Assembly (NCBI GenBank): GCA_001464275.1
Contig: LNFL01000130.1
Coordinates: 1-64,000, forward strand
From: Actinobacteria bacterium Ga0077560
GTDB lineage: Bacteria > Actinomycetota > Thermoleophilia > Miltoncostaeales > Miltoncostaeaceae
Direction of reading: 5' to 3'
Length of the DNA: 64,000 bases
How positions within the stretch are numbered: the stretch's first letter is position 1; the number at the start of each line of letters is the position of its first letter. The notes beneath the pieces are model-generated. The model was not told where the DNA came from. It made no database searches and was given only the letters and a program-made list of their open reading frames with translations. A program made the translations under genes and the position numbers. This document shows, one piece after another, positions 1-64,000 of the stretch.

Positions 1-2178
1 CAGGTCGTGGCCCAGGCGGATGAGCCCGCCCACCAGGGCCGCGTCCCGCTCGCCGTCCGCGATGCCGCGCACGAAGCTCCGGTCGATCTTGAGCTCGTCG
101 ACCGGCATCTCGCGCAGGGTCGCCAGCGGGGCGAAGCCCGTGCCGAAGTCGTCCAGGGACACCCGGACCCCGTCACCGCGCAGGGCGTCCAGGTGCGGCA
201 CCGCATCGCGCGCGGTCGCCAGGCCGTTCTCGGTCACCTCCAGCGTGAGGGCGGTCGCCGAGACGCCCCAGGCGGCGAGGGCGCGGTGCACCCGCTCGGG
301 CAGGTTGGGGTCCCGCAGGTCACGGGATGAGATGTTCACCGACACCCGCAGTCCCGTGCCGGCCGCGTCCCAGCGGGCGGCGTCCCTCAGCGCGACGGCC
401 AGGACGGCGTCGGTGAGCTCGCAGATGAGGTCGCTCTCCTCGGCGAGCGCCAGGAAGTCCCTGGGCATGAGCAGCCCCCGCACCGGATGGCGCCAGCGCA
501 CCAGGGCCTCGGCCCCCACCAGGCGGCCGTCGACGCCGCACTGGGGCTGGTAGTGCACCTCGAGCTCACCGGCGGAGATCGCCCGTCGCAGGTCCTGGCG
601 CAGCAGCAGCCGGTCGGGGCGCCGCACGTCGGAGGAGGAGGCGTACACGGCGACGCCGGTGGCGTTGCGCTTGGCGTGGTACATCGCCACGTCGGCGGCG
701 TGCACCAGGTCGTCGGCGTCGGCCCCGTGGTCGGGGAAGCTGGCGACGCCGATGCTGCCGCTCAGGGCGATCTCGGTGCCCTCGATGGGGACCGCCACCT
801 GCACGGCGTCCAGCAGCCGGAAGGCCGTCGTGAGCGCGGACTCGCCGGGGGCGTCGGGGAGGAGGACCGCGAACTCGTCGCCCGCCAGGCGGGAGACCAC
901 CGCCTCGTCGCCGGCCGCCTGTGAGAGGCGCCCGCCGAGCTCCCGCAGCGCCTCGTCGCCGGCCCGGTGCCCGAAGGTGTCGTTGAGGTCCTTGAAGCCG
1001 TCCAGGTCCAGGATCAGCAGCGCCGGGCCGCGCCCGGCGGCGGCCCGGGAGATCGCCTCCCGGAGCCGTTCGAACAGCAGCGTGCGGTTCGCCAGGCCGG
1101 TCAGCGGATCGTGCCGCGACTGATGGTGGTGCAGGCGGGCACTCTCGGCCAGCGCCGTCTCGGCGACGCGGCGCTCGGTGACGTCACGCAGCATCACCAC
1201 GCTCGGTGTGCGCGGGTCGGCCCGGTCCATCGGGGTGACCGACACCTCCACGGTGCTCGGGGCGCCGTCGAGCACCGCGCCGAACTCCCAGCGGCCACGG
1301 GCGACGGCCCCGGTGCTCCACCCGCTGATGAGCTCCGCGGCGTCGCGTCCCACCGACCGGTCGGGCTGGGCGCCCAGCACCGCCCCGGCGGCGGGGTTGA
1401 GGTCCAGCACCCGCCCGCGTCCGTCGACCACCACCACGCCGTCGCGCATGGCCTCCACCACCAGGTCGCGCGCCACCGGCAGCAGGCCGATCTGCGCGTC
1501 GATGAGGTCCAGATAGCGGATGCCCCAGGCGAAGCCCGCGACCGTGACGAGCAGGGCGAACGGCGTCGCGTCATACCCACCGAAGGTGACCACGCGGGTG
1601 ATGGACGCGGCGTTGGCGGCGAGCGGCAGGAGCACGACGGTGAGCATCAGCACGCCCTGGGCCCGGTACCGCCGTGGCGCACGCAGGGCGGCCCGCGTGA
1701 ACACCACCAGCGCCGCCAGGATGATCGCGTACGCCCAGATGGCGTGGACGACGTACCAGGGGCCGGGGACGTTGTCGACGGGGCCCTGCCCGTCGGGGAT
1801 CAGCAGCTCGTGGAACATGAGGCCGCCCCAGCCGGTCGCGGTGACCAGGAGGGTCACCGGAACCGGCGACGCCATCACCAGCCACTCGCGCCGCCCGGTG
1901 CGCTCGCGTCCCGCAGCCTCGGACGCCGTCCACCAGAACGCCAGCGTGAGCCCGCAGATGGCCGCGAAGGTCACCACGACGGTGGCGCGCTTCACCGGGT
2001 CGGACGAGGACAGCGTCTGGACGGCCACCGACGCGGCCCACACGGCGAGCGAGCCGCTGGCGGCCGCCAGCCCCGCGCCACCGGGCAGCGCGCGCCGGCG
2101 CACACCCAGGACCACCAGGCCGGTGGCGGCGAGCGCGGCACCCGCCAGAAGCGCCGCGGCGAACTCGTGGGTCGTCAT
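1..2178 (-). CDS. Membrane-bound PAS-GGDEF-EAL cyclic-di-GMP protein, C-terminus outside window
   Basis: Probable bifunctional diguanylate cyclase/phosphodiesterase that makes or degrades c-di-GMP at the membrane. The first ~215 residues are hydrophobic helices resembling the 7TM sensor region of some histidine kinases. A PAS-like segment follows (~225-330), then a GGDEF domain with the variant signature AGDEF near residue 432, then an EAL domain (EALVRW near 556; SVNIS, LEVTE, LDDFGTG and LKIDRSF all present). No RxxD inhibitory site precedes AGDEF. The reading frame runs off the left edge after 726 codons, so the final EAL motifs are not visible. The start is the ATG at 2178. Output direction (synthesis or breakdown) cannot be told from sequence. 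Confidence 0.9.
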   Translation of the reverse strand, partial: MTTHEFAAALLAGAALAATGLVVLGVRRRALPGGAGLAAASGSLAVWAASVAVQTLSSSDPVKRATVVVTFAAICGLTLAFWWTASEAAGRERTGRREWLVMASPVPVTLLVTATGWGGLMFHELLIPDGQGPVDNVPGPWYVVHAIWAYAIILAALVVFTRAALRAPRRYRAQGVLMLTVVLLPLAANAASITRVVTFGGYDATPFALLVTVAGFAWGIRYLDLIDAQIGLLPVARDLVVEAMRDGVVVVDGRGRVLDLNPAAGAVLGAQPDRSVGRDAAELISGWSTGAVARGRWEFGAVLDGAPSTVEVSVTPMDRADPRTPSVVMLRDVTERRVAETALAESARLHHHQSRHDPLTGLANRTLLFERLREAISRAAAGRGPALLILDLDGFKDLNDTFGHRAGDEALRELGGRLSQAAGDEAVVSRLAGDEFAVLLPDAPGESALTTAFRLLDAVQVAVPIEGTEIALSGSIGVASFPDHGADADDLVHAADVAMYHAKRNATGVAVYASSSDVRRPDRLLLRQDLRRAISAGELEVHYQPQCGVDGRLVGAEALVRWRHPVRGLLMPRDFLALAEESDLICELTDAVLAVALRDAARWDAAGTGLRVSVNISSRDLRDPNLPERVHRALAAWGVSATALTLEVTENGLATARDAVPHLDALRGDGVRVSLDDFGTGFAPLATLREMPVDELKIDRSFVRGIADGERDAALVGGLIRLGHDL

Positions 2179-2331
2179 GTCGGGGGCCTGTCCGGGGGCA
2201 CGGGGCTCCTGTTGCTTCCACGCCGTCCCGGATCCGGGGCACGGCGGGCCGCCGCGGACTCTTGCACCGGTCCGCGAAATTCCCAACAGACGTCCGTCCA
2301 GTTCGTCTGCCGGGGGATGGTCGGGAGGGTC

Positions 2332-2337
2332 TATGGT
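2332..2337 (+). promoter_or_regulatory. -10 hexamer TATGGT, leaderless start at 2344
   Basis: TATGGT lies 6 nt before a GTG, so transcription would begin at or next to the start codon. This spacing decides the start of the downstream gene. No clear -35 box. Confidence 0.5.
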
Positions 2338-2343
2338 CCGGGT

Positions 2344-2868
2344 GTGCGCCGCCGCGCCGACACCGCCCGGACTCCGGAAACCGCGCCGGCTCAGGCGCCG
2401 GCGCTCGACGGGGTCGCCCCGGAGCCCGCACCGCCGGCGCTCATCGAGGCCGTGGACGTGACCGTGGTCCAGGAGCTGCGGGCCCGTGGCTTCACCGGCG
2501 AGCTTCCAGAGCTCAGGCGCCTCGGACCGGACCGGGTGGACCTGATCAGCATCCGGCCGTCCGGCGAAGGCGTGCACATCCTGGCGGCATCGCACCGGCC
2601 CGGCCGGCATCTGCGCCCGGACGCGACGCTGTCGCTCCAGGTGGATGGCCGTGCGCCGGCACGGCACGCGCCGAGGTCCGGCACGCCTGAGGATCCGAAC
2701 GCGCGCCGGCGCTGGCAGGCGTTCTGGCCCGAGGATCACGCGCGCGGTCCCCGGCCGAATGAGGCCCTGCCGTTCCGGCACCCGTCGGTGGTGGCCCTGG
2801 AGGCCTGGACCCTGATCCAGGAGCGCGTGATGCCCTTCTGGGAGGGTGGACCGCACGAGGGCCGCTGA
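2344..2868 (+). CDS. Hypothetical protein, weak resemblance to DUF4304
   Basis: A 174-residue soluble protein of unknown function. After a Pro/Ala-rich N-terminal stretch of ~30 residues it has a pattern like DUF4304 proteins: a helix ending in LRARGFTGE, then an R-L/V-D-L-I-S-I strand, and near the C-terminus the segment PSVVALEAWTLIQE. The family link is tentative. I chose GTG 2344 because a -10-like TATGGT sits 6 nt upstream; an in-frame ATG at 2317 would lie upstream of that promoter. It is divergent from the GGDEF/EAL gene. Codon use is G+C-rich like the core genome, unlike the next region. Confidence 0.6.
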   Translation: MRRRADTARTPETAPAQAPALDGVAPEPAPPALIEAVDVTVVQELRARGFTGELPELRRLGPDRVDLISIRPSGEGVHILAASHRPGRHLRPDATLSLQVDGRAPARHAPRSGTPEDPNARRRWQAFWPEDHARGPRPNEALPFRHPSVVALEAWTLIQERVMPFWEGGPHEGR

Positions 2869-3215
2869 GGGGGCGCCCGTTCCAGCAATGCGACAGAACA
2901 TCACTTCTGGTGCGTCAAGAGGCGGCGCAGCGGCATCCCAATCCAACCTTCGTTCTGCCACGGCGTCGGCGCTCCCTGGTCCAACGGCGCCCAAGGGCAG
3001 CGGACGGGCAAACGACGACGGGCTCGCGATACCGATAACGGACGGGCCACGGCTGGCAGGTCCTGGTCAACCAGGGCGTCGATATTGATCTGCTGTCTGA
3101 GCTGGGTGCCAACCGACGACAGGTACGCCGCCTCAGAACAGGTCGTCGGTACAGTGGCGAACCTCGAGTCCTTGGCTATCGTCCGTCCGGGCACTACCAG
3201 CGAGACTGGGGCGGG
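2869..3215. other. Intergenic stretch of lower G+C, no convincing gene
   Basis: About 350 bases clearly richer in A+T than the flanks. Short ORFs exist on both strands, but none has a recognisable domain or ribosome-binding site. The frame of the next gene stays open upstream to about 3043 without any ATG, GTG or TTG; its last ~58 codons read like protein (for example QGVDIDLLSELGANRR), which may be chance or a decayed coding remnant. TACAGT near 3151 and TATCGT at 3177 are possible -10 boxes for the next gene. Confidence 0.4.
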
Positions 3216-4256
3216 ATGGGAACAACGGCGCGTCTTGCATGCTCGGCGGCACTCGGGGTGTGCGCCGCGACAGCCTTAGCGTTGGGGTCCGCGGAAGCGA
3301 TCACTTCACCTGAGTGCTACTTGATCGACGATAGTGACCAGTCTCAGGTGCTCTCGCCGCTACCGGCACCCCTTCGGTCTACGGGCCCCAGCATGATCCG
3401 TCTGCGGGTGCCGGATCCGTTGCTGGCGAAGCGCACCGGGCTCACCCTCAGGGTTCGGACCGCCGGTGGCGGTGACACGACCTTCAGCCTCGGGCAGTTC
3501 AGTCCCGTAAGCCGGGACGACAGCGGAGTCATCTACGAGCTGCCACTGCAGTACCCCGGTGACCTTACGACCTGGACGCTGACAGTCACAGAAACGCTTC
3601 AGGACCAGGAGACCGGCGGCGTATGCACGCTCAGCTCGGAGCGGAACTTCCTCGCCGGCGGCCCGTCGATCCAGTCGACTGCCCAGCCTGCGGTCGCGGT
3701 GGCCTCCACGATGCGCAACATGCTGTTTGAGCGCAACGGCAGGGTCTTCTCCGAACTGGTGTTCACCGATGTGGGCTTCAAGGCATTGGTTACCCATCGT
3801 GTGACGGTGACCTGCAGGATCGGTGACGACGGCGCCGGGAACCCGGTTGTGCCTGCGGCGGTGCTGCGGATCGTCCCGGCTGCGGTGTCCGGGGCCGGGG
3901 CGAGCGCCGCGCTGGTGTGCGGGTCACCGCCGGCGATGGCGCCGGGCACGACCTGGACAGAGCAGGTCGCCCGTCGGTACCAGGTGAAGGTGCGCGCCAC
4001 CCGGAACGGCCAGCGCCGCTGGCCGTGGCAGGTGCAGCTCGACGGCTTTTCCTCGGTATCCGGTCAGCTGATCATCCGCCATAGCGGATACGACCGCGGT
4101 TATGTGAAGCGCATCTACGAGACGAACTTCGATGCGTACTGGAACACCTGCATCAGCAAGGGGCGCAGGATCTACGCCTCCGGTGGGCGCCTGTACTGCA
4201 TCGGGGAGCGGCTCGGACCGAACTCCACCGCGACAGTGCGACTCACCGGGCCGTGA
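3216..4256 (+). CDS. Secreted six-cysteine protein of unknown family
   Basis: A 346-residue protein I do not recognise. It begins with a classic signal peptide: a short basic N-terminus, a hydrophobic Ala/Leu core and a probable cut after GSAEA near residue 28. The mature part has six cysteines (in PECYLI, GVCTLS, VTCRIG, LVCGSP, NTCISK, LYCIGE), enough for three disulfides, and is rich in beta-type segments. The C-terminal 55 residues are aromatic and basic (RGYVKRIYETNFDAYW). No membrane anchor or sorting signal follows. Base composition is clearly lower in G+C than neighbours, and the gene is isolated between non-coding stretches, suggesting acquisition by transfer. The start is supported by the signal peptide rather than by a strong ribosome-binding site. 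Confidence 0.75.
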   Translation: MGTTARLACSAALGVCAATALALGSAEAITSPECYLIDDSDQSQVLSPLPAPLRSTGPSMIRLRVPDPLLAKRTGLTLRVRTAGGGDTTFSLGQFSPVSRDDSGVIYELPLQYPGDLTTWTLTVTETLQDQETGGVCTLSSERNFLAGGPSIQSTAQPAVAVASTMRNMLFERNGRVFSELVFTDVGFKALVTHRVTVTCRIGDDGAGNPVVPAAVLRIVPAAVSGAGASAALVCGSPPAMAPGTTWTEQVARRYQVKVRATRNGQRRWPWQVQLDGFSSVSGQLIIRHSGYDRGYVKRIYETNFDAYWNTCISKGRRIYASGGRLYCIGERLGPNSTATVRLTGP

Positions 4257-4275
4257 TTGCGCCGGGGTGAGCGCC

Positions 4276-4299
4276 CAGACGGCGGCTAGCCACCGTCTG
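4276..4299. repeat. 24-bp near-perfect palindrome just after the secreted-protein gene
   Basis: Arms CAGACGG (4276-4282) and CCGTCTG (4293-4299) enclose C-GGCT/AGCC-A, so 11 of 12 base pairs match. It starts 20 nt after the stop codon of the gene ending at 4256. It could end transcription, although no T-run follows, or be a protein-binding site. Confidence 0.6.
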
Positions 4300-4410
4300 A
4301 GCAAGGAAGGCCTGGGCGCCTGGATGTCGACCCGAACAACGGGATCCCGGGCCAGCTCGGGTTGGGCGACTCCCCGCCAGCCACCCGGATCAATCGGGAG
4401 CAAGGAAGGC
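4299..4410 (+). repeat. 13-bp direct repeat, two copies 99 bp apart
   Basis: GAGCAAGGAAGGC occurs at 4299-4311 and again at 4398-4410. The first copy begins within the last base of the palindrome's right arm. The whole interval 4257-4606 contains no gene I can support. Confidence 0.5.
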
Positions 4411-4511
4411 ACCCTAGCGAGGGCCAGCGTCGCCGGACGCCTCAGACTGACTGACCGTGGACGAGGCCAAGCGGCCGTAGAACGCAGCGCCTCCGACTAG
4501 GTGAGAATCAA

Positions 4512-4530
4512 CGGCGCCGTCCGGGCGCCG
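4512..4530. repeat. Inverted repeat CGGCGCC / GGCGCCG
   Basis: Perfect 7-bp arms at 4512-4518 and 4524-4530 around a 5-nt loop, in the non-coding stretch upstream of the SRPBCC gene. No T-run follows, so its role as a terminator is uncertain. Confidence 0.4.
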
Positions 4531-4538
4531 GTGCGACT

Positions 4539-4567
4539 ACTGAAACCCATGCGGGTTGGGTATCAGT
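4539..4567. promoter_or_regulatory. Nested inverted repeat upstream of the SRPBCC gene
   Basis: Outer arms ACTGA (4539-4543) and TCAGT (4563-4567) surround an inner hairpin AACCC-ATGC-GGGTT (4544-4557). It lies 40 nt before the start codon at 4607 and includes GTATCAGT, a possible -10 region. It could be an operator or a leader hairpin. Confidence 0.35.
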
Positions 4568-4606
4568 GGGTGACCCCTACCGATGCCGCCGATCTGGAGC
4601 GCCCAT

Positions 4607-5038
4607 ATGCCCACCTATCGCACCACCGTCCCGTCGTCGCTTCCGCCCGAGCGGGCGTTCGACTACATGGCCCGCTTCGAGCACCTCACCGAATGGGACC
4701 CGTCGGCCACCGAGGCGCGGGCACTGGACGGGGATCCCGCGCCCGGGGCGCGATATGACGTGACGGTGAAGTTCGGCAAGGGCGAGCAGCGGCTCCAGTA
4801 CGTGGTCCGCGAGATCGATGCCCCCCGTCGCATCCAGCTGTTCGCCGACGCCGGGCGGTACACGTCGACCGACACGATCACGGTGGCGCCGGACGGGCCG
4901 GGCTCGGCGGTGACCTATGACGCGGTCATCGAGCTGAAGGGCCTCATGAAGCTCCTCTCCCCGGTCATCGCGAGCCGGTTCCGCGCCGCCGGTGACGCCG
5001 CGCGCGACGGGATGCACCGGGCGCTCAACCCCGTGTGA
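4607..5038 (+). CDS. SRPBCC (polyketide cyclase/START-like) family protein
   Basis: A 143-residue single-domain protein of the SRPBCC fold, a helix-grip barrel that binds hydrophobic ligands in the cytoplasm. The family pattern is clear: a first strand (YRTTVPSS), the helix PPERAFDYMARFEHLTEWDPS, then alternating strands and a long C-terminal helix. The substrate cannot be inferred. I chose ATG 4607 because GGAG at 4596-4599 sits 7 nt upstream; an earlier in-frame start at 4583 has no such site. Its TGA is followed by non-coding sequence before rsgA. Confidence 0.8.
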   Translation: MPTYRTTVPSSLPPERAFDYMARFEHLTEWDPSATEARALDGDPAPGARYDVTVKFGKGEQRLQYVVREIDAPRRIQLFADAGRYTSTDTITVAPDGPGSAVTYDAVIELKGLMKLLSPVIASRFRAAGDAARDGMHRALNPV

Positions 5039-5193
5039 GCCGGCGGCGCGACGGCCGCCGCGGGCGGGCCGGGGGGCGCCGTGAACGGTTCCCCCCGCGC
5101 TACGCTGGAGACGCATGGCGATCCCTTCGACGCCCACCTCCGCCGGCGGGTAGCCCCGGCCCGTGGCGGAGCGGCCACCGGCGTCCGGTCCGC

Positions 5194-6186
5194 ATGCGTG
5201 ACGACGAGGATGGTGACGGGTTGCAGGGCGAACGGACCACCGCTCCCGCCCGGGTGATCGCCGAGCGGCGGGGTCGTTGGCTGGTCGAGACCGAGGAGGG
5301 CGACCGCCTGCTGCTGCCCGCCCGCGGGCGGCTGCGGAGGGACGGCGTGTCGCCCGTCGTCGGTGACCGCGTCACGGTCGAGGGCGGCGCCACGATCGCC
5401 GCCGTGCTTCCGCGCGGGGGGACGATCGTGCGGCGGCATGCCGGCCGTGAGGCGGCCGGTCAGGTGCTCGCCGCAAACGTCGACGTGGCGGTGCTGGCCG
5501 ACGCCCTGCCCACCCCCAACCTGCGCCGTCTGGAGCGGTTCGCGGCGCTGGCGGCCGCCGGTGGCGTGCGGATCCTCGTGGTGCTGACCAAGGCCGACCG
5601 CGATCCCGACCACGCCGGAACGGCGGCCCGGGTGGCCCGGCGCCTGGGGACTCCCGACGTGGTCGCCGTGTCGTCGCTGGACGGGACCGGCATGGATGCG
5701 CTCGGCGCCGCGCTCCGGGCGGGCACCACGGCGGTGCTCCTGGGCCCGTCGGGCGCGGGCAAGTCCACGCTGGTCAACGCCCTGCTGGGTGATGACCGCC
5801 GGCGCACCGCCCCGGTTCGCGCCACCGACGACCGCGGACGGCACACCACGGTCGGGCGGGAGCTGATCGTGCTGCCCTCCGGGGCGTACATCATCGACAC
5901 GCCCGGCATCCGCGAGGTGGGCATGTGGGATGACGGGACGGGCGCCGCGTTCGCCGAGATCGCCGCGCTGGCCACCCGGTGCCGATTCTCGGATTGCACC
6001 CACGACACGGAGCCGGGCTGCGCGGTGCGGGACGCCGTGCCGCCCGAGCGACTCGACTCATGGCGGACCCTGCGCCGAGAGGAGGCGTGGATCGACGACC
6101 GCCGCGCGGCCTCCCGCGCTCGCGATCAATGGGGCAAGCGCATCGCGAAGGCACGGCGGGCGATCCACCGGGGTGAGCCGCGGTGA
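5194..6186 (+). CDS. rsgA: Ribosome small subunit-dependent GTPase RsgA
   Basis: Circularly permuted GTPase that checks late 30S subunit assembly near the decoding site. Order seen: OB-fold (~10-75), G4 motif (VLTKAD) ahead of G1 (GPSGAGKS), G2 region (RGRHTT), G3 (DTPG), then a C-terminal zinc module with the CRFSDCTHDTEPGC pattern. The 330-residue length is normal. An upstream GTG at 5035 would add about 50 Arg/Pro-rich residues with no family support, so ATG 5194 is preferred; TTG 5221 is also possible. The gene converges on the amidase gene across a short hairpin. Confidence 0.93.
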   Translation: MRDDEDGDGLQGERTTAPARVIAERRGRWLVETEEGDRLLLPARGRLRRDGVSPVVGDRVTVEGGATIAAVLPRGGTIVRRHAGREAAGQVLAANVDVAVLADALPTPNLRRLERFAALAAAGGVRILVVLTKADRDPDHAGTAARVARRLGTPDVVAVSSLDGTGMDALGAALRAGTTAVLLGPSGAGKSTLVNALLGDDRRRTAPVRATDDRGRHTTVGRELIVLPSGAYIIDTPGIREVGMWDDGTGAAFAEIAALATRCRFSDCTHDTEPGCAVRDAVPPERLDSWRTLRREEAWIDDRRAASRARDQWGKRIAKARRAIHRGEPR

Positions 6187-6200
6187 CCGGGTGCCGGTCA
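6184..6200. terminator. Hairpin containing the stop codons of both convergent genes
   Basis: TGACCGG (6184-6190) and CCGGTCA (6194-6200) form a 7-bp stem around GTG. The left arm begins with the rsgA TGA; the right arm ends with the complement of the amidase TGA. Confidence 0.5.
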
Positions 6201-6950
6201 GCGCAGGTCGCGGGCCGCCAGATCCTCGATGAGCGCGCCCGTGATGGCCGCGCCGATGAGCTCGGTGCGCCGCAGGAAGGCGTCGTCACGTCCCCCGGCA
6301 CCGCACTCGATGAGCACCCGCGCCTGGGCGTTCGTGCGGTAGTAGCCGTAGAACCGCATCATCCGCACGTTTCCATCCCGCGGGATGACGCCGTCGAACG
6401 GTGACCGGGCGCCGAACGCCGGGGTGTGGATGCGGCCGAACCGCCGGGCGAGCCTGAGCGCGAGGGCGCGTGACCGGCGCTCCACGGCCCGGGACACGGT
6501 GGTCGCCTCCCGGTGCTTGGCGGAGTCGCTGTAAGGCACCGGGCTCGCCGGGCCGCCGCCCTCGCCGTGGTACCAGTTCTCCCCGGCGCCGAAGATGGCG
6601 TGGCCGATCGCCGCCGATCCCTCGGGCGTGTCGTGGTGGATGCTCACGAAGGTCGCGCCCTCGGCGCCCCACGGGGTGACCAGGCCAGGGGTGCGGCGGG
6701 CGTCCACGCCCTTCGCGCGCAGGCGGCGCACCACGGAGGCGGCCACGCGCCGGTTGAAGGCCACCTCCGACCCGAACGGCCCGCTGCCGGCCCCGGTCTG
6801 GTCCCGGTACCCGGGCTCGCGCGGACCTTCGTGGCCGGCCTGCACCCACACCACGGGCGCCTGCGCGGCGGCGGGGGCGGCGGCGGCCAGCACGGCGGCG
6901 CACGCGAGCAGCAGGAGTCGGCGCGGCATGCGGCGCAGGGTACGGCGCAT
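6198..6950 (-). CDS. Secreted N-acetylmuramoyl-L-alanine amidase (Amidase_3-like)
   Basis: Predicted zinc hydrolase that cleaves the amide between N-acetylmuramic acid and the peptide stem in peptidoglycan, outside the cytoplasm. A signal peptide (Arg-rich start, Leu/Ala core, cut after APAAAQA) precedes the catalytic domain. Candidate zinc ligands are His in QAGHEG, Glu in GSEVAFN and His in SIHHD; a late Glu in VLIECGAGGR fits the catalytic acid. The start could be ATG 6950 or ATG 6929, both giving a signal peptide; neither has a strong ribosome-binding site. It is divergent from thrC. Confidence 0.82.
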   Translation of the reverse strand: MRRTLRRMPRRLLLLACAAVLAAAAPAAAQAPVVWVQAGHEGPREPGYRDQTGAGSGPFGSEVAFNRRVAASVVRRLRAKGVDARRTPGLVTPWGAEGATFVSIHHDTPEGSAAIGHAIFGAGENWYHGEGGGPASPVPYSDSAKHREATTVSRAVERRSRALALRLARRFGRIHTPAFGARSPFDGVIPRDGNVRMMRFYGYYRTNAQARVLIECGAGGRDDAFLRRTELIGAAITGALIEDLAARDLR

Positions 6951-6965
6951 CCCGCGCCGATCCAA

Positions 6966-6971
6966 TAGCCT
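6966..6971 (+). promoter_or_regulatory. -10 hexamer TAGCCT of thrC
   Basis: TAGCCT followed by 7 nt and then the thrC GTG at 6979, implying a leaderless mRNA. Confidence 0.6.
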
Positions 6972-6978
6972 CGGGGTC

Positions 6979-8421
6979 GTGACCACCTCCGCCACAGCCG
7001 ACCCGGTGCGGTACGTCAGCACCCGGGGGCGGGACGCCGGGCGGCGCTTCAGCGAGATCCTCCTGGAGGGGCTGGCGCCCGACGGCGGCCTCTACATGCC
7101 CACGCGCTACCCGCGGGTGGACGCGGCCACGCTGCGCGCCTGGCGGTCCCTCGACTACGCGGACCTCGCCGAGGCGATCCTCGAGCGGTACATCGACGAC
7201 ATCCCCGCCGGCGACCTGCGCGACATGGTGCGCCGCACGTACACCGCGGAGGTGTTCGGCACCCGCGAGATCACGCCCCTCACCCCGCTGGAGCCGGGGA
7301 TCGTGCTGCTTGAGCTCTCGAACGGCCCCACGCTCGCCTTCAAGGACATGGCGATGCAGCTGCTGGGGAATCTGTTCGAGTACGAGCTGGGCCGCCGGCG
7401 CGAGACCCTGAACATCCTGGGCGCCACCTCCGGGGACACCGGCAGCGCCGCCGAGTACGCGATGCGCGGCAAGGCCGGCATCAGCGTGTTCATGCTGAGC
7501 CCGGACGGCCGGATGAGCCCGTTCCAGCAGGCGCAGATGTTCACCCTGCAGGACCCGAACATCCACAACCTGTGCGTGCGGGGCGTCTTCGACGACTGCC
7601 AGGACATCGTGAAGGCCGTCTCCGGCGACCTGGAGTTCAAGCGCCGCATGCGCATCGGCACCGTGAACTCCATCAACTGGGCACGCCTGCTGGCCCAGGT
7701 CGTCTACTACTTCGCGGGCTGGCTGCGGGCCACCGGCGAGGACGGCGGCGAGGTCAGCTTCACCGTCCCCTCCGGGAACTTCGGCAACATCTGCGCCGGG
7801 CACGTCGCGCGCATGATGGGCCTCCCCATCCGGCGGCTGGTGACGGCCACCAACGAGAACGACGTGCTCGACGAGTTCTTCCGCACCGGGACCTACCGGG
7901 TGCGGGGCGGCGCCGAGACCTTCGAGACCTCCAGCCCGTCCATGGACATCTCCAAGGCGTCGAACTTCGAGCGGTTCGTGTTCGACGTGGTGGGCCGCGA
8001 CCCGGACCGCACACGGCACCTGTTCGCCGAGGCCGTGCCGCGGGACGGCGGGTTCACGCTCACCCCCGGCGAGTTCGCCCGCGTGGCGGAGTTCGGGTTC
8101 ACCTCCGGCCGTAGCACCCACGCGGACCGGCTGGCGACCATCGCCTCCGTCCATCGCGCCTCCGGCCGGCTCATCGACACCCACACCGCCGACGGCGTGC
8201 ACGTCGCCCGTTCACACACCGAGCCGGGAGTGCCCATGATCGTGCTGGAGACGGCCCGCGCGGTGAAGTTCGCCGACGTGGTGCGCGAGGCCACCGGCGT
8301 GACCCCTCCCCTCCCCGACGCGGTCGCCGGGATCGAGTCGCTGCCCCGGCGGTTCGAGGTGATCCCCGCCGACGCGGAGCTGGTGAAGGCTCGCATCGCC
8401 GAGGACGGGACCCGGGCGTGA
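6979..8421 (+). CDS. thrC: Threonine synthase
   Basis: PLP enzyme converting O-phosphohomoserine to threonine. The 480-residue length and the N-terminal cap starting VRYVSTRG with ILLEGLAPDGGLY match the long (E. coli/yeast-type) form. The PLP-binding lysine is in LAFKDMAMQ near residue 122, and the phosphate-binding GATSGDTGSAA follows. The GTG at 6979 is chosen because the -10 box lies 7 nt upstream; the open frame extends much further back but as antisense to the amidase. It is coupled to the next gene by a GTGA overlap. Confidence 0.95.
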   Translation: MTTSATADPVRYVSTRGRDAGRRFSEILLEGLAPDGGLYMPTRYPRVDAATLRAWRSLDYADLAEAILERYIDDIPAGDLRDMVRRTYTAEVFGTREITPLTPLEPGIVLLELSNGPTLAFKDMAMQLLGNLFEYELGRRRETLNILGATSGDTGSAAEYAMRGKAGISVFMLSPDGRMSPFQQAQMFTLQDPNIHNLCVRGVFDDCQDIVKAVSGDLEFKRRMRIGTVNSINWARLLAQVVYYFAGWLRATGEDGGEVSFTVPSGNFGNICAGHVARMMGLPIRRLVTATNENDVLDEFFRTGTYRVRGGAETFETSSPSMDISKASNFERFVFDVVGRDPDRTRHLFAEAVPRDGGFTLTPGEFARVAEFGFTSGRSTHADRLATIASVHRASGRLIDTHTADGVHVARSHTEPGVPMIVLETARAVKFADVVREATGVTPPLPDAVAGIESLPRRFEVIPADAELVKARIAEDGTRA

Positions 8422-9527
8422 GCACCTACGACCGCATCGCAGGCCTGCCGGTCCGCGTCGAGGGCTACTCGCTGCACTCCCATCAACGCCCCACCTCCAG
8501 CGGCTTCCTGCGCACCTCGGTGGAGATCCACCTGCACGGCGGTGGCCACACCGGCGTCGGCGAGGACGCCTGGTACGACGACGACGACATCGCCCGGTTC
8601 CTGGAGGCCGGGCCGGTGCTGGACCTCACGGGCGGCGCCACGCTGGACGAGGCGTCCGGCATCCTCGGTGCGGCGGACCTGGTCCCCGGTGGGCAGAACC
8701 CGCTGGGGCGGCTCTTCCGCCGGTGGGGCTTCGAGGCCGCCCTGCTCGACCTGGCGCTCCGGCAGGCCGGGGCCTCGCTCGCCGACGCGCTCGACCGGAC
8801 GCCCCGCGCCGTCGAGTACGTCCTCTCGCTGCGGCTCGGTGAGCCGTCGAGCGTCGCGCCGCTGGCGGCCCGGCTGGAGCGCTACCCCGGCCTCACCTTC
8901 AAGCTCGATCCCACCAACGACTGGGACCCCGAGCTGGTGCGGGAGATCGAGCGCGTCGCCCCCGGCCGCGTGCACTCGCTGGACTTCAAGGCGCTCTACA
9001 GCGGGACCCTGGTCGATACCCGCCCCGACCCCGGCCTCTACCGGCTGTGCCTGGAGGCCTGGCCGGAGGCGTGGATCGAGGATCCGCACCTCACCGATCC
9101 CGCGATCGCCGAGCTGCTGGCGCCGCACCTGGACCGCGTCACGTGGGACGCCCCCATCCATGCGCTGGAGGACATCACCGGCCTCGCGCACACGCCGCGC
9201 ATGGTGAACATCAAGCCCTGCCGGTTCGGGAGCCTTCGGGCGCTGATGGCGGTCTACGACCACTGCGAGGCCGCCGGCATCGGCATGTACGGCGGCGGGT
9301 TCTTCGAGATCGCCGCCGGCCGCGGCCAGATCCAGTACCTGGCATCGCTGTTCCATCCGGACGCGCCGAATGACGTGGCGCCCCGCGGGTTCCACTGGCC
9401 GGACCCGGGTCCGGGGATCCCGCCGAGCCCGCTGGCGCCCGCGGCGCACCCCACCGGGTTTCGCTGGGACGACGCCGATCCGCCCCCGGCGAGCACTCCC
9501 GAACCGGATTCGACACACGCTTCCTGA
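8418..9527 (+). CDS. Enolase/mandelate racemase superfamily protein
   Basis: A 369-residue member of the enolase superfamily, a (beta/alpha)7 barrel that uses Mg2+ to abstract an alpha proton from a carboxylate. Visible barrel elements: KLDPTNDW (KxD-type catalytic lysine strand), HSLDFK, WIEDPHL (metal-ligand type Glu), WDAPIH and NIKPCRFGS (second lysine). The substrate is unknown. Its GTG overlaps the thrC TGA (GTGA), so it is translationally coupled; whether it acts in amino-acid metabolism is inference. The C-terminal ~35 residues are Pro-rich and probably disordered. Confidence 0.75.
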   Translation: MSTYDRIAGLPVRVEGYSLHSHQRPTSSGFLRTSVEIHLHGGGHTGVGEDAWYDDDDIARFLEAGPVLDLTGGATLDEASGILGAADLVPGGQNPLGRLFRRWGFEAALLDLALRQAGASLADALDRTPRAVEYVLSLRLGEPSSVAPLAARLERYPGLTFKLDPTNDWDPELVREIERVAPGRVHSLDFKALYSGTLVDTRPDPGLYRLCLEAWPEAWIEDPHLTDPAIAELLAPHLDRVTWDAPIHALEDITGLAHTPRMVNIKPCRFGSLRALMAVYDHCEAAGIGMYGGGFFEIAAGRGQIQYLASLFHPDAPNDVAPRGFHWPDPGPGIPPSPLAPAAHPTGFRWDDADPPPASTPEPDSTHAS

Positions 9528-9580
9528 ACGAAACGTGCGCCATGGTGCCGGTACCCTCCCCGCGACCCGGCGGCCCGTGG

Positions 9581-9586
9581 TAGCGT
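9581..9586 (+). promoter_or_regulatory. Possible -10 hexamer TAGCGT
   Basis: TAGCGT 45 nt before the ATG at 9632 would give a leader of about 40 nt. No clear -35. Confidence 0.3.
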
Positions 9587-9631
9587 CCCCGCCGGCGCCC
9601 TGACGAACCGTCACCGGCGCCCCCGACACGT

Positions 9632-10687
9632 ATGGCACACGCCGACGACCAACCCCACAGGTTCCGGCCGCACCCCCGCGGAGCCGCCCTGGCAACGGCC
9701 CTCACGGCCGCCCTCATCGCGGGCGCGTTCGCCCTCGCGGTCGCCCCTGCCGGCGGCCAGAGCGGTGGGCAGGGCATCGACGCCCAGCGCGCGAAGGTCC
9801 GCGCCCTCGAGGCCGGCCTGGTGCAGGTGAACGGGGAGGCCGCGGCCGCCGAGCGGGCCTACTCCGAGGCCGACGCGACCGTTCGCCGCCTGCAGACGCG
9901 CATCGGTGACAATGCCCGCCAGCAGAAGCTGGCGGCCCAGAACTTCGCCCGCGCGCAGGAGCGCCTGGCCGAGCGGCTGCGGCAGATCTACGCGCAGGAC
10001 CCGCCGTCCATGGTGGAGGTCCTCGTGGCCTCCGGCAGCCTCACCTCGGCGGTGGACAGCTACGACATGGTCAACCGCGTGGCCGACCAGGACCGGGACC
10101 TCATGGTCGGCTTCGCGGCGGCCCGCACCCGCCTGTCGGAGTTGCGCGTGCAGCTCATCCAGGACCGGCGCGACGCCGGCCGGGGCCGCACGGAGGCCGC
10201 GAAGCGCCTTGCGCAGCTGCGGGCGCTGGCGGGTGAGCGGCAGCGCCTGCTGGGCGCCGCGCAGAACGCGCTCGCGGGCCTGGAGTCCGCCGCGTCCCAG
10301 CGGGCCGCGCTCCAGGACGCTCAGCGGCGCGCGGCGCGGGCCGCCCAGCCCGGGGCCACCCCCGAGGAGGTCACCGCGGACACCCCGGACCCCGGATCGC
10401 TGGTTCCCGGTGACGGCGACACCACCGCGGCCGCGCCGCAGGGCGGCGGGGACGACGTGGACGCCCACCTCGCGCGGATCGCCCAGTGCGAGTCCGGCGG
10501 CAACCCCAGGGCGATCTCGCCGGGCGGCGACTACCGCGGCAAGTACCAGTTCTCGCCGGCCACCTGGGAGGCCGTCGGGGGCACCGGCGACCCCGCCGCG
10601 GCGTCGGAGGCGGAGCAGGACCTTCGCGCCCGAATCCTCTACGAGCGCGCCGGTCCGGGCCAGTGGCCGGTCTGCAGCGCGCGCTGA
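9632..10687 (+). CDS. Secreted coiled-coil protein with Rpf-like transglycosylase domain
   Basis: A 351-residue exported cell-wall enzyme. A signal peptide (to about residue 42, GGQS) is followed by ~190 residues of charged heptad-like helices like the coiled-coil N-domains of CwlO/PcsB hydrolases. An acidic/Pro-rich linker leads to a C-terminal resuscitation-promoting-factor/transglycosylase-like domain beginning IAQCESGGNPRAISPGG and containing KYQFSPATWEAVGG. The Glu of CESGGN is the expected catalytic acid; two cysteines (CESGG and PVCSAR) could pair as in Rpf domains. Likely role: cleaving peptidoglycan glycan strands during growth. ATG 9632 was chosen because the signal peptide starts there. 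Confidence 0.85.
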   Translation: MAHADDQPHRFRPHPRGAALATALTAALIAGAFALAVAPAGGQSGGQGIDAQRAKVRALEAGLVQVNGEAAAAERAYSEADATVRRLQTRIGDNARQQKLAAQNFARAQERLAERLRQIYAQDPPSMVEVLVASGSLTSAVDSYDMVNRVADQDRDLMVGFAAARTRLSELRVQLIQDRRDAGRGRTEAAKRLAQLRALAGERQRLLGAAQNALAGLESAASQRAALQDAQRRAARAAQPGATPEEVTADTPDPGSLVPGDGDTTAAAPQGGGDDVDAHLARIAQCESGGNPRAISPGGDYRGKYQFSPATWEAVGGTGDPAAASEAEQDLRARILYERAGPGQWPVCSAR

Positions 10688-10733
10688 ACGGGCGAATCCC
10701 GGATTTCACCGCCGCTTCGGGGCGAATCCACCC

Positions 10734-10762
10734 TTGACGGCGACCCGCAAACCGCAGATATT
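10734..10762 (+). promoter_or_regulatory. Candidate promoter of the primary sigma gene
   Basis: TTGACG (10734-10739), a 17-nt spacer and GATATT (10757-10762), close to the housekeeping consensus. It would give a leader of roughly 175 nt before 10945. The rest of 10688-10944 holds no gene. Confidence 0.5.
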
Positions 10763-10944
10763 GCTCCGGGTCGTTTCACGGGCGCGGCTGACACTGGCTG
10801 ATTGACGCCGCCGCCCGGATCGCCGCCCGACGCCGCACCCCTGATGGAAGGACCCCGGCCCCGATCCGGTTCCCTCCCCCATGCGCGACGTCGTGCGTCC
10901 CGGTCATGATCGACGCGTGATCTCGACGTCAGAACTGGAGGCGG

Positions 10945-12027
10945 ATGTCCACGCAGCAGCTTGGCGGGTTGAAGTACGACGGTGAACTCCGGGCGCTGAT
11001 CGTCCGCGGGCAGGAGCTCGGCTTCCTCGGTCTCGAGGAGATCGCCGAGGTGCTCGACGGGCTCGGCCTCGACACCGACGTCGCCGAAGAGGTCTACCAG
11101 CAGCTCGAGGAAGCGGGCATCGAGCTCCTCGAGCAGTCCGAGGCCCTCACCCGCGCCGCGGAGCTGGCGGACGAGTCCGACCGGCCGCGCCGTCCCGCCG
11201 CGGTGGTCGAGCAGACCACCGACGCGCTGCAGCTGTTCCTCAAGGACATCGGCCGCGTGCCGCTGCTCACCGCCGCCGACGAGGTCCGCCTCGCGAAGCG
11301 CATCGAGAGCGGCGACCAGGAGGCCAAGCGCCAGATGGTCGAGGCCAACCTGCGCCTCGTCGTCTCCATCGCCAAGGGCTACCGCGGCCGCGGCCTGCCG
11401 TTCCTGGACCTCATCCAGGAGGGCACGCTGGGCCTGGTCCGCGCCGTGGAGAAGTTCGACTGGCGTCGTGGCTTCAAGTTCTCGACGTACGCCACCTGGT
11501 GGATCCGGCAGGCCGTGACGCGCGCGCTCGCCGACAAGGGCCGCACCATCCGCATCCCCGTGCACGTGGTGGAGAAGCTCAACCAGATCTCCCGTGCGGA
11601 GCGGGTCCTCATCGGCCAGCTCGGCCGTGAGCCCACCGTGGAGGAGATCGGCGAGGCCGCGGGCCTCCCGGCCGACGAGGTCGAGGAGATCCTGCGCTCC
11701 GCCCAGCCCACCGTCTCCCTCGAGAAGCCGGTCGGCGAGGAGGAGGAGTCGGAGCTCGGTCGCTTCCTCGCGGACGAGACCTCCGTCGCCCCCGAGGTGT
11801 CCGCCGAGGTGTCCCTGCGCGAGCAGGCCCTGCGCGACCTTCTCGACCAGCTCAGCTACCGCGAGCGTCGCGTGCTGGAGCTCCGGTACGGCCTGCGTGG
11901 CGAGAAGCCCCGCACGCTCGACGAGCTGGGCCGCATGTTCAACGTCACGCGTGAGCGCATCCGTCAGGTCGAGAGCCAGTCGCTGCAGAAGCTGGCCAGC
12001 CTCCCGGACTCCGCCCGCCTGATGTAG
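10945..12027 (+). CDS. rpoD: RNA polymerase primary sigma factor
   Basis: A 360-residue sigma-70 protein. Region 1.1-like acidic helices occupy ~1-75, region 1.2 ([18 protein letters not shown]) ~90-125, region 2 with [26 protein letters not shown] and the -10-reading [13 protein letters not shown] helix ~130-205, region 3 to ~285, and region 4 with the helix-turn-helix [20 protein letters not shown] at the end. All regions are complete and it is shorter than many actinobacterial RpoD/HrdB proteins, which carry long N-terminal extensions. GGAGG lies just before the ATG (AACTGGAGGCGG). It probably recognises the TAnnnT -10 elements seen in this window. Confidence 0.95.
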
Positions 12028-12056
12028 TCCCGCCGCTCCGGCGGCAGCGGTACCAC

Positions 12057-12080
12057 GAGGGCCCGGGTGACCGGGCCCTC
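12057..12080. terminator. Bidirectional terminator hairpin
   Basis: Perfect 10-bp stem GAGGGCCCGG / CCGGGCCCTC around GTGA, between the convergent rpoD and the nitronate monooxygenase gene. No strong T-run. Confidence 0.75.
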
Positions 12081-12093
12081 GTCGTTCCGCCCT

Positions 12094-13173
12094 TCAGCGC
12101 ACGGCGGCGAGGGCGGCGTCCGTGCCCGCCACCAGGTCGTGCACGATGTCCTCGGCGGGCAGGGGCTCGGCGCCGATCGCGGCGGCCTGACCGGCCAGCA
12201 TCGTCATGAGGTCGGTCCGGCCCTGCTGGGCGGCGGCACGGCGCATGTCGGCCAGCAGGGCGGCCTGGGCGCCCCACCCCAGCGTCCCTGCGTCCGCCTC
12301 CACGAGGGCGTCCACCAGGCGGTTCCGGATCCATCGCGCCGGGCGGCCGGTGACCGCGTCGGTCACGACGGTCCGCTCCGGTGACGTGGTCCGCAGGGCC
12401 GCCCGGTACGCGTCGGTGACGCCGCTCTCGGTGGCGGCGAGGAAGAGGGTGCCGAGCGACACGCCCTGGGCGCCCACCAGGAGGGCGGCCGCGATGCCCC
12501 GTCCGTCCGCGATGCCGCCGCTGGCGATCACCGGCACGGTGCCGCCCAGGGCGTCACGCACCTGGGGCACCAGGGCCATCGTCCCGGTCTCGGACTGGGT
12601 CTCGGCGCCCGGGCCGAACCGGCTGCGGTGCCCCCCCGACTCGGCGCCCTGGGCGATGATCGCGTCGGCCCCCGCGCGGTGTGCGGCGAGCGCCCCCGGA
12701 ACGCTGGTGGTCATCGCCAGCAGCGGCGCTCCCGCGGCACGGGCGGCGGCCAGCGACGGCGCCGGGTCGTGCCAGGTGGTCACCACGCGGGCGCCGGCCT
12801 CGAGCGCCGCCTCCAGCAGGGCCAGCGGCGGATCCGGCGCCGGGGGCGGCGGAGGATCCGCGGGCAGTCCGAGCTCGGCCCGGAACGGCGCGAGGATCTC
12901 GAGCATCCGTTCGCGCGTGGCGGTCGCCGGCGTGGTGGGCGCCAGCTGCACGTTGACCCCCACCGGCGCCCCACCCGCCAGCGCGACCGCCCGCCGCGTG
13001 GCGTCCGCGGTGGCGTCCGCGGTGGTGCCCGACACCCCCAGCACGCCCAGCCCGCCCGCGCGCGACACGGCGGCGACCAGCTCCGGCGTGTTCGGGCCGC
13101 CGGCCATGCCCGCCAGCAGGATCGCGTGGCGGATGCCCAGCAGCTCGCACAGTGGCGTGGAGAGCCCGCCCAT
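12094..13173 (-). CDS. Nitronate monooxygenase family protein
   Basis: A 359-residue FMN-dependent TIM-barrel enzyme of the nitronate monooxygenase/2-nitropropane dioxygenase family, which oxidises alkyl nitronates. Motifs: the N-terminal GIRHAILLAGMAGG (family: PIxxAPM), IIAQGAESGGH with the His typical of the active site, VIASGGIADGRGIAAALLVGAQGVSLGTLFL for FMN phosphate binding. The start at 13173 overlaps the yqgE stop as ATGA; the frame stays open further upstream but reads antisense-like there. The true substrate in this organism is not known. Confidence 0.85.
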   Translation of the reverse strand: MGGLSTPLCELLGIRHAILLAGMAGGPNTPELVAAVSRAGGLGVLGVSGTTADATADATRRAVALAGGAPVGVNVQLAPTTPATATRERMLEILAPFRAELGLPADPPPPPAPDPPLALLEAALEAGARVVTTWHDPAPSLAAARAAGAPLLAMTTSVPGALAAHRAGADAIIAQGAESGGHRSRFGPGAETQSETGTMALVPQVRDALGGTVPVIASGGIADGRGIAAALLVGAQGVSLGTLFLAATESGVTDAYRAALRTTSPERTVVTDAVTGRPARWIRNRLVDALVEADAGTLGWGAQAALLADMRRAAAQQGRTDLMTMLAGQAAAIGAEPLPAEDIVHDLVAGTDAALAAVR

Positions 13174-13748
13174 CAGTTGAGGCTGGGGTCCTCGGGCATA
13201 CGGGCGAACAGCCGGAAGGCGCCGCCCTTGCGGTCCAGGACGCGGCGCCAGAGGGCCTCCGGCGCACCGGTGAACACGTCGTCGGTGGCGGCCTCCACGT
13301 CGATCCACGCACCCTCGGTGATCTCGCGCTCGAGCTGCCCGGCCCCCCACCCCGCGTAGCCGCCGAAGGCCCGCACGGCACGCACGCGATCGGAGAGGTC
13401 CAGGGCGTCGTCGTTGGGATCGACCACGCCCACCGATCCCACGGTGATGCTGGCGGCGGACGCGGGATCGGAGAAGTCGGCGAGCACGATCACCGCCTCG
13501 GGCTGCACGGGACCGCCCTCGTGCACCAGCTCGCGCTCCGGAAGGGCGTCGGCGAGCGGTGACGGGAGCACCTCGCGGGCCACGATCTCGGTGGGCCGGT
13601 TGAGCACCAGCCCCAGCGCGCCCTCCGGCGAGTGCTCGAGCATGAGCACCACGGTGCGCGTGAAGTTCTCGTCCATCAGGGTGGGCGAGGCGACGAGCAG
13701 CCGGCCCCGGCGGAATGCCGGTCCGTCACCGGGGGGAACTGGTGCCAT
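13173..13748 (-). CDS. YqgE/AlgH family protein (DUF179)
   Basis: A 191-residue member of the widely conserved UPF0301/DUF179 family, of uncertain biochemical function. Hallmarks are GRLLVASPTLMDENFTRTVV at the start, GALGLVLNRPTE, the VHEGGPVQPEA loop and FGGYAGWGAGQLEREI. ATG 13748 is preceded by GGAGGG at 13750-13755 and by TAGTCT just upstream, so it may use either a leader or a leaderless start. It is coupled to the downstream nitronate monooxygenase gene by ATGA. Confidence 0.92.
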   Translation of the reverse strand: MAPVPPGDGPAFRRGRLLVASPTLMDENFTRTVVLMLEHSPEGALGLVLNRPTEIVAREVLPSPLADALPERELVHEGGPVQPEAVIVLADFSDPASAASITVGSVGVVDPNDDALDLSDRVRAVRAFGGYAGWGAGQLEREITEGAWIDVEAATDDVFTGAPEALWRRVLDRKGGAFRLFARMPEDPSLN

Positions 13749-13755
13749 GCCCTCC

Positions 13756-13761
13756 AGACTA
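13756..13761 (-). promoter_or_regulatory. Possible -10 hexamer TAGTCT overlapping an upstream stop codon
   Basis: TAGTCT, 7 nt before the yqgE ATG; its TAG is the stop codon of the gene at 13759-14085. The 7-nt spacer itself contains GGAGGG, so this may be only a ribosome-binding site. Confidence 0.4.
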
Positions 13762-14085
13762 GCCGCCGAGGATCTCCCGGAGGAACTCAAGGTGCTCGTC
13801 GAGCTCCTCGCGGTCCCGCGCCTGCGCGGCGTCGCACAGGCCCTGGAAGCCCACGGCCGCGACCGGGTGCAGCTCGCGCCGCACACGGGTGAAGTAGTCG
13901 GCCAGGTGCGCGGCGATCTCGCGCGACTCGCGCCATCGCTCGTCGTCGGCCAGCAGCTCCACGACCCGCATGCCCGTCACGGCCAGCTCACCGTAACCGG
14001 GGACGGCGAAGGGTGGGTCGGGCGTCGCCCCGGCGATCAGGGCGAGGGACGCGGACCACTCCGGCTCGCCCAGCGCCGCGGCCAT
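13759..14085 (-). CDS. Small helical protein of unknown function
   Basis: A 108-residue protein, probably all-helical and soluble, with no motif I recognise. It has a segment rich in acidic and Arg residues (ADDERWRESREIAAHLADYFTRVRRE) and ends EELDEHLEFLREILGG. It lies between a small membrane protein gene and yqgE on the same strand, spacing 55 nt and 10 nt, so it is probably co-transcribed. ATG 14085 is the only ordinary start codon after the upstream stop. Codon use matches neighbours. Confidence 0.6.
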   Translation of the reverse strand: MAAALGEPEWSASLALIAGATPDPPFAVPGYGELAVTGMRVVELLADDERWRESREIAAHLADYFTRVRRELHPVAAVGFQGLCDAAQARDREELDEHLEFLREILGG

Positions 14086-14140
14086 GCGGGCGAGCGCGCC
14101 GGCGGCGGCGGGGAGGTCCCCGCCGCCGTGCGGAACGGGA

Positions 14141-14404
14141 TCAGCCGTCGTGCTGCAGCAGCTGGAGTCGCCGGCGCTCGCGGACGGTGTTGATCACCCC
14201 GCCGAAGACCGCCAGCAGGAAGGTCAGGAGCAGCCCGAGCCAGAAGATCGGCATGTGCCCCGCGAGCCGCTCCTCGGGCCCGAGGTCGCGGATGCCCCAT
14301 CCCATGCAGAACCAGATCGTGGTGAGGACCATGACGGTTCCAGCGGCCCTGAAGGGCCAGGTGATCGGGAGACGTTCGTTCTCGTCGTGATGCGAGGACG
14401 CCAT
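14141..14404 (-). CDS. Small two-helix membrane protein
   Basis: An 87-residue protein with two hydrophobic segments: RAAGTVMVLTTIWFCMGWG and FWLGLLLTFLLAVFGGVI, linked by a charged loop, ending in a basic tail (RERRRLQLLQ). No known family is evident. The ATG at 14404 has GGAAAGGAC 5 nt upstream, which decides the start over an in-frame ATG at 14494. It heads the unit with the 108-residue protein and yqgE. Confidence 0.65.
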   Translation of the reverse strand: MASSHHDENERLPITWPFRAAGTVMVLTTIWFCMGWGIRDLGPEERLAGHMPIFWLGLLLTFLLAVFGGVINTVRERRRLQLLQHDG

Positions 14405-14503
14405 GCAGGTCCTTTCCGTACGCAGCGTGTACGGGCCGGACGGTACCACGGGGGTCCGATGGAACATGCCTCCCACACGGCCCTCGCGGGCCACGTGGTG
14501 ACG

Positions 14504-14522
14504 CCCGCCCCCGCGGGGCGGG
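14504..14522. terminator. Terminator-like hairpin after the NrtR-like gene
   Basis: Perfect 8-bp stem CCCGCCCC / GGGGCGGG around CGC, 10 nt beyond the stop of the minus-strand gene ending at 14533. No T-run. Confidence 0.5.
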
Positions 14523-14532
14523 ACGGAGCGCC

Positions 14533-15192
14533 CTACCCCGGGGCCCGGACCCGCCCGGCGATGCGCCGTTCCCGCGCGACGACGGCGAACTCCTCGCCCG
14601 GCACGGACCGGTAGAGACGGGCCGGGCGGCCCGGCCCGCTGCGGCGCTCGATCCCCACCTCTTCCACGACCCCCGCGCCGAGCACGTCCCGGCGGAAGTT
14701 GCGGGTGTCCAGCCGGGCGCCCAGCACCGCCTCGTACACGGCCTGCAGCTCGCCGAGCGTGAAGGCGTCGGGCAGCACCTGCACGGCGATGGGGGCGTAC
14801 GCGGTCTTCGCGCGGAGCCGCCGGTGCCCGTACTCCAGCGCCTCGGCGTGCTCGTCCGGCAGCGGCGGCAGGTCGTCCAGCGGGAACCAGCGGACCTGCA
14901 CCACCTCGCTGCCCGGCAGCAGCGGGTGCCGGTCGGCCGCGATGAGGGCCAGGTAGTCGACGGCCACCCGCGCGGCGTCATCCCGGTCGAACGTGTAGAG
15001 CTGCTCGAGGGTGATGCCGGTGATCCCCGTCTGACGGGCCAGCACGGCCGCGGCCGCGTCCTGGAGCCGCACGCCCGGCTCGGGCATGCCGGCCGGCAGG
15101 GACCACTGGTTGCCGCTGCGCCGCACCAGGAGCGCCTCCAGGGCGCCCCCGAGCACGGTCATGACCACGAGCTCGACCCCGACGGGCTTCAC
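14533..15192 (-). CDS. NrtR-like regulator: degenerate Nudix domain plus winged helix
   Basis: A 219-residue protein with an N-terminal Nudix-fold domain (~1-135) and a C-terminal winged-helix domain (~140-215), the layout of NrtR regulators of NAD metabolism. The Nudix box is eroded: the region LPAGMPEPGVRLQDAAAAVL lacks the REUxEE catalytic acids, which fits a sensor rather than a hydrolase. The helix-turn-helix part runs TLGELQAVYEAVLGARLDTRNF and the wing includes RRSGPGRPARLYR, both typical of the family. Its GTG start overlaps the stop of the MBL gene (GTGA). No NAD gene is adjacent, so the effector is uncertain. Confidence 0.78.
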   Translation of the reverse strand: MKPVGVELVVMTVLGGALEALLVRRSGNQWSLPAGMPEPGVRLQDAAAAVLARQTGITGITLEQLYTFDRDDAARVAVDYLALIAADRHPLLPGSEVVQVRWFPLDDLPPLPDEHAEALEYGHRRLRAKTAYAPIAVQVLPDAFTLGELQAVYEAVLGARLDTRNFRRDVLGAGVVEEVGIERRSGPGRPARLYRSVPGEEFAVVARERRIAGRVRAPG

Positions 15193-16106
15193 GCCGCGCC
15201 GGGCGGGGTCGCCGCCCCCTCGGCCCACCGGGCGAGCCCGTCGAAGTTGTTCTGGTACCAGGCCAGCGCCCGCCACTCCATCGCCGACTCCGCCGTGCCC
15301 ACCGCCGCCTCCAGGGGCAGCGCGCGCTCGATCTCGCGCTCCACGGCGTCCCGCCCGCCGGCGATCCAGCCCCGCAGCGCGGCCTCCCCCATCACCGCCA
15401 GCTGCTCGTCGGCCACGGCGATCGCGTCGGCGGGCGCACCCACCGGGCCGAAGTGCGAGGCGGACACCACCTGCGGCCGCCAGGCCAGCAGCCGGGCGAG
15501 GCTCGCCCGGCCCGCCGCGATGTCCACGTCCGCCGGGGGCACGGTGGGGTACAGCCCCCCGCCGACCAGGTGCGCGCCCACCGCGTCGCCGGCGATCACC
15601 GTGCCCGTCGCGGCGTCCAGCACCGACATGTGGTGGCGCGCGTGGCCGGGCGTCGCGATCATCTCCAGCTCGCGTCCGGCGCCGAGGGCGACGCGGTGGC
15701 CGTCCGGGGCCGCCACGACCCGCGCCTCGGGGATGGCGGACATGCCGCCGTACATGGGGGCGTGCTCGGCGTAGACCACGTGGGAGGCGGCGACCAGGCG
15801 GGCCGGGTCGATCATGTGGCGGACGCCGCGCTCGTGCACCACCACGGTCGCCCGCGGGAACGCCGCCGCCAGCTCGCCGGCGCCGCCGCAGTGGTCCAGG
15901 TGGATGTGGGTGAGCACGATCCAGGCCAGGTCGTCCGGGCCGAGCCCGGCCGCCCGGAGCGTCGCCACCACGTGCGCGGCGGAGGTCTGGGCCCCCGGGT
16001 CGACGAACGCGGGGGCCTCCCCGGCCACCAGGTAGCCGGAGGTGCGGCCCGGCACGCCGCCCAGCAGCGTGTCGATCAGGGTGATGCCGTCGGCGATGTC
16101 GGTCAT
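15189..16106 (-). CDS. Metallo-beta-lactamase fold hydrolase
   Basis: A 305-residue MBL-fold protein with the metal-binding signature THIHLDHCGGAGE near residue 75, further ligands in TPGHARHH and VIAGDAV, and HFGPVG near the C-terminal side. The C-terminal ~60 residues form an extra helical region with EWRALAWYQNNFDGLARW, as in larger MBL hydrolases. Substrate unknown; lactone, thioester or phosphodiester hydrolysis are all possible. It is divergent from rpiA and coupled to the NrtR-like gene. ATG 16106 lies 8 nt after GACACT, a poor -10 match. Confidence 0.85.
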   Translation of the reverse strand: MTDIADGITLIDTLLGGVPGRTSGYLVAGEAPAFVDPGAQTSAAHVVATLRAAGLGPDDLAWIVLTHIHLDHCGGAGELAAAFPRATVVVHERGVRHMIDPARLVAASHVVYAEHAPMYGGMSAIPEARVVAAPDGHRVALGAGRELEMIATPGHARHHMSVLDAATGTVIAGDAVGAHLVGGGLYPTVPPADVDIAAGRASLARLLAWRPQVVSASHFGPVGAPADAIAVADEQLAVMGEAALRGWIAGGRDAVEREIERALPLEAAVGTAESAMEWRALAWYQNNFDGLARWAEGAATPPGAA

Positions 16107-16123
16107 GCACCCGGAGTGTCGCA

Positions 16124-16129
16124 TAGCCT
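16124..16129 (+). promoter_or_regulatory. -10 hexamer TAGCCT of the rpiA-murT-gatD operon
   Basis: TAGCCT, then 7 nt, then the rpiA GTG at 16137: leaderless arrangement identical to that at thrC. Confidence 0.6.
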
Positions 16130-16136
16130 TTGGGGC

Positions 16137-16817
16137 GTGAGCGACGAGACAGCACGCATGCGGGCATGGGAGGCGGCAGGCCGCACCGCCGCCTCCCTGG
16201 TGCGCGACGGCGACCGCGTGGGCCTCGGCACGGGGCGTGCCGCCGCCGCCGGCATCCGCGCCCTGGCCGAACGGGTGCGGGAGGGGCTGCGCTGCACGGG
16301 GGTCCCCACCTCCCCCGCCAGCGCCCGCCTGGCACGTGAGCTCGGCATCCCCCTGCGACGGATGCGCGGGCCGCTGGACATCGCCTTCGACGGGGCCGAC
16401 ATCGTCACGCCGGGCGGCCTCGCCGTGAAGGGCGCCGGCGGGGCGATGGTGCGCGAGCGCATCGTCGGTGACGCCGCCGGCCGGTTCCTTGTGCTCATCG
16501 ACGACCCCAAGGTCGGTGACACGCTCGATCCCTGGGGGATCCTGCCGCTGGCCGTGGTGCCCTTTGCGGCCGACCACGTGTCCGCCGCGCTCGCCCACCT
16601 CTCCCCCTCGCGGCGCCCGGCCCGCTCCGACGACGGGCTGGCGCTCATCGACGTGCGGCCGCCGGAGGGGTGCGACTGGGAGGCGCTGGACCGCGAGATC
16701 CGGAGCATCGGCGGCGTGGTCGACACGGGCCTGTTCCACCTGGTGCCCGGAGACGTCCTGGTGGGCGCGCCCGACGGCACGGTCCGGTCGGTCGACCGCC
16801 CCGGTGGCGCCGGGTGA
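16137..16817 (+). CDS. rpiA: Ribose-5-phosphate isomerase A
   Basis: Interconverts ribose-5-phosphate and ribulose-5-phosphate in the pentose phosphate pathway. The 226-residue length is normal. RpiA signatures: VGLGTGRAAA (family GSGST-type phosphate loop), FDGADIV with the catalytic Asp, VKGAGGAMVRERIV with the conserved Lys/Glu region, and a C-terminal IGGVVDTGLFHLV. First gene of a five-gene operon; its TGA overlaps the GTG of murT. The start is fixed by the -10 box 7 nt upstream and by the RpiA N-terminus. Confidence 0.93.
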   Translation: MSDETARMRAWEAAGRTAASLVRDGDRVGLGTGRAAAAGIRALAERVREGLRCTGVPTSPASARLARELGIPLRRMRGPLDIAFDGADIVTPGGLAVKGAGGAMVRERIVGDAAGRFLVLIDDPKVGDTLDPWGILPLAVVPFAADHVSAALAHLSPSRRPARSDDGLALIDVRPPEGCDWEALDREIRSIGGVVDTGLFHLVPGDVLVGAPDGTVRSVDRPGGAG

Positions 16818-18193
16818 CGCGCACCGCCTCGCTGGCGATCGCGCGCACCGTTGGTCGTCTCTCCCGCCGGCTCGGGCGCGGCGGGGGCACCAGCGCGCCC
16901 GGCAAGGTGCTGCTGAAGATCCGCCCAGGGGCGATCCAGGAGCTCTCCGCGCGGCTGCCCATGGGCAGCCTGGTGGTGTCGGCCACCAACGGCAAGACCA
17001 CCACCGCCCGGCTGGTGGCCTCCTGCCTGGCCGTTGAGGGGCGGCGGGTGCTGGGCAACACCGCCGGCGCGAACCTGCTCTCGGGGGTGGCGACGGCGCT
17101 GCTGGACGGTTCGGCCCGGCGGCCCCGCCCCGAGGTGGGCCTGTTCGAGGTGGACGAGTTCGCGCTGCCCGAGGTCGCCCGCCGGCTGCGTCCGAGGGTG
17201 CTGGTGCTGATGAACCTGTTCCGCGACCAGCTGGACCGGTACGGGGAGCTGGAGGCGATCGCCGACGCCTGGGCCGCCGTGGTGGCCGAGCTGCCGCCCG
17301 ACACGATCCTGGTGCTCAACGCCGACGACCCCGCGGTCGCGGAGCTCGGCGCCGCGGCGGGGCGGCGCGCCACCTACTTCGGGATCGACGATCCCACCGC
17401 GGCCCTTGCCGAGCTGCCGCACGCCGCGGACTCCATCCGCTGCCGCAACTGCGCCGCGCCGCTGGCCTACGACCGGGTGGTCCTGGGCCACATGGGCGAC
17501 TGGCACTGCACCGCCTGCGACCGCCGCCGGCCGGTGCCGGACGTGCGGGCCACACGGGTGCGGCTGGAGGGCACCACCGGCCTGCGGCTGGAGATCGCGA
17601 CGCCCGACGGCCCGGTGAGCGCCGACATCGCCCTGCCCGGCATGCACAACGCCTACAACGCGACGGCCGCGGCCGCGGCCGCGATCGCGCTGGGCATCCC
17701 GCGGGATCACATCGGCGCCGGTCTCGCGGCGGCCGACGCGGCCTTCGGGCGGGCCGAGCGCGTGCGCATCGGCGACCGGGACGCGGTGCTGCTGCTCGCC
17801 AAGAACCCGGCCGGCGCCAACGTGACCGTCCAGACCGTGCTGCTGGACCCCGAGCCGCTGCACCTGCTGGTGGCGCTCAACGACCGCACCGCGGACGGGC
17901 ACGACGTGAGCTGGATCTGGGACGTCGACTACGAGCCCTTGCTGCCCCGGCTGGAACGGCTCACGGTGACCGGCGACCGCGCGTACGACATGGCGCTGCG
18001 GTTCGTCTACGCCGGCCTGGACCGCGATCGGGTCACCGTCCTCGAATCCCCCGAGGCGGCCCTGGACGCGGCGGTCGGCGACCTGCCCGAGGGCCGCACC
18101 CTGTACGTGCTGCCCACCTACACGGCGATGCTGGGCCTCCGGGAGATCCTGGTGCGCCGCGGCGTGGCGGAGGCGTTCTGGCATGACTCCTGA
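16814..18193 (+). CDS. murT: Lipid II isoglutaminyl synthase subunit MurT
   Basis: Mur-ligase-like subunit that, with GatD, amidates the alpha-carboxyl of D-glutamate in lipid II on the cytoplasmic membrane face. The 459-residue protein has an ATP loop (SATNGKTTTARL near residue 58), the central Mur domain, a four-cysteine zinc-ribbon insertion (CRNC...HCTAC, about 210-237) typical of MurT, and a C-terminal DUF1727 domain starting near residue 315. The GTG overlaps the rpiA stop (GTGA); its end overlaps the following methyltransferase start by 11 nt. Confidence 0.93.
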   Translation: MTRTASLAIARTVGRLSRRLGRGGGTSAPGKVLLKIRPGAIQELSARLPMGSLVVSATNGKTTTARLVASCLAVEGRRVLGNTAGANLLSGVATALLDGSARRPRPEVGLFEVDEFALPEVARRLRPRVLVLMNLFRDQLDRYGELEAIADAWAAVVAELPPDTILVLNADDPAVAELGAAAGRRATYFGIDDPTAALAELPHAADSIRCRNCAAPLAYDRVVLGHMGDWHCTACDRRRPVPDVRATRVRLEGTTGLRLEIATPDGPVSADIALPGMHNAYNATAAAAAAIALGIPRDHIGAGLAAADAAFGRAERVRIGDRDAVLLLAKNPAGANVTVQTVLLDPEPLHLLVALNDRTADGHDVSWIWDVDYEPLLPRLERLTVTGDRAYDMALRFVYAGLDRDRVTVLESPEAALDAAVGDLPEGRTLYVLPTYTAMLGLREILVRRGVAEAFWHDS

Positions 18194-18956
18194 CCGCGAC
18201 GTCGCGAGCCGCTTCCTCATCGAGCACGCGCACTTCGACGAGGACCTGTCGCTGTGGCGGGCGGTCGCCGCCGAGCGCGGCGGTGCGGTGCTGGACCTGG
18301 GCTGTGCCGCCGGCCGGGTGACGCTGCCGCTGCTGGAGGACGGGCACGAGGTCTGGGCCGTTGACGCGGACGCGTCCATGCTGGCCGAGGTCGCCCACGG
18401 CGCGGCGGCCCTGGGCACCGGCGCCGCGCAGCGCCTGCGGACCGTGCTCGCCGACATGACCGGCTTCCGCCTCGGCACCCGGGTGCGCCTCGCGATCGCC
18501 GCCATGAACACCCTGCAGGTGCTGCTGGAGCCCGCGGACCAGCTCGCCTGCCTGGCGTGCGTGCGCGAGCACCTGGAGCCCGAGGGCGGCGAGTTCTGGT
18601 TCGACGTCGCGCTCCCGGACATGGCCGACATCGCCGGGTCCCTGGGGCTGGTCCGCGCCGAGGGGCACCACCGCGACGACGCCGGTGGCCGCACGCTGTG
18701 GCACTCCGCATGGTTCCAGGACCTCGACACCGTCACCGGCACGGCGGCGTTCGTGCACCGGGTCGAGGAGGTTGCCGACGACGGCGCGGTGCGCCAATGG
18801 CACCGGCACCACCTGGTCCACCTGTTCTCGGCCCCGGAGCTGCACCACCTGCTCGCCCGGGCGGGGCTCACGGTGCTCCAGGCGTTCGGGGACTTCGCCG
18901 GCTCGCCGCTGGAGCCCGGCGCCGAGCGTCAGGTCTACCGCTGCGGGGTGGCCTGA
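18183..18956 (+). CDS. Class I SAM-dependent methyltransferase inside the murT-gatD operon
   Basis: A 257-residue Rossmann-fold methyltransferase: the SAM loop is VLDLGCAAGRVTLPLLE (~38-54), followed by the acidic strand end VWAVDADASML, and a later DMTGFRL adenine-region motif. The substrate is unknown. It starts within the last codons of murT and its TGA shares bases with the ATG of gatD, so the three are translationally coupled. Murt and gatD are usually adjacent; a cell-wall-related or small-molecule target is therefore suggested, but that is inference from position only. Confidence 0.85.
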   Translation: MTPDRDVASRFLIEHAHFDEDLSLWRAVAAERGGAVLDLGCAAGRVTLPLLEDGHEVWAVDADASMLAEVAHGAAALGTGAAQRLRTVLADMTGFRLGTRVRLAIAAMNTLQVLLEPADQLACLACVREHLEPEGGEFWFDVALPDMADIAGSLGLVRAEGHHRDDAGGRTLWHSAWFQDLDTVTGTAAFVHRVEEVADDGAVRQWHRHHLVHLFSAPELHHLLARAGLTVLQAFGDFAGSPLEPGAERQVYRCGVA

Positions 18957-19696
18957 TGGCGGTCCTGCGGGTGTGCCACCTCTACCCCGGTGAGCTCAAC
19001 ATCTACGCCGACCGCGGGAACATCGCCGTGCTGCGCCGGCGCTGCGAGTGGCGCGGCCATCGCCTGGAGGTGCTGGAGGCCGGCATCGGGGATCCGATCC
19101 CCGCCGACCACGACCTCTACTACCTGGGCGGCGGCCAGGACCGCGACCAGCTGGTGGTGGCGGAGGACCTGCCGGCCACGAAGGCCGCGGCGCTGCGGTC
19201 GGCGATGGCCGACGGCGCGGTGCTGCTGGCGGTGTGCGGCGGCTTCCAGCTCGCCGGGCACGGCTACACGGCGGTCGACGGATCGCGGATGCCGGGCATC
19301 GGGCTCCTGGACGCCGACACCGTCGCCGGCCCCACGCGGCTGATCGGCGACCTGGTGATCGAGGCGGAGCTCGAGGGCGAGCGCCACCGCGTGGTGGGCT
19401 TCGAGAACCACGCCGGGCGGACGACGCTGGGACCGGGGAGCGTGCCGCTGGGCCGCGTGAGCAGCGGGCACGGCAACAACGGCGCCGACGGCGGCGAGGG
19501 GGCCGTGACGGGGCGCGCCATCGGCACGTACCTGCACGGTCCGCTGCTGCCCAAGAACCCCTGGCTGGCGGACACGGTCATCCGCTGGGGGCTCGAGCAC
19601 GCCGGTGGGGCGCCGGTGCGCCTGGACCCGCTGGAGGACCACCTCGAGGAGTCCGCGCACGCGGCCGCCGTGGCGCGCGCGGGGGTGCGCCGGTGA
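18956..19696 (+). CDS. gatD: Lipid II isoglutaminyl synthase glutaminase subunit GatD
   Basis: Class I glutamine amidotransferase-like subunit that supplies ammonia to MurT. The 246-residue protein starts LRVCHLYPGELNIYADRGN, a GatD/CobB-like N-terminus, has YLGGGQDRDQ, the nucleophile Cys in LLAVCGGFQLAG near residue 94, FENHAGRT and the catalytic-type His in GTYLHGPLLPKNP near 193. Coupled to the methyltransferase upstream (TGATG) and to the aminotransferase downstream (GTGA). Confidence 0.93.
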   Translation: MAVLRVCHLYPGELNIYADRGNIAVLRRRCEWRGHRLEVLEAGIGDPIPADHDLYYLGGGQDRDQLVVAEDLPATKAAALRSAMADGAVLLAVCGGFQLAGHGYTAVDGSRMPGIGLLDADTVAGPTRLIGDLVIEAELEGERHRVVGFENHAGRTTLGPGSVPLGRVSSGHGNNGADGGEGAVTGRAIGTYLHGPLLPKNPWLADTVIRWGLEHAGGAPVRLDPLEDHLEESAHAAAVARAGVRR

Positions 19697-20865
19697 GCGG
19701 GCCGCTGTGGGTGCAGGCCGGGCGCAGCGACCGGATGAACCCGTCCATCATCCGGGAGATCCTCAAGCTCACCGAGCTGCCCGGGGTGCTGAGCCTGGCC
19801 GGCGGGCTGCCGTCGCCCGACAGCTTCCCCATCGAGCAGATGCGCGAGGCGTCCGAGCGCGTGCTGGCCGAGGCGCCCCGGGAGGCCCTGCAGTACGCCG
19901 CCAGCGAGGGCTTCGCGCCGCTGCGCGAGTGGGTGGCGGCGCGCCGCACCGCGGCCGGGCACCCGGTGGGCCCCGACGAGGTGCTCATCACCAGCGGGTC
20001 CCAGCAGGGGCTCGACCTGGTGGCGAAGGTGCTGATCGACGCGGGGACGCGCGTGGGCGTCGAGACGCCCACCTACCTGGGGGCGCTCCAGGCGTTCGGC
20101 CCGTTCGAGCCCGAGCTGGTGAGCCTGGACGGCGACGACGACGGGCCGGCGCCCGATGCGTTCGCCGCGGCCCGTGCCCGCTTCGCCTATCTGCTGCCCA
20201 ACTTCCAGAACCCCACCGGCCGGGAGATGCCCGACGGACGCCGCGACGCCGTGGTGGCCGCGGCGGCGGCCGCCGGCACCCCGATCGTGGAGGACGACCC
20301 GTACGGGGAGATCTGGTTCGACGAGGCGCCGCCCCCCTCACTCGCCGCACGCTGGCCCGAGGGCGTCCTGTACCTGGGCTCGTTCTCCAAGGTCCTGGCG
20401 CCGGGCTTCCGGCTGGGCTACCTGGTGGCGCCCCGCGAGCTCTACCCCAAGCTGCTGCAGGCCAAGCAGGCGGCCGACCTGCACACGCCGGGCTTCAACC
20501 AGCGCGTGGTCTACGAGGTGGTCAAGGACGGCTTCCTCGACCGGCACGTCCCCACCATCCGCGAGCGGTACCGGACCCAGCGCGACGCGATGGCCTCGGC
20601 GCTGGAGCGGCACCTGCCCGCCGGGACCTCCTGGCGCGCCCCGCACGGCGGGATGTTCTTCTGGGTGCGGCTCCCGGAGGGCTTCGACGCCATGGCGCTG
20701 CTGCCGCGCGCCGTCGCGGCGGGTGTGGCGTACGTCCCCGGGGCGGCCTTCTACGCCGGCGACCCGGACCCGCGGACGCTGCGACTGTCGTTCGTGACCC
20801 TCAGCGCGGCGGACATCGAGGTGGGCGTCGACCGCCTGGGGCGCGTCATCGCCGACGGCGCCTGA
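19693..20865 (+). CDS. PLP-dependent class I/II aminotransferase (LysN/MocR-core type)
   Basis: A 390-residue fold-type I aminotransferase. Signatures: LAGGLPSPDSFP at the N-terminus, LITSGSQQGLDLVAKVL, NFQNPTGREMP, VEDDPYGEIWF and the PLP lysine in GSFSKVLAPGFRLGY. This profile matches the 2-aminoadipate/aromatic/valine-pyruvate transaminase group without an N-terminal GntR domain. Its amino acid is uncertain. Last gene of the rpiA operon, joined by GTGA to gatD; it ends 3 nt before the convergent dut stop. Confidence 0.82.
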   Translation: MSGPLWVQAGRSDRMNPSIIREILKLTELPGVLSLAGGLPSPDSFPIEQMREASERVLAEAPREALQYAASEGFAPLREWVAARRTAAGHPVGPDEVLITSGSQQGLDLVAKVLIDAGTRVGVETPTYLGALQAFGPFEPELVSLDGDDDGPAPDAFAAARARFAYLLPNFQNPTGREMPDGRRDAVVAAAAAAGTPIVEDDPYGEIWFDEAPPPSLAARWPEGVLYLGSFSKVLAPGFRLGYLVAPRELYPKLLQAKQAADLHTPGFNQRVVYEVVKDGFLDRHVPTIRERYRTQRDAMASALERHLPAGTSWRAPHGGMFFWVRLPEGFDAMALLPRAVAAGVAYVPGAAFYAGDPDPRTLRLSFVTLSAADIEVGVDRLGRVIADGA

Positions 20866-20868
20866 GGG

Positions 20869-21339
20869 TCAGCGGCCGCTGCTGCCGAAGCCGCCATCGC
20901 CGCGCCCGTCGGAGGCCGGCAGCTCCTCCACCTCCACCGGGTCACCGGTCCACACCGGCACCAGCACCAGCTGGCCCACCCGCTCACCCTCGCCGATGGT
21001 GTGCGGCTCGCCGCCGTGGTTGACCACCAGGACCTGCACCTCGCCGCGGTACCCGGCGTCGATGAGGCCGGGGCTGTTGGTGAGCGTGATGCCGTGCTTG
21101 CGGGCCAGTCCCGACCGGGGGACCACGAGCCCGGCCCACCCCTCGGGGATGGCCACGGCGATGCCGGTGGACACCACGCCGCGCTGCCCCGCCTCCAGCG
21201 TGAGCGCCTCGACGGCCACCAGGTCCATCCCGGCGTCCCAGGGGTGGGCCCGCGTGGGGATGACCGCATCGGGCCGCAGGCGCAGCACGGCGAGCGGGGG
21301 CGGCTGGCGGAGGGGATTCGGCATGCGGTCGCCGATCAT
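20869..21339 (-). CDS. dut: Deoxyuridine 5'-triphosphate nucleotidohydrolase
   Basis: Trimeric dUTPase converting dUTP to dUMP, keeping uracil out of DNA. The 156-residue protein shows all five family motifs: DAGMDL, PRSGLA, GLIDAGYRGE, RVGQLVLVP and the glycine-rich DGRGDGGFGSSG arm at the C-terminus. ATG 21339 gives a slightly long N-terminus; an internal ATG at 21324 is also plausible. Divergent from dapE across 27 nt, so the two promoters must overlap. Confidence 0.94.
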   Translation of the reverse strand: MIGDRMPNPLRQPPPLAVLRLRPDAVIPTRAHPWDAGMDLVAVEALTLEAGQRGVVSTGIAVAIPEGWAGLVVPRSGLARKHGITLTNSPGLIDAGYRGEVQVLVVNHGGEPHTIGEGERVGQLVLVPVWTGDPVEVEELPASDGRGDGGFGSSGR

Positions 21340-21352
21340 GCCATCCGGCGAC

Positions 21353-21358
21353 TACCAT
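21353..21358 (+). promoter_or_regulatory. -10 hexamer TACCAT of dapE
   Basis: TACCAT, 8 nt before the dapE GTG at 21367; leaderless arrangement for the dapE-dapC-dapD unit. Confidence 0.5.
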
Positions 21359-21366
21359 TGCGCGCC

Positions 21367-22455
21367 GTGACCACGCACCCCGACGACGCCCACCGCCTGG
21401 CCCGGCGCACCCTCGACCTGGTCGACATCCCGTCGGTGAGCCGCGACGAGCGCCGCATCGCCGAGGTGGTGGAGATGGCGATCCCCCGCGGGACGTTCCA
21501 CGAGATCCACGCCGACGGGGAGGCGTTCTACTTCCGGACCGCCCGCCGCCCCGGCCGTCCGCTGGTGCTGCTGGCCGGGCACCTCGACACGGTGCCGCCG
21601 CAGGACAACATCCCGGGCCGCATCGAGGACGGCCACGTCATCGGGCTGGGCGCCACCGACATGAAGGGCGGCCTGGCCGAGATGATCGAGCTGGCCCACT
21701 GGGTCGACCGCGAGGCGCCGCCGCTGGCCGTCGACCTGGGCCTGGTGTTCTTCACGCGCGAGGAGCTGCCGGTCGCCGAGTCGCCGCTGCCCGCGGTGTT
21801 CGCCGCGTGCCCGGAGCTGCGCGAGGCCGCGCTGGCCATCGTGCTGGAGCCCACCGACAACACCATCCAGGCCGGCTGCGTCGGCAACCTCAACGCCAGC
21901 CTGGTCTTCAACGGCCGCAGCGCGCACTCCGCCCGGCCCTGGCAGGGCGACAATGCCATCGCCCGGGCCGTCGAGGGACTCGGCGACATCGTCCGGGTGG
22001 CGCCGCGCGAGGTGGAGCTGGAGGGGCTGGTCTTCACCGAGGTGCTGAGCGTCACGCGGATCGAGGGCGGCATCGCCGACAACGTGATCCCCGATCGCGT
22101 GCACTGCCGCCTGAACTTCCGCTTCGCCCCCGACCGCGACACCGGCGACGCCGTGCGGCGCCTGGAGGAGCTCATCGGTGATGCGGGCGACCTGGAGGTG
22201 ACGAGCGTGAGCCCGTCCGGCAGGGTCACCACGCGCACCCCCCTCGTGGAGCGGCTCCGCGCCGCCGGCGACTACGTCATCGCCCCCAAACAGGCGTGGA
22301 CGCCGGTCGCGCAGTTCACCCAGGAGGGCATCGACGCGGTCAACCTCGGCCCCGGCGCCACCGCCTACGCCCACACCCGCGACGAGCGGATCAGCATCGA
22401 CGAGCTCGCGCGGACGTACGCCGCGCTGCAGCGCTTCCTGACGGAGGACGCATGA
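21367..22455 (+). CDS. dapE: Succinyl-diaminopimelate desuccinylase
   Basis: Zinc peptidase-family (M20) enzyme releasing succinate from N-succinyl-LL-diaminopimelate. The 362-residue protein has AGHLDTVPPQ (zinc His and Asp), LGATDMKGG (bridging Asp), FTREELP (catalytic and zinc Glu), an inserted dimerisation domain, and a C-terminal AYAHTRDERI that carries the last His ligand. The GTG start follows a -10 box by 8 nt; the long open frame upstream is antisense to dut. Coupled to dapC by ATGA. Confidence 0.93.
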   Translation: MTTHPDDAHRLARRTLDLVDIPSVSRDERRIAEVVEMAIPRGTFHEIHADGEAFYFRTARRPGRPLVLLAGHLDTVPPQDNIPGRIEDGHVIGLGATDMKGGLAEMIELAHWVDREAPPLAVDLGLVFFTREELPVAESPLPAVFAACPELREAALAIVLEPTDNTIQAGCVGNLNASLVFNGRSAHSARPWQGDNAIARAVEGLGDIVRVAPREVELEGLVFTEVLSVTRIEGGIADNVIPDRVHCRLNFRFAPDRDTGDAVRRLEELIGDAGDLEVTSVSPSGRVTTRTPLVERLRAAGDYVIAPKQAWTPVAQFTQEGIDAVNLGPGATAYAHTRDERISIDELARTYAALQRFLTEDA

Positions 22456-23618
22456 CCGCAGGCCGCTTCCCGGTCTCCCCGATCCTGCGGGAGATCGGCG
22501 ACTACCCGTTCGTGCGCCTCGACGAGGCCAAGAAGCGGGTCGCCGCGCGCGGCGTGCGGCTCATCGACTTCGGGGTGGGCGACCCGCGGGAGCCCACGGC
22601 GCCGTTCATCCGGCGCGCGCTGGCCGATGGCATCCGCGAGACCATGGAGTACCCGAAGGCCGTGGGCCTTCCGGAGCTGCGCCTGGCGATCACCGAGTGG
22701 ATCGCCCGCCGGTACGGCGTCCGGCTGGACCCGGACCGCGAGGTGGTGCCGACCCTGGGATCCAAGGAGGCGGTCTTCAGCCTGGCCCAGGTGGTCGTGG
22801 ACATCCCCGGCGGCCGGGATCTGGTCATCACCACCCAGCCCGGATACCCGGTGACCGAGCGCGGCGCCCGGTTCGCCGGCGCTGAGGTGCTGCGGCTGCC
22901 GCTGCACGAGTCGGCCGGCTTCCTGCCCGACATCGACGGCATCGACGCCGCGACGTGGAACCGGACGGCCCTCATCTGGGTGAACTACCCCAACAACCCC
23001 ACCGGCGCGGTCGCCCCGCCGGGCTTCCACGACCGCCTCGCGGCGATCGCCGAGCGGCACGGGTTCCTGGTGGCCTCCGACGAGGCCTACTCGGAGCTGT
23101 ACTTCGGCGACGAGCCGCCGGCGTCGGCGATCCAGGTGGCCGACCGCGGCAACGTGGTGGTGCTCAACACACTCAGCAAGCGGTCCTCGATGACCGGCTA
23201 CCGATCGGGCTTCGTCGCGGGCGCCCCGGACCTGGTCGCCGCCCTCAAGAGCTTCCGGCCCACGGTCGGCACGGCCCCGCAGGAGTTCGTCCAGCGCGCC
23301 GCGATCGCGGCGTGGGGCGACGAGTCGCACGTGGAGGACGCCCGCGACCGGTACCGGGCCAAGCGCGCGCTCATCGCCGGCGCGCTGGAGGGCGCCGGCC
23401 TGCGGATCGCCGGCAGCGAGGCCACGATGTACCTGTGGGTGCAGGTCCCGGAGGGCCGCACCTCCGAGGAGTTCGCCACCGCGCTGCTGGAGCACGGCAT
23501 CGTGGTGGCACCGGGCGCGTTCCTGGGCGCCGCCGGCGAGGGCTACGTGCGCTTCGCCCTTGTCCCGACCATCGACGACTGCCGCGCCGCCGCGGCGATC
23601 CTGGAGGACGTGCTGTGA
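22452..23618 (+). CDS. dapC: Succinyldiaminopimelate transaminase
   Basis: PLP aminotransferase (388 residues) that makes N-succinyl-LL-diaminopimelate from the keto acid using glutamate. Fold-type I motifs: [39 protein letters not shown] and the PLP lysine in [17 protein letters not shown]. The SKRSSMTG form is common in DapC. Its position between dapE and dapD supports the assignment. ATG overlaps the dapE stop and its own TGA overlaps the dapD GTG. Confidence 0.9.
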
Positions 23619-24402
23619 CCGACATCCCCGCCCTGGCCGCCCGCATCGAGGCCCTGTACGAGCTGCCCGCCGCGGAGGCCGCCGCCGGCCGTGACGAGGT
23701 CGAGGAGGCCATCCGGCTGCTCGACACCGGCGAGATCCGCGTCGCCGAGCGCGGCGACGAGGGCTGGGTCGCCAACGAGTGGGTGAAGAAGGCCATCCTC
23801 GTGTACTTCCGGATCCGCGTGAACGAGCCCATCGAGCTCGGCCCGTACACCTACTTCGACAAGGTGCCGCTCAAGCGGGGCGTGCGCGTGGTTCCGCCGG
23901 CCGTGGCGCGGTACGGCTCCTACGTCGCCCCCGGCGCGGTGCTGATGCCCTCCTACGTCAACATCGGCGCGTGGGTGGGGTCCGGCACGATGGTCGACAC
24001 CTGGGCCACGGTGGGCTCCTGCGCCCAGATCGGCACCGACGTGCACCTCTCCGGCGGCGTGGGCATCGGCGGCGTCCTGGAGCCGCCGCAGGCCACCCCC
24101 GTGATCATCGAGGACGGTGCATCGTGGTGGAGGGCGCCGTGGTCGGCGAGGGCGCCGTCCTGGGGGCGAACGTGGTGATCACGGCCTCCACGCCCATCAT
24201 CGACGTCACCGGCGACGAGCCCGTGGAGTACCGCGGCTTCGTGCCGCCGTTCTCGGTGGTCATCCCGGGCACGCGCCCGAAGGAGTACCCGGCCGGCACC
24301 TACCAGCTTCCCGCGGCGCTCATCATCGGCCGCCGGTCGGCGTCCACCGACCTCAAGACGAGCCTGAACGATGCCCTGCGCAGCTACGGCGTGGCCGTCT
24401 AG
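23615..24402 (+). pseudogene. dapD: Tetrahydrodipicolinate N-succinyltransferase, frame broken by a small deletion
   Basis: Left-handed beta-helix enzyme that succinylates tetrahydrodipicolinate. The frame from GTG 23615 encodes the N-terminal domain and helix up to VIIEDG ([35 protein letters not shown]). At about 24115-24121 the match jumps frame: the rest, starting [20 protein letters not shown] and ending at the TAG at 24402, is in another frame. In E. coli-type DapD nine residues separate IIED and VVEG; here only 8 nt remain, so about 19 nt are missing. Both parts otherwise look functional, so this is a very recent mutation or an assembly error. Stop shares CTAG with dapF. Confidence 0.88.
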
Positions 24403-25205
24403 CTCAGCTTGAGCCGCTCGAGCAGGGCCGCGCTGATCTCGCCGGCGTAGACCGGCTCCGCGGGGCCGGTCATGGTGACCTGGAGATCGTCGGCCACGTC
24501 GATCACCAGGTCACCGCCCGGCAGGTGCACGGTCACCGGCGAGGCCATGCCGCCCAGCCGGATGGCGGCGGCCGCCGCCGCGCAGGCCCCGGTGCCGCAT
24601 GCCTGCGTCTCCCCGACCCCCCGCTCCCACACCCGCAGGGTCAGCTCGCCGGCCGCGTCCGAGCGGATGAACTCAACGTTTGTGCGATCCGGGAAGCGGG
24701 GGTCGACCTCCACCTGAGGTCCCAGCGCCGTGACCGCGGTGGCGGGGTCCGGGTGGGTGATGACCGCGTGCGGGTTCCCCATGGAGACCTCGGTGAACCG
24801 CACGGCGCCGGCGCCGGTGGCCAGCGGCTCCTCCCGTTCCCCCGCCGGGAACCGGGCGGCCCCCATCCGGACGCGGACGCGACCGTCGTCGCACATCGCC
24901 ACGTGCGTCGTCTCGGGGCCGGTGAGGACCGTGCCGTCGGCGGGAAGCCTGCCGTCACGCGCCAGGTACCTGGCGACGATGCGGATGCCGTTGCCGCAGT
25001 TCTCGGCGACCGACCCGTCCGCGTTCCACACGGTCATCCGGGGGACGCCGTCCTCCCAGCTGATCTCCAGCACGCCGTCGGCACCGATCCCGGTGAACGG
25101 ATCGCACATCGCCGCCGCCCGGGCGGCGGTCATCGGGAACGGCAGCGCCTCGCGCTCCACGACCACGTGATGGTTCCCCGTGCCCTGCCACTTCTCGAAG
25201 CGCAT
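24399..25205 (-). CDS. dapF: Diaminopimelate epimerase
   Basis: Converts LL- to meso-diaminopimelate with two cysteines as acid/base. The 268-residue protein has both catalytic sites: ENCGNGIR (first Cys) and ACGTGACA (second Cys), plus GADGVL, MGNPHAV and RVWERGVGET. The N-terminal motif reads QGTGNHHVVVE where most enzymes have GNDF, an oddity of two residues. ATG 25205 is 7 nt after a TACCCT -10 box. Convergent with dapD, sharing the CTAG that holds both stop codons. Confidence 0.94.
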   Translation of the reverse strand: MRFEKWQGTGNHHVVVEREALPFPMTAARAAAMCDPFTGIGADGVLEISWEDGVPRMTVWNADGSVAENCGNGIRIVARYLARDGRLPADGTVLTGPETTHVAMCDDGRVRVRMGAARFPAGEREEPLATGAGAVRFTEVSMGNPHAVITHPDPATAVTALGPQVEVDPRFPDRTNVEFIRSDAAGELTLRVWERGVGETQACGTGACAAAAAAIRLGGMASPVTVHLPGGDLVIDVADDLQVTMTGPAEPVYAGEISAALLERLKLS

Positions 25206-25212
25206 GCGGGCC

Positions 25213-25218
25213 AGGGTA
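25213..25218 (-). promoter_or_regulatory. -10 hexamer TACCCT of dapF
   Basis: On the minus strand TACCCT, then 7 nt, then the dapF ATG; leaderless arrangement. Confidence 0.55.
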
Positions 25219-25231
25219 GCGGGCGGGCCGG

Positions 25232-26176
25232 TCACGGCGCCGCGGCGGCCCGCCAGCGCTCCAGCAGGACGGGAAGGCCGTCCGTGGCCGGCCCGTCGCC
25301 CAGATCGAGCTCCCACGCGTCGGGCCAGCGGCGCAGCCACTGCAGCTGGCGCCGGGCGAGGCGCCGCGTGCGGGCCGCCAGCAGCTCCGGCAGCGCATCG
25401 GCGGCCACCTCGCCGCGATGGATGGCCGCCACCTCGCGGGCGCCGATGATCTGCAGCGGCTCCCGCCGCACCCCCGGGGTCTCCAGCGCGGCCTCCAGCT
25501 CGGCCAGCAGGCCGTCATCGAGCTCCCGCCGCACCCGGGTGGCGATGAGGGCGTCCAGCACCGGCCGGGGCCGGGTGACGGCCACCAGCAGCGTCGGGCG
25601 GCGCATGGAGCCGTCCCAGAGGCGGGCGCCGCCGCCCTCGCCCCCGGCCGCGGCGACCTCCAGGGCGCGCGCGAGGCGGCGCGGGTTGGCGAGGTCCACG
25701 CGCGCGGCCGCATCGGGGTCGCGCCGCAGCAGCTCCGTCCGGGCGGCCTCGGGGTCCGCCGCCACGAGCCCCTCGGCCCAGGGGCGCACGCCCTCTGGGG
25801 GCGGCGCCGGAAAGCCCAGGTCGGTGAGCGCCGCGCGCAGGTACAGCCCGGTCCCGCCGGTCACGACGGGCACGCGGCCCCGCGCCAGGATGTCGTCGAC
25901 GACGGCGTGGGCACGCCCGGCGAACTCCGCCGCGCTCGAGCCCTGCGTGAGGTCGAGGTCGCCCACCAGGTGGTACGGCACCTGCGCCAGGTCGGCGGCC
26001 CCCGGCGCGTCCGCGGCGACCTCCAGCCCGCGGTAGCGCTGGAACGGGTCGGCCACCACGATCTCCCCGTCCAGGGCGAGGGCCGCGGCGTGGGCGAGGG
26101 CGCTCTTGCCGGCCGCCGTCGGGCCGAAGATCGCGAGGACCCTCGCGGGCGATCCGTGCCCGGGGTCTGCGCTCAG
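25232..26176 (-). CDS. miaA: tRNA dimethylallyltransferase, apparent CTG start
   Basis: Adds dimethylallyl to A37 of tRNAs reading UNN codons. The P-loop FGPTAAGKSALAH lies at about residue 15; the substrate region VADPFQRYRGLEV (family: DSMQVY), GGTGLYLRA and the C-terminal RRLARRQLQWLRRW follow. There is no ATG, GTG or TTG in frame before the P-loop; the first one (GTG 26059) would delete it. A CTG at 26176 overlaps the miaB TGA as CTGA and gives an 11-residue lead-in, normal for MiaA (314 residues). I place the start there. Directly downstream of miaB, the next enzyme of the same modification. Confidence 0.85.
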   Translation of the reverse strand: MSADPGHGSPARVLAIFGPTAAGKSALAHAAALALDGEIVVADPFQRYRGLEVAADAPGAADLAQVPYHLVGDLDLTQGSSAAEFAGRAHAVVDDILARGRVPVVTGGTGLYLRAALTDLGFPAPPPEGVRPWAEGLVAADPEAARTELLRRDPDAAARVDLANPRRLARALEVAAAGGEGGGARLWDGSMRRPTLLVAVTRPRPVLDALIATRVRRELDDGLLAELEAALETPGVRREPLQIIGAREVAAIHRGEVAADALPELLAARTRRLARRQLQWLRRWPDAWELDLGDGPATDGLPVLLERWRAAAAP

Positions 26177-27495
26177 GCGGGCACCGCGGCGGGGACCTGC
26201 CGGCCGGTGAGCGTCGTGGAGGTCGCGCCGGTGATGTGGACGTCCACCAGGCTGCCCGGCGCCGCGTCACCCGTGAAGTTCACGGTGATGTTGTGGCTCA
26301 GGCGTCCGCGCAGGCGGGAGGGGTCGGTGCGCGAGGGACCCTCCACCAGCACCTCGCCGGTGGTGCCCACGAACCGCGCCGAACGCTCGCGCGCGACCTC
26401 CTGCACCAGCTCCACCAGCGCCTGGATCCGCTCCCGCTTGACCTCCGCGGGCACGTCGTCCTCCATCCGCTCGGCCGCCTCGGTGCCCGGCCGCGGGGAG
26501 TAGACGAACGTGTACGCCCCGTCGTAGCGCACCTCGCGCACCAGGCTCATGGTCTGCGCGAAGTCCTCGTCGGTCTCGCCCGGGAACCCGACGATGATGT
26601 CGGTGGTGAGCGACAGGTCCGGGATCGCGTCGCGCAGGCGGTGCACCAGCTCCAGGTAGCGCTCGCGCGAATAGGTGCGCCGCATGCGCCGCAGCACGTC
26701 CGTGGACCCCGACTGCGCGGGCAGGTGCAGGTGCCGGCACACCTCCGGGGTCTCCGCCATCGCGGCGATGACGTCCTCGCGCATGTCCTTCGGGTGCGGG
26801 CTGGTGTACCGCACGCGCCGGATCCCGTCGACCGCCGCGGCGGCGCGCAGGAGCTCCGCGAAGCTCATGCGCTCGTCCTTCGGCAGGTCCCGTCCGTAGG
26901 CGTTCACGTTCTGGCCCAGCAGCGTCACCTCGCGCACGCCGTCGTCGGCGAGCGCGCGGAGCTCGTCCACGATGTCCTGCGGGGTGCGGCTGCGTTCGCG
27001 TCCGCGGACGGCGGGCACGATGCAGTACGCGCACACGCAGTTGCATCCCACCGAGATCTGCACCCATGCCTGGTGCGGGCGGTCGCGCTTGGCCGGCAGG
27101 GTGCCGGAGAACGCGCCGTCGAAGCTGAACGCGCCGACCGCGTCGATCCGCTCCCGGGCGATGAGCTCACCCAGCCGCGAGACCTCGCCGGGGCCGAAGG
27201 CGATGTCCACGAAGGGGTACTGCTCGAACACCATCGCCTTCTGGGCCTGCGCCCAGCAACCGCCCACCGCCACGACCACGTCGGGGTTCTCGCGCTTGAT
27301 GCGGCGCGCGTCGCCCAGGTTGCCGGTGAACCGGTCGTCGGCGCTGCCCCGGATCGTGCAGGTGTTGAACAGGATGAGATCCGCGCCGTCGCGGGTCTCG
27401 GACTCCCGGTATCCGATCGACTCGAGCAGTCCCTTCATCCGCTCGGAGTCGTGGTCGTTCATCTGGCAGCCGAAGCTCGTGAGGTGGTAGCGCAC
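26173..27495 (-). CDS. miaB: tRNA-2-methylthio-N6-dimethylallyladenosine synthase
   Basis: Radical SAM methylthiotransferase that modifies i6A37 made by MiaA. The 440-residue protein has an N-terminal UPF0004 domain with three cluster cysteines (FGCQMND, NTCTIR, GGCWAQ), the radical SAM CxxxCxxC (GCNCVCAYC, near residue 150) and a C-terminal TRAM domain. GTG 27495 lies 8 nt after TATCAT; the longer open frame adds Arg/Gly-rich sequence with no family match. Its TGA overlaps the presumed CTG start of miaA. Confidence 0.94.
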   Translation of the reverse strand: MRYHLTSFGCQMNDHDSERMKGLLESIGYRESETRDGADLILFNTCTIRGSADDRFTGNLGDARRIKRENPDVVVAVGGCWAQAQKAMVFEQYPFVDIAFGPGEVSRLGELIARERIDAVGAFSFDGAFSGTLPAKRDRPHQAWVQISVGCNCVCAYCIVPAVRGRERSRTPQDIVDELRALADDGVREVTLLGQNVNAYGRDLPKDERMSFAELLRAAAAVDGIRRVRYTSPHPKDMREDVIAAMAETPEVCRHLHLPAQSGSTDVLRRMRRTYSRERYLELVHRLRDAIPDLSLTTDIIVGFPGETDEDFAQTMSLVREVRYDGAYTFVYSPRPGTEAAERMEDDVPAEVKRERIQALVELVQEVARERSARFVGTTGEVLVEGPSRTDPSRLRGRLSHNITVNFTGDAAPGSLVDVHITGATSTTLTGRQVPAAVPA

Positions 27496-27503
27496 GGCGA
27501 TGG

Positions 27504-27509
27504 ATGATA
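27504..27509 (-). promoter_or_regulatory. -10 hexamer TATCAT of miaB-miaA
   Basis: Minus-strand TATCAT, 8 nt before the miaB GTG. The divergent gene at 27590 has its own -10 box 69 nt away. Confidence 0.5.
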
Positions 27510-27577
27510 GCCGCCCGCGACGGGTGATCCCCCGTCCGATGGGGCCCGGCCCCGATCCCGCGCGGCGGTCGCGCGCA

Positions 27578-27583
27578 TACCGT
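27578..27583 (+). promoter_or_regulatory. -10 hexamer TACCGT of the gene at 27590
   Basis: TACCGT, 6 nt before the ATG; decides the start over an in-frame ATG at 27500. Confidence 0.5.
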
Positions 27584-27589
27584 GACGCC

Positions 27590-28168
27590 ATGGACGCCTT
27601 CGGGTGCGCACCGGGCGCCGACCTCTTCTGGCTGCCCCTCGGCGCGGGGGGTCACTCGGTGCGCTGGAACGGCCGCATCTACGAGTGGGCCGCGGCGCGC
27701 CGCGACCGGCGGCCGGCCCTGGCGCTGTACCACGCCGCCCTCGTGGTGCGATCCGGCGACGGACGGTTCGTGGTGGAGCAGGCGCCGGTGCCCCGGGGCG
27801 ACCCCGCGACCCGTGGGGTCGTCGCCACGGGGCCGGTGGGCGTCCGGTGGGCGGGCGGGTTCCGGGTGTTCCGGTACGAGGTCCGCTGCTGGCGTGACGG
27901 GGTCATTCCCGATGTCGCGGAGGCCGTCGACTCGCCGCGCGCACTCGCCACCGACGCCGGGTCGGCGGAGCGGATCCTGGAGCTCGCGCCGCGCGTGCCC
28001 CGGCTGGTGTGGGGGCGCGATCCCGGCGGCACGGGCGAGATGTGGAACTCCAACTCGATCATCGCCTGGCTGCTCACCGGGGCCGGCATCGACGCCGCGG
28101 CGATCACCCCTCCGGCCGGTGGCCGGGCCCCGGGTTGGCGTGCGGGCGTGACGGTGGCCCGCCGGTGA
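27590..28168 (+). CDS. Conserved-type protein of unknown function
   Basis: A 192-residue protein I cannot assign. It begins MDAFGCAPGADLFWLPLGAGG, has a central GPVGVRWAGGFRVFRYEVR segment and an unusual C-terminal motif EMWNSNSIIAWLL, followed by Pro/Gly-rich GRAPGWRAGV. The Cys near the start and the WNSNS segment could be an active site of a papain-like or lipid-linked fold, but this is a guess. No signal peptide or membrane helix. It lies alone between miaB (divergent) and recA (convergent); its TGA is inside the left arm of a strong terminator. Confidence 0.7.
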   Translation: MDAFGCAPGADLFWLPLGAGGHSVRWNGRIYEWAAARRDRRPALALYHAALVVRSGDGRFVVEQAPVPRGDPATRGVVATGPVGVRWAGGFRVFRYEVRCWRDGVIPDVAEAVDSPRALATDAGSAERILELAPRVPRLVWGRDPGGTGEMWNSNSIIAWLLTGAGIDAAAITPPAGGRAPGWRAGVTVARR

Positions 28169-28209
28169 TCGTCCGTCCCGGCGCATTGCGCGCGCCGGGA
28201 CGGACGATC
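28167..28209. terminator. Strong bidirectional terminator before recA stop
   Basis: Perfect 18-bp stem (28167-28184 with 28192-28209, GATCGTCCGTCCCGGCGC and its complement) around a 7-nt loop, between convergent genes ending at 28168 and 28214. Confidence 0.85.
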
Positions 28210-28213
28210 CGCG

Positions 28214-29323
28214 CTACTTGGCGGAGACCGCCTTCACCGCGATCGACTTCATCGTGGACGGCTCACCGGTGGAGCCCTCGCCGGGCACCGGCTCGATGAC
28301 CTCGCCCGTCTCCGGGTCGACCTGGATCTCCGGCATGTCGAACAGGCCGGCGTCCTCGCGGATCTTGTGGTCGATGACCTCCGCGATGTCCGGGTGCTCC
28401 TTCAGGAACGCCCGGGCGGCGTTGCGGCCCTGGCCGAGGCGCTCGTCGCCGAATGAGAAGTACGCGCCGCTCTTGCCGACGATCCCGCGCTCGACGCCGA
28501 TGTCCAGGAGGTTCCCCTCGTAGGAGATCCCCTCGCCGTAGATGATGTCGAACTCGGCCTGCCGGAACGGCGGGGCCACCTTGTTCTTCACGACCTTCAC
28601 GCGGACACGGTTGCCGATGCTTTCGGTGCCCTCCTTGAGGGTCTCGATCCGCCGGATGTCGAGACGCACCGATGCGTAGAACTTCAGCGCCCGGCCGCCC
28701 GGCGTGGTCTCCGGGGAGCCGAACATGACGCCGATCTTCTCGCGCAGCTGGTTGGTGAAGATGCAGATGGTGCCCGCCCGGTTGAGCGTGCCCGCCAGCT
28801 TGCGCAGCGCCTGGGACATGAGCCGGGCCTGGGCGCCGACCTGGTGGTCCCCCATCTCGCCCTCGATCTCGGCCTTCGGCACGAGGGCCGCGACGGAGTC
28901 GATGGCGACGATGTCGAGCGCGCCGGAGCGGACGAGCATGTCCGCGATCTCGAGCGCCTGCTCGCCGTGGTCGGGCTGGGAGACCAGGAGCTCGTCGACG
29001 TTCACGCCGATGCGCCGGGCGTAGGTGGGGTCCATGGAGTGCTCGGCGTCGATGAACGCGGCCATCCCGCCGCGCTTCTGCGCCTGTGCGATGAGGTGGT
29101 AGAGCAGCGTGGTCTTCCCGGAGCTCTCCGGGCCGTAGACCTCCACGATGCGGCCGCGCGGCACGCCGCCGACGCCCAGGGCGAGGTCCAGGGCCAGGGC
29201 CCCGGTGGGGACCACGGACGTGTCCATGAGGGCATGGGCGTCGCCCATCCGCATGATGGAGCCCTTCCCGAACTGCCGCTCGATCTGCGCGACGGCGGCG
29301 CCGAGGGCCTGATCCTTCTCCAA
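28214..29323 (-). CDS. recA: Recombinase RecA
   Basis: DNA strand-exchange ATPase of homologous recombination and SOS control. Complete 369-residue protein: Walker [10 protein letters not shown] near residue 60, DAEHSMDP (most have DAEHALDP), loop L1/L2 regions with [22 protein letters not shown], and an acidic C-terminus. No intein. Start chosen as TTG 29323: AGGAGG (29329-29334) sits 5 nt before it, and it gives the usual MEKDQAL beginning; an in-frame TTG at 29338 would put the ribosome-binding site inside the gene. The AGGAGG overlaps the end of thpR. I see no clear LexA box nearby. Confidence 0.95.
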
Positions 29324-29334
29324 CGTGGGCCTCC

Positions 29335-29910
29335 TCAAGGGGAATGGACGATGCCGAGCCGGGTGCCCGTCACGGGGATGTACCGCGGTGGGCCTCCGTG
29401 GACCGTGTGCGCATCATAGAGCGAGACACGGTCGAAAACGAACACCTGTTCGTCATTCGAGGGGAACGCTACCAGGGGGGTCGGTCGGCGGAACCGGACG
29501 AGGGTGACGTGCGGCCACGGGGGTCGCGTGCCGGGGGTCCGGCCGGCCGCCCGGGCGACCAGCGCGCCACCCAGCGCGATGAGCTCCGCGAGGCCGCCGG
29601 CGTCGGCGATCTCGGCGACGCACAGGCGCGCGGGACCCGCGCCGGGCGGGGGCGCGAGGCCGGTGATCCGGCCCGCCGCCGGATGTGCCGAGGCGCCCAG
29701 CTCCCGCACCGTGGCGGCGAGCGGCTCCGCCGCCGCCGGGTCGACGCGGCCGAGGAAGCACAGCGTGAGGTGCAGGTTCGCCTCCGGCACCGCCCGCCCG
29801 CCCCACCGGGCCGCGGCCTCCCGCGCCAGCTCGGCCAGGCGGCCGCGCATTGGCGCGGGCGGGTCCGCCGCCAGGAACAGCCGGTTGTCGTGTCGGAGCG
29901 CCGGGGGCAT
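29335..29910 (-). CDS. thpR: RNA 2',3'-cyclic phosphodiesterase
   Basis: 2H phosphoesterase family (LigT/ThpR) that opens 2',3'-cyclic phosphates in RNA. The 191-residue protein carries both HxT motifs, LHLTLCFLG near residue 47 and PHVTLVRF near 134, at the expected spacing. ATG 29910 follows TACGGT by 8 nt. It lies directly upstream of recA on the same strand (11 nt between stop and the recA TTG), so recA is probably co-transcribed; the thpR-recA order also occurs in other Actinomycetota. Confidence 0.9.
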
Positions 29911-29918
29911 GTCGTGCC

Positions 29919-29924
29919 ACCGTA
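29919..29924 (-). promoter_or_regulatory. -10 hexamer TACGGT of thpR-recA
   Basis: Minus-strand TACGGT, 8 nt before the thpR ATG; leaderless arrangement. Confidence 0.5.
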
Positions 29925-30028
29925 CCCCGGCGTTCCGCCCGCACGGCGCGCGGAACGGCATCCCACGGTGACGAGACGGCCGCGCGATGCGCCCGCAGAT
30001 GCCGCATCGGGTTCCGGGGCCGGACCGC

Positions 30029-30034
30029 TAGTCT
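30029..30034 (+). promoter_or_regulatory. -10 hexamer TAGTCT of the gene at 30042
   Basis: TAGTCT, then 7 nt, then ATG. Confidence 0.55.
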
Positions 30035-30041
30035 CCGGCCC

Positions 30042-30860
30042 ATGATCGGATACCGAAGCATCGGCGTCTGCACCGACGGGACGCTCGACCCCACGCCCGG
30101 CATCGCCGAGGCCCGCACCCTGCTCGCCCCCAGCGGCACGCTGCGGCTGGTCCACGCGACGCGCCGGGCGCCCCTCGTGGCGGCCGGCCCTCCGGCGCCC
30201 GGCGCCGGGGCGGAGAACCCCGTGGAGGGCGCGCGGGCCTGGCTGGAGGGCGTGGCGGCCAGCGAGGGCGTCGAGCCGGTGCTGCTGGTCTCCGACGACC
30301 CCTGCGGCGCGGTGTGCGAGTGGGCGGCCGGCGCCGGCCTCGGGCTCCTGGTGGCCGCCCCGCGCCATTCCCGGCTCGAGCGCGCCATCCTCGGCAGCTT
30401 CACCAGCGACCTGGCCCACCGGGCCCACTGTCCGGTGCTGCTCACCCGGGCCCCCGCGGGGGTGGCCTGGGACGACGCGGACGGCGTGGGAACGGTGGCC
30501 GCCGTCGTGGACGAGGGGCCCGCGGCCACGCTGGTGGTGCACGCGGCGCGGGCGGCCGGCCCGGGCCGGCTCGTGCTGGTCCATGCGGTGGACGCCGGGA
30601 TCATCGCGCGGCTCGGCCGGAGCGACCTGGCCGCCCCCGGGTGGCTGATCGACCTCGCGGAGGCCGAGGATGCCGACGACGTGGTCGTGGTCGCCGGTGG
30701 CGCCGGCGACGTGTGCGACTGGGCCGCCAATGCGCCCGCGGGGCTGCTGGTGGCCGCCGCGCGGAACGCCCCGGGCCCGGCCCGGATCGGGAGCTTCACC
30801 AACGCGCTGGCCGTGCACGCCCCCTGCCCCGTGCTGGTCGCCCGGACCGCGGTCGTCTAG
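30042..30860 (+). CDS. Tandem universal-stress-protein-like protein
   Basis: A 272-residue protein resembling two UspA-like halves. The first half has the beta strand GYRSIGVCTDGT, a helix/strand core and ends GLLVAAPRHSRLERAILGSFTSDLAHRAHCPVLL, the canonical Usp ending (G-S-x-[ST]-x6-A-x-CPVLV). The second half repeats it: GLLVAAARNAPG...IGSFTNALAVHAPCPVLV. The nucleotide-binding G-2x-G-9x-G(S/T) pattern is only partly kept in each half. Likely cytoplasmic stress protein. Its TAG shares CTAG with the stop of convergent cinA. Confidence 0.82.
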   Translation: MIGYRSIGVCTDGTLDPTPGIAEARTLLAPSGTLRLVHATRRAPLVAAGPPAPGAGAENPVEGARAWLEGVAASEGVEPVLLVSDDPCGAVCEWAAGAGLGLLVAAPRHSRLERAILGSFTSDLAHRAHCPVLLTRAPAGVAWDDADGVGTVAAVVDEGPAATLVVHAARAAGPGRLVLVHAVDAGIIARLGRSDLAAPGWLIDLAEAEDADDVVVVAGGAGDVCDWAANAPAGLLVAAARNAPGPARIGSFTNALAVHAPCPVLVARTAVV

Positions 30861-32155
30861 CGGTCCTGCCGGGCGCCCTCCGGCGAGGGATCCGCGACCT
30901 CCGCGAGGCGGCGGCGGAGCATGTGCAGGGCCTGCACCACCGACCGCTGGCGGACGGTGTCACGGTCGCCCCGGAAGCGGTGCTCACCCACGGTCGTCGT
31001 CCCGTCCGGGCCGGCGCACCCGATGTAGACCAGCCCGACGGGCTTCGCCGCCGTGCCCCCACCGGGCCCGGCGACGCCGGTGACCGACAGCGCCCAGTCG
31101 GTGCAGAGGGCGGCCCGCGCCCCCTCCGCCATCCGTCGCGCGGACGGCTCCGACACGGCGCCGTCGGTGTCCAGCACCGCCTGGGGAACCCCGAGCAGGT
31201 CCCGCTTCACGGCGTTCGCGTAGGCGATCACCCCGCCGTCGAACCACTCCGAGGAGCCGGGCACGGCCGTGAGCCGCTGACCGATCATGCCCCCGGTGCA
31301 GGATTCGGCCACGGACAGGCGCTGCCCGGCGGCGCGCAGCGCGCGTCCCACCACCACCTCGACCGGCGCGCCGTCGTCACTGAAGACCTCCGCGCCGAAG
31401 GTGTCCCGCAGGCGGCGGGCGATGGCCTCGGCGCCCCCCGGGGCCCCGGCGTCGGCCAGGGTGATCTCGAGCTCCCCGACGCGGGCGCAGATCCCCATCC
31501 GGACGCCGTCGAGCAGGCCGCCGCCGTCGGCCTCCAAGGCCTCGACCACCTGGTTCTCGAACGCGCCGTGGATGCGCAGCACGCGCCGTCCCGCGGCCAC
31601 GCCGGTGCGCGCGAGCAGCGCGGCCAGGCCGGCGTCGTCCTCGACGGCGGCCAGCCACATCGCCCGCAGCTCACCGGGCGGTCCCGGCAGCACCACCACC
31701 AGGCTCGGACCCACCGGCAGTGCGCAGCCTGGGGCGGTGCCCACCGGCGGCAGCAGCCGCGCGCCCACGGGCAGTGTCGCCTGCTTGCGGTCGGTCGCGT
31801 CGCGCGTCTGCGCGCGCACCAGCATGCGGGCCGGCGAGGCCGCCGCATTGCGCCGGACCATCTCCAGCGCCACGGGGTCGACGGCCGTGGCCACGCCCGC
31901 GGCGGCGGCCACGGCGGCCATCGTCACGTCGTCGTGCGTGATGCCCAGCCCGCCGCTGGTGACCACCAGATCCACCTCATCGTGGACCAGCGCGCGGATC
32001 TCGGCCGCGATGTCGCCCACGCGGTCGGGCAGGACCGTCACCCGCACGGGCTCCACGCCCCGCGCCTCGAGCCACGCGCAGAGAAAGGCGGCGTTGCGCT
32101 CACCGACGCGGCCGTGGAGCACCTCGTCGCCGGTGACGACGACGGCCGCGCGCAC
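30857..32155 (-). CDS. cinA: CinA family protein (competence/damage-inducible, nicotinamide mononucleotide deamidase domain)
   Basis: A 432-residue two-domain protein: an N-terminal molybdopterin-binding-like (COG1058) domain with TSGGLGITHDDVTMAAVA, and a C-terminal CinA domain (~270-425) with SVAESCTGGMIGQRLTAVPGSSEWFDGGVIAYANAVK and SVTGVAGPGGGTAAKPVGLV, the parts known for ADP-ribose pyrophosphatase and NMN amidohydrolase activities. GTG 32155 has AGG upstream and follows the rodZ-like stop by 16 nt, so the two are co-transcribed. Convergent with the Usp-like gene; stop codons overlap at CTAG. Confidence 0.92.
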   Translation of the reverse strand: MRAAVVVTGDEVLHGRVGERNAAFLCAWLEARGVEPVRVTVLPDRVGDIAAEIRALVHDEVDLVVTSGGLGITHDDVTMAAVAAAAGVATAVDPVALEMVRRNAAASPARMLVRAQTRDATDRKQATLPVGARLLPPVGTAPGCALPVGPSLVVVLPGPPGELRAMWLAAVEDDAGLAALLARTGVAAGRRVLRIHGAFENQVVEALEADGGGLLDGVRMGICARVGELEITLADAGAPGGAEAIARRLRDTFGAEVFSDDGAPVEVVVGRALRAAGQRLSVAESCTGGMIGQRLTAVPGSSEWFDGGVIAYANAVKRDLLGVPQAVLDTDGAVSEPSARRMAEGARAALCTDWALSVTGVAGPGGGTAAKPVGLVYIGCAGPDGTTTVGEHRFRGDRDTVRQRSVVQALHMLRRRLAEVADPSPEGARQDR

Positions 32156-32171
32156 CGCACCTGCGGCGGGA

Positions 32172-32972
32172 TCAGCCGTCGGCGGCGGGCCTCGGCCCCT
32201 GACGGAGCACGAGGAAGTCGGCGGTCCCGCCGGAGAGCGGATACACCTTGTCGTTGACCTTCAGCTCCAGCCCGTCGGTGTTGGCCGCACGGAGCCAGAT
32301 CGACCGGTCCACCTGGAAGCTCTTGGTCTGGCCAGGGGTGAGGGTGGCGCGGTAGACCTCGCGGCCGGCGGCGTTGCGCGCCCGCACCTCGACGTACGAG
32401 CCGTAGGCACCGGTGCCGGTGAGCACGATCCGCACCGCCTCGGGACGCTCGGGCGTGGCGAGCTCGGGGTCCTCGGTGCCCGGCTGCGGGGTGGTGGCCC
32501 CCGGCACGGCGGGCGTGAGTGCCCGCGAGCTGTCGTTGGGGTCGCCGACCCCCATCTGCACCAGCAGGCCCACGCCCAGCACGCCGCCGATGGCGAGCCA
32601 CAGCAACTGGGCCTCGGTGCGGCGCCGGGTGGGACGTCGCGCGGTGCCGCGGGCGGCGCGGCGCCGACCCGGGTTGTCGGTCCGGGGGCGTCGCTGCATG
32701 CCGTCGGGCGAGCGGCGGCCGTGGTCGCCGGAGTCGAACGCGCCGAACCGGGATTCGTACTCGTCGATCACCAGCTGGCCGTCGAGGTCCAAGAACTCGG
32801 CGTACGAGCGCAGGAAGCCCCGGATGTAGGCGGGCGACGGGAGCAGGTCGAAGTGCTCGTCCTCGAGCGCACGGAGGTACTTCGGCCGGATCTTGGTGGC
32901 CACCTCGCACTCGGCGATGTCGAGCCCGCGCCGCAGGCGGGCTTCTCGTAGCGTGTTCCCGATTTCGAACAT
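32172..32972 (-). CDS. RodZ-like helix-turn-helix membrane protein
   Basis: A 266-residue single-pass membrane protein: cytoplasmic HTH_25 domain (TLREARLRRGLDIAECEVAT and IRPKYLRALEDEHFDLLPSPAYIRGFLRSYA), a basic linker rich in Arg, one transmembrane helix (LLWLAIGGVLGVGLLVQMGV near 145) and an extracytoplasmic DUF4115-type domain with YVEVRARNAAGREVYRATL. This is the RodZ layout, a protein that ties MreB to the wall machinery; in Actinomycetota its role is less clear. Lies between ftsK and cinA in the same direction. Confidence 0.85.
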   Translation of the reverse strand: MFEIGNTLREARLRRGLDIAECEVATKIRPKYLRALEDEHFDLLPSPAYIRGFLRSYAEFLDLDGQLVIDEYESRFGAFDSGDHGRRSPDGMQRRPRTDNPGRRRAARGTARRPTRRRTEAQLLWLAIGGVLGVGLLVQMGVGDPNDSSRALTPAVPGATTPQPGTEDPELATPERPEAVRIVLTGTGAYGSYVEVRARNAAGREVYRATLTPGQTKSFQVDRSIWLRAANTDGLELKVNDKVYPLSGGTADFLVLRQGPRPAADG

Positions 32973-33068
32973 GCGAAAGGGTGCGCTGGACAGCCATCCG
33001 TCCAGGGCGGGATCACCCTAGCCAGGGCGTTCCCGGCGCGCAACCGCGCCACCCGTTATGCATGCGGT

Positions 33069-35582
33069 TCAGTCGTGAGGCGAATCCATTGCGTCGACGG
33101 TCTCGGTGGGCTCGGGACGCGAGAGCAGCCGCGCGAGGTCGCCCTCCCCCACCAGCACGGTCCGCGGCTTGGAGCCCTCGTGGCCCGAGACGACGCCCAT
33201 CCGCTCCATCATGTCGACCAGGCGGCCGGCCCTGGCGTACCCCACGCCGAGGCGCCGTTGCAGGAGCGACACCGAGGCGGTGCCCTGCTGCACGACCATC
33301 TCGATCGCCTTCGCCAGCATCTCGTCGGAGTCGGGATCCGGCTCCTCCACCGCCGCCTCCGGCGGGCGCTCCAGCAGCTCCTGGCGCATCTCCGGCCGGC
33401 CCTGCTGCCGCCAGTGGTCGGTGATCGCGAGGATCTCCTCCTCCGACACATAGGCGCCCTGGAGGCGCTGGAGACGGCTGGTGCCCACCGGGCGGAACAG
33501 CATGTCGCCGCTGCCGAGCAGGCTCTCGGCGCCGCCGGCGTCCAGGACCACCCGGGAGTCCACCTGGGAGGAGACGGCGAAGGCCACGCGCGAGGGCACG
33601 TTGGCCTTGATCATCCCCGTGATCACGTCGGCGGACGGCCGCTGGGTCGCGAGCACCAGGTGGATACCCACGGCGCGGCTCTTCTGGGCGAGCCGGATGA
33701 TGGCGTCCTCGACCTCGGCCGGGGACACCATCATCAGGTCCGCGAGCTCGTCGATGAGCACCAGGATGGTGGGCATGGGCGGCTGCCCCGCCTTGGCCCG
33801 CGCCTCGTTCCAGTCGCGCAGGTTGCGGGCCCGGGCGAGCCCCATCAGCTCGTACCGGGTCTCCATCTCGCGCACGATGTTCGTGAGGACGGCCGAGGCG
33901 TCCCGCATGTTGGTGACGACGGGCGTCAGCAGATGCGGGATGGACTCGTAGTGGTTGAGCTCGACCTTCTTCGGGTCGATCAGGATCATCCGCAGCTCGT
34001 TGGGGCTGGAACGGATGAGCAGCGACGCGAGCAGCACGTTGAGGCACACGCTCTTGCCGGTGCCGGTGGAGCCGGCGATCAGCAGGTGCGGCATCTTCGC
34101 GAGGTCGACCGAGACCGGCTTGCCGGAGATGTCGAGTCCCAGCCAGGCCATCAGCGGACCGGAGTCCGGCGGGAAGTCCCGGTGGATGTCGCCCAGGGTG
34201 ATGAGGGCGGCCTCGGGGTTCGGGACCTCCACGCCCACCGCCTGCTTGCCCGGGATGGGCGCCAGGATGCGCAGCTCCTCGCGCGCCGCCAGTGCGTACG
34301 CCAGGTCGTCGCGCAGGGCGGTGATCCGGCCCACCTTGGTGCCCGGGGCCAGCTGCAGCTCGTAGCGCGTCACGCGGGGGCCGCTGACGGCGTCGGTGAC
34401 CTTCGCCGTGATGCCGAAGTGGCCGAGGGTCTCCTCCAGCCGGCGCGAGATGTCGTTGATCAGCGACTGCGGCACCCGGCTCGGGCCACCGCCGGTGCGC
34501 CGCAGCAGGCGGGTGCTGGGCGTGCGGTACCGGGGCCGGCCGTCGGCGTCGAGCGGGACGCGCACCCGATGCACCGGCTGCGGTGCGGCGGCGTCCGCCT
34601 CGGCCGGGTCCTCGACCTCCTGCAGGACCTCGGGCGCGTCGTCCAGCTCCGGGATGTCCTCGTCCTCGAGAATGCCCTCGTAGGTCAGCGGCGCCTCGTC
34701 CTCGGGCGCCGTGGGCTCCGGGACGTCCGGCGTCCCGGGGAGGTCGTCGGCGTGCACGTGGCCCGCCTCGTCGGCCAGCGCCGGCGACGGGGGCAGCATG
34801 GAGGGCTCGTCGAACAGGTCGGGGAAGCTGTCGGCGCCGTCGACCAGGGGCGCCGGCGCGGGCGCGCGGCGACGGCGGATCCCGACGACCGCCACCCCGC
34901 CGCCGTTGGTGTCGACGGCCGACCGCACCTGCCGGGAGAAGGCCTGCCCGCCGCGAATCGCCGTGATCGTCGCCGAGGCCATGCCCCGGCCCACGGTGCG
35001 GCCCGCGGTCGCGGCCCCGCGCCCGGAGCGGCGCAGTGCGTGTCCCAGCGAGGCTCCGGAGATGAGGACCGTGGAGGCCACGAGCCCCAGGCCCACGAGG
35101 ATGCCCGTGCCGATCGCGCCCACCGAGTTCCCGGTGAGGAAGTAGACGGCCTCGCCCAGCGCCCCGCCCCGCGCCTGGATGACGTCCACCGCGAACCAGC
35201 CGTCGCGGGTCATCCCGCCCAGGCCGAAGCTCCCCGCCGCGAGGGCGGTGCAGACGCTCACCAGGCCGATGCCGGCGCCCAGGCGCAGCGGCGGCAGGCG
35301 CAGCAGGTCGTCGTCGAGGATGAGCAGCACGCCGAGCCCCACCAGGGCCAGCGGCGCCGCCATCGTCAGACGGCCGATGCCGAGACGCACCAGCTCCTCG
35401 AGCCAGCCGCCGAGCGGCCCGGCGCCGAAGCCCAGGTAGAGCTGGGCGGCGAGGAACAGGCCGAGGCCCGCGAGCCCCATCCCGACCATCTCCCGCACCT
35501 GGTGCGGGCTCATCGCCGGGGCCCCGCGCTTGCGCGGCGCCTGACGGCGGGTGTTGCGGCGACGTGCGACCTGTGTGCTCAC
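33069..35582 (-). CDS. ftsK: DNA translocase FtsK/SpoIIIE
   Basis: An 837-residue membrane-anchored DNA pump for chromosome segregation at division. Four or so membrane helices occupy ~30-190, followed by an acidic, Pro-rich linker (to ~320), then the alpha/beta motor: PGKQAVGVEVPN, Walker A IAGSTGTGKSV near residue 500, Walker B VLIDELADLMM, KSRAVGIHLVLATQRPS. The C-terminal winged-helix gamma domain (VSLLQRRLGVGYARAGRLVD) that reads KOPS sites is present. GTG 35582 has GGGGG just upstream. It begins the ftsK-rodZ-cinA unit. Confidence 0.95.
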   Translation of the reverse strand: MSTQVARRRNTRRQAPRKRGAPAMSPHQVREMVGMGLAGLGLFLAAQLYLGFGAGPLGGWLEELVRLGIGRLTMAAPLALVGLGVLLILDDDLLRLPPLRLGAGIGLVSVCTALAAGSFGLGGMTRDGWFAVDVIQARGGALGEAVYFLTGNSVGAIGTGILVGLGLVASTVLISGASLGHALRRSGRGAATAGRTVGRGMASATITAIRGGQAFSRQVRSAVDTNGGGVAVVGIRRRRAPAPAPLVDGADSFPDLFDEPSMLPPSPALADEAGHVHADDLPGTPDVPEPTAPEDEAPLTYEGILEDEDIPELDDAPEVLQEVEDPAEADAAAPQPVHRVRVPLDADGRPRYRTPSTRLLRRTGGGPSRVPQSLINDISRRLEETLGHFGITAKVTDAVSGPRVTRYELQLAPGTKVGRITALRDDLAYALAAREELRILAPIPGKQAVGVEVPNPEAALITLGDIHRDFPPDSGPLMAWLGLDISGKPVSVDLAKMPHLLIAGSTGTGKSVCLNVLLASLLIRSSPNELRMILIDPKKVELNHYESIPHLLTPVVTNMRDASAVLTNIVREMETRYELMGLARARNLRDWNEARAKAGQPPMPTILVLIDELADLMMVSPAEVEDAIIRLAQKSRAVGIHLVLATQRPSADVITGMIKANVPSRVAFAVSSQVDSRVVLDAGGAESLLGSGDMLFRPVGTSRLQRLQGAYVSEEEILAITDHWRQQGRPEMRQELLERPPEAAVEEPDPDSDEMLAKAIEMVVQQGTASVSLLQRRLGVGYARAGRLVDMMERMGVVSGHEGSKPRTVLVGEGDLARLLSRPEPTETVDAMDSPHD

Positions 35583-35675
35583 CCGGACCCCCTGCGGACA
35601 CGGCGGGACGTGGCTGAAGGAACGCCCGCCCTCCTACAGTTGGCGGAAGCGTCCCCGGTTCCTCCCCCGGCGCGG

Positions 35676-35681
35676 TAGCGT
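35676..35681 (+). promoter_or_regulatory. -10 hexamer TAGCGT of sodA
   Basis: TAGCGT 48 nt before the ATG, giving a leader of about 40 nt with a good ribosome-binding site AAAAGGAG (35713-35720). The remaining 35583-35729 stretch holds no gene. Confidence 0.4.
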
Positions 35682-35729
35682 GAATGTGGACACCGGTGCC
35701 CGGCAGGAACCGAAAAGGAGACCCACAGC

Positions 35730-36338
35730 ATGGCTTTCGAGCTGCCCCCCCTTCCCTACGCCTACGACGCCCTCGAGCCGCACATCGACGCGCGGACGAT
35801 GGAGATCCACCACACCAAGCACCACCAGACCTACGTGAACAACGCCAACGCGGCGCTCGAGGGAACCGAGTGGGCCGACGCCTCCGTGGAGGACGTCCTC
35901 GCGAACCTGTCCAAGCTCCCGGCCGACAAGCAGACGCCGCTGCGCAACAACGCCGGCGGCCACGCGAACCACTCGCTGTTCTGGGAGATCATGGGCCCGG
36001 ACGGCGGCGGCGACCCCACCGGCGAGCTGGGTGACGCGATCACCGCCACCTTCGGCAGCGCCGACGAGCTGCGCGCGAAGATGAACGCCGCGGGCGCGGG
36101 CCGGTTCGGCTCCGGCTGGTCGTGGCTCATCTGGAACGGCAGCGGCCTGGAGGTCACCTCCACGCCGAACCAGGACTCCCCCATCCTCGACGGCAACGTG
36201 CCGCTCCTGGGGATCGACGTGTGGGAGCACGCGTACTACCTCAGCTACCAGAACCGCCGTCCGGACTACCTGGCGGCCTGGTGGAACGTCGTGAACTGGG
36301 ACGCGGTGGCCGCCCGCTACGCGGCCGCCAAGGGCTGA
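35730..36338 (+). CDS. sodA: Superoxide dismutase, Mn/Fe type
   Basis: A 202-residue Mn/Fe superoxide dismutase. The four metal ligands are visible: His in MEIHHTKHH, His in [13 protein letters not shown], Asp in DVW and His in WEHAYYL. The GGHANHS and DVWEHAYY forms are common in Mn enzymes, but Mn versus Fe cannot be settled by eye. No signal peptide, so cytoplasmic. Strong ribosome-binding site AAAAGGAG 9 nt upstream of ATG. Stands alone; a hairpin follows its stop. Confidence 0.95.
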
Positions 36339-36344
36339 GGTCCC

Positions 36345-36375
36345 TGCGGGGCCGGGCCGCCGGTCCGGCCCCGCA
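36345..36375. terminator. Terminator-like hairpin after sodA
   Basis: Perfect 11-bp stem TGCGGGGCCGG / CCGGCCCCGCA around a 9-nt loop, 6 nt after the sodA stop and just before the DUF3052 gene. No T-run. Confidence 0.6.
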
Positions 36376-36382
36376 TGCGGCC

Positions 36383-36802
36383 ATGTCCACCTCCGGGTAC
36401 TCCGGCACCCCGCTCCCCCGCAAGCTCGGGATCGCGGCGGGCTGCCGTCTCGCCCTCCTCGGCGCCCCCGAGGGCATCGAGGCCCTGCTCGATCCCCTGC
36501 CCGACGGCGTGCGCGTGATGCGGCGCGTGGCGCCGGAGCTCGACGTCGCCGTGCTGTTCGTGGACTCCGCGGCACGGCTCACCCGCCGGCTCCCCGCCGT
36601 GCGCGCGGCGATGACGCCCGCGGGCGGCCTCTGGGTCGCATGGCCCAAGCGCGCCTCCGGGGTGCCCACCGACGTGACCGAGGACGTCGTGCGGGACGCC
36701 GGCCTGGCCGCCGGGCTGGTGGACAACAAGGTGTGCGCCATCGACGCCACCTGGTCCGGGCTGCGCCTGGTCACGCGGCGCGCCGACCGGCTGCGCGCCT
36801 AG
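36383..36802 (+). CDS. DUF3052 family protein
   Basis: A 139-residue protein starting SGYSGTPLPRKLGIAAGCRLALLGAPEG, the hallmark of DUF3052, a family of unknown function common in Actinomycetota. It continues with a predicted Rossmann-like alternation ending GLWVAWPKRASGVPTDVTEDVVRDAGLAAGLVDNKVCAID. No enzyme motif is known. The ATG lies only 7 nt after the sodA terminator stem and has no clear ribosome-binding site. Its TAG shares CTAG with the stop of the convergent GGDEF/EAL gene. Confidence 0.82.
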   Translation: MSTSGYSGTPLPRKLGIAAGCRLALLGAPEGIEALLDPLPDGVRVMRRVAPELDVAVLFVDSAARLTRRLPAVRAAMTPAGGLWVAWPKRASGVPTDVTEDVVRDAGLAAGLVDNKVCAIDATWSGLRLVTRRADRLRA

Positions 36803-39315
36803 CCCGCCGGCGCCCCCAGGCCCGCCGCCGCCATGTCCGGGATCGTCCCCGCGGGTGCGGGGCGGGCGAAGTGGAAGCCCTGACCGCACGGGCATCCGAG
36901 CTCGACCAGGGCGCGGTGCTGGCCGGCGCGCTCCACGCCCTCCGCCACCACCTCGAGGCCCATCGTGCCCGCGAGCTGCAGCACGGCGCGGGCGATCTCC
37001 CGGGCCTGCCGGTCCTCGTCCACCCGCTCCACCAGGAGCCGGTCGAGCTTCATGATGTCCACCGGCAGGTCCCGCAGGCGCGCCAGGCTGCTGTGCCCGG
37101 TGCCGAAGTCGTCGATGGCGACGCGGGCGCCGGCGTCCCGGAGCAGCGCGAGCTCGCCCAGCGCCTCCGGGGCCGCGATCGCGAAGGCCTCCTCGGTGAC
37201 CTCCAGGACCAGGCTGCCGGGACCGATCCCCGCCTCACGCGCCGCGTCGAGCACCTCCTCGGCCAGGCCGGGCTCGGAGAGCGTGGCCGGCGAGATGTTG
37301 ACGGTCACGCAGAGGTCGTCCCAGCCCCCCTCGGCCCGCCACGCGGCCAGCTGGGCGCACGCCGCGCGCACCACCCAGCGGTCGAGCGCGCCGCCCAGGC
37401 CGAGCTCCTGGGCGCGGGGGACGAAGTCCGCGGGCACGGTGACCACGCCGTTGCGCGGCCATCGCACGAGCGCCTCCATGCCGGCCAGCTCCGGCCGGTC
37501 GAGACGCACGATGGGCTGGAAGTCCAGCGCCAGGCGCCCCTGCTCGATGGCGCGGCGCAGGTCGGTCGCGGCGGTGAGCCGCGCGCCGGCGCGTTCGCGG
37601 ATGGCGTCGTCGTGGGTGACGTGCCGTCGCCGGCCCAGCTCCTTGGCCCGGTACATGGCCGCATCGGCGTCCCGGACCATCGACTCCGGCGTGGCGCCCG
37701 GGCCGTTCAGCGCGATGCCGATGCTCACGCTCACGTAGGCCTCGGAGGTCCCGATCGCGATGGGGTCCGCCAGCGCGTTCTGCAGGCGTGTCGCGACGGT
37801 CTCGGCCTCCCGCTCGTCGGCGATGCCGGTGCACACCACCACGAACTCGTCGCCGCCGAACCGGGCGAGCATGTCCGCGGGGCGCAGGGCGGCGCGGAAC
37901 CGGTGCGCCACCACCGACAGCAGCTGGTCGCCGGCGGCGTGGCCCAGCTCGTCGTTGACGGACTTGAACTCGTCCAGGTCGCAGAACAGCACCGCCACAC
38001 GCGTGGCGCCGGCGCCCGACAGCGCCGTCTCGATGCGCTCCTGGAAGCGGGTGCGGTTCGGCAGGCCGGTGAGCGCGTCGTGCGCCGCCTGGTGCTCCAG
38101 CTGCGCCTCCACCCGCCGGCGCCGGCCGATGTCGGCCGACAGGGTGTCGGCCATGCGGTCGAACGCGCCGGCGAGGAGGCCCAGCTCGTCCCGCGACGGG
38201 TCGCCGACGCGGGCGTCGAGGTCCCCGCGGCTGATCGCCGTGGCCTTCTCGGTCACCCGCCGGATGCGACCGGTGACCGACCGGGACACCAGCAGCAGCA
38301 CCAGGGCGAGGATCCCCACGGCGACCGCGAACGCGACCACCACGGCCATCGTGATGCGGCGCGGAACGGCGAACGCCTCGGCCTCGTTGATCTTCACGAC
38401 CAGGCGCCAGTCGGAGCCGGCGATGGGCCGGAGGGCGGCGATGACCTCGACGCCGCGGTAGTCACGCACCCCCTCGACGATCTCCGGCGGTTGGGCCGCG
38501 AGGGCCCGCACCGCCGGGGCCTCCGAGCGGACCTGTGGGACGACCGTCGCGAACCGCCGGACCCCCGCGTCGGTGTACCGGACATCGGTGATGAACTGGG
38601 CGCCGCCGGTGCGGGCGTCGCGCTGCACCATGTGCAGGTCGGCGGTCTCGCCCAGGTCGATCGCCGGCCGGCGCGGGCTGCCGGGCGGCCCCGGTTCGGT
38701 GTCGGAGATGATCGACGCCACGGGGGCCATGTCGCACTCGGCGACCAGCACGCCGATCGCGCGACCGCGCACGCGAACCTGCACCGCGTGGACGTACGCC
38801 CCGCCCTCCGGGGTGGCGAAGGCCCGCCCGGCATGCCACGGCAGCGACCCCCGGCGCACCTGCAGCACCGCATCGCGGGCGGCGCCGCGGGGCGCCAGCA
38901 GGCGGCCGCGCCCTCCCTGGCGGGTTCCGGTGGCGATGCGCCGGCCGCCGGTGGTCCAGGCGCTCACGGCCTGCAGGTCGTCGGTGAGGCGCACCTCGCG
39001 CAACGCGGCGCGCAGGCGGGCGCGGTTCCGCGCCGAGGGCTGTGCGACGAAGGCCCGGAACTCGGGCAGGACCCCCTCGGGCCCCGCCAGGGGGACCAGC
39101 TTGTCCGACATGGACTGCAGGCGCTGCTCGAGCCGGGAGCGCTCCAGATCACCGACCGAGCCCAAGTCGCGCCGCGCGTCGGCGGTGAGCTCCCGGGACG
39201 TGAACATCACGGCGAGCAGGCCGATCACGGCCAGCACGAGGGCACTCGCCGCGGCGGCGAACAGGAACTTCTGCCGGATCGAGAATCGCGCCGGGCGCGT
39301 GCCGAAGGGGAACAT
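36799..39315 (-). CDS. dCache-HAMP-GGDEF-EAL cyclic-di-GMP protein
   Basis: An 838-residue transmembrane c-di-GMP enzyme. Order: membrane helix ~12-35, a large extracytoplasmic sensor of the dCache type (~40-310), second helix ~315-340, HAMP ~340-395, GGDEF with intact FGGDEF near residue 486 and an RPAD inhibitory site five residues before it, then EAL with MEALVRW near 613, VTVNIS, LEVTEEA, IDDFGTGHSS, IMKLDR, VAEGVE and a final QGFHFARP. Both catalytic sites look competent. ATG 39315 is 8 nt after TAGCAT. Downstream of rnj, which ends 42 nt earlier. Confidence 0.93.
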   Translation of the reverse strand: MFPFGTRPARFSIRQKFLFAAAASALVLAVIGLLAVMFTSRELTADARRDLGSVGDLERSRLEQRLQSMSDKLVPLAGPEGVLPEFRAFVAQPSARNRARLRAALREVRLTDDLQAVSAWTTGGRRIATGTRQGGRGRLLAPRGAARDAVLQVRRGSLPWHAGRAFATPEGGAYVHAVQVRVRGRAIGVLVAECDMAPVASIISDTEPGPPGSPRRPAIDLGETADLHMVQRDARTGGAQFITDVRYTDAGVRRFATVVPQVRSEAPAVRALAAQPPEIVEGVRDYRGVEVIAALRPIAGSDWRLVVKINEAEAFAVPRRITMAVVVAFAVAVGILALVLLLVSRSVTGRIRRVTEKATAISRGDLDARVGDPSRDELGLLAGAFDRMADTLSADIGRRRRVEAQLEHQAAHDALTGLPNRTRFQERIETALSGAGATRVAVLFCDLDEFKSVNDELGHAAGDQLLSVVAHRFRAALRPADMLARFGGDEFVVVCTGIADEREAETVATRLQNALADPIAIGTSEAYVSVSIGIALNGPGATPESMVRDADAAMYRAKELGRRRHVTHDDAIRERAGARLTAATDLRRAIEQGRLALDFQPIVRLDRPELAGMEALVRWPRNGVVTVPADFVPRAQELGLGGALDRWVVRAACAQLAAWRAEGGWDDLCVTVNISPATLSEPGLAEEVLDAAREAGIGPGSLVLEVTEEAFAIAAPEALGELALLRDAGARVAIDDFGTGHSSLARLRDLPVDIMKLDRLLVERVDEDRQAREIARAVLQLAGTMGLEVVAEGVERAGQHRALVELGCPCGQGFHFARPAPAGTIPDMAAAGLGAPAG

Positions 39316-39323
39316 CGGGGGCC

Positions 39324-39329
39324 ATGCTA
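39324..39329 (-). promoter_or_regulatory. -10 hexamer TAGCAT of the dCache-GGDEF-EAL gene
   Basis: Minus-strand TAGCAT, 8 nt before ATG 39315. It sits inside a G/C hairpin region (39316-39347) where one G-run can pair with either of two C-runs. Confidence 0.5.
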
Positions 39330-39357
39330 GACCCCCGAGCGGCCCCCTGAAAGTTGC

Positions 39358-41037
39358 CTAAACCTCCACGATCACCGGCAGAACCATCGGTCGCTGTCCG
39401 GTGCGCTTGCGCAGCAGCCCCGCCACCGCGTCGTGGAGCTGATGCTGCAGGACCCCGATCTCGGTCACGCGCTGGGCCGCGGAGGTCCGCAGGCTGCGCT
39501 CGACCTCCAGCCGGGTCTCCTCCATCACCTGAGGATCCTCGGCCGCGGAGAAGCCGCGGGTGATCACCTCGGCGTCGCCGATGGGCTCGCCGGTGTCGGC
39601 CTCGACGGTGGCGACGATGACCACCACGCCGTCGTCGGCCAGGTGCCGGCGGTCACGCAGCACCTCGTCCGCGACGTCGCCGACGCCGAGCCCGTCGACG
39701 TACGTGACGCCCGCCGTGACGTGGTCCACGATGGCGGCGCTGTCGGAGGTCACCTCCAGCACGTCGCCGTTGTCCAGCCGGAAGATTGACGAGGCCGGCA
39801 CGTCCAGGCCGATCGCGAGGTCGGCGTGCGCGCGCTGGTGGCGCGGCTCACCGTGGATGGGCGCGAAGAACTTCGGCCGGATGAGCTCGAGCATCCACTG
39901 CAGGTCCGCGGACGTGCCGTGTCCGGAGACGTGGACGCCGGGGTGCGTGCGGCTGGTGATGAACCGGGCACCGAGCCGGACGATCCGGTTGATGGTGTCG
40001 TTGACGGCGAGCTCGTTGCCCGGGACCGTCCGCGAGCTGTAGACGATGGTGTCGGAGGGCTGCAGGGTGAGCTGGTGGTGCTCCCCGCGGGCCATCCGCG
40101 ACAGCGCCGCGAGCGCCTCGCCCTGGCTGCCGGTGCAGATGATGACCTGCTCGTCGGGGCGGTACTCGTCCAGGTCCTTCGGCTTCACCAGGGTCTGCGC
40201 CGGAACCCGCAGGCAGCCCAGGTTCGTGGCGATGCCGACGTTGCGGATGAGCGACCGGCCGATGAGGGTGACCACCCGGCCGTCGTCGAAGGCGGCCTCC
40301 AGGATCTGCTGCACGCGATGGATGTGCGAGGAGAACGTCGTGATGATGACGCGGCCCGGCGCGGTCGCCAGGACCTTGCGCAGCTCCTGGCCCACCTGGC
40401 GCTCGTTGATGGACTCCGGCGGCTCCTCCGCGTTGGTGGAGTCCGAGAGCAGCAGGAGCACGCCGTCCTCGCCCAGGCGCGCGAGCGCCGCGACGTCGCT
40501 GCGCGGGGCGCCCGCGACGGGCGTGTGGTCGAACTTGAAGTCACCCGTGTGCACCACGGTGCCGTGGGCGGTGTGGAGCGCGACCGCAAGGCAGTCGGGG
40601 GTGCTGTGGGTGACGCGCACGAACTCGGTCCGGAACGGGCCGATGTGGGGACCCTCGCCGGGGCCGACCTCGATGAGCTCGGCACGGTCGGTGATCCGGT
40701 GCTCGTCGAGCTTCGCCCGGACCTGGCCCATGGCGAAGCGCGGGCCGATGATCTTGAGGCGGCCGACGGCGCGCACCAGGTACGGCACGCCGCCGATGTG
40801 GTCCTCGTGGCCGTGCGTGAGGATCAACGCCTCGAGCTTGTCGGCGTTGTCCTCGACGTAGCTGAAGTCCGGCAGGACCAGGTCGACGCCGAGCTGGTCG
40901 TGCTTCGGAAAGGTGACGCCGCAGTCGATGATGACCATCCGGTCATCCATCTCCACGACATACATGTTGCGCCCGATCTCACCGGTCCCGCCGAGCGGGA
41001 TGACGCGGATTGGACTACGCACGGGCGAGGACGCCAT
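39358..41037 (-). CDS. rnj: Ribonuclease J
   Basis: A 559-residue metallo-beta-lactamase/beta-CASP ribonuclease with 5'-3' exo- and endonuclease activity on RNA. Motifs: LGGTGEIGRNMYVVE, the zinc-binding HGHEDHIGG near residue 78, TGDFKFDHTP, SDSTNAE, the beta-CASP TFSSHIHRVQQI and HVSGHG, then a C-terminal domain to VIVEV. Length normal. Its start at 41037 lies 23 nt inside the end of dapA, so the two are co-transcribed. Confidence 0.95.
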   Translation of the reverse strand: MASSPVRSPIRVIPLGGTGEIGRNMYVVEMDDRMVIIDCGVTFPKHDQLGVDLVLPDFSYVEDNADKLEALILTHGHEDHIGGVPYLVRAVGRLKIIGPRFAMGQVRAKLDEHRITDRAELIEVGPGEGPHIGPFRTEFVRVTHSTPDCLAVALHTAHGTVVHTGDFKFDHTPVAGAPRSDVAALARLGEDGVLLLLSDSTNAEEPPESINERQVGQELRKVLATAPGRVIITTFSSHIHRVQQILEAAFDDGRVVTLIGRSLIRNVGIATNLGCLRVPAQTLVKPKDLDEYRPDEQVIICTGSQGEALAALSRMARGEHHQLTLQPSDTIVYSSRTVPGNELAVNDTINRIVRLGARFITSRTHPGVHVSGHGTSADLQWMLELIRPKFFAPIHGEPRHQRAHADLAIGLDVPASSIFRLDNGDVLEVTSDSAAIVDHVTAGVTYVDGLGVGDVADEVLRDRRHLADDGVVVIVATVEADTGEPIGDAEVITRGFSAAEDPQVMEETRLEVERSLRTSAAQRVTEIGVLQHQLHDAVAGLLRKRTGQRPMVLPVIVEV

Positions 41038-41893
41038 GTGCCTCCATGACGGTGCGCAGGATGTCCCGCTGCACGGGTGTGGCGGACACCAGCGGGAGGC
41101 GCAGGCGATCCGAGGGAATGAGGCCGGTCATCTGGAGCGCGGCCTTGATGAGGATGGGGTTCGAGGTGACGAAGAGCGCCGCGACCAGGTCCGCCAGCGA
41201 GGCGTCGATGCGCCGCGCCTCGTCCATGTCGCCGCGCCGCCCGGCCGCGACCATCTCGGCCATCTGCTCGCCCACCAGGTGGGACGCGACCGAGATGACC
41301 CCAGCGCCGCCGAGCTCGACCACGGGCAGCAGCAGGTCGTCATTGCCGGCGTAGACGGCCAGCGGGGTGCGCGTGGCCACCTCGTGGAGCTCGCCCAGGT
41401 CCTCGTGCGCCTGCTTCACCGCGACGACGTTCGGGATGTCGGAGAGCTCGGCCAGGAGGTTGGGCTCGAGGTTGAGGACCGACCGCCCGGGGATGTTGTA
41501 GACGATGACCGGCAGGCCGACGGCGGCGATGGAGGCGAAGTGCCCCACGATGCCCTCGCGCGGCGGCTTGTTGTAGTACGGGGTGACCGCGAGCACCGCG
41601 TCGCAGCCGAGCGCCGCGGCCTCGTGCGTGAGGTGCACCGAGTGCGCGGTGTCGTTGCTGCCGGTGTTGGCGATGATCTTCGCCCGGTCGCCGACCTCCT
41701 GGACCGCGAGCTTGAACAGCGCGATCTTCTCGGGGTCGGTGAGCGTCGAGGCCTCGCCGGTGGTGCCGGCGACGGCCAGGCCATCGGTGCCGTGGCCCAC
41801 CAGGTGGTGCATGAGGTTCGCGAAGGATGCCTCGTCGACGCGCAGGTCGGCGTCGAACGGCGTGACGATCGCGGTGATGATGTCTCCGAACAC
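41015..41893 (-). CDS. dapA: 4-hydroxy-tetrahydrodipicolinate synthase
   Basis: First enzyme of the diaminopimelate branch, joining pyruvate and aspartate semialdehyde. The 292-residue barrel starts MFGDIITAIVTPFD as in E. coli DapA, has GTTGEASTL, the catalytic Tyr in IVYNIPGRS and the Schiff-base Lys in VVAVKQAHEDL near residue 160. GTG 41893 is chosen: it is 7 nt after TACGAT, while the alternative ATG at 41902 lies within that hexamer. Overlaps rnj by 23 nt, an arrangement shared with other Actinomycetota. Confidence 0.95.
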   Translation of the reverse strand: MFGDIITAIVTPFDADLRVDEASFANLMHHLVGHGTDGLAVAGTTGEASTLTDPEKIALFKLAVQEVGDRAKIIANTGSNDTAHSVHLTHEAAALGCDAVLAVTPYYNKPPREGIVGHFASIAAVGLPVIVYNIPGRSVLNLEPNLLAELSDIPNVVAVKQAHEDLGELHEVATRTPLAVYAGNDDLLLPVVELGGAGVISVASHLVGEQMAEMVAAGRRGDMDEARRIDASLADLVAALFVTSNPILIKAALQMTGLIPSDRLRLPLVSATPVQRDILRTVMEAHGVLARA

Positions 41894-41900
41894 GAGGGGC

Positions 41901-41906
41901 ATCGTA
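41901..41906 (-). promoter_or_regulatory. -10 hexamer TACGAT of dapA-rnj
   Basis: Minus-strand TACGAT, then 7 nt, then the dapA GTG; leaderless arrangement. The divergent RNA methyltransferase gene starts 61 nt away. Confidence 0.55.
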
Positions 41907-41953
41907 CAGGGTGGTCCGGCGGCGGCGACCGCCCGGTCCGGCAGGATGCCCCC

Positions 41954-42763
41954 GTGCGGATGGACAGGATCAGCGACCCGGCCGATCCCCGGCTCGGCGA
42001 CTTCCTCGGGCTGCGGGACGGCGACCGCCGGTACCTGCGGCCGCCCCCCGCGGGCGGGCGGCGCGTCCCGGTGTTCGCCGTCGAGGGACGGCTCGTCGCC
42101 GAGCGGGCGCTGGCGGCCGGGCTGCGGCCCGTGGGGTTCCTGCTGGACGAGCGCCGGCGGGACGACCTGCCGGCCGGCCTGGCCGACGACGTGCCGGTCT
42201 ACGTGGCGGCGGAGTCGCTGGTGCGCCAGATCACGGGCCTCGGCGTGGTGCGCGAGGTCATCGGCCTGTTCGCGCGCCCGCCGGCCCGGGAGGCGGACGC
42301 GGTGCTCGAGGGCGCGCGCCGCGTGGTGGTCCTGGAGGGCATCGCGAACCCGGTGAACCTGGGCGTGCTGGTGCGCACGGCCGCGGCGCTGGGGATGGAC
42401 GCGACGCTGCTGGACCCCGGCAGCACCGACCCGCTCTACCGCCGGGCGGTGCGCGGCTCCATGGGCGCGGTGCTCACCCACCCCATCGCGCGGGTGGAGG
42501 CACTGCCGGAGGGGCTCGCCCCGCTGCGGCAGCGGGGGTTCCGGATCCTGGCGCTCACCCCCGCGCCGGACGCGGTGCCGATCGGCGAGATCCGCCCGGC
42601 GCCCGACGAGCCGGTGGCGCTCATGCTGGGCGCCGAGGGTCCGGGCCTCACCGCGGCGGCCATCGCGGCCGCGGATGCGCGCGTGATGATCCCCATGTCG
42701 TCCGGCGTGGACTCCCTGAACGTGGCGGCCGCCGCGGCGGTGGCGTGCCACGTCCTGCGCTGA
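41954..42763 (+). CDS. TrmH/SpoU family RNA methyltransferase
   Basis: A 269-residue SPOUT methyltransferase acting on rRNA or tRNA ribose or base. An N-terminal substrate-binding domain (~1-110) precedes the knotted catalytic domain with motif 1 IANPVNLGVLVRTAAALGMD, motif 2 VALMLGAEGPGL and motif 3 IPMSSGVDSLNVAAAAAV. Exact target cannot be told. GTG 41954 (or ATG 41960) lies 6 nt after CAGGAT, a weaker -10 match. Divergent from dapA. Confidence 0.88.
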   Translation: MRMDRISDPADPRLGDFLGLRDGDRRYLRPPPAGGRRVPVFAVEGRLVAERALAAGLRPVGFLLDERRRDDLPAGLADDVPVYVAAESLVRQITGLGVVREVIGLFARPPAREADAVLEGARRVVVLEGIANPVNLGVLVRTAAALGMDATLLDPGSTDPLYRRAVRGSMGAVLTHPIARVEALPEGLAPLRQRGFRILALTPAPDAVPIGEIRPAPDEPVALMLGAEGPGLTAAAIAAADARVMIPMSSGVDSLNVAAAAAVACHVLR

Positions 42764-42773
42764 GCCGCGCCGC

Positions 42774-43463
42774 TCAGCTCAGGCAGAGGGCATGCACCTC
42801 GTACGGGACGTTGCCCGACACCAGGGCCATGTAGCGGATCGTCCACCCCACCGAGTTCCCGCCGCCGTCGAGGGCCGGCCAGCTGGCGGTGATGTAGCCC
42901 TTGGCGCCGTCGACGACCTGGCCGCCGCCGCCCGTGGCCCGCTGACCGGCGGGGCACATCACCGTGGCCTGGCTCTCCACGTTGGCGACGCTCATGGGGC
43001 TGGCGGCGGACACCACGTGGCCCACGCTCGCGGACCCGTCGCCGGGCGGGCCCACCGGCCCCGTCGGTCCCTGCGGCCCCGTCGGCCCCATGGGGCCCTG
43101 CGGGCCGGTGTCGCCGGTGTTCCCCTTGGGGCCCACGGCGCCGCCCGGTCCGAGCGGACCCTGCGGGCCGGTGTCGCCGGTCTCGCCCTTCGGGCCCGCC
43201 GGACCCGCCGGCCCGCGGACCGTCGTCACCGATCCGACCGCGGAGCGCACCTCGGCGAGGATCCGGTTCTGGGCCGCGAGCTGACGCGACAACGCGCGGA
43301 CCTGCTTCTCGAGCTTGGTGACCTTGGCGGCCGAGCCGCCCGCCGGGGGCTTCGCCAGCTCGGACCCGGGGGCGCCGGAGGCCGGCGTCACGCCCCCGAG
43401 CACCGCCAGGGCGGCGGCCAGGGTCGCGATCCGGGCGCGCGACCCGTTGCGTGATGTGGGCAT
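42774..43463 (-). CDS. Secreted collagen-like protein with coiled-coil stalk
   Basis: A 229-residue exported protein. A signal peptide (cut after PASGA, near residue 31) leads to a short coiled coil ([19 protein letters not shown]), then exactly 20 uninterrupted Gly-X-Y triplets (about 83-142; the unit [14 protein letters not shown] recurs as [14 protein letters not shown]), and a C-terminal globular domain with two cysteines (MCPAGQ, ALCLS). The layout suggests a trimeric cell-surface fibre: coiled coil for registration, triple helix, and head. GGAGG precedes the ATG by 7 nt. Convergent with the RNA methyltransferase gene. Confidence 0.85.
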
Positions 43464-43545
43464 GTGGGCACCTCCTCGGCCGACTCACCCTCAGGTGTCG
43501 GCACGAGCGGCGTGGGGCTGGTCCCGCACGATGCGTGAGACCGGC

Positions 43546-44076
43546 TCAGGCGCCCCCGTCCTGGGTGGCGCGGTAACACCCGGCCCGGGCATCCTCGAGC
43601 GCCTCGAGGGCCCTGCGGCGCTCGTCGGGGCCGAGGGGGTCGGCGGCGACCGACCGCGCCTCCTCCTCCAGCGCCCGCAGCACGGCGCGCCGGGCGTCGG
43701 CCGGTCGCGCGGCCTCGGTGACCAGCGGCGGCCCGGCGGCGATCTGGACCAGGTACGCCTCCAGCGCCGCGGCGCGTACCGGGCCGGTGGGATGCTCGGT
43801 GACCTCGTGCCGCAGGGACATCATCTCCCGCTCCCACGCGACCAGGCTCCGGCGGCGCGACTCGACCTGCCGTCCCACCGACTGCGCCATCCGCCCCGCC
43901 CGCCCGCCGGCCCGGATGGAGGTGTCGCGCAGCAGGGCCAGCAGCCGCTGCCGGTGGTGCTCGTTGGCGGGGTCCGCCAGCCAGGCCCGCGCGGCGCCCA
44001 GGAGTGCGGCGGCCGCCGCGGGGCCCAGCCGGCGCCCCACGACGAGCGCCAGCCGGAACAGGCTCCGCTGCAGCAA
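43546..44076 (-). CDS. Helical protein of unknown function
   Basis: A 176-residue protein, predicted almost all-helical and Ala/Arg-rich, without a family I recognise. The first ~35 residues form a moderately hydrophobic helix (LALVVGRRLGPAAAAALLGAARAWL) that may sit at the membrane; the rest is charged helices (RRRSLVAWEREMMSLRHEV). Start is TTG 44076 directly after a TAG, or GTG 44040. It lies 32 nt downstream of the cupin gene, probably in the same transcript. Confidence 0.6.
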   Translation of the reverse strand: MLQRSLFRLALVVGRRLGPAAAAALLGAARAWLADPANEHHRQRLLALLRDTSIRAGGRAGRMAQSVGRQVESRRRSLVAWEREMMSLRHEVTEHPTGPVRAAALEAYLVQIAAGPPLVTEAARPADARRAVLRALEEEARSVAADPLGPDERRRALEALEDARAGCYRATQDGGA

Positions 44077-44108
44077 CTAGCGCCCCGCGCCGGGGATCGG
44101 GACCTCGC

Positions 44109-44516
44109 TCAGCGCGGGATCTCCTCGAGGGTCTCCGGGTCGAGCCGGACGCCGTCGGTGATGCCCTCGCCGGGCGGGGCGCCGATGACCAGCCACGCCG
44201 CGTCGCGGTCGGTGACGTTCAGGATGCGGCGCGGCGTGTCCTTCGACACGCGCACCCAGTCGCCGTCCTCGACCTGGATCTCCTGGGAGCCCACCTGCAT
44301 GGTCTGCGGACCGCCGGAGACCAGGTTGTAGAGCTCCTCCTGGCTGCGGTGCCGGTGCAGCGGCATGGCGTCACCGGGGCCGAAGCGCCACAGGCGCGCG
44401 GTCATGCTCTGCGCGCCGACGGCGCCCGCGATGTCGCGGGAGCCGGCACCGCCGCCGCGCCGCTCGCGCAGCTCGATGTCCGCCGTCGCGGCCTTCCCCC
44501 AGCCCTCGTCGCTCAT
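44109..44516 (-). CDS. Cupin domain protein
   Basis: A 135-residue single cupin barrel. The metal-binding motif 1 is present in part: GDAMPLHRHRSQEELYNLVSG (two His and a Glu), followed by motif 2 region DWVRVSKDTPRRILN, where the usual His is absent. Such small cupins bind a metal and a small carboxylate or sugar, function unknown. GGGG (44524-44527) precedes the ATG at 44516 at suitable distance. No link to neighbours is evident. Confidence 0.8.
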   Translation of the reverse strand: MSDEGWGKAATADIELRERRGGGAGSRDIAGAVGAQSMTARLWRFGPGDAMPLHRHRSQEELYNLVSGGPQTMQVGSQEIQVEDGDWVRVSKDTPRRILNVTDRDAAWLVIGAPPGEGITDGVRLDPETLEEIPR

Positions 44517-44570
44517 GCGATCCCCTTGGTTCGTCGCCGTGCGCGGCAGGGCCCGCGCCACCGGCACAGC

Positions 44571-45287
44571 CTAGCGCCCGATCTCCTCGTGGCCGCCGTC
44601 CAGCAGGCGCACGGCCGCCAGCAGCTCGGCGAGCCCGCCCGGGCGCCGTGGGTCGAGGCCCGTGGCTCGGTGGAGCATGTCCAGGCGGTCCTCGATGCCC
44701 TGCGGCTCCAGCCCGAGCCGCTCGGCGGCCGCCGCCGCGTCGAGGTCAGCGGCCACCAGGGCGCTCACCACCGCCGACAGCGGGCCTCCGGCGGCGAGGT
44801 CCGCCTCGATGACCGGACGCGCGTCGGGGTGCGCGGCCTGCCGCCGGCGCTCCCGGAGGTAGGAGGAGGTGAGCAGCGCCGTGACCATGTCGGTGTGCGG
44901 CAGGGCCCGGTCCATCAGCAGAAGCGCCACCACGGTGCCCTCCGGGCTCGCGGCGGCGGCTTCCAACACGGTGTGGAAGAGCGTCCGGTTCCCCAGCCGG
45001 TAGACCACCAGGAGGTCCTCCAGCGGCACGCCCTGCCGGGCGCGGAGCTCGGCCTGGGTCACGACGAACCCGAGCTCGTCCGCCGAGAGGGTGCGCTGCT
45101 CGCGGGCGACGGTGAGGAATGCCCGCACGTGGTCGACGCAGTGCTCGTGCGCGGCCTCCATGAACCCCGGGGCGCGATGCTGCGACCACCCCGGGACCTG
45201 CCCCTGGAACCGCGCCACCATCTCCCAGGCGATCGCGTCGACCCGGGTTTCGAGATCGTCGAGCGTGGGCCCGGTCACGATTCGCAT
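44571..45287 (-). CDS. Short PucR-like regulator lacking the middle domain
   Basis: A 238-residue protein homologous to the neighbouring PucR-type regulator but shorter. Its N-domain (EHCVDHVRAFLTVAREQRTLSADELGFVVTQAELRARQGVPLEDLLVVYRLGNRTLFHTVLEAAA) aligns residue for residue with that of the larger gene. The middle GGDEF-like domain is missing; the N-domain runs almost directly into a degenerate C-terminal helix-turn-helix (AERLGLEPQGIEDRLDMLHRATGL). The HTH has lost the HPNTVYYRL core, so DNA binding may be weak or lost. AGGGAG precedes ATG 45287. Confidence 0.75.
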   Translation of the reverse strand: MRIVTGPTLDDLETRVDAIAWEMVARFQGQVPGWSQHRAPGFMEAAHEHCVDHVRAFLTVAREQRTLSADELGFVVTQAELRARQGVPLEDLLVVYRLGNRTLFHTVLEAAAASPEGTVVALLLMDRALPHTDMVTALLTSSYLRERRRQAAHPDARPVIEADLAAGGPLSAVVSALVAADLDAAAAAERLGLEPQGIEDRLDMLHRATGLDPRRPGGLAELLAAVRLLDGGHEEIGR

Positions 45288-45343
45288 GCTCCCTGCCGCC
45301 GCCGTGCGTGGACGCCCGGCGGTGTGGGCATTCCCCGCAAAAG

Positions 45344-46639
45344 CTAACGGGTTGCTCCGCCGTCGCGCCGTGTGGATGTCACGACCGCCGCGGATGCGTC
45401 ATCGGGCGTCATCGTCGCGGCCGGCCGGTGCCCGAGCAACCGCGCCGCGACCATCAGGTCCACCAGATCGTGGAACCGGCGGGGGTTCCGGCCCGTGAGG
45501 CGGGCGAGCTTGTTGAGCCGGTAATAGACCGTGTTGGGATGGACGAAGAGCGCCTCGGCCGCGGCCGGCGCGCTGAGGTCCGCGTCGAGGAAGGCCAGCA
45601 GCGTGTCGGCGAGGCCGCCCCCGGCGCGGGCGTCCGCCTCCAGCGCGTCGCGCACCCGCGGCTCCACCAGCCGCAGCGCGGTGCCGTCGGCGTTCGCCGT
45701 GAGGTAGGCGATTGGGGTGAACTCCAGCAGCGAGGCGATCTCGCCCGGCCCCGCCTGCCGCAGCATCGCGCGCGCCTCCGCGTACCCCCGCGCCAGCTCA
45801 CCCACGCCCCGGCAGGCCAGGCTGATGCCCGCGCGGTGGCCGTCCCAGCCCAGGGCGTCCCGAACGCTCCCCCGCATGACCTGGGGCGTCCGGTCCGCGA
45901 GCCGGAGGACGGCCACCACCTCCTGCTCCCGCACCACGGCGACACCCGGACGCCCGTCCCGCAGGTCCAGCCTGCCGAGCCGCCCGGCCAGGGCGTGGAG
46001 CTCGAGCTCCCGGCCCTCCCGGTCGCCGTCCGCCGAGCAGGTGACCACGACGTAGGGGACGTCGGGGTCGAACCCCAGCGCCCGGGCCCGGTCCGCGCCA
46101 CCCGGGCCGGGATCGACCGATCCCGCCAGCGCACGGTCCACCAGGGCACGCCGGGCCACGTCCGCGCCGGCCTCGATCTCGTGGCGCGTGTCCAGGTACG
46201 CCTCGGTGAACGTCGTGGTGATCACGTCGATGTGGCCGAGTGTGCGGTCGGTGAGCACGAGGGCGGCGGCGGTGCCCTGCGGCGTGGTGCCGGCGGCCTC
46301 GACGATGGCGTGGAAGATCGCCCGGTGGCCCATCCGGTACACGTGCAGCAACGCGTTCAGCGGCACGCCCTGGCGGGCCCGCATCGCGGCCTGCGCCCGC
46401 ACGAACTCCAGCTCCTCCGGCCGAAGCGGGCGCCGCTCCCGCGCCACGGTGAGGAAGGCGCGCACGTGATCGAGGCAGTGGGCGTAGGCCGCCTCGGCGA
46501 AACCCGGTTCCCGGAACGCCGCGTAGTCGGGCACCTCCCGCCGGGACAGGTCGAGCATCGCCCGGGCGGTCTCGGGCACCCGCGCCTCCAGCACGGCGAT
46601 CGTCGGGGCCTCGAGCTCACCGGGTTGTGGGTCTTTCAC
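45344..46639 (-). CDS. PucR family transcriptional regulator
   Basis: A 431-residue regulator: N-terminal RsbRD-like sensor domain (~1-170), middle GGDEF-like (CdaR) domain (~190-330) and a C-terminal PucR HTH with FVHPNTVYYRLNKLARLTG and FHDLVDLMVAARLL near 370-415. GTG 46639 is chosen because GGAG lies 6 nt upstream and the N-terminus then lines up with its shorter paralogue; the frame is open to 46720. Divergent from the SRPBCC gene, so it may control it and itself; the ligand is unknown. Confidence 0.88.
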   Translation of the reverse strand: MKDPQPGELEAPTIAVLEARVPETARAMLDLSRREVPDYAAFREPGFAEAAYAHCLDHVRAFLTVARERRPLRPEELEFVRAQAAMRARQGVPLNALLHVYRMGHRAIFHAIVEAAGTTPQGTAAALVLTDRTLGHIDVITTTFTEAYLDTRHEIEAGADVARRALVDRALAGSVDPGPGGADRARALGFDPDVPYVVVTCSADGDREGRELELHALAGRLGRLDLRDGRPGVAVVREQEVVAVLRLADRTPQVMRGSVRDALGWDGHRAGISLACRGVGELARGYAEARAMLRQAGPGEIASLLEFTPIAYLTANADGTALRLVEPRVRDALEADARAGGGLADTLLAFLDADLSAPAAAEALFVHPNTVYYRLNKLARLTGRNPRRFHDLVDLMVAARLLGHRPAATMTPDDASAAVVTSTRRDGGATR

Positions 46640-46755
46640 AACGGACTCCGTCGGCGTTTGTGCGCTCCACCATTGCCGCACGTCATGCGACCGGTCAACC
46701 ATTTCGTCAGCGGATCGCACGGTCGTCCCCCACCCCCCGCCTCAGGAGGCACCGG
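46640..46755. promoter_or_regulatory. Divergent control region between PucR gene and SRPBCC gene
   Basis: 116 bp that must carry both promoters. It holds ribosome-binding sites at both ends (GGAG on the minus strand, CAGGAGG at 46743-46749 on the plus) and a spaced inverted hexamer CGACCG...CGGTCG that could be an operator. No sharp -10 pair is visible. Confidence 0.35.
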
Positions 46756-47187
46756 ATGCCCAGGTCGTACGAGGTTTCCCGCACCATCGACGCGCCGCCC
46801 GAGCGCGTGTGGGAACTGCTCACGGACAGCGACGGCTACGCCGGCTGGAACCCGGCGGTCGTCTCGTTGCAGGGGCCCATCGAACTCGGCGGGACCCTGC
46901 GGCTCGTCTCCGTGGTGAACCCCAAGCGCACGTTCACCCCGAAGGTGACGGCGATGGATGCGCCCAGCCGGATGGTGTGGTCGGACGGCATGCCGCTCGG
47001 GCTGTTCCGGGGGGAGCGGACCTACTCGCTGACCCCCGCCGAGGACGGCACCACCGCCTTCTCCATGCGCGAGGCGTTCACGGGGCCGCTGGCCCCCATG
47101 ATCACGCGGGCGATCCCGGACATGACCGAGAGCTTCGCCCAGTTCGCCGACGGCCTGAAGCGCGCGGCCGAGGCGGGTGTCCGATGA
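46756..47187 (+). CDS. SRPBCC family protein
   Basis: A 143-residue SRPBCC fold: YEVSRTIDAPPERVWELLTDSDGYAGWNP is the classic N-terminus, then strands with TAMDAPSRMVWSDGMPLGLFRGERTY and a C-terminal helix (ITRAIPDMTESFAQFADGLKRAAE). Probably binds or acts on a hydrophobic small molecule. AGGAGG lies 7 nt before ATG. The stop overlaps the start of the DUF6855 gene (ATGA), so they are made together, and the divergent PucR gene is the likely regulator. Confidence 0.87.
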   Translation: MPRSYEVSRTIDAPPERVWELLTDSDGYAGWNPAVVSLQGPIELGGTLRLVSVVNPKRTFTPKVTAMDAPSRMVWSDGMPLGLFRGERTYSLTPAEDGTTAFSMREAFTGPLAPMITRAIPDMTESFAQFADGLKRAAEAGVR

Positions 47188-47600
47188 GCCCGGTCACCGG
47201 GGACGGCACCCCCGGCTCGCCCTGGGTGCTCACCACCCCGCCCGGGAACTCGGAATTCATGGCCCACCGTGAACCGGAGGCGGACCCGCCGGCGCTCGTC
47301 GTGCAGGTCGGAAAGACACAGCTGCGGTACCACCTGCGGTGCATCGAGGACCTTCACGCCATGCTGGTGGCGCACGGCGATTGGATGCCCCTGGGCAACG
47401 CCGACGAGCAGAAGCCCGCGGCCGACGGCACGGTGGAGGCCTGGGGCCGCTCCTCCGGCAATCCGGTTGGCGGCTGGTACGGACTCAAAAAGGGACTCCG
47501 GGGCCGGTTCGGCAACTACGTGCCGCCGGTCCTGGAGGTGCTCGGTCTGGCCGAGGTCGAGCACAACCCCCGCAACAACCGCATGCGGGCGGCCGGCTGA
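47184..47600 (+). CDS. DUF6855-like protein
   Basis: A 138-residue protein matching, from memory, the DUF6855 pattern: SPWVLTTPPGNSEFMAHRE, ALVVQVGKTQLRYHLRCIEDLHAMLVAHGDWMPLGNADE and NPVGGWYGLKKGLRGRFGNYVPP ending in HNPRNNRMRA. The function is unknown. ATGA overlap with the SRPBCC gene suggests a joint task. No membrane helix or signal. Confidence 0.75.
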   Translation: MSPVTGDGTPGSPWVLTTPPGNSEFMAHREPEADPPALVVQVGKTQLRYHLRCIEDLHAMLVAHGDWMPLGNADEQKPAADGTVEAWGRSSGNPVGGWYGLKKGLRGRFGNYVPPVLEVLGLAEVEHNPRNNRMRAAG

Positions 47601-47628
47601 GCGGCCGCCCGGCCCGGACCCGCGGGTG

Positions 47629-48588
47629 CTACGCCCCCGCGGCGTCCAGGCGGTCGTACTCCTGCTGGGACAGCGTGACGTCCGCCGCGCCGGCCAGCTC
47701 CCGCAGCTGCTCGGGCGTGGTGGCGCTGGCGATGGGGCTCGTGACGCCGGGCCGCGCCATGAGCCAGGCGAGCGCGACCTGCGCCGCGGTGGCGCCGTGG
47801 GCGGCGGCGATCTCCTCGACGGCGGCGAGCATGTGCCAGCCGCGGTCGTTCATGTAGTCCCGCTCCACCCCCGGGGCCCGCGGGGTGTCGGGCAGCGGCT
47901 CGCCCTGCCGGTACTTGCCGGCCAGGAACCCGCGGGCCAGGGCGAAGTACGGCGTCACGCCCAGCCCCCGGGCGCGGCACAGCTCCTCCAGGTCGCCGGA
48001 GTACCCGGCGCGGTCCAGCAGGTTGAAGTGCGGCTGCACCGCGGTGTAGGCCACCAGCCCCTCGGCCTCGCTCACCTGGAGGGCTTCCGCGAGGCGGCCG
48101 GCCGGGATGTTGGATGCCGCGACGGCGCCGACGAGCCCCTCCGAGACCAGCTCGTCGAACGCGCCCATCGTCTCGTGGAAGGTGGTCTCGGCGTCGTCCT
48201 CGTGCGCCCAGAAGAGGTCCACGCGGTCCAGTCCGAGGCGCTCGAGCGATCCCTCGATGCCGGCCCGGATCTGGTCGCGGCGCAGCCCCTTGGGGAACTT
48301 CCCGGTGGCCATGCCCACCTTGGTCGCGATCACCAGGTCGTCCGGCCGGCCGCGGGACGCCAGCCAGCGGCCGATGATGGTCTCGGACTCGCCGCCCTCG
48401 TTGCCGGGCACCCAGCCGGAGTAGATGTTGGCCGTGTCGACGAAGTTGCCGCCCGCGGCCACGTAGGCGTCGAGCACGGCGAACGACGCCTCCTCGTCGG
48501 CGGCCCAGCCGAACACGTTGCCGCCCAGGCACAGGGGTGACACTCGCAGGCCGGACGACCCGAGGTCACGGCGGTCGGACAACGGCAT
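47629..48588 (-). CDS. Aldo/keto reductase
   Basis: A 319-residue NADPH-dependent (beta/alpha)8 reductase. The catalytic tetrad is visible: Asp and Tyr in FVDTANIYSGW near residue 50, Lys in VIATKVGM near 86 and His in LFWAHEDD near 125. Later SNIPAGRL and SPIASATTPEQL form the cofactor region. Substrate unknown. Lies 3 nt downstream of the dapB stop on the same strand, so probably co-transcribed with it without a metabolic link. Confidence 0.9.
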   Translation of the reverse strand: MPLSDRRDLGSSGLRVSPLCLGGNVFGWAADEEASFAVLDAYVAAGGNFVDTANIYSGWVPGNEGGESETIIGRWLASRGRPDDLVIATKVGMATGKFPKGLRRDQIRAGIEGSLERLGLDRVDLFWAHEDDAETTFHETMGAFDELVSEGLVGAVAASNIPAGRLAEALQVSEAEGLVAYTAVQPHFNLLDRAGYSGDLEELCRARGLGVTPYFALARGFLAGKYRQGEPLPDTPRAPGVERDYMNDRGWHMLAAVEEIAAAHGATAAQVALAWLMARPGVTSPIASATTPEQLRELAGAADVTLSQQEYDRLDAAGA

Positions 48589-48591
48589 GGG

Positions 48592-49281
48592 CTACTCCCC
48601 GAAGAGGACGGGCTCGAGCCCCAGCGTGAGGCCCGGCCGGTTGGCGACCTCGCGCACGGCCAGCACCACACCGGGCATGAAGCTCTCCCGGGACAGCGAG
48701 TCGTGGCGGATCGTGAGGGTCTCCCCCAGCCCTCCCAGGATGACCTCCTGGTGGGCCACCAGGCCCGGCAGGCGAACGGAGTGGATGACCGGGTCACCCT
48801 CCATCAGCGAGGCGGTCCGGAGGGCGGTGCCCGACGGGGCATCCAGCTTGCCGTCGTGGTGGAGCTCGATGATCTCCGCCTTCTGCATGTGGCGCGACGC
48901 CTCCGCGGCGAAGCGCATCAGCAGGACGGCGCCGACCGCGAAGTTCGGGGCGATGAGGACGTTGGCGGTGCCGGCGTCGGCCTGCGCGCGGATCTCGTCG
49001 ACCTGCTGCCCGGTGAGGCCGGTGGTGCCCACGACCGCGTGCACGCCCGCCGCGAGGTACGCCAGGGTGTTGGGGTACACGACCGCCGGCTGGGTGAAGT
49101 CGACCGCCACGTCCACGCCGCCCGCGGCGAGCGCGGAGGGGACGTCCGCGAAGACCCCGTCCTCCGCCGGCAGGTACGGGTCCACCCGGGCCACCACCTC
49201 CATGCCCTCGGCGGCCGAGACGGCCCCCACGACGGTGGCTCCCATGCGCCCTGCGGCGCCGGCGACGAGGACCCTGATCAC
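48592..49281 (-). CDS. dapB: 4-hydroxy-tetrahydrodipicolinate reductase
   Basis: NAD(P)H enzyme reducing the DapA product. Motifs: VLVAGAAGRMG nucleotide loop at the N-terminus, VVGTTGLTGQQ, APNFAVGAVLL and ELHHDGKLDAPSGTA with the catalytic His and Lys. At 229 residues it is shorter than many: the loop between DAPSGTA and HSVRLPGLVAHQEV is only ~15 residues. GTG 49281 is 8 nt after TAGCCT. Followed at once by the aldo/keto reductase gene. Confidence 0.94.
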   Translation of the reverse strand: MIRVLVAGAAGRMGATVVGAVSAAEGMEVVARVDPYLPAEDGVFADVPSALAAGGVDVAVDFTQPAVVYPNTLAYLAAGVHAVVGTTGLTGQQVDEIRAQADAGTANVLIAPNFAVGAVLLMRFAAEASRHMQKAEIIELHHDGKLDAPSGTALRTASLMEGDPVIHSVRLPGLVAHQEVILGGLGETLTIRHDSLSRESFMPGVVLAVREVANRPGLTLGLEPVLFGE

Positions 49282-49289
49282 GGTCCCGG

Positions 49290-49295
49290 AGGCTA
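49290..49295 (-). promoter_or_regulatory. -10 hexamer TAGCCT of dapB
   Basis: Minus-strand TAGCCT, then 8 nt, then the dapB GTG. Confidence 0.55.
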
Positions 49296-49430
49296 CCCGA
49301 TCCGCCGGGGGACCGTGTCCTGCCCGAACCCTTACCCGCCGACCATGCGATGCCCCTCTCGCACCGCTCGTGGACAACCTGCGGCGGCCTACGGTCCGTG
49401 GGTCCCGATTCCCGCTCCAAGAGGTCGCCC

Positions 49431-49934
49431 GTGAAGCATCGCCCCCTGATCCTCCTCGGCACGGCAGCCGCCGGTGCCGCCCTCATGTTCGGCGTGGTCG
49501 CCTGCGGCTCGTCCGACGACGAGGCCGCGACACCCGCCACCACGGCGGTCGCCACCACCGCGGCGCCCGCCACCACCGCGCAGGACCCCACGGACGGGCC
49601 GGTCGTCGAGGTGGCGATGGGCACTCCGCAGGAGTTCTCCATGGTCCCGGCGGTCACCGAGGCGGCCGCCGGCAACGTGACCTTCACCGTCACCAACGGC
49701 GGCGCCATGGTCCACGAGTTCGTGGTCGTGGCCACGGACACCGACGCGGCGAGCCTGCCCACCGAGCCGGACGGCTCCGCCAAGGAGGACGGCGCCGTGG
49801 GTGAGATCCCGGACATGGAACCGGGCAGCACGACGTCGGTCACGCTGAACCTGAAGGCCGGCAGGTACGCGCTGATCTGCAACATCCCCGGGCACTACGC
49901 CGGCGGGATGCGCGCGGACTTCACCGTCCAGTAG
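49431..49934 (+). CDS. Blue-copper (cupredoxin) lipoprotein
   Basis: A 167-residue exported lipoprotein: basic start KHRP, hydrophobic core, lipobox GVVAC with the Cys near residue 24, then a Thr/Ala-rich flexible linker (~25-55) and a single cupredoxin domain. Type 1 copper ligands are visible: His in MVHEFVV and Cys, His, Met in ICNIPGHYAGGM near the end. Probable small electron carrier on the outer membrane face. GTG 49431 is preceded by AAGAGGT; TACGGT 37 nt upstream (49389-49394) is a possible -10. Confidence 0.85.
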   Translation: MKHRPLILLGTAAAGAALMFGVVACGSSDDEAATPATTAVATTAAPATTAQDPTDGPVVEVAMGTPQEFSMVPAVTEAAAGNVTFTVTNGGAMVHEFVVVATDTDAASLPTEPDGSAKEDGAVGEIPDMEPGSTTSVTLNLKAGRYALICNIPGHYAGGMRADFTVQ

Positions 49935-49944
49935 CGGTCGGGCC

Positions 49945-49974
49945 CCGGGTCCGGGGCGATCGCCCCGGACCCGG
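49945..49974. terminator. Bidirectional terminator, fully palindromic
   Basis: 13-bp arms CCGGGTCCGGGGC / GCCCCGGACCCGG around GATC, exactly between the stops of the cupredoxin and AlkC genes. Confidence 0.8.
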
Positions 49975-49975
49975 C

Positions 49976-51088
49976 TCAGTCCGCCAGCTCGAACGCCGTC
50001 TCGGCGGCGACCGCACCGTTGATCCGCACCTCCACCCGGTGCGTGCCGGGGCGGTGGGTCCGCGTGGTGTGCTGGCGCAGCGAGACCGTGGTGCGCAGCT
50101 CCGCGCTGCCGCCGGCGGGGATGTCGCGCTCGCCCAGGATGAAGGTCTTGGCCCCGGTGCCGCGGGCCTTCACGAAATGCACCGTCGCGTGCACCAGCGC
50201 GCGGGTCGGCCCCGGCCCGTCGTTGGCGACCGTGCAGGTCAGGCGCACCGACTCCCCCACGCGCGGATCGGGTGGGTCGAGCGACACACCGGTCACGCGC
50301 GGCGTCCCGCCGCCGAAGCCCAGCATGGCCAGTGCCTCCGGATCGCCGGCACGCGAGAGCGTGCGCAGCGCGTGGCGCACCAGTGCGCGACGTTCCGGGC
50401 CGGCATCCTCCATCCAGCGGCGGCAGACCTCCAGCGTCACCGCGGGATGGTCCTTCGAGATGTCGTTGAGGTTGTTCGCGACCGACCGCCGCACGTACTC
50501 GGCGGGGTCGTCACGCAGCGCCTCCAGCAGCGGCAGGACCGGTGAGGGGTCGGCCTGCAGCGCCCGCAGGCGCGGCGCCCACGGCAGACGCGGGCGGGTC
50601 CCCTCGCTCACCAGACGGCGCACGTGCGGGGAGGGATCCCGCGCCCAGTCGGCCAGCCGGGCCAGGGTCGCCTCCGGGTGCGCCTCGATGAACGCCCGGA
50701 TGCTGAACTCCGCCGTGAACCGGCGCGTGAGCGCGTGCTGGAGCGCCATGGACTCCTCGAAGTGCCCCAGGCCCCGCTCCGCCACCAGGTACACGTACGG
50801 CAGGTACCGGAAGACCTCCATCCCGGCGCCCTCCACCGTGTCGCGCGGGAGCTCCGGTCCCAGCGCCCGGCCGATGACGTCGGCGGTCACCGCGAAGTCC
50901 GCCGGCAGGTGGCGCCCGAGGGCGGCGGCGATGGCCCGCGCCCGGCCCGTGAGTTCCAGCGCGTCGAACCCCTCGAGCGCGTCGCGCAGGAACCCGTCAC
51001 GGTCGAACCCGGGGTGCGCCTCCCCCACCCGGTCCGCCACCCACACGGCCACATCCGGCCCGAACCCGTCCTTGAGCGCCTCCGCCAT
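49976..51088 (-). CDS. DNA alkylation repair protein AlkC-like
   Basis: A 370-residue HEAT-like-repeat DNA glycosylase of the AlkC group, which removes alkylated bases. The core signature is RAFIEAHPEATLARLADWA, HVRRLVSEGTRPRLPWAPRL and YVRRSVANNLNDISKDHP, all typical of AlkC. The last ~110 residues form a beta-rich Ig-like domain (VSLDPPDPRVGESVRLTCTVANDG), also known in AlkC. ATG 51088. Convergent with the cupredoxin gene across a terminator and divergent from the secreted protein at 51200. Confidence 0.85.
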   Translation of the reverse strand: MAEALKDGFGPDVAVWVADRVGEAHPGFDRDGFLRDALEGFDALELTGRARAIAAALGRHLPADFAVTADVIGRALGPELPRDTVEGAGMEVFRYLPYVYLVAERGLGHFEESMALQHALTRRFTAEFSIRAFIEAHPEATLARLADWARDPSPHVRRLVSEGTRPRLPWAPRLRALQADPSPVLPLLEALRDDPAEYVRRSVANNLNDISKDHPAVTLEVCRRWMEDAGPERRALVRHALRTLSRAGDPEALAMLGFGGGTPRVTGVSLDPPDPRVGESVRLTCTVANDGPGPTRALVHATVHFVKARGTGAKTFILGERDIPAGGSAELRTTVSLRQHTTRTHRPGTHRVEVRINGAVAAETAFELAD

Positions 51089-51199
51089 CGGGCCAGCGTC
51101 GCAGCCGCGCCGGACGCGACGCGGCAGGAGGCACCAGGGAACGCGCGAAAAGCTCCATACCGGCGGGGGACCGCCCCGCCGAACATGGGGAGGAAACGC

Positions 51200-52570
51200 G
51201 TGACCGATCTCAGGTTGCGAACGACGGTGGCCGTGCTCGCGGCCGGCCTGGCGCTGCCGGCGCTCGGCGCCGCCCAGGGCCCGCCGGTCTGGAGCGGGCC
51301 GCTGGACGTGAGCGCGGGCATCGAGGCCCTTCCGGGGCCCGACACCCAGCTGGCCCTGGATGCCGTGGGCGGCGGCACGGTCGCATGGAGCGAGACCGAC
51401 GGCTCGGCGTACGGCTACGCCACCCGTGAGACGCGCCTCTACGTGCGGGACGGGACGCTCACCGGGCGGCTGGGGACCCGCCGCCTCGTGACCCCCGACG
51501 CGCAGGGCGTGGTGATCCGTGGCCTGGCCCGGCACCGCTCGGGTGACGTGGCGGTCCTCACCGAGACCCGTGAGGGCGACGAGGCGTGGGCGCTGCACCT
51601 GCGCCGCGGGCCGGACGGCCGGTTCCGCACCATCGCGCTGCCGGCCGGGGTGCTGGGCAATGTCCGCGTCGCCATCGACACCAACCGCCGCGTCGTGGTG
51701 ACCTGGGCGCGTGGGCTCGCCGTCCGCACGGCGTCCCGCGCGCGTGGCGCGACGGCCTGGACCCTGCACGACCCCCTCATCGCGGGTGGTCGGGTGGTGG
51801 CGCTGGACGTGCAGCCCAACGGCCGCGCGATCGCCATCTGGGACGACGACGGCACCCTCACCGCATCCGTGCGCCGGGCGGTGCTGGTGTGGGAGGACGC
51901 GGGCGCCGGCAGCCCCGTGGGCCTGCTCGGCGACGAACGGGCCCGCCGGGTGGTGGCCCGCATCGGCGTGAACGGCCACGCCGCGGTGGCGTGGACGACG
52001 TCCGTGAGCCGGGAGCGCCGCGTCACCACGCGCCGCGCCCGCGCCGCGGATCAGCCCCCGGTGAGCTGGGCCCAGCCCGCGCGGATCGACGAACCCGCCC
52101 AGATCGCCCTGGCGGGCGTCCCGGACTCCGGCCTGGCCGTGGGTCCGACGGGCCTGGTCGCGTCCGTCTGGGCGCTCCAGACGCCGGTCTCCGGCGCCGG
52201 CATGGTGCGCGTGCGGACGGAGCCGGCCAACGGCGCGACGCCGGCGGTCACCGAGGATGCCGGCCTGGCCGGGGTGGGCCCCGCGCAGCGTCCGGAGGTG
52301 GGGGTCGATGCCCGCGGCAACGTCGCGGTCATCGCCGACCCGTTCTCGGTGGGCCCCGTCCCGCCGCTGCTGATGCTCCGCGACGCCGGCGGGACGTGGC
52401 TGCCGGCGCGCCCGGCGGTCGAGCGCTGCGCGTCGGCGCCCCTGCGGCTGACGGCCGACGTCAATGCCCGTGCCCTCGGCGCCGTGTGCGCCAACGCGGC
52501 GGCGGGCGCGCGGATGTCGGCGTACGCGGTGGACGGGATCAGCCCGCCCATCTTCGCCCTGCGCGGATGA
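51200..52570 (+). CDS. Secreted repeat-type beta protein of unknown function
   Basis: A 456-residue exported protein. After a signal peptide (LRTTVAVLAAGLALPALGAAQG) the sequence has recurrent beta-strand units of ~45-60 residues such as VRVAIDTNRRVVVTWARG, RAIAIWDDDG, ARIGVNGHAAVAWTT and VGVDARGNVAVIADP, each with a G/N-x-A/V-V-hydrophobic-W/I pattern; this resembles a beta-propeller. Function unknown. GGGGAGG sits 6 nt before GTG 51200; an in-frame ATG at 51185 would contain that site. Followed by a strong terminator. Confidence 0.7.
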   Translation: MTDLRLRTTVAVLAAGLALPALGAAQGPPVWSGPLDVSAGIEALPGPDTQLALDAVGGGTVAWSETDGSAYGYATRETRLYVRDGTLTGRLGTRRLVTPDAQGVVIRGLARHRSGDVAVLTETREGDEAWALHLRRGPDGRFRTIALPAGVLGNVRVAIDTNRRVVVTWARGLAVRTASRARGATAWTLHDPLIAGGRVVALDVQPNGRAIAIWDDDGTLTASVRRAVLVWEDAGAGSPVGLLGDERARRVVARIGVNGHAAVAWTTSVSRERRVTTRRARAADQPPVSWAQPARIDEPAQIALAGVPDSGLAVGPTGLVASVWALQTPVSGAGMVRVRTEPANGATPAVTEDAGLAGVGPAQRPEVGVDARGNVAVIADPFSVGPVPPLLMLRDAGGTWLPARPAVERCASAPLRLTADVNARALGAVCANAAAGARMSAYAVDGISPPIFALRG

Positions 52571-52576
52571 GGTGCG

Positions 52577-52608
52577 GTCCTCCGCCGGCCGGATGGCCGG
52601 CGGAGGAC
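52577..52608. terminator. Bidirectional terminator hairpin
   Basis: Perfect 14-bp stem GTCCTCCGCCGGCC / GGCCGGCGGAGGAC around GGAT, between the convergent secreted-protein gene and the M16 protease gene. Confidence 0.85.
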
Positions 52609-52612
52609 GCCC

Positions 52613-53860
52613 CTACGCGGTGAGCCGGGCCAGGCCCTTCCGGATCTCGGACTCGTCGGGGCCGATCGCCGCGACCGAGAACGACTCCGGCTGCCAGAAC
52701 TCCTGGGCCAGGGCCTGGATGTCGGCCGCGGTGACGGCCTCCACCCGGTCGATGATCTCGTCGATCGTGAGCATCTCGGTGTCGGTCACCATGGCCCGGC
52801 CGATGCGGTTCATCCGTGACCCGGGGCTCTCGGTTGAGAGCACCAGCCGGCCCTTCAGATGATCCTTCGCGCGCCGCAGCTCCTGCTCGGGCACGGCGTT
52901 GTCGCCGAGCTTGCGCAACTCGTTGCCGATCACCTCGCAGGCCGTGCCGAGGTTGTCACCGCGCGTGCCCAGGTGGACGGCGACCTGCCCCGCGTCGGCG
53001 TACCCGACCGCGTAGCTGCCCACCGAGTACGCCAGGCCCCGCTTCTCGCGGACCTCCTGAAACAGGCGGGAGCTCATGAGCCCGCCCAGCAGCGTGTCCA
53101 GGACCGACTGGGCATGCCGGCGCGGATCGGACCGCGACAGGCCGGCGCCGCCGATGCACAGGTGCACCTGCTCGGTGGGCTTCTCGCGGATGGTCATGGT
53201 GGGCGACCCGGCCGCCGCGGCCTCGAACACCGCGGGCTCGCCGCCGGCGCCGATGCCGCCCATGAGCCGCTCCGACAGGTCCAGCAGCTCGTCGTGCGTG
53301 ATGTTCCCGGCGGCGGACACCACCATGTTCGGCGCCCGGTAGTGGTGCCGGTGGTAATCGCTGATCCCGTCCTTGGGGATGCTGCCGATGACCTCCGCGG
53401 TGCCGATGACCGGCCGCCCGAGCGCCTGGCCCGGGAAGATGGCGGAGGTGAGGAGGTCCTCGTACATGGCGATCTCCTCCAGCACGACCTCGCGCTCCTG
53501 ATCGAGGTCGTAGAACCCGGGCCTGCAGAGCATGTCGCTCATCACCGGGTACGCGCGGTCCACCAGCTCGTCCAGGACGCGCATGTAGACCACGGTGTAG
53601 TCCCGCCCGGTGGCGGCGTTCACCTCACCGCCCAGGCCGTCGAAGATCTGTGCGATCTCCTCGGCCGAGTGCGACGGCGTCCCCTTGAACAGCAGGTGCT
53701 CGAGGAAGTGCGAGACCCCGGCCTGTGCCGGGGTCTCGAACCGTGAGCCGACGCCGATCCAGACGCCGAGCGCCACCGACCGGACACCCGGCATGGACTC
53801 GCTGACGACCCGGAGACCCGAGTTCGTCATGCCCACGCGGGGCCGGTCGGAGGTGCCCAT
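52613..53860 (-). CDS. M16 family zinc peptidase (processing peptidase-like)
   Basis: A 415-residue inverzincin: the zinc motif HFLEHLLFKGT near residue 51 with the downstream Glu ligand in EREVVLEEIAMYED, and the C-terminal half with LLGGLMSSRLFQEVREKRGLAYSV. No signal peptide, so it acts in the cytoplasm or is exported otherwise. The gene follows pnp by 5 nt, the common actinobacterial pnp-pepR pairing, so it belongs to the rpsO-pnp unit. Substrate unknown. Confidence 0.9.
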   Translation of the reverse strand: MGTSDRPRVGMTNSGLRVVSESMPGVRSVALGVWIGVGSRFETPAQAGVSHFLEHLLFKGTPSHSAEEIAQIFDGLGGEVNAATGRDYTVVYMRVLDELVDRAYPVMSDMLCRPGFYDLDQEREVVLEEIAMYEDLLTSAIFPGQALGRPVIGTAEVIGSIPKDGISDYHRHHYRAPNMVVSAAGNITHDELLDLSERLMGGIGAGGEPAVFEAAAAGSPTMTIREKPTEQVHLCIGGAGLSRSDPRRHAQSVLDTLLGGLMSSRLFQEVREKRGLAYSVGSYAVGYADAGQVAVHLGTRGDNLGTACEVIGNELRKLGDNAVPEQELRRAKDHLKGRLVLSTESPGSRMNRIGRAMVTDTEMLTIDEIIDRVEAVTAADIQALAQEFWQPESFSVAAIGPDESEIRKGLARLTA

Positions 53861-53865
53861 GTGCG

Positions 53866-56064
53866 TCAGTCCTCGGCGGTCAGACGACGGCGGCGGCGGC
53901 GCGGGGGCCGGTCGGCGTCGCCCTCGCCGACGTCGAGGCCGTCCCCGACGCCGACCTCGGCCGGGGCCACGTCCTCCATGCCGACGATCCGCAGGCCGAT
54001 CCGGCCGCGGGCCTTGTCCACCTCGACCACCGTGACGTCCACGGTGTCGCCGCGGTTGATGACGTCCTCCACCTTGTCCACCCGGCCCGGGGCCAGGTTG
54101 GAGATGTGCAGGAGGCCGTCGACGCCCTTGGTGAGCTCCACGAACGCGCCGAACGTGGTCGTCTTGACGACCTTCGCCCCGGTGAACGTGTCGCCGACCT
54201 CGACGTCCTTGGTCATGGCCCGGATGGCCTCGACACAGGCGTCGGCCTTGAGGCCCTCGACGCCGTAGACGTTCACGGTGCCGTCATCCTCGATGGAGAT
54301 CTCCACCTCGTACTCGGCCTCGAGGCCGCGGATGGTCTCGCCGCCCTTGCCGATGACGGTGCCGATCCGGTCCGGGTCGATCTTGATCGCCGTGATGCGC
54401 GGCGCCCAGTCGCTGAGCTCCTCGCGCGGCGCCGAGATCGTCTCGCCCATGATCCCCAGGATGTGCAGGCGGGCCTTGCGGGCCTGCTCCAGCGCGTCCT
54501 TGAGGACCCCGAACGTGACGCCCTGGACCTTGTTGTCCATCTGCAGGGCGGTGATGCCCTCGGACGTGCCGGCCACCTTGAAGTCCATGTCGCCGAGGTG
54601 GTCCTCGTCGCCCTGGATGTCGGTGAGGATGATGAGGTCGTCACCCTCCTTGATGAGGCCCATCGCGATGCCGGCCACCGGCCGGGTGATCGGGACGCCG
54701 GCGTCGAGCAGCGCGAGGCTGGACCCGCAGACGGAGGCCATCGAGGACGAGCCGTTGCTCTCCAGGGTCTCGGAGACGATCCGCAGCGTGTACGGGAAGG
54801 TCACCTCGTCCGGGATCACCGGCACCAGGGCCCGCTCGGCGAGCGCGCCGTGGCCGATGTCGCGGCGCTTGGGGCCGCGCATGAACCCGGTCTCCCCGAC
54901 CGAGAACGGCGGGAAGTTGTAGTGGTGGATGTAGCGCTTCGAGGTCTCGATGCCGATGCCGTCGATGCGCTGGGCGTCCTTGAGCGTGCCCAGGGCGAGC
55001 AGGCTCATGACCTGGGTCTCACCGCGGGTGAACAGGCCGGACCCGTGGGTGCGCGGCGCGACGCCGACCTCGGCGGTGATCTGCCGGATCTCGTCGCTCT
55101 TGCGGCCGTCGGGGCGGTGCTTGTCCACCGCGATGCGCTTCCGGATGATCTGCTTCTGCAGGGCCTCGAACGCGCCGCTGAAGGACGCCTTCTCCTCCGG
55201 GGTGGGCTCGTCGCCGAGCACCTTCGCGGCGGCGGCGGCCTTGACGTCGGACACCTTGTCGCGGCGCTCCAGCTTGCCCTGCTCGAGGGTGGCCTCCTCC
55301 AGCTCCTTCAGGACCGCGTCGCGGACCTTCTCGAGCATGGCGGGGTCGACGGCGATGGCCTCGACCTCCCACTTCGGCTTGCCGGCCTTCGCGCGGAGCT
55401 CGTCCTGCGCGGCGCACAGCTTGCGGATCTCGTCGTGGGCGATCGCCAGGGCCTCGAGGAGCGATTCCTCGTCGACCTCCTTGGCGCCGGCCTCGACCAT
55501 GGAGATCGCGTCGACGGTGCCGGCGACGACCAGGTCCAGGTCGGACTCGGCCAGCTCCTGCAGCGTCGGGTTGATGATGAAGTCGTCACCGATCAGGCCG
55601 ATGCGCACCGCGCCGACCGGACCCTGGAACGGGAGGTCGGAGATGGTGAGCGCGGCGGACGCGCCGTTGATGCAGAGCACGTCGAAGGCGTTCACCTGGT
55701 CGACGCTCAGCACGGTCGCGACGACCTGGACCTCGTTGCGGAAGCCCTTCGGCCACAGGGGCCGGATCGGGCGGTCGGTCATGCGGGCGGTGAGGGTGGC
55801 GCGATCACTCGGCCGGCTCTCCCGCTTGATGAACCCGCCGGGCAGCTTGCCCGCCGCGTACATCCGCTCCTCGACGTCGACGGTGAGGGGGAAGAAGTCC
55901 GCACCCTCCCGCGCGTTGCGCGCACCCGTGGCGGTGACCAGGACCATGTTGTCCCCCGACCGCACCACGACCGCGCCATTGGCCTGCTTGGCCAGCTTGC
56001 CGGTCTCGAACGTCACCGGCGTGTCGCCCACGTCCGCCTTCACAAGCACTACGTCCATCATCAT
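53866..56064 (-). CDS. pnp: Polyribonucleotide nucleotidyltransferase
   Basis: A 732-residue phosphorolytic 3'-5' exoribonuclease. Two RNase PH domains flank a helical domain; the second has FTRGETQVMSLLALGT and the catalytic GDMDFKVAGT region; a KH domain (VIGKGGETIRGLE) and an S1 domain (VGDTFTGAKVVKTTTFGAFVEL) follow, then an Arg-rich tail. Start among three successive ATGs at 56064-56056; the first has GGAG 6 nt upstream. Downstream of rpsO with a hairpin between them. Confidence 0.95.
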   Translation of the reverse strand: MMMDVVLVKADVGDTPVTFETGKLAKQANGAVVVRSGDNMVLVTATGARNAREGADFFPLTVDVEERMYAAGKLPGGFIKRESRPSDRATLTARMTDRPIRPLWPKGFRNEVQVVATVLSVDQVNAFDVLCINGASAALTISDLPFQGPVGAVRIGLIGDDFIINPTLQELAESDLDLVVAGTVDAISMVEAGAKEVDEESLLEALAIAHDEIRKLCAAQDELRAKAGKPKWEVEAIAVDPAMLEKVRDAVLKELEEATLEQGKLERRDKVSDVKAAAAAKVLGDEPTPEEKASFSGAFEALQKQIIRKRIAVDKHRPDGRKSDEIRQITAEVGVAPRTHGSGLFTRGETQVMSLLALGTLKDAQRIDGIGIETSKRYIHHYNFPPFSVGETGFMRGPKRRDIGHGALAERALVPVIPDEVTFPYTLRIVSETLESNGSSSMASVCGSSLALLDAGVPITRPVAGIAMGLIKEGDDLIILTDIQGDEDHLGDMDFKVAGTSEGITALQMDNKVQGVTFGVLKDALEQARKARLHILGIMGETISAPREELSDWAPRITAIKIDPDRIGTVIGKGGETIRGLEAEYEVEISIEDDGTVNVYGVEGLKADACVEAIRAMTKDVEVGDTFTGAKVVKTTTFGAFVELTKGVDGLLHISNLAPGRVDKVEDVINRGDTVDVTVVEVDKARGRIGLRIVGMEDVAPAEVGVGDGLDVGEGDADRPPRRRRRRLTAED

Positions 56065-56109
56065 CCTCGTCTCCGCCGTGCCGGCTCTCGGTGGCACGGC
56101 TCATCCAAG

Positions 56110-56132
56110 GGGACGGCGCGGATCGCCGTCCC
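56110..56132 (-). promoter_or_regulatory. Hairpin in the rpsO-pnp intergenic region
   Basis: Perfect 9-bp stem GGGACGGCG / CGCCGTCCC around a 5-nt loop, 46 nt ahead of the pnp start. In E. coli this position carries an RNase III-cut hairpin for PNPase autoregulation; the same role here is a guess. A 6-bp hairpin ACGCGC/GCGCGT (56196-56211) lies just after the rpsO stop. Confidence 0.4.
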
Positions 56133-56214
56133 GTCGACTTGGTTCCCTCGTTCCTTCAGCGTCTGCGCATCCACTCCGCGCCGACGCCGTCCACAACGCG
56201 CCGTGGCGCGTGGG

Positions 56215-56481
56215 TCACCGGCGCAACCCGAGCTGCTGCACGAGCGCGCGGTACCCCTCGAGGTCGGTCCGCTGAAGGTAGTTCAGCAGCCGACGGCGAC
56301 GGCCGACCATCTTGAGGAGGCCGCGCCGCGAGTGGTGGTCCTTCTTGTTGCTCCGCAGGTGCTCCGTGAGGGTGTTGATGCGCTGCGTGAGCATCGCGAT
56401 CTGCACCTGCGGGGAACCGGTGTCGGTGTCATGACGCCGGTGGGTCCCGATGATCTCGGTCTTCTCTTCCTTGCTCAGCAT
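56215..56481 (-). CDS. rpsO: 30S ribosomal protein S15
   Basis: An 88-residue S15 that binds the 16S rRNA central domain. Full-length family pattern: [44 protein letters not shown] and a C-terminal [17 protein letters not shown] is 8 nt before ATG 56481; upstream in-frame ATGs read non-S15 sequence. Confidence 0.96.
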
Positions 56482-56570
56482 TCGGTCACTCCTGGCTCGG
56501 CCGCGGGGCAGCTGCTGTACCGCCCCGGGTCGCTGACGAACATCCGGCGGGTTCCGCGATCGCCAACGGG

Positions 56571-56594
56571 GCCGCCGGGCCATGGGCCCGCGGC
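56571..56594 (-). promoter_or_regulatory. Leader hairpin upstream of rpsO, possible S15 control element
   Basis: GCCGCCGGGCC (56571-56581) pairs with GGCCCGCGGC (56585-56594) with one bulged base, about 90 nt before the rpsO ATG. rpsO leaders often bind S15; whether this one does is untested. Confidence 0.35.
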
Positions 56595-56638
56595 GCGAAC
56601 ACGTTGCGATCGGTGGAGTGACCCGCGCAGAGTGGGCG

Positions 56639-56644
56639 ACGATA
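56639..56644 (-). promoter_or_regulatory. Candidate -10 hexamer TATCGT of rpsO
   Basis: Minus-strand TATCGT about 157 nt before the rpsO start, in the gap after ribF; would give a leader of ~150 nt. No clear -35. Confidence 0.35.
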
Positions 56645-56668
56645 GCACGGCGATCGGCGGAACCGCGA

Positions 56669-57613
56669 TCAGCGTGCGATTTCCCGGGTCCGCGCGATGT
56701 CCTCGTGGATCTGGGCGACCAGCGCCTCGGGGCTCTCGAAGCGCCGCTCGTCACGCAGCCGCGACAGGAACTCCAGCCGCAGCTCCAGGCCGTAGAGGTC
56801 CTCCGGGCCGTCCCAGTCCAGGAGGAAGGCCTCCACCCTGGCGGGCGGGCGATCCCCGCTCTCGCGGAAGGTCGGCGCGAACCCCACGTTCACGGCGGCC
56901 GCGCAGCTGCGCCCGGCGATGTGGGCCCGCGTGGCGTACACCCCGCGGCCGGGCACCGCCGCGCCCGCCGGCGGCTCGAGGTTGGCGGTGGGCAGGCCCA
57001 TGGCACGGCCGCGCTGGTCGCCGGGCACCACGACCCCCTCCAGCAGATGCGGGCGTCCCAGCAGGACGGCGACCTCGTCGATGCGGCCCTCGGCCACCAG
57101 GCGGCGGACGCGGGTGGAGCTCACCGGCTTGCCGTCCGGGCTGCTCACGAGCTCGGGGACCTCGACGGTGACCCCCCGGCCGCGGCCGTAGGCGCGCATG
57201 CCCTCGGCGGTGCCCATCCCGCCGTGCCCGAACCGGAAGTTCGCGCCCACCACGATCACCTCCGCCCCCACGGGCGGCGAGGTGATCATGTCCACGAAGC
57301 GGTCGGCGCGGATGCGCGAGAACGCGCGGGTGAACGGGAGGATGAGCAGCTCGTCCACCCCGGTGTCGGCGATCAGCCGGGCCTTGAGCTCGAGGCTGGT
57401 GAGCACCGTGGGCTTCAGGTCGGGCCGCAGGACGGCGATCGGGTGCGGCTCGAACGTGAGCGCCATCGAGGCGATCCCGCGCTCCCGGCCCAGCTCGACC
57501 GCCCGTCCGATCACGGCCCGGTGGCCCAGGTGCACGCCGTCGAAGGTGCCGATGGCGACCGCCCGGCGGACGCCGCCCAGGGGCAGCTCGCCCATGGACC
57601 GGTAGGTCTTCAT
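56669..57613 (-). CDS. ribF: Bifunctional riboflavin kinase/FAD synthetase
   Basis: A 314-residue enzyme: N-terminal adenylyltransferase (~1-180) with [21 protein letters not shown] and the [12 protein letters not shown] motif, and a C-terminal riboflavin kinase domain (~185-310) with [19 protein letters not shown] and VNVGFAPTF. Converts riboflavin to FMN and FAD. ATG 57613 overlaps the truB stop (ATGA). Confidence 0.94.
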
Positions 57614-58494
57614 CCCGCCGCCGTCCCCGCGGGGTCCCGCAGGACGATCGCCGGCCGCAGCAGGCCGTCCCGGGCGCGCGCGATCGCCGCCACCTCGTCG
57701 CCGTGCGCGAGCACCACCTCGCCGTCGCCGTCGCCGGGCACCGCGCGCCCGTGCGCGACGTCCTCCAGCTCGGCCGCGCTGAGGCGGTGGACGGGCATGT
57801 GGGCCAGCAGCTCCAGCAGGGGGATGCCGCCGGCGGGGTCGACCGCCCCCGGCGGGACGGCGTCCTCCACCGAGAGGTCCCCCACCCCGGTGCGGCGCAG
57901 CTCAAGGCAGTAGCCGCCGCACCCGAGCGCCTCGCCGATGTCGGCGGCGAGCTGGCGCACGTACGTGCCCTTGCTGACGTGCGTGTCGATGACGATGTCC
58001 CCTGGGTCCCGGTCCAGTCCTGCCAACCGCAGGTCATACACGACGATCGGCCGCTCCGGGCGGTCCACCGCCTCCCCGCGGCGCGCCTTGGCGTACAGCC
58101 GCTCGCCGTCGACCTTCACCGCGGCGTGCGCCGGGACCCGCTGCAGCTGCTCGCCGGCCATGCCGGCCACCACCCGGGCGATCTCATCCATCGGGGGCAC
58201 CGGTCCCCCGGGCGTGATGGGGCCCTCGGGGTCGCCGGTCTCCGACCGCCACCCCAGCCGCACCGTCGCCCGGTACCGCTTCGGGCGGTCCGACAGCAGC
58301 CGCGCGAGGCGCGTCGCCCGCCCCGCGAGCACCACGAGCAGCCCCGTGGCGAACGGGTCGAGCGTGCCGGCGTGGCCCACCTTGGTCTTGCGCGGAAGGG
58401 TCCGCCGGATCTGGGCCACGATGTCGTGCGAGGTCGGCCCGGCGGGTTTGTCGACCAGCCAGGCGCGCGGGGCGTCCCTGCCCTCAGGCGCCAT
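57610..58494 (-). CDS. truB: tRNA pseudouridine(55) synthase
   Basis: A 294-residue TruB making pseudouridine 55 in the T-loop of tRNAs. The catalytic Asp is in GHAGTLDPFATGLLVV near residue 47; other motifs are KRYRATVRLGWRSETGDPEG, GERLYAKARRGE and SKGTYVRQLAADIG. ATG 58494 lies 11 nt inside the end of nrnA, and its own stop overlaps ribF. Confidence 0.94.
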   Translation of the reverse strand: MAPEGRDAPRAWLVDKPAGPTSHDIVAQIRRTLPRKTKVGHAGTLDPFATGLLVVLAGRATRLARLLSDRPKRYRATVRLGWRSETGDPEGPITPGGPVPPMDEIARVVAGMAGEQLQRVPAHAAVKVDGERLYAKARRGEAVDRPERPIVVYDLRLAGLDRDPGDIVIDTHVSKGTYVRQLAADIGEALGCGGYCLELRRTGVGDLSVEDAVPPGAVDPAGGIPLLELLAHMPVHRLSAAELEDVAHGRAVPGDGDGEVVLAHGDEVAAIARARDGLLRPAIVLRDPAGTAAG

Positions 58495-59506
58495 CGAGCT
58501 GGGCCCGCACCTGCGCCTCGAGCCACGGGAACAGGTCGTCGGGCGGACGGGCGGTGCTGAAGCCGGCCGCGGCGCGGTGCCCTCCGCCGCCCTCCTGGCG
58601 GGCGATCACCGAGACGTCGAAGGTGGGGTCGTCGGTGCGCAGGGAGACCCGCCACGCCCCGGGGTGCTGCTCGCGGGTGAGGCCGGCGATGGACACGCCC
58701 CGCACCGAGCGCATCGCCTCGACGATCCCCTCGGTGTCGTCGCCTCCCGCGGCGGCGTAGTCGTCGGGCCCGAGGGCCGCGGCCATCAGGCGCCCGTCGC
58801 ACATGAGCCGGGCGCGCTGCATCGCGCGTCCCAGCAGCAGCAGGCGCTCGGGGGGCTGCTCCTCGTACAGCAGCCGGCCCAGCTCGTCCGGCCGCACGCC
58901 CGCCTCGATGAACAGCCCCGCCACGCGGTGCGCCTCGGTCCCGGTGTTCGAGTAGCAGAACCGGCCGGTGTCGGTGATCAGGCCCACGTAGAGTGGTTCC
59001 GCGACGTCGCGGGTCACCGGCAGCCCGGCGGCCTCCAGGACGTGCACGACCACCTCCGCGGAGCTCGACGCGCCGGGCTCCACCAGGTTCAGGTGCCCGA
59101 ACCGGGTGTTGTCGTGGTGGTGGTCGATGTTGACCGCCATGCGCACGCCCTCGTGGGGGGCGCGGTCGGGCCACAGCCGCATCGCGGTGGCGCAGTCCAC
59201 CGCCACGAACACCCGCTGCGCGGCGTCGGCGGGCAGCTCGCGGGCGATCGTCTCGCCCGGGGCGAGCAGGAAGGCCAGCTCGTCGGGCACGGGATCGGCG
59301 TCCGGGTGGGCCAGCACCACGTCGCGCCCGGCGGCGCGCAGCGCGCGGGCCAGGCCCAGCATGGACCCCAGGGCGTCGCCGTCGGGGTTCCGGTGGGCGG
59401 CCACGATGAGGCCGCCGTCGGCCTCCAGCAGCGTCCGGGCGATCTCCGCGGGGGTGGCGTCGCGCCTGCCCTCCGGCATCGGATGGCCGTTGCGCTCCTC
59501 GGTCAT
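58484..59506 (-). CDS. nrnA: Bifunctional oligoribonuclease/PAP phosphatase NrnA-like
   Basis: A 340-residue DHH-DHHA1 phosphoesterase that degrades nano-RNA and pAp. Active-site motifs: AAHRNPDGDALGSMLGL, VAVDCAT, the DHH-type IDHHHDNTRFG near residue 130, LITDTGRF, and the C-terminal GGGGHRAAAGF of DHHA1. Overlaps truB downstream by 11 nt and rbfA upstream by 4 nt. Confidence 0.92.
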   Translation of the reverse strand: MTEERNGHPMPEGRRDATPAEIARTLLEADGGLIVAAHRNPDGDALGSMLGLARALRAAGRDVVLAHPDADPVPDELAFLLAPGETIARELPADAAQRVFVAVDCATAMRLWPDRAPHEGVRMAVNIDHHHDNTRFGHLNLVEPGASSSAEVVVHVLEAAGLPVTRDVAEPLYVGLITDTGRFCYSNTGTEAHRVAGLFIEAGVRPDELGRLLYEEQPPERLLLLGRAMQRARLMCDGRLMAAALGPDDYAAAGGDDTEGIVEAMRSVRGVSIAGLTREQHPGAWRVSLRTDDPTFDVSVIARQEGGGGHRAAAGFSTARPPDDLFPWLEAQVRAQLDGA

Positions 59507-59871
59507 TCGGGCTCCGTCCGGTCGTTCGACGCGATCTCGTCGATGAGCCGCTCGATCCGCCGCGCGTTGTCCTGGGTGTCGTCGTAGACGAACTGCAGGT
59601 GCGGGGTTTGGCGGGTCTTCAGCGCCCGTCCCACGCGGCGCTGCATCAGGCCGCGGCCGGACTCCAGCGCCTTCAGGCTCGGCTCGCGCTGCGCCCTGGT
59701 GAGCGTCGTGAAGTAGACGGTGGCGACGGCGAAGTCCGGCGAGGGTTCCACGCCGGTGATCGTGACGAACCCCAGCCGGGGGTCCGAGACATCCCGGGCG
59801 ATGGCCTCGGTGATGGCCTCCTTGATCACCTCTCCACCGCGTCGCTGGCGGTTCCCCTGCGGCGGGCTCAT
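59503..59871 (-). CDS. rbfA: Ribosome-binding factor A
   Basis: A 122-residue KH-like protein that helps mature the 16S rRNA 5' end. Family pattern: IKEAITEAIARDVSDPRLGFVTITGVEPSPDFAVATVYFT and LQFVYDDTQDNARRIERLI. Some RbfA residues are replaced, but the fold pattern is complete. ATG 59871 overlaps the DUF503 stop (ATGA). Confidence 0.94.
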   Translation of the reverse strand: MSPPQGNRQRRGGEVIKEAITEAIARDVSDPRLGFVTITGVEPSPDFAVATVYFTTLTRAQREPSLKALESGRGLMQRRVGRALKTRQTPHLQFVYDDTQDNARRIERLIDEIASNDRTEPE

Positions 59872-60200
59872 CGGTTCCCCCAATCCAGGAAGGTCGGTTC
59901 GGCCTCCACGGCGCGGATCTCGCGCGATTCCTCGAGCACCTCGAACGCGGGGTCCGTGTGCAGGGCGCGGCTCACGGCCTCCATCTGCGTGCCCACGTCC
60001 TGCGCGTCGCGTCCCACGATGGCGATCGTGATGCGGGCGCGCTGCCACAGGTCGTGGTGGTCCACCTCTGCGACGGCGCATCCGTGACGCTGCGCCAGCC
60101 GTTGCTTCAGCCGGCGCAGCTCACGGCGCTTGTCCTTCAGCGAGCCGCCGTGCGGCAGGTGCAGGTCCGCGCTGACGGCGCCCACGTAACCGCTGCCCAT
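59868..60200 (-). CDS. DUF503 (YlxP-like) family protein
   Basis: A 110-residue YlxP-like protein between infB and rbfA, the usual position of this family, thought to be linked to ribosome maturation. Pattern: GYVGAVSADLHLPHGGSLKDKRRELRRLKQRLAQRHG and AEVDHHDLWQRARITIAIVGRDAQDVGTQM. ATG 60200; TAGCGT lies 6 nt upstream, formed partly from the infB stop codon. Confidence 0.92.
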   Translation of the reverse strand: MGSGYVGAVSADLHLPHGGSLKDKRRELRRLKQRLAQRHGCAVAEVDHHDLWQRARITIAIVGRDAQDVGTQMEAVSRALHTDPAFEVLEESREIRAVEAEPTFLDWGNR

Positions 60201-60209
60201 GCGGCCACG

Positions 60210-63058
<2,849 letters not shown>

Positions 63059-63075
63059 CGTTCTCCTTCGAGAGA

Positions 63076-63357
63076 CTACGCCGCCGAGGCGGCGACGGCC
63101 TCCCGGTCGACCTGCAGTTGTCCGCCCGCGATCCTCAGTGCGCGCCCGAAGGCCCGCCGCGCGATCGCGCGCTCATAACACTCGTCGGAGGCGCACACGT
63201 AGGCCCCACGGCCCGGCGCGTGCCCCTCGGGATCATGCCGGAGCCACCGTACCCCGTTCGAGTCCACCGCGACGAATCGTCGCAGCTCGGACTTCGGGGC
63301 GCGCCGCATGCAACCGATGCAGCGGCGAACCGGCGTGTGTCCCCGTTCCGGCGTCAG
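63076..63357 (-). CDS. ylxR: YlxR (DUF448) protein, apparent CTG start
   Basis: A 93-residue YlxR-family nucleic-acid-binding protein, always between nusA and infB. Signature: [19 protein letters not shown] and [20 protein letters not shown] with two CxxC-type pairs. No ATG, GTG or TTG lies between the nusA stop region and the conserved RRCIGC; the first in-frame ATG (CIGCM) comes after it. A CTG at 63357 overlaps the nusA TGA as CTGA and gives [15 protein letters not shown], a normal YlxR N-terminus. Spacing to infB is 17 nt. Confidence 0.85.
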
Positions 63358-64000
63358 CTCCCCTCCGACTCGGTGGACGCGGCGGCGCCGGCCATGCCGG
63401 CCTCCTCGGAGATCCGCGCGAACCCCTTCGGGGTGACGGCCTCCTGAACCTCCTCGGGGGTCATCACCCGGCCCAGCTGGACCTCGAGCTGCGCGAGCTT
63501 GGCGTGACCCGGGATGGCGCAGAACCGGGTGCCGGACTCGGCGGCGTTCGGGCAGCGGCGACCGTTGCGGAGGACCGCGGCGCAGCGGGCCATGCCGCCG
63601 ACCTGGTCGTCCTCGAAGCCGTCGGCGTCCTCGTTCGCGAACGTGGACTCGTTCTTGATGTCGATCCGCCAGCCGGTGAGGCGTGCGGCCAGGCGGGCGT
63701 TCATGCCCTCGCGGCCGATGGCCAGCGACAGCTGGTCGTCGGGGACGATGACCGTGGCCTGCTTGTTCTCGTCGTCGACGAGCACCTCGCGCACCCGCGC
63801 CGGCGAGAGCGCCTTGGCGATGTAGCGGGCCGGCTCGTCGTTGAACGGGATGATGTCGATCTTCTCGCCGCGCAGCTCGCTCACGACCATGCGGACGCGG
63901 GAGCCGCGGGGGCCGACGCATGCGCCCACCGGGTCCACGCCCTGGACGTGCGAGACGACGGCGATCTTGGACCGCCAGCCGGGCTCGCGGGCCACATTGC
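63354..64000 (-). CDS. nusA: Transcription termination/antitermination factor NusA, N-terminus outside window
   Basis: C-terminal ~215 residues of NusA. KH1 is seen as [14 protein letters not shown] and [17 protein letters not shown]2 as [37 protein letters not shown]. After the KH domains comes an unusual zinc-type segment: Cys-x9-Cys-x10-Cys-x4-His ([19 protein letters not shown], then [11 protein letters not shown]), and a short C-terminal helix. The S1 domain and N-terminus lie beyond the right edge. First gene of the nusA-ylxR-infB unit. Confidence 0.93.

What the first reader, a model, noticed from the sequence alone, without database searches (positions are those of the whole stretch)
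2869..4606. Low-G+C island with a secreted six-cysteine protein
Between core-like genes lies ~1.7 kb of markedly lower G+C with a single gene for an exported protein with six cysteines and no recognised family, flanked by 350-bp non-coding stretches on each side. The upstream part looks like decayed coding sequence. This is typical of an acquired gene; an effector, adhesin or toxin-like role is possible.
Basis: partly seen in the sequence, partly recalled or inferred. Interest (0 to 1): 0.55.

Follow-up and report, generated by a model that had tools for sequence, protein, structure and literature searches.

The report
Patchy secreted six-cysteine protein gene
A low-G+C stretch in a Miltoncostaea-family bacterium carries one gene for an exported, probably disulfide-braced protein belonging to a small, apparently unnamed family scattered among a few relatives, one copy on a plasmid; its job is unknown, most likely binding something outside the cell.

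Summary
2869-4606 is 66.6% G+C against a window mean of 74.1%, and the window's lowest 1738-bp stretch starts at 2880. It holds one convincing gene (3216-4256, 346 aa): signal peptide by eye, six mature cysteines, no Pfam, NCBIfam or PHROG family. It is not an orphan: motif-profile searches found three relatives in the same class, in G025 (Miltoncostaea oceani, on its 815-kb plasmid), G276 and G198. All four end with a conserved C-terminal motif whose two cysteines lie exactly 16 apart. G276 and G198 keep all six cysteines; G025 keeps the last four and lacks the N-terminal domain. Neighbours differ in each genome; the one same-genus genome searched has no convincing copy. So the gene is accessory and probably acquired, but direct proof of transfer (empty site, donor) is missing. 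The 'decayed coding' reading of the upstream flank is unsupported. The downstream flank holds a partial, diverged copy of a dispersed near-palindromic repeat of this genome. Best guess: a secreted or surface beta-rich protein that binds a ligand; the function is inferred. AlphaFold models were poor (mean pLDDT 36-41), so the fold is not established. A new small family, modest interest.

The parts
2869..4606 (.). low-G+C island
   Evidence: G+C 0.666 against 0.741 window mean; contains nearly all of the lowest 1738-bp stretch, which starts at 2880
2869..3215 (.). upstream stretch, no coding signal in any frame
   Evidence: six-frame codon scores all negative; the 97-aa minus ORF inside it has no Pfam match; no match to the genomic repeat
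3216..4256 (+). gene for the 346-aa exported six-cysteine protein
   Evidence: best frame by codon score; three relatives
3216..3299 (+). signal peptide, residues 1-28, likely cut after A-E-A
   Evidence: read from the sequence; no predictor run. The three relatives also start with a signal-peptide-like stretch
3315..3665 (+). N-terminal domain with C34 and C137, possibly immunoglobulin-like
   Evidence: comparable cysteine pair in G276 and G198, absent in G025; weak structural matches, most over residues about 38-150
3798..4253 (+). C-terminal module with C200, C235, C312, C328
   Evidence: cysteine pattern kept in all four proteins
4110..4199 (+). conserved C-terminal motif, residues 299-328 (predicted helix plus beta-hairpin, C312 to C328)
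   Evidence: leave-one-out profile scores 20.0-51.0 bits; best of 5000 shuffles per protein at most 10.4 (2253 to 2828 of the 5000 got a reported score)
4421..4546 (.). partial diverged copy of a dispersed near-palindromic genomic repeat
   Evidence: nhmmer E 3.1e-12, the only significant copy in the window; 71-74% identity to L074, L077 and L079 over 113-126 columns, and two pieces to L081 (103 columns at 71%, 33 at 88%)
2344..2868 (+). upstream neighbour gene, no relatives found
   Evidence: 0 of 60 other genomes; no Pfam match
4607..5038 (+). downstream neighbour gene, Polyketide_cyc2 (SRPBCC-type)
   Evidence: Pfam E 1.8e-15; 22 of 60 other genomes at E<=1e-5

Best explanation
An accessory, probably horizontally acquired gene for a protein exported by the general secretion route. 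Outside the membrane it probably folds into two beta-rich domains braced by three disulfides (C34-C137, C200-C235, C312-C328). The conserved C-terminal helix-and-hairpin, closed by the last disulfide, would be the constant functional surface, and the protein would work by binding a ligand (cell surface, sugar or protein) rather than by catalysis. Shown: the family, the cysteine pattern, the patchy occurrence in the genomes searched. By eye: the signal peptide. Inferred: disulfide pairing, fold, binding role, transfer.
For: Composition and codon use are atypical. Three relatives in G025, G276 and G198. Cysteine spacings agree: first pair 103, 96 and 74 apart in window, G276 and G198 (absent in G025); second pair 35, 31, 29 and 35 apart in window, G276, G198 and G025; last pair 16 apart in all four. 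Each motif scores 20.0-51.0 bits with a profile of the other three, best shuffle 10.4. The G025 copy lies on the 815,643-bp plasmid of M. oceani. The same-genus genome G001 has no match with the motif profiles; with the whole protein it gives one weak hit (E 0.024, 14.2 bits), which lacks the motif. Neighbours differ: GmrSD/DUF262 and AAA ATPase genes in G025, a T5orf172 gene in G198, a Peptidase_C26 gene in G276.
Against: Both AlphaFold models are poor (mean pLDDT 40.5 and 36.3), so the fold is a guess; the best structural match (Z 5.4, rmsd 6.4) lies in the range given there for mere common arrangements. Nothing shows a ligand. Transfer is not proved: no tRNA or clear flanking repeat, no donor, and the empty site could not be looked for; the M. 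oceani plasmid is typed non-mobilizable. The three relatives also have G+C a little below their surroundings (0.680 against 0.699; 0.580 against 0.624; 0.613 against 0.619), so part of the low G+C may be due to the protein's own make-up. G198's membership is weaker (E 2.1e-4 per genome in a search of 199 genomes).
Confidence: 0.45

Rival explanations
1. A secreted toxin or effector used against competing microbes, carried in accessory DNA.
For: Exported, cysteine-rich, patchy, near accessory genes in two relatives. The downstream neighbour has a sub-threshold match to NCBIfam's Rv0910-type toxin family (42.1 bits, cut-off 100), though its Pfam match is to the common SRPBCC-type fold.
Against: No toxin or enzyme family reached for the protein itself or its relatives in Pfam, NCBIfam or PHROGs. 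Neither flank shows a coding frame that could be an immunity gene. Secretion-system genes were not searched for.
Confidence: 0.15
2. A vertically inherited, fast-evolving secreted protein lost in most relatives; low G+C comes from amino-acid make-up and the adjoining repeat rather than from transfer.
For: All four copies found are in one class; a 396-genome sample of the phylum gave no further one. All three relatives have G+C slightly below their surroundings. The repeat copies elsewhere have G+C 0.649-0.665 and the remnant here 0.683.
Against: Very scattered occurrence, a plasmid copy, different neighbours, no convincing copy in the one same-genus genome.
Confidence: 0.25
3. A structural cell-envelope protein (wall or surface layer component) without a specific ligand.
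For: Beta-rich prediction, secreted, disulfide pattern.
Against: Too rare to be a general envelope part; no wall anchor or transmembrane end seen by eye.
Confidence: 0.1
4. A decaying remnant gene with no present function.
For: Codon score lower than all 36 reference genes of the window; sits beside a repeat remnant.
Against: 346 codons open, all six cysteines and the motif intact.
Confidence: 0.08

Closest known systems
WP_217924860.1, hypothetical protein of the Miltoncostaea oceani plasmid NZ_CP064357.1
   Same: signal-peptide-like start, same C-terminal motif (62-64% identity over about 33 residues), the last four cysteines with the same spacings
   Different: 244 aa, lacks the N-terminal domain and its cysteine pair; similarity outside the motif is low; different neighbours
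Immunoglobulin / fibronectin-III-like beta-sandwich domains (as a fold)
   Same: the predicted strands of residues 38-150 resemble them loosely (best Z 5.4)
   Different: no sequence family match; low-confidence model, so not filed as a member

Membership tests
Family of the four Thermoleophilia six-cysteine secreted proteins (defined here) | signal peptide at the start | tested here: inconclusive
   signal-peptide-like N-terminus in all four by eye; no predictor available
Family of the four Thermoleophilia six-cysteine secreted proteins (defined here) | C-terminal motif with two cysteines 16 apart | tested here: met
   4 of 4; the relatives were found through this motif, so it is partly circular. 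0 of 43 weak matches from the same searches carry it
Family of the four Thermoleophilia six-cysteine secreted proteins (defined here) | three cysteine pairs in the mature protein | tested here: met
   window, G276 and G198 have six mature cysteines; G025 has only four
Any Pfam, NCBIfam or PHROG family | match above the curated cut-off (Pfam, NCBIfam) or a significant E-value (PHROGs) | tested here: not met
   window protein: 0 Pfam and 0 NCBIfam families up to E 10, best PHROG E 0.14. Three relatives: only Pfam matches below cut-off (E 0.018 to 5), 0 NCBIfam up to E 1, best PHROG E 0.071
Immunoglobulin-like beta-sandwich proteins | beta-sandwich fold of the N-terminal domain | tested here: inconclusive
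   models of mean pLDDT 40.5 and 36.3; Foldseek 0 matches at E<=0.001, best 0.02; best Z 5.4
Lipoproteins | lipobox ending in cysteine at the signal-peptide cut | tested here: inconclusive
   by eye only: the cysteines at 9 and 16 lie in R-L-A-C and L-G-V-C, which do not fit the lipobox consensus as I recall it
Phage or prophage cargo | relatives in phage records or phage genes alongside | tested here: not met
   no match in phages or viral contigs; the two flanking genes, the only neighbours searched, show no phage family in Pfam
Integrated mobile element | tRNA or attachment repeats and an integrase or transposase | tested here: inconclusive
   no tRNA in the window; only short, chance-like repeats across the island; the window's other genes were not searched for integrases

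The most novel reading that the evidence does not exclude
A so far unnamed family of plasmid- and island-borne secreted proteins in Thermoleophilia, built on a new disulfide-clasped C-terminal binding module (D-x-[YF]-[WV]-[ND]-x-C-[ILV]-x14-C, drawn from these four proteins) joined to a variable or absent N-terminal domain, used to recognise partners or competitors outside the cell.
Probability: 0.3. Interest if true: 0.4.

Novelty: new member of a known kind. Interest (0 to 1): 0.27.

Why it matters
It turns an apparent single-genome gene into a small family with a testable signature (motif plus three cysteine pairs), one copy of it in a named pure-culture strain. If the module binds a defined ligand, it would give a function to some of the nameless secreted proteins of this poorly studied class.

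Tried and rejected
Searches that found no relative: genome contigs with the whole protein and with motif profile A2 (both start from short exact peptide patterns, so distant copies can be missed); viral contigs four times; phages by protein; PDB by motif profile A7. Rfam gave nothing for 2200-5200 up to E 1. The plasmid searches found only M. oceani.

Weak hits not counted as relatives; 12 of 101 genomes at E<=1; own and G025 accepted, ten at E 0.015-0.27 not. (G025 protein as query): 8 of 101 at E<=0.1; own and G025 kept, six not; 23 of 396 at E<=0.1; own only accepted; the other 22 genomes (25 places, E 0.004-0.095) not; 3 of 199; G276 (already in the profile) and G198 accepted; G110 rejected, its 12-residue match lacks the cysteines; 3 of 129; G198 and G276 are in the profile by construction; G073 rejected. 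I read all 43 rejected places in their right strand and frame: 0 of 43 carries the motif pattern, while 4 of 4 family members do; the pattern was drawn from those four. A few look like the motif in part (for example L040, L050, L055) but sit in open frames of 22 to 52 codons and lack the pattern. An earlier reading of seven loci took four minus-strand ones (L016, L018, L039, L088) on the wrong strand; one search replaces it. In the DNA alignment one row (C104) was also on the wrong strand; I do not use that alignment. The genome sets of these calls overlap, so they must not be added up.

Fold: two AlphaFold runs were poor. Foldseek gave no match at E<=0.001; the VIA second look gave 1 of 1000 chains at Z>=5. 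The C-terminal module's fold stays untested, since its own model was too poor to search with.

Upstream flank as decayed coding: rejected. Insertion by a bounded element: no support. Synteny through the downstream neighbour: none of nine fetched relatives' loci (L023-L031, 1.5 kb or less on either side) carries the other five tested proteins of the window's neighbourhood at E<=1e-4. Literature: one search for Miltoncostaea (9 papers, listing only) and one for the accession and locus tag of the M. oceani protein (0 papers); no paper was opened.

Full report
Where it is. The window is the first 64 kb of a 73.8-kb contig (C130) of a 3.8-Mb, 193-contig genome, 84% complete. A genome marked 'same family' (G025) has an 815,643-bp contig with the same match position as Miltoncostaea oceani plasmid NZ_CP064357.1 and 100% protein identity there, so I take G025 to be M. 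oceani and the window to be from its family (Miltoncostaeaceae, Thermoleophilia, Actinomycetota; lineage). This is an inference.

The island. 2869-4606 has G+C 0.666 against 0.741 for the window; the lowest 1738-bp stretch of the window starts at 2880, and the island's tetranucleotide make-up is farther from the window's than that of 312 of 312 sampled stretches.

The gene. 3216-4256 encodes 346 aa. It is the best of the six frames by a codon score trained on the window's genes (-0.057, next best -0.259), yet lies below all 36 reference genes (0.171 to 0.571); these were chosen partly by GC3 above 0.86, so the gap is exaggerated. The N-terminus reads by eye as a signal peptide with an A-E-A cut site. 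Cysteines: 9 and 16 in the signal peptide; 34, 137, 200, 235, 312, 328 in the mature protein. No Pfam or NCBIfam family up to E 10; best PHROG E 0.14.

The family. Among 101 genomes (own and 100 relatives) only G025 gave a clear further hit, over residues 296-328 (64% identity, E 2.2e-7), in a 244-aa protein. A two-row motif profile then found G276 in a 399-genome sample of the class (E 8.7e-11), a 305-aa protein. A three-row profile found G198 among 199 relatives of G276 (E 2.1e-4), a 297-aa protein. Left out one at a time, each motif scores 39.3 (window), 41.3 (G025), 51.0 (G276) and 20.0 bits (G198) with a profile of the other three; the best of 5000 shuffles per protein was at most 10.4 (2253 to 2828 of each 5000 got a reported score). 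Four of the six cysteines lie outside the searched motif and agree independently: G276 has 32, 128, 174, 205, 281, 297 and G198 has 36, 110, 151, 180, 266, 282 in the mature part; G025 has only the last four (67, 102, 188, 204) and lacks the N-terminal domain; the last two are 16 apart in all four. I take this as a real family; the 43 weaker places in the same searches carry no such motif (0 of 43).

Occurrence and surroundings. Same-genus G001 (96% complete) gave no match with the motif profiles; with the whole protein it gave one weak hit (E 0.024) without the motif. In a 396-genome sample of the phylum only the window's own genome gave a convincing match. Neighbours differ in each genome: GmrSD/DUF262 and AAA ATPase genes on the M. 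oceani plasmid, which is typed non-mobilizable, a T5orf172 gene in G198, a Peptidase_C26 gene in G276. In the window the upstream neighbour 2344-2868 has no relative in 60 of 60 other genomes; the downstream Polyketide_cyc2 gene has one in 22 of 60, not in G001 or G025, and nine of those loci do not carry the window's other tested neighbours. So both immediate neighbours are variable too, and 'between core-like genes' is only half right.

The flanks. Upstream, no frame shows coding signal. Downstream, 4421-4546 matches a profile of a dispersed repeat of the same genome (nhmmer E 3.1e-12, only significant copy in the window). Copies in contigs C104, C162 and C163 are 606-686 bp; the C182 copy spans 918 bp with part of it doubled. 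They are 84-92% alike over pieces of 218-653 bp, with inverted arms 73-80% alike; the one copy folded whole gives one long hairpin. Rfam gave no match at a family's gathering score in these loci; the two weaker ones were Cis90_sRNA (31.7 bits, gathering 50, outside the repeat) and mir-9209 (22.2 bits, gathering 90, E 0.9). The copies' G+C is 0.649-0.665, the remnant's 0.683, so the remnant lowers the island's G+C a little in its own right.

Acquired or not. For: composition, codon use, patchiness, plasmid copy, changing neighbours. Against or missing: no tRNA or clear boundary repeat, no donor, no empty site seen, integrases not searched for beyond the immediate neighbours, and the relatives too have G+C slightly below their surroundings, so amino-acid make-up plays a part. 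I judge acquisition likely, not shown.

How it may work. Exported, folded outside the membrane, three disulfides in the order first-second, third-fourth, fifth-sixth (inferred from spacing and from G025 losing the first pair together with the N-terminal domain). The conserved C-terminal stretch is predicted as a helix and a hairpin in both AlphaFold runs, at pLDDT of roughly 35-50. Residues 38-150 loosely resemble immunoglobulin-type domains (best row Z 5.4); a Z under 8 may mean only a common arrangement. Lacking any enzyme signature, a binding protein is the best guess (0.45); toxin or effector 0.15.

Verdict. A new small family of a familiar kind, patchy secreted beta-rich proteins, with modest interest (0.27). 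Two literature searches gave no paper naming the M. oceani protein (listings only, none opened).

Noticed in passing
L077:1003-1688, L074:1456-2112, L079:770-1687, L081:977-1582; remnant at window 4421-4546: Dispersed near-palindromic repeat of about 600-700 bp (one copy 918 bp) in this genome, at least four long copies; one copy folded whole gives a long hairpin; short GGATCACTCC-like units recur at the ends; no Rfam match at gathering score.
   Followed up: partly
window 2344-2868: Upstream neighbour gene also lacks relatives in 60 of 60 other genomes and has no Pfam match.
   Followed up: partly
window 4607-5038: Downstream SRPBCC-type gene has a sub-threshold match to NCBIfam's Rv0910 toxin family (E 8.1e-11, 42.1 bits, cut-off 100).
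   Followed up: no
L089:6836-7624: In G198, about 6 kb from the family member, another protein that by eye looks secreted, beta-rich and cysteine-containing, of unknown role.
   Followed up: no
window 54014-55751: Second-lowest G+C stretch of the window (0.690), inside one long minus-strand ORF (53866-56097) with ordinary GC3 of 0.98.
   Followed up: no

Follow-up and report, generated by a model that had tools for sequence, protein, structure and literature searches.

A probable CTG start codon for miaA at its overlap with miaB in a Miltoncostaeaceae genome

Where does translation of miaA begin when the first canonical start codon in its reading frame lies downstream of the codons for its ATP-binding loop? 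This question is raised by a 64,000-nucleotide stretch of DNA (the window) from Actinobacteria bacterium Ga0077560, whose genome is a MAG that is 84% complete. An earlier note on this DNA proposed that miaA starts at a CTG that overlaps the miaB stop codon. Our data support this proposal, in that a single NTG is available and the arrangement is kept in a sister species, and we regard the CTG start as likely rather than proven.

The miaB-miaA junction

On the minus strand of the window, miaB (26173..27495) encodes tRNA (N6-isopentenyladenosine(37)-C2)-methylthiotransferase, with a GTG start at 27495 and a TIGR01574 score of 481 bits against a cut-off of 355.3. The gene ends in GTG CCC GCC TGA, with the stop codon at 26173..26175. 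It is followed on the same strand by miaA (25232..26176), which encodes 314 amino acids if read from the CTG at 26174..26176, and then by dapF, encoding diaminopimelate epimerase (24399..25205; TIGR00652, 231.7 bits). Elsewhere in the window, infB (IF2; 60210-63061, minus strand) is broken into two reading frames (61076-63061 and 60210-61187), with the IF2_N and GTPase domains in one frame and the later domains in the other, which is probably an assembly indel.

MiaA is a putative tRNA dimethylallyltransferase, predicted to form i6A37 in tRNA. The protein passes the gathering score of the IPP transferase domain PF01715 (167.6 versus 23.6 bits) and matches MiaA entries in the PDB at E about 1e-32. 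Against the NCBIfam equivalog TIGR00174 it scores 140.8 bits, just under the curated cut-off of 148.65, so that the name rests on the domain, the P-loop, the miaB neighbour and the PDB matches. It is a divergent member of the family, with DPFQ at the site where other MiaA proteins have DSxQ. The P-loop pattern GPTA.GK[ST] is present as GPTAAGKS (26102..26125), and only when translation starts upstream of GTG 26059. Across 30 relatives, P-loop residues G18-T20 and G23-K24 never change, even though the codons for them differ.

Stop to stop, the miaA frame spans 344 open codons (26266 to 25232), 30 of which lie upstream of the CTG. The earlier note had stated that the first canonical codon in this frame is the GTG at 26057..26059, past the P-loop, and that no ATG, GTG or TTG occurs before it; this is exact, and use of this GTG would delete the P-loop. 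The coding signal extends 27 codons upstream of GTG 26059, and over this region the miaA frame scores best, at 14.1 versus 9.3 for the next-best frame. We consider it very probable that miaA uses no canonical start. The lack of a canonical start upstream of an indispensable region, here the P-loop, is one of the traits expected of a CUG-initiated gene.

The CTG is the sole NTG in the miaA frame 5' of the P-loop. When ATG, GTG, TTG, CTG, ATT, ATC, ATA and ACG were all considered, this region held only CTG 26176 and an ATC at 26131, two codons before the P-loop. Reading from the CTG places 17 residues before the Gly of GPTA; the note had called the length right, and the leads in solved MiaA structures are comparable or shorter. 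The CTG does form a CTGA with the miaB stop (26176-26173), as had been described, and this is a same-strand 4-nt stop/start overlap if the CTG is the miaA start. Since TGA stops in this genome are preceded most often by C (63/112), CTGA by itself is weak evidence. No Shine-Dalgarno motif was found 4-10 nt upstream of the CTG, either in the window or in the sister species (locus L003).

miaA starts among relatives and rival readings

We compared 40 miaA junctions from the family, in which G000 denotes the window's own genome and g1 its genus. G001, the one other g1 genome compared, encodes a MiaA with 81% identity and has the same CTG/TGA overlap (L003), with an N-terminus that is one codon shorter from CTG to P-loop. 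No other NTG occurs within 149 open codons upstream in its miaA frame. In six of the 40 junctions the P-loop is preceded by no ATG, GTG or TTG. These are those of both g1 genomes, L023 and L030 in genus g9, and L009 (G022) and L013 (the near-complete G025) in g12. In the two g12 cases there is neither a canonical start nor an in-frame CTGA before the P-loop, and the sole NTG codons are a CTG at -4 in both and a further CTG at -2 in G025. The earlier note had suggested looking in relatives for ATGA or GTGA where this genome has CTGA. At miaB-miaA we found none in 40 junctions, and the only canonical start at the orthologous position is a GTG at -15 in G015, where the congeneric G004 has CTG.

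Genus g9 offers the most detailed view of the region. All 19 of its junctions have a CTG at codon -11 in overlap with the miaB stop, and 17 have a GTG at -5 as well. Codon -7 encodes Pro, with the third position free (CCG/CCC/CCT), or Ala; its second base is constant, and its differences are 73 synonymous versus 48 other. By this pattern the five codons between CTG -11 and GTG -5 look translated rather than spacer. This points to the CTG as the start also in genes that possess GTG -5. We considered GTG -5 as the general g9 start and rejected it, since the upstream codons vary like coding sequence and two members lack the GTG. Of the third positions in the eight final codons of miaB, only the last, a C in 19/19 g9 junctions, is invariant. 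The C before the miaB TGA is retained as well by genera in which it lies out of the miaA frame, which weakens its conservation as support for the start.

The same region bears on the possibility that miaA starts at a non-canonical codon nearer the P-loop, such as the GCG of codon -7 (MRVLAIFGPTAAGKS) or GTC, a Val codon, at -5. Many relatives have GTG at -5, the position of the window's GTC; the GTG that G005 has there comes immediately after the miaB stop and is its sole canonical miaA start, so a short MiaA N-terminus is viable. The miaA genes of G022 and G025, which lack both canonical starts and CTGA, point the same way, and the apparent GCG and TCG starts of rsfS described below mean that such codons are not dismissible. 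Against this, GCG -7 is not retained outside g1, the g9 codons upstream of -5 look translated, and CTG is a much better start codon than either GTC or GCG. We judge a start of this kind unlikely.

It is very unlikely that miaA lacks a start of its own and is made as a MiaB-MiaA fusion, by ribosomes that shift frame or hop close to the end of miaB. In favour are the adjacency of the genes and the 30 open codons upstream of the CTG. L023, however, has a TGA in frame six codons before its CTG, so that such an event would have very little space; neither the window nor L003 shows a slippery run at the junction, and most relatives have separate canonical miaA starts.

A sequencing or assembly error that hides a true ATG or GTG at or near 26176 is highly improbable. 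The genome is an incomplete MAG, and the two-frame infB of the same window suggests indels; but the same arrangement in the sister species makes such an error unlikely, and a fault in a single assembly cannot account for G001 together with four more start-less miaA genes in the family, one of them in the near-complete G025. We therefore rejected this explanation. Initiation at GTG 26059, the forced choice of a gene finder restricted to ATG, GTG and TTG, would yield a MiaA without its ATP-binding loop and is hardly credible given the invariant P-loop residues and the coding signal upstream of that codon. We regard CTG 26176 as the probable miaA start.

CTG and other unusual start codons in the family

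Stop-start overlaps are frequent in the window's genome, in line with what the earlier note had remarked of the window: in 481 kb of G000, coding onsets include 22 ATGA, 32 GTGA and 2 TTGA in-frame overlaps. At two other overlaps compared across the family, the exchange of CTGA for ATGA or GTGA that was absent from miaB-miaA does occur. The first is at dapL (loci L242-L271); from its position beside miaA in these contigs, we infer that the gene upstream of dapL is dapF. An NTGA overlap lies at the same N-terminal position of dapL in 29 genomes, as ATGA in 9, GTGA in 15 and CTGA in 5 (G025, G012, G005, G003 and G006). The start codon switches among ATG, GTG and CTG within genera: g12 has GTGA in G019 and G022 and CTGA in G025 and G012, and g3 has GTGA in G014 and CTGA in G003. 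The CTGA genomes have no canonical start ahead of the conserved [LI]PPY region; in G025, G012, G005 and G003 the CTG is preceded by GGAGGAGCT or GGAGGGGCT.

The second is at an uncharacterised gene of about 191 codons in the window's genome (L225:10721-11296, plus strand, G000:C134; orthologues L357-L371), whose product has no Pfam match. Its overlap is CTGA in both g1 genomes (G000 and G001) and again in G033 and G063, GTGA in G004, G010, G036, G064, G027 and G031, and ATGA in G006. Together, the patterns at dapL and at this gene indicate that, where stop and start codons overlap in this family, CTG can trade places with ATG and GTG as the start.

We screened genome stretches for further cases with a simple codon score, and the resulting CTGA counts are small. 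G000 (481 kb) gave 7 in-frame CTGA overlaps at coding onsets without a nearby canonical start, with comparative support only for miaA and the L225 gene. Stretches of 400 kb each gave 7 such CTGA calls in G025, 4 in G012 and 2 in G009. The control G050, from another family of the same class, gave 4 CTG-only calls, none of them convincing: by eye, three have a plausible downstream ATG, and the remaining one, L218, is a weak ORF. Scanning for start-less genes by coding score alone picked up mirrored frames as frequent false positives, and we therefore retained only candidates backed by homology. Enrichment of Shine-Dalgarno motifs before CTG at coding onsets was weak (2.5x in G012, 2.1x in G009, and about 1 in G000, G025 and the control G050).

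Several individual genes have CTG as a candidate start codon, and in three of these a good Shine-Dalgarno motif precedes it. These three candidates are glpA in G012 (L166:14678-16252, minus strand), with GGAGG and 7 nt upstream of the CTG and a TIGR03377 match from residue 8; a Ser/Thr kinase gene in G025 (L154:6470-7927, minus strand), with AGGAGG and 7 nt and no canonical start before the Gly-rich loop; and a gene for a DCC1-like protein in G009 (L193:10584-10949, plus strand), with AGGAG and 8 nt. An ABC ATPase gene has CTGA in both G012 and G025 (L179:9819-10640, minus strand; L149:7953-8777, plus strand). A different codon appears in a livG-like ABC ATPase gene of the window's genome (L133:1810-2592, plus strand, G000:C12), where no canonical start precedes the conserved N-terminus, and where AAGGAGG, six bases and then ATC suggest an ATC start.

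In rsfS (loci L272-L327, e.g. L272, L273, L278 and L303; G000:C123:5177-5488, L302, in the window's own genome), one alignment column holds GCG in 16/35 and TCG in 14/35 family genomes, whereas it holds ATG in G045 and G060, and CTG in seven other members of the class Thermoleophilia. All 30 GCG or TCG genes have a Shine-Dalgarno-like motif at normal spacing. In 18 of the 35 family genomes the 36 codons that precede the DIV motif include no ATG, GTG or TTG, and in some g9 genes a TGA lies in frame three codons before the TCG. By this alignment, it is possible that rsfS starts at GCG or TCG in the family.

Known systems and a proposed reinitiation route

A 4-nt overlap is the commonest spacing of genes in prokaryotes (PMC12548453; see also PMC6728339). 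The miaB-miaA junction resembles NTGA termination-reinitiation pairs (PMC6728339, PMC12548453) in that the start shares two bases with the upstream TGA on the same strand, and the two genes belong to one tRNA-modification pathway. It differs from them in that N is C rather than A or G (or T), and in the lack of a Shine-Dalgarno motif at normal spacing, a motif in the upstream gene near the start being a usual, not universal, trait of such pairs; its coupling is putative.

In such a coupled arrangement, a ribosome or 30S subunit would end miaB at the overlapping TGA and step back one base, initiator tRNA would pair with CUG, and translation would proceed into miaA, as at ordinary ATGA and GTGA termination-reinitiation pairs. 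Because the ribosome would be supplied by miaB translation and not by free recruitment, a poor start codon could be tolerated; with no Shine-Dalgarno motif at the normal distance, delivery by miaB translation would have to bear the load. MiaA output would then stay below that of MiaB and be tied to it, and ATG, GTG and CTG would be three evolutionarily interchangeable codons at such overlaps in the family. We infer CUG initiation in miaA, the reinitiation route and the low output alike.

CUG makes up 0.024% of bacterial starts and has 0.86% of the efficiency of AUG in E. coli (quoted in PMC11497404), and switches to CUG were counted as 2/61,358 from AUG and 1/5,080 from GUG across 36 genome groups (PMC5622118). 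The codon pattern at dapL is well outside these switch rates. As in the rare CUG starts of other bacteria, the CTG at these loci would be the first codon of a real gene; it differs from them in recurring in several genes of one family and in interchanging with GTG and ATG at orthologous overlaps, at a frequency far higher than the switch rates quoted above. Our searches of the open-access literature turned up no description of CTG starts at overlaps between bacterial genes. The predicted CUG start of Caulobacter dnaA was discarded as a precedent, since that codon turned out not to be used in vivo (PMC8443254).

Another parallel is infC, likewise a translation-related gene, whose poor AUU, AUC or AUA start is conserved and is autoregulated by IF3; for miaA no comparable link to IF3 is known. 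We considered an altered initiator tRNA or a missing IF3 as the cause of relaxed codon choice and rejected both: the initiator-type anticodon arm GGGCTCATAACCC is normal and IF3 is present in these genomes, so no simple cause was found.

The start rule seems looser than usual in the Miltoncostaeaceae lineage. As a tentative reading, possible rather than probable, Miltoncostaeaceae and perhaps Thermoleophilia would have relaxed start selection, with CTG used routinely at core-gene overlaps in exchange with GTG and ATG, and with GCG or TCG starting rsfS at a conserved distance after a Shine-Dalgarno motif. Miltoncostaeaceae, a family of Thermoleophilia, includes Miltoncostaea with the named species M. 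marina and M. oceani, which make the lineage claim testable. If it is true, a lineage in which CTG replaces GTG and ATG in core biosynthetic genes would mean that start-codon stringency evolves. Annotation limited to ATG, GTG and TTG would then truncate real proteins, leaving MiaA without its P-loop, GlpA without its Rossmann motif and the kinase without its Gly-rich loop, and these overlaps would provide natural systems for how reinitiation at NTGA relaxes codon choice.
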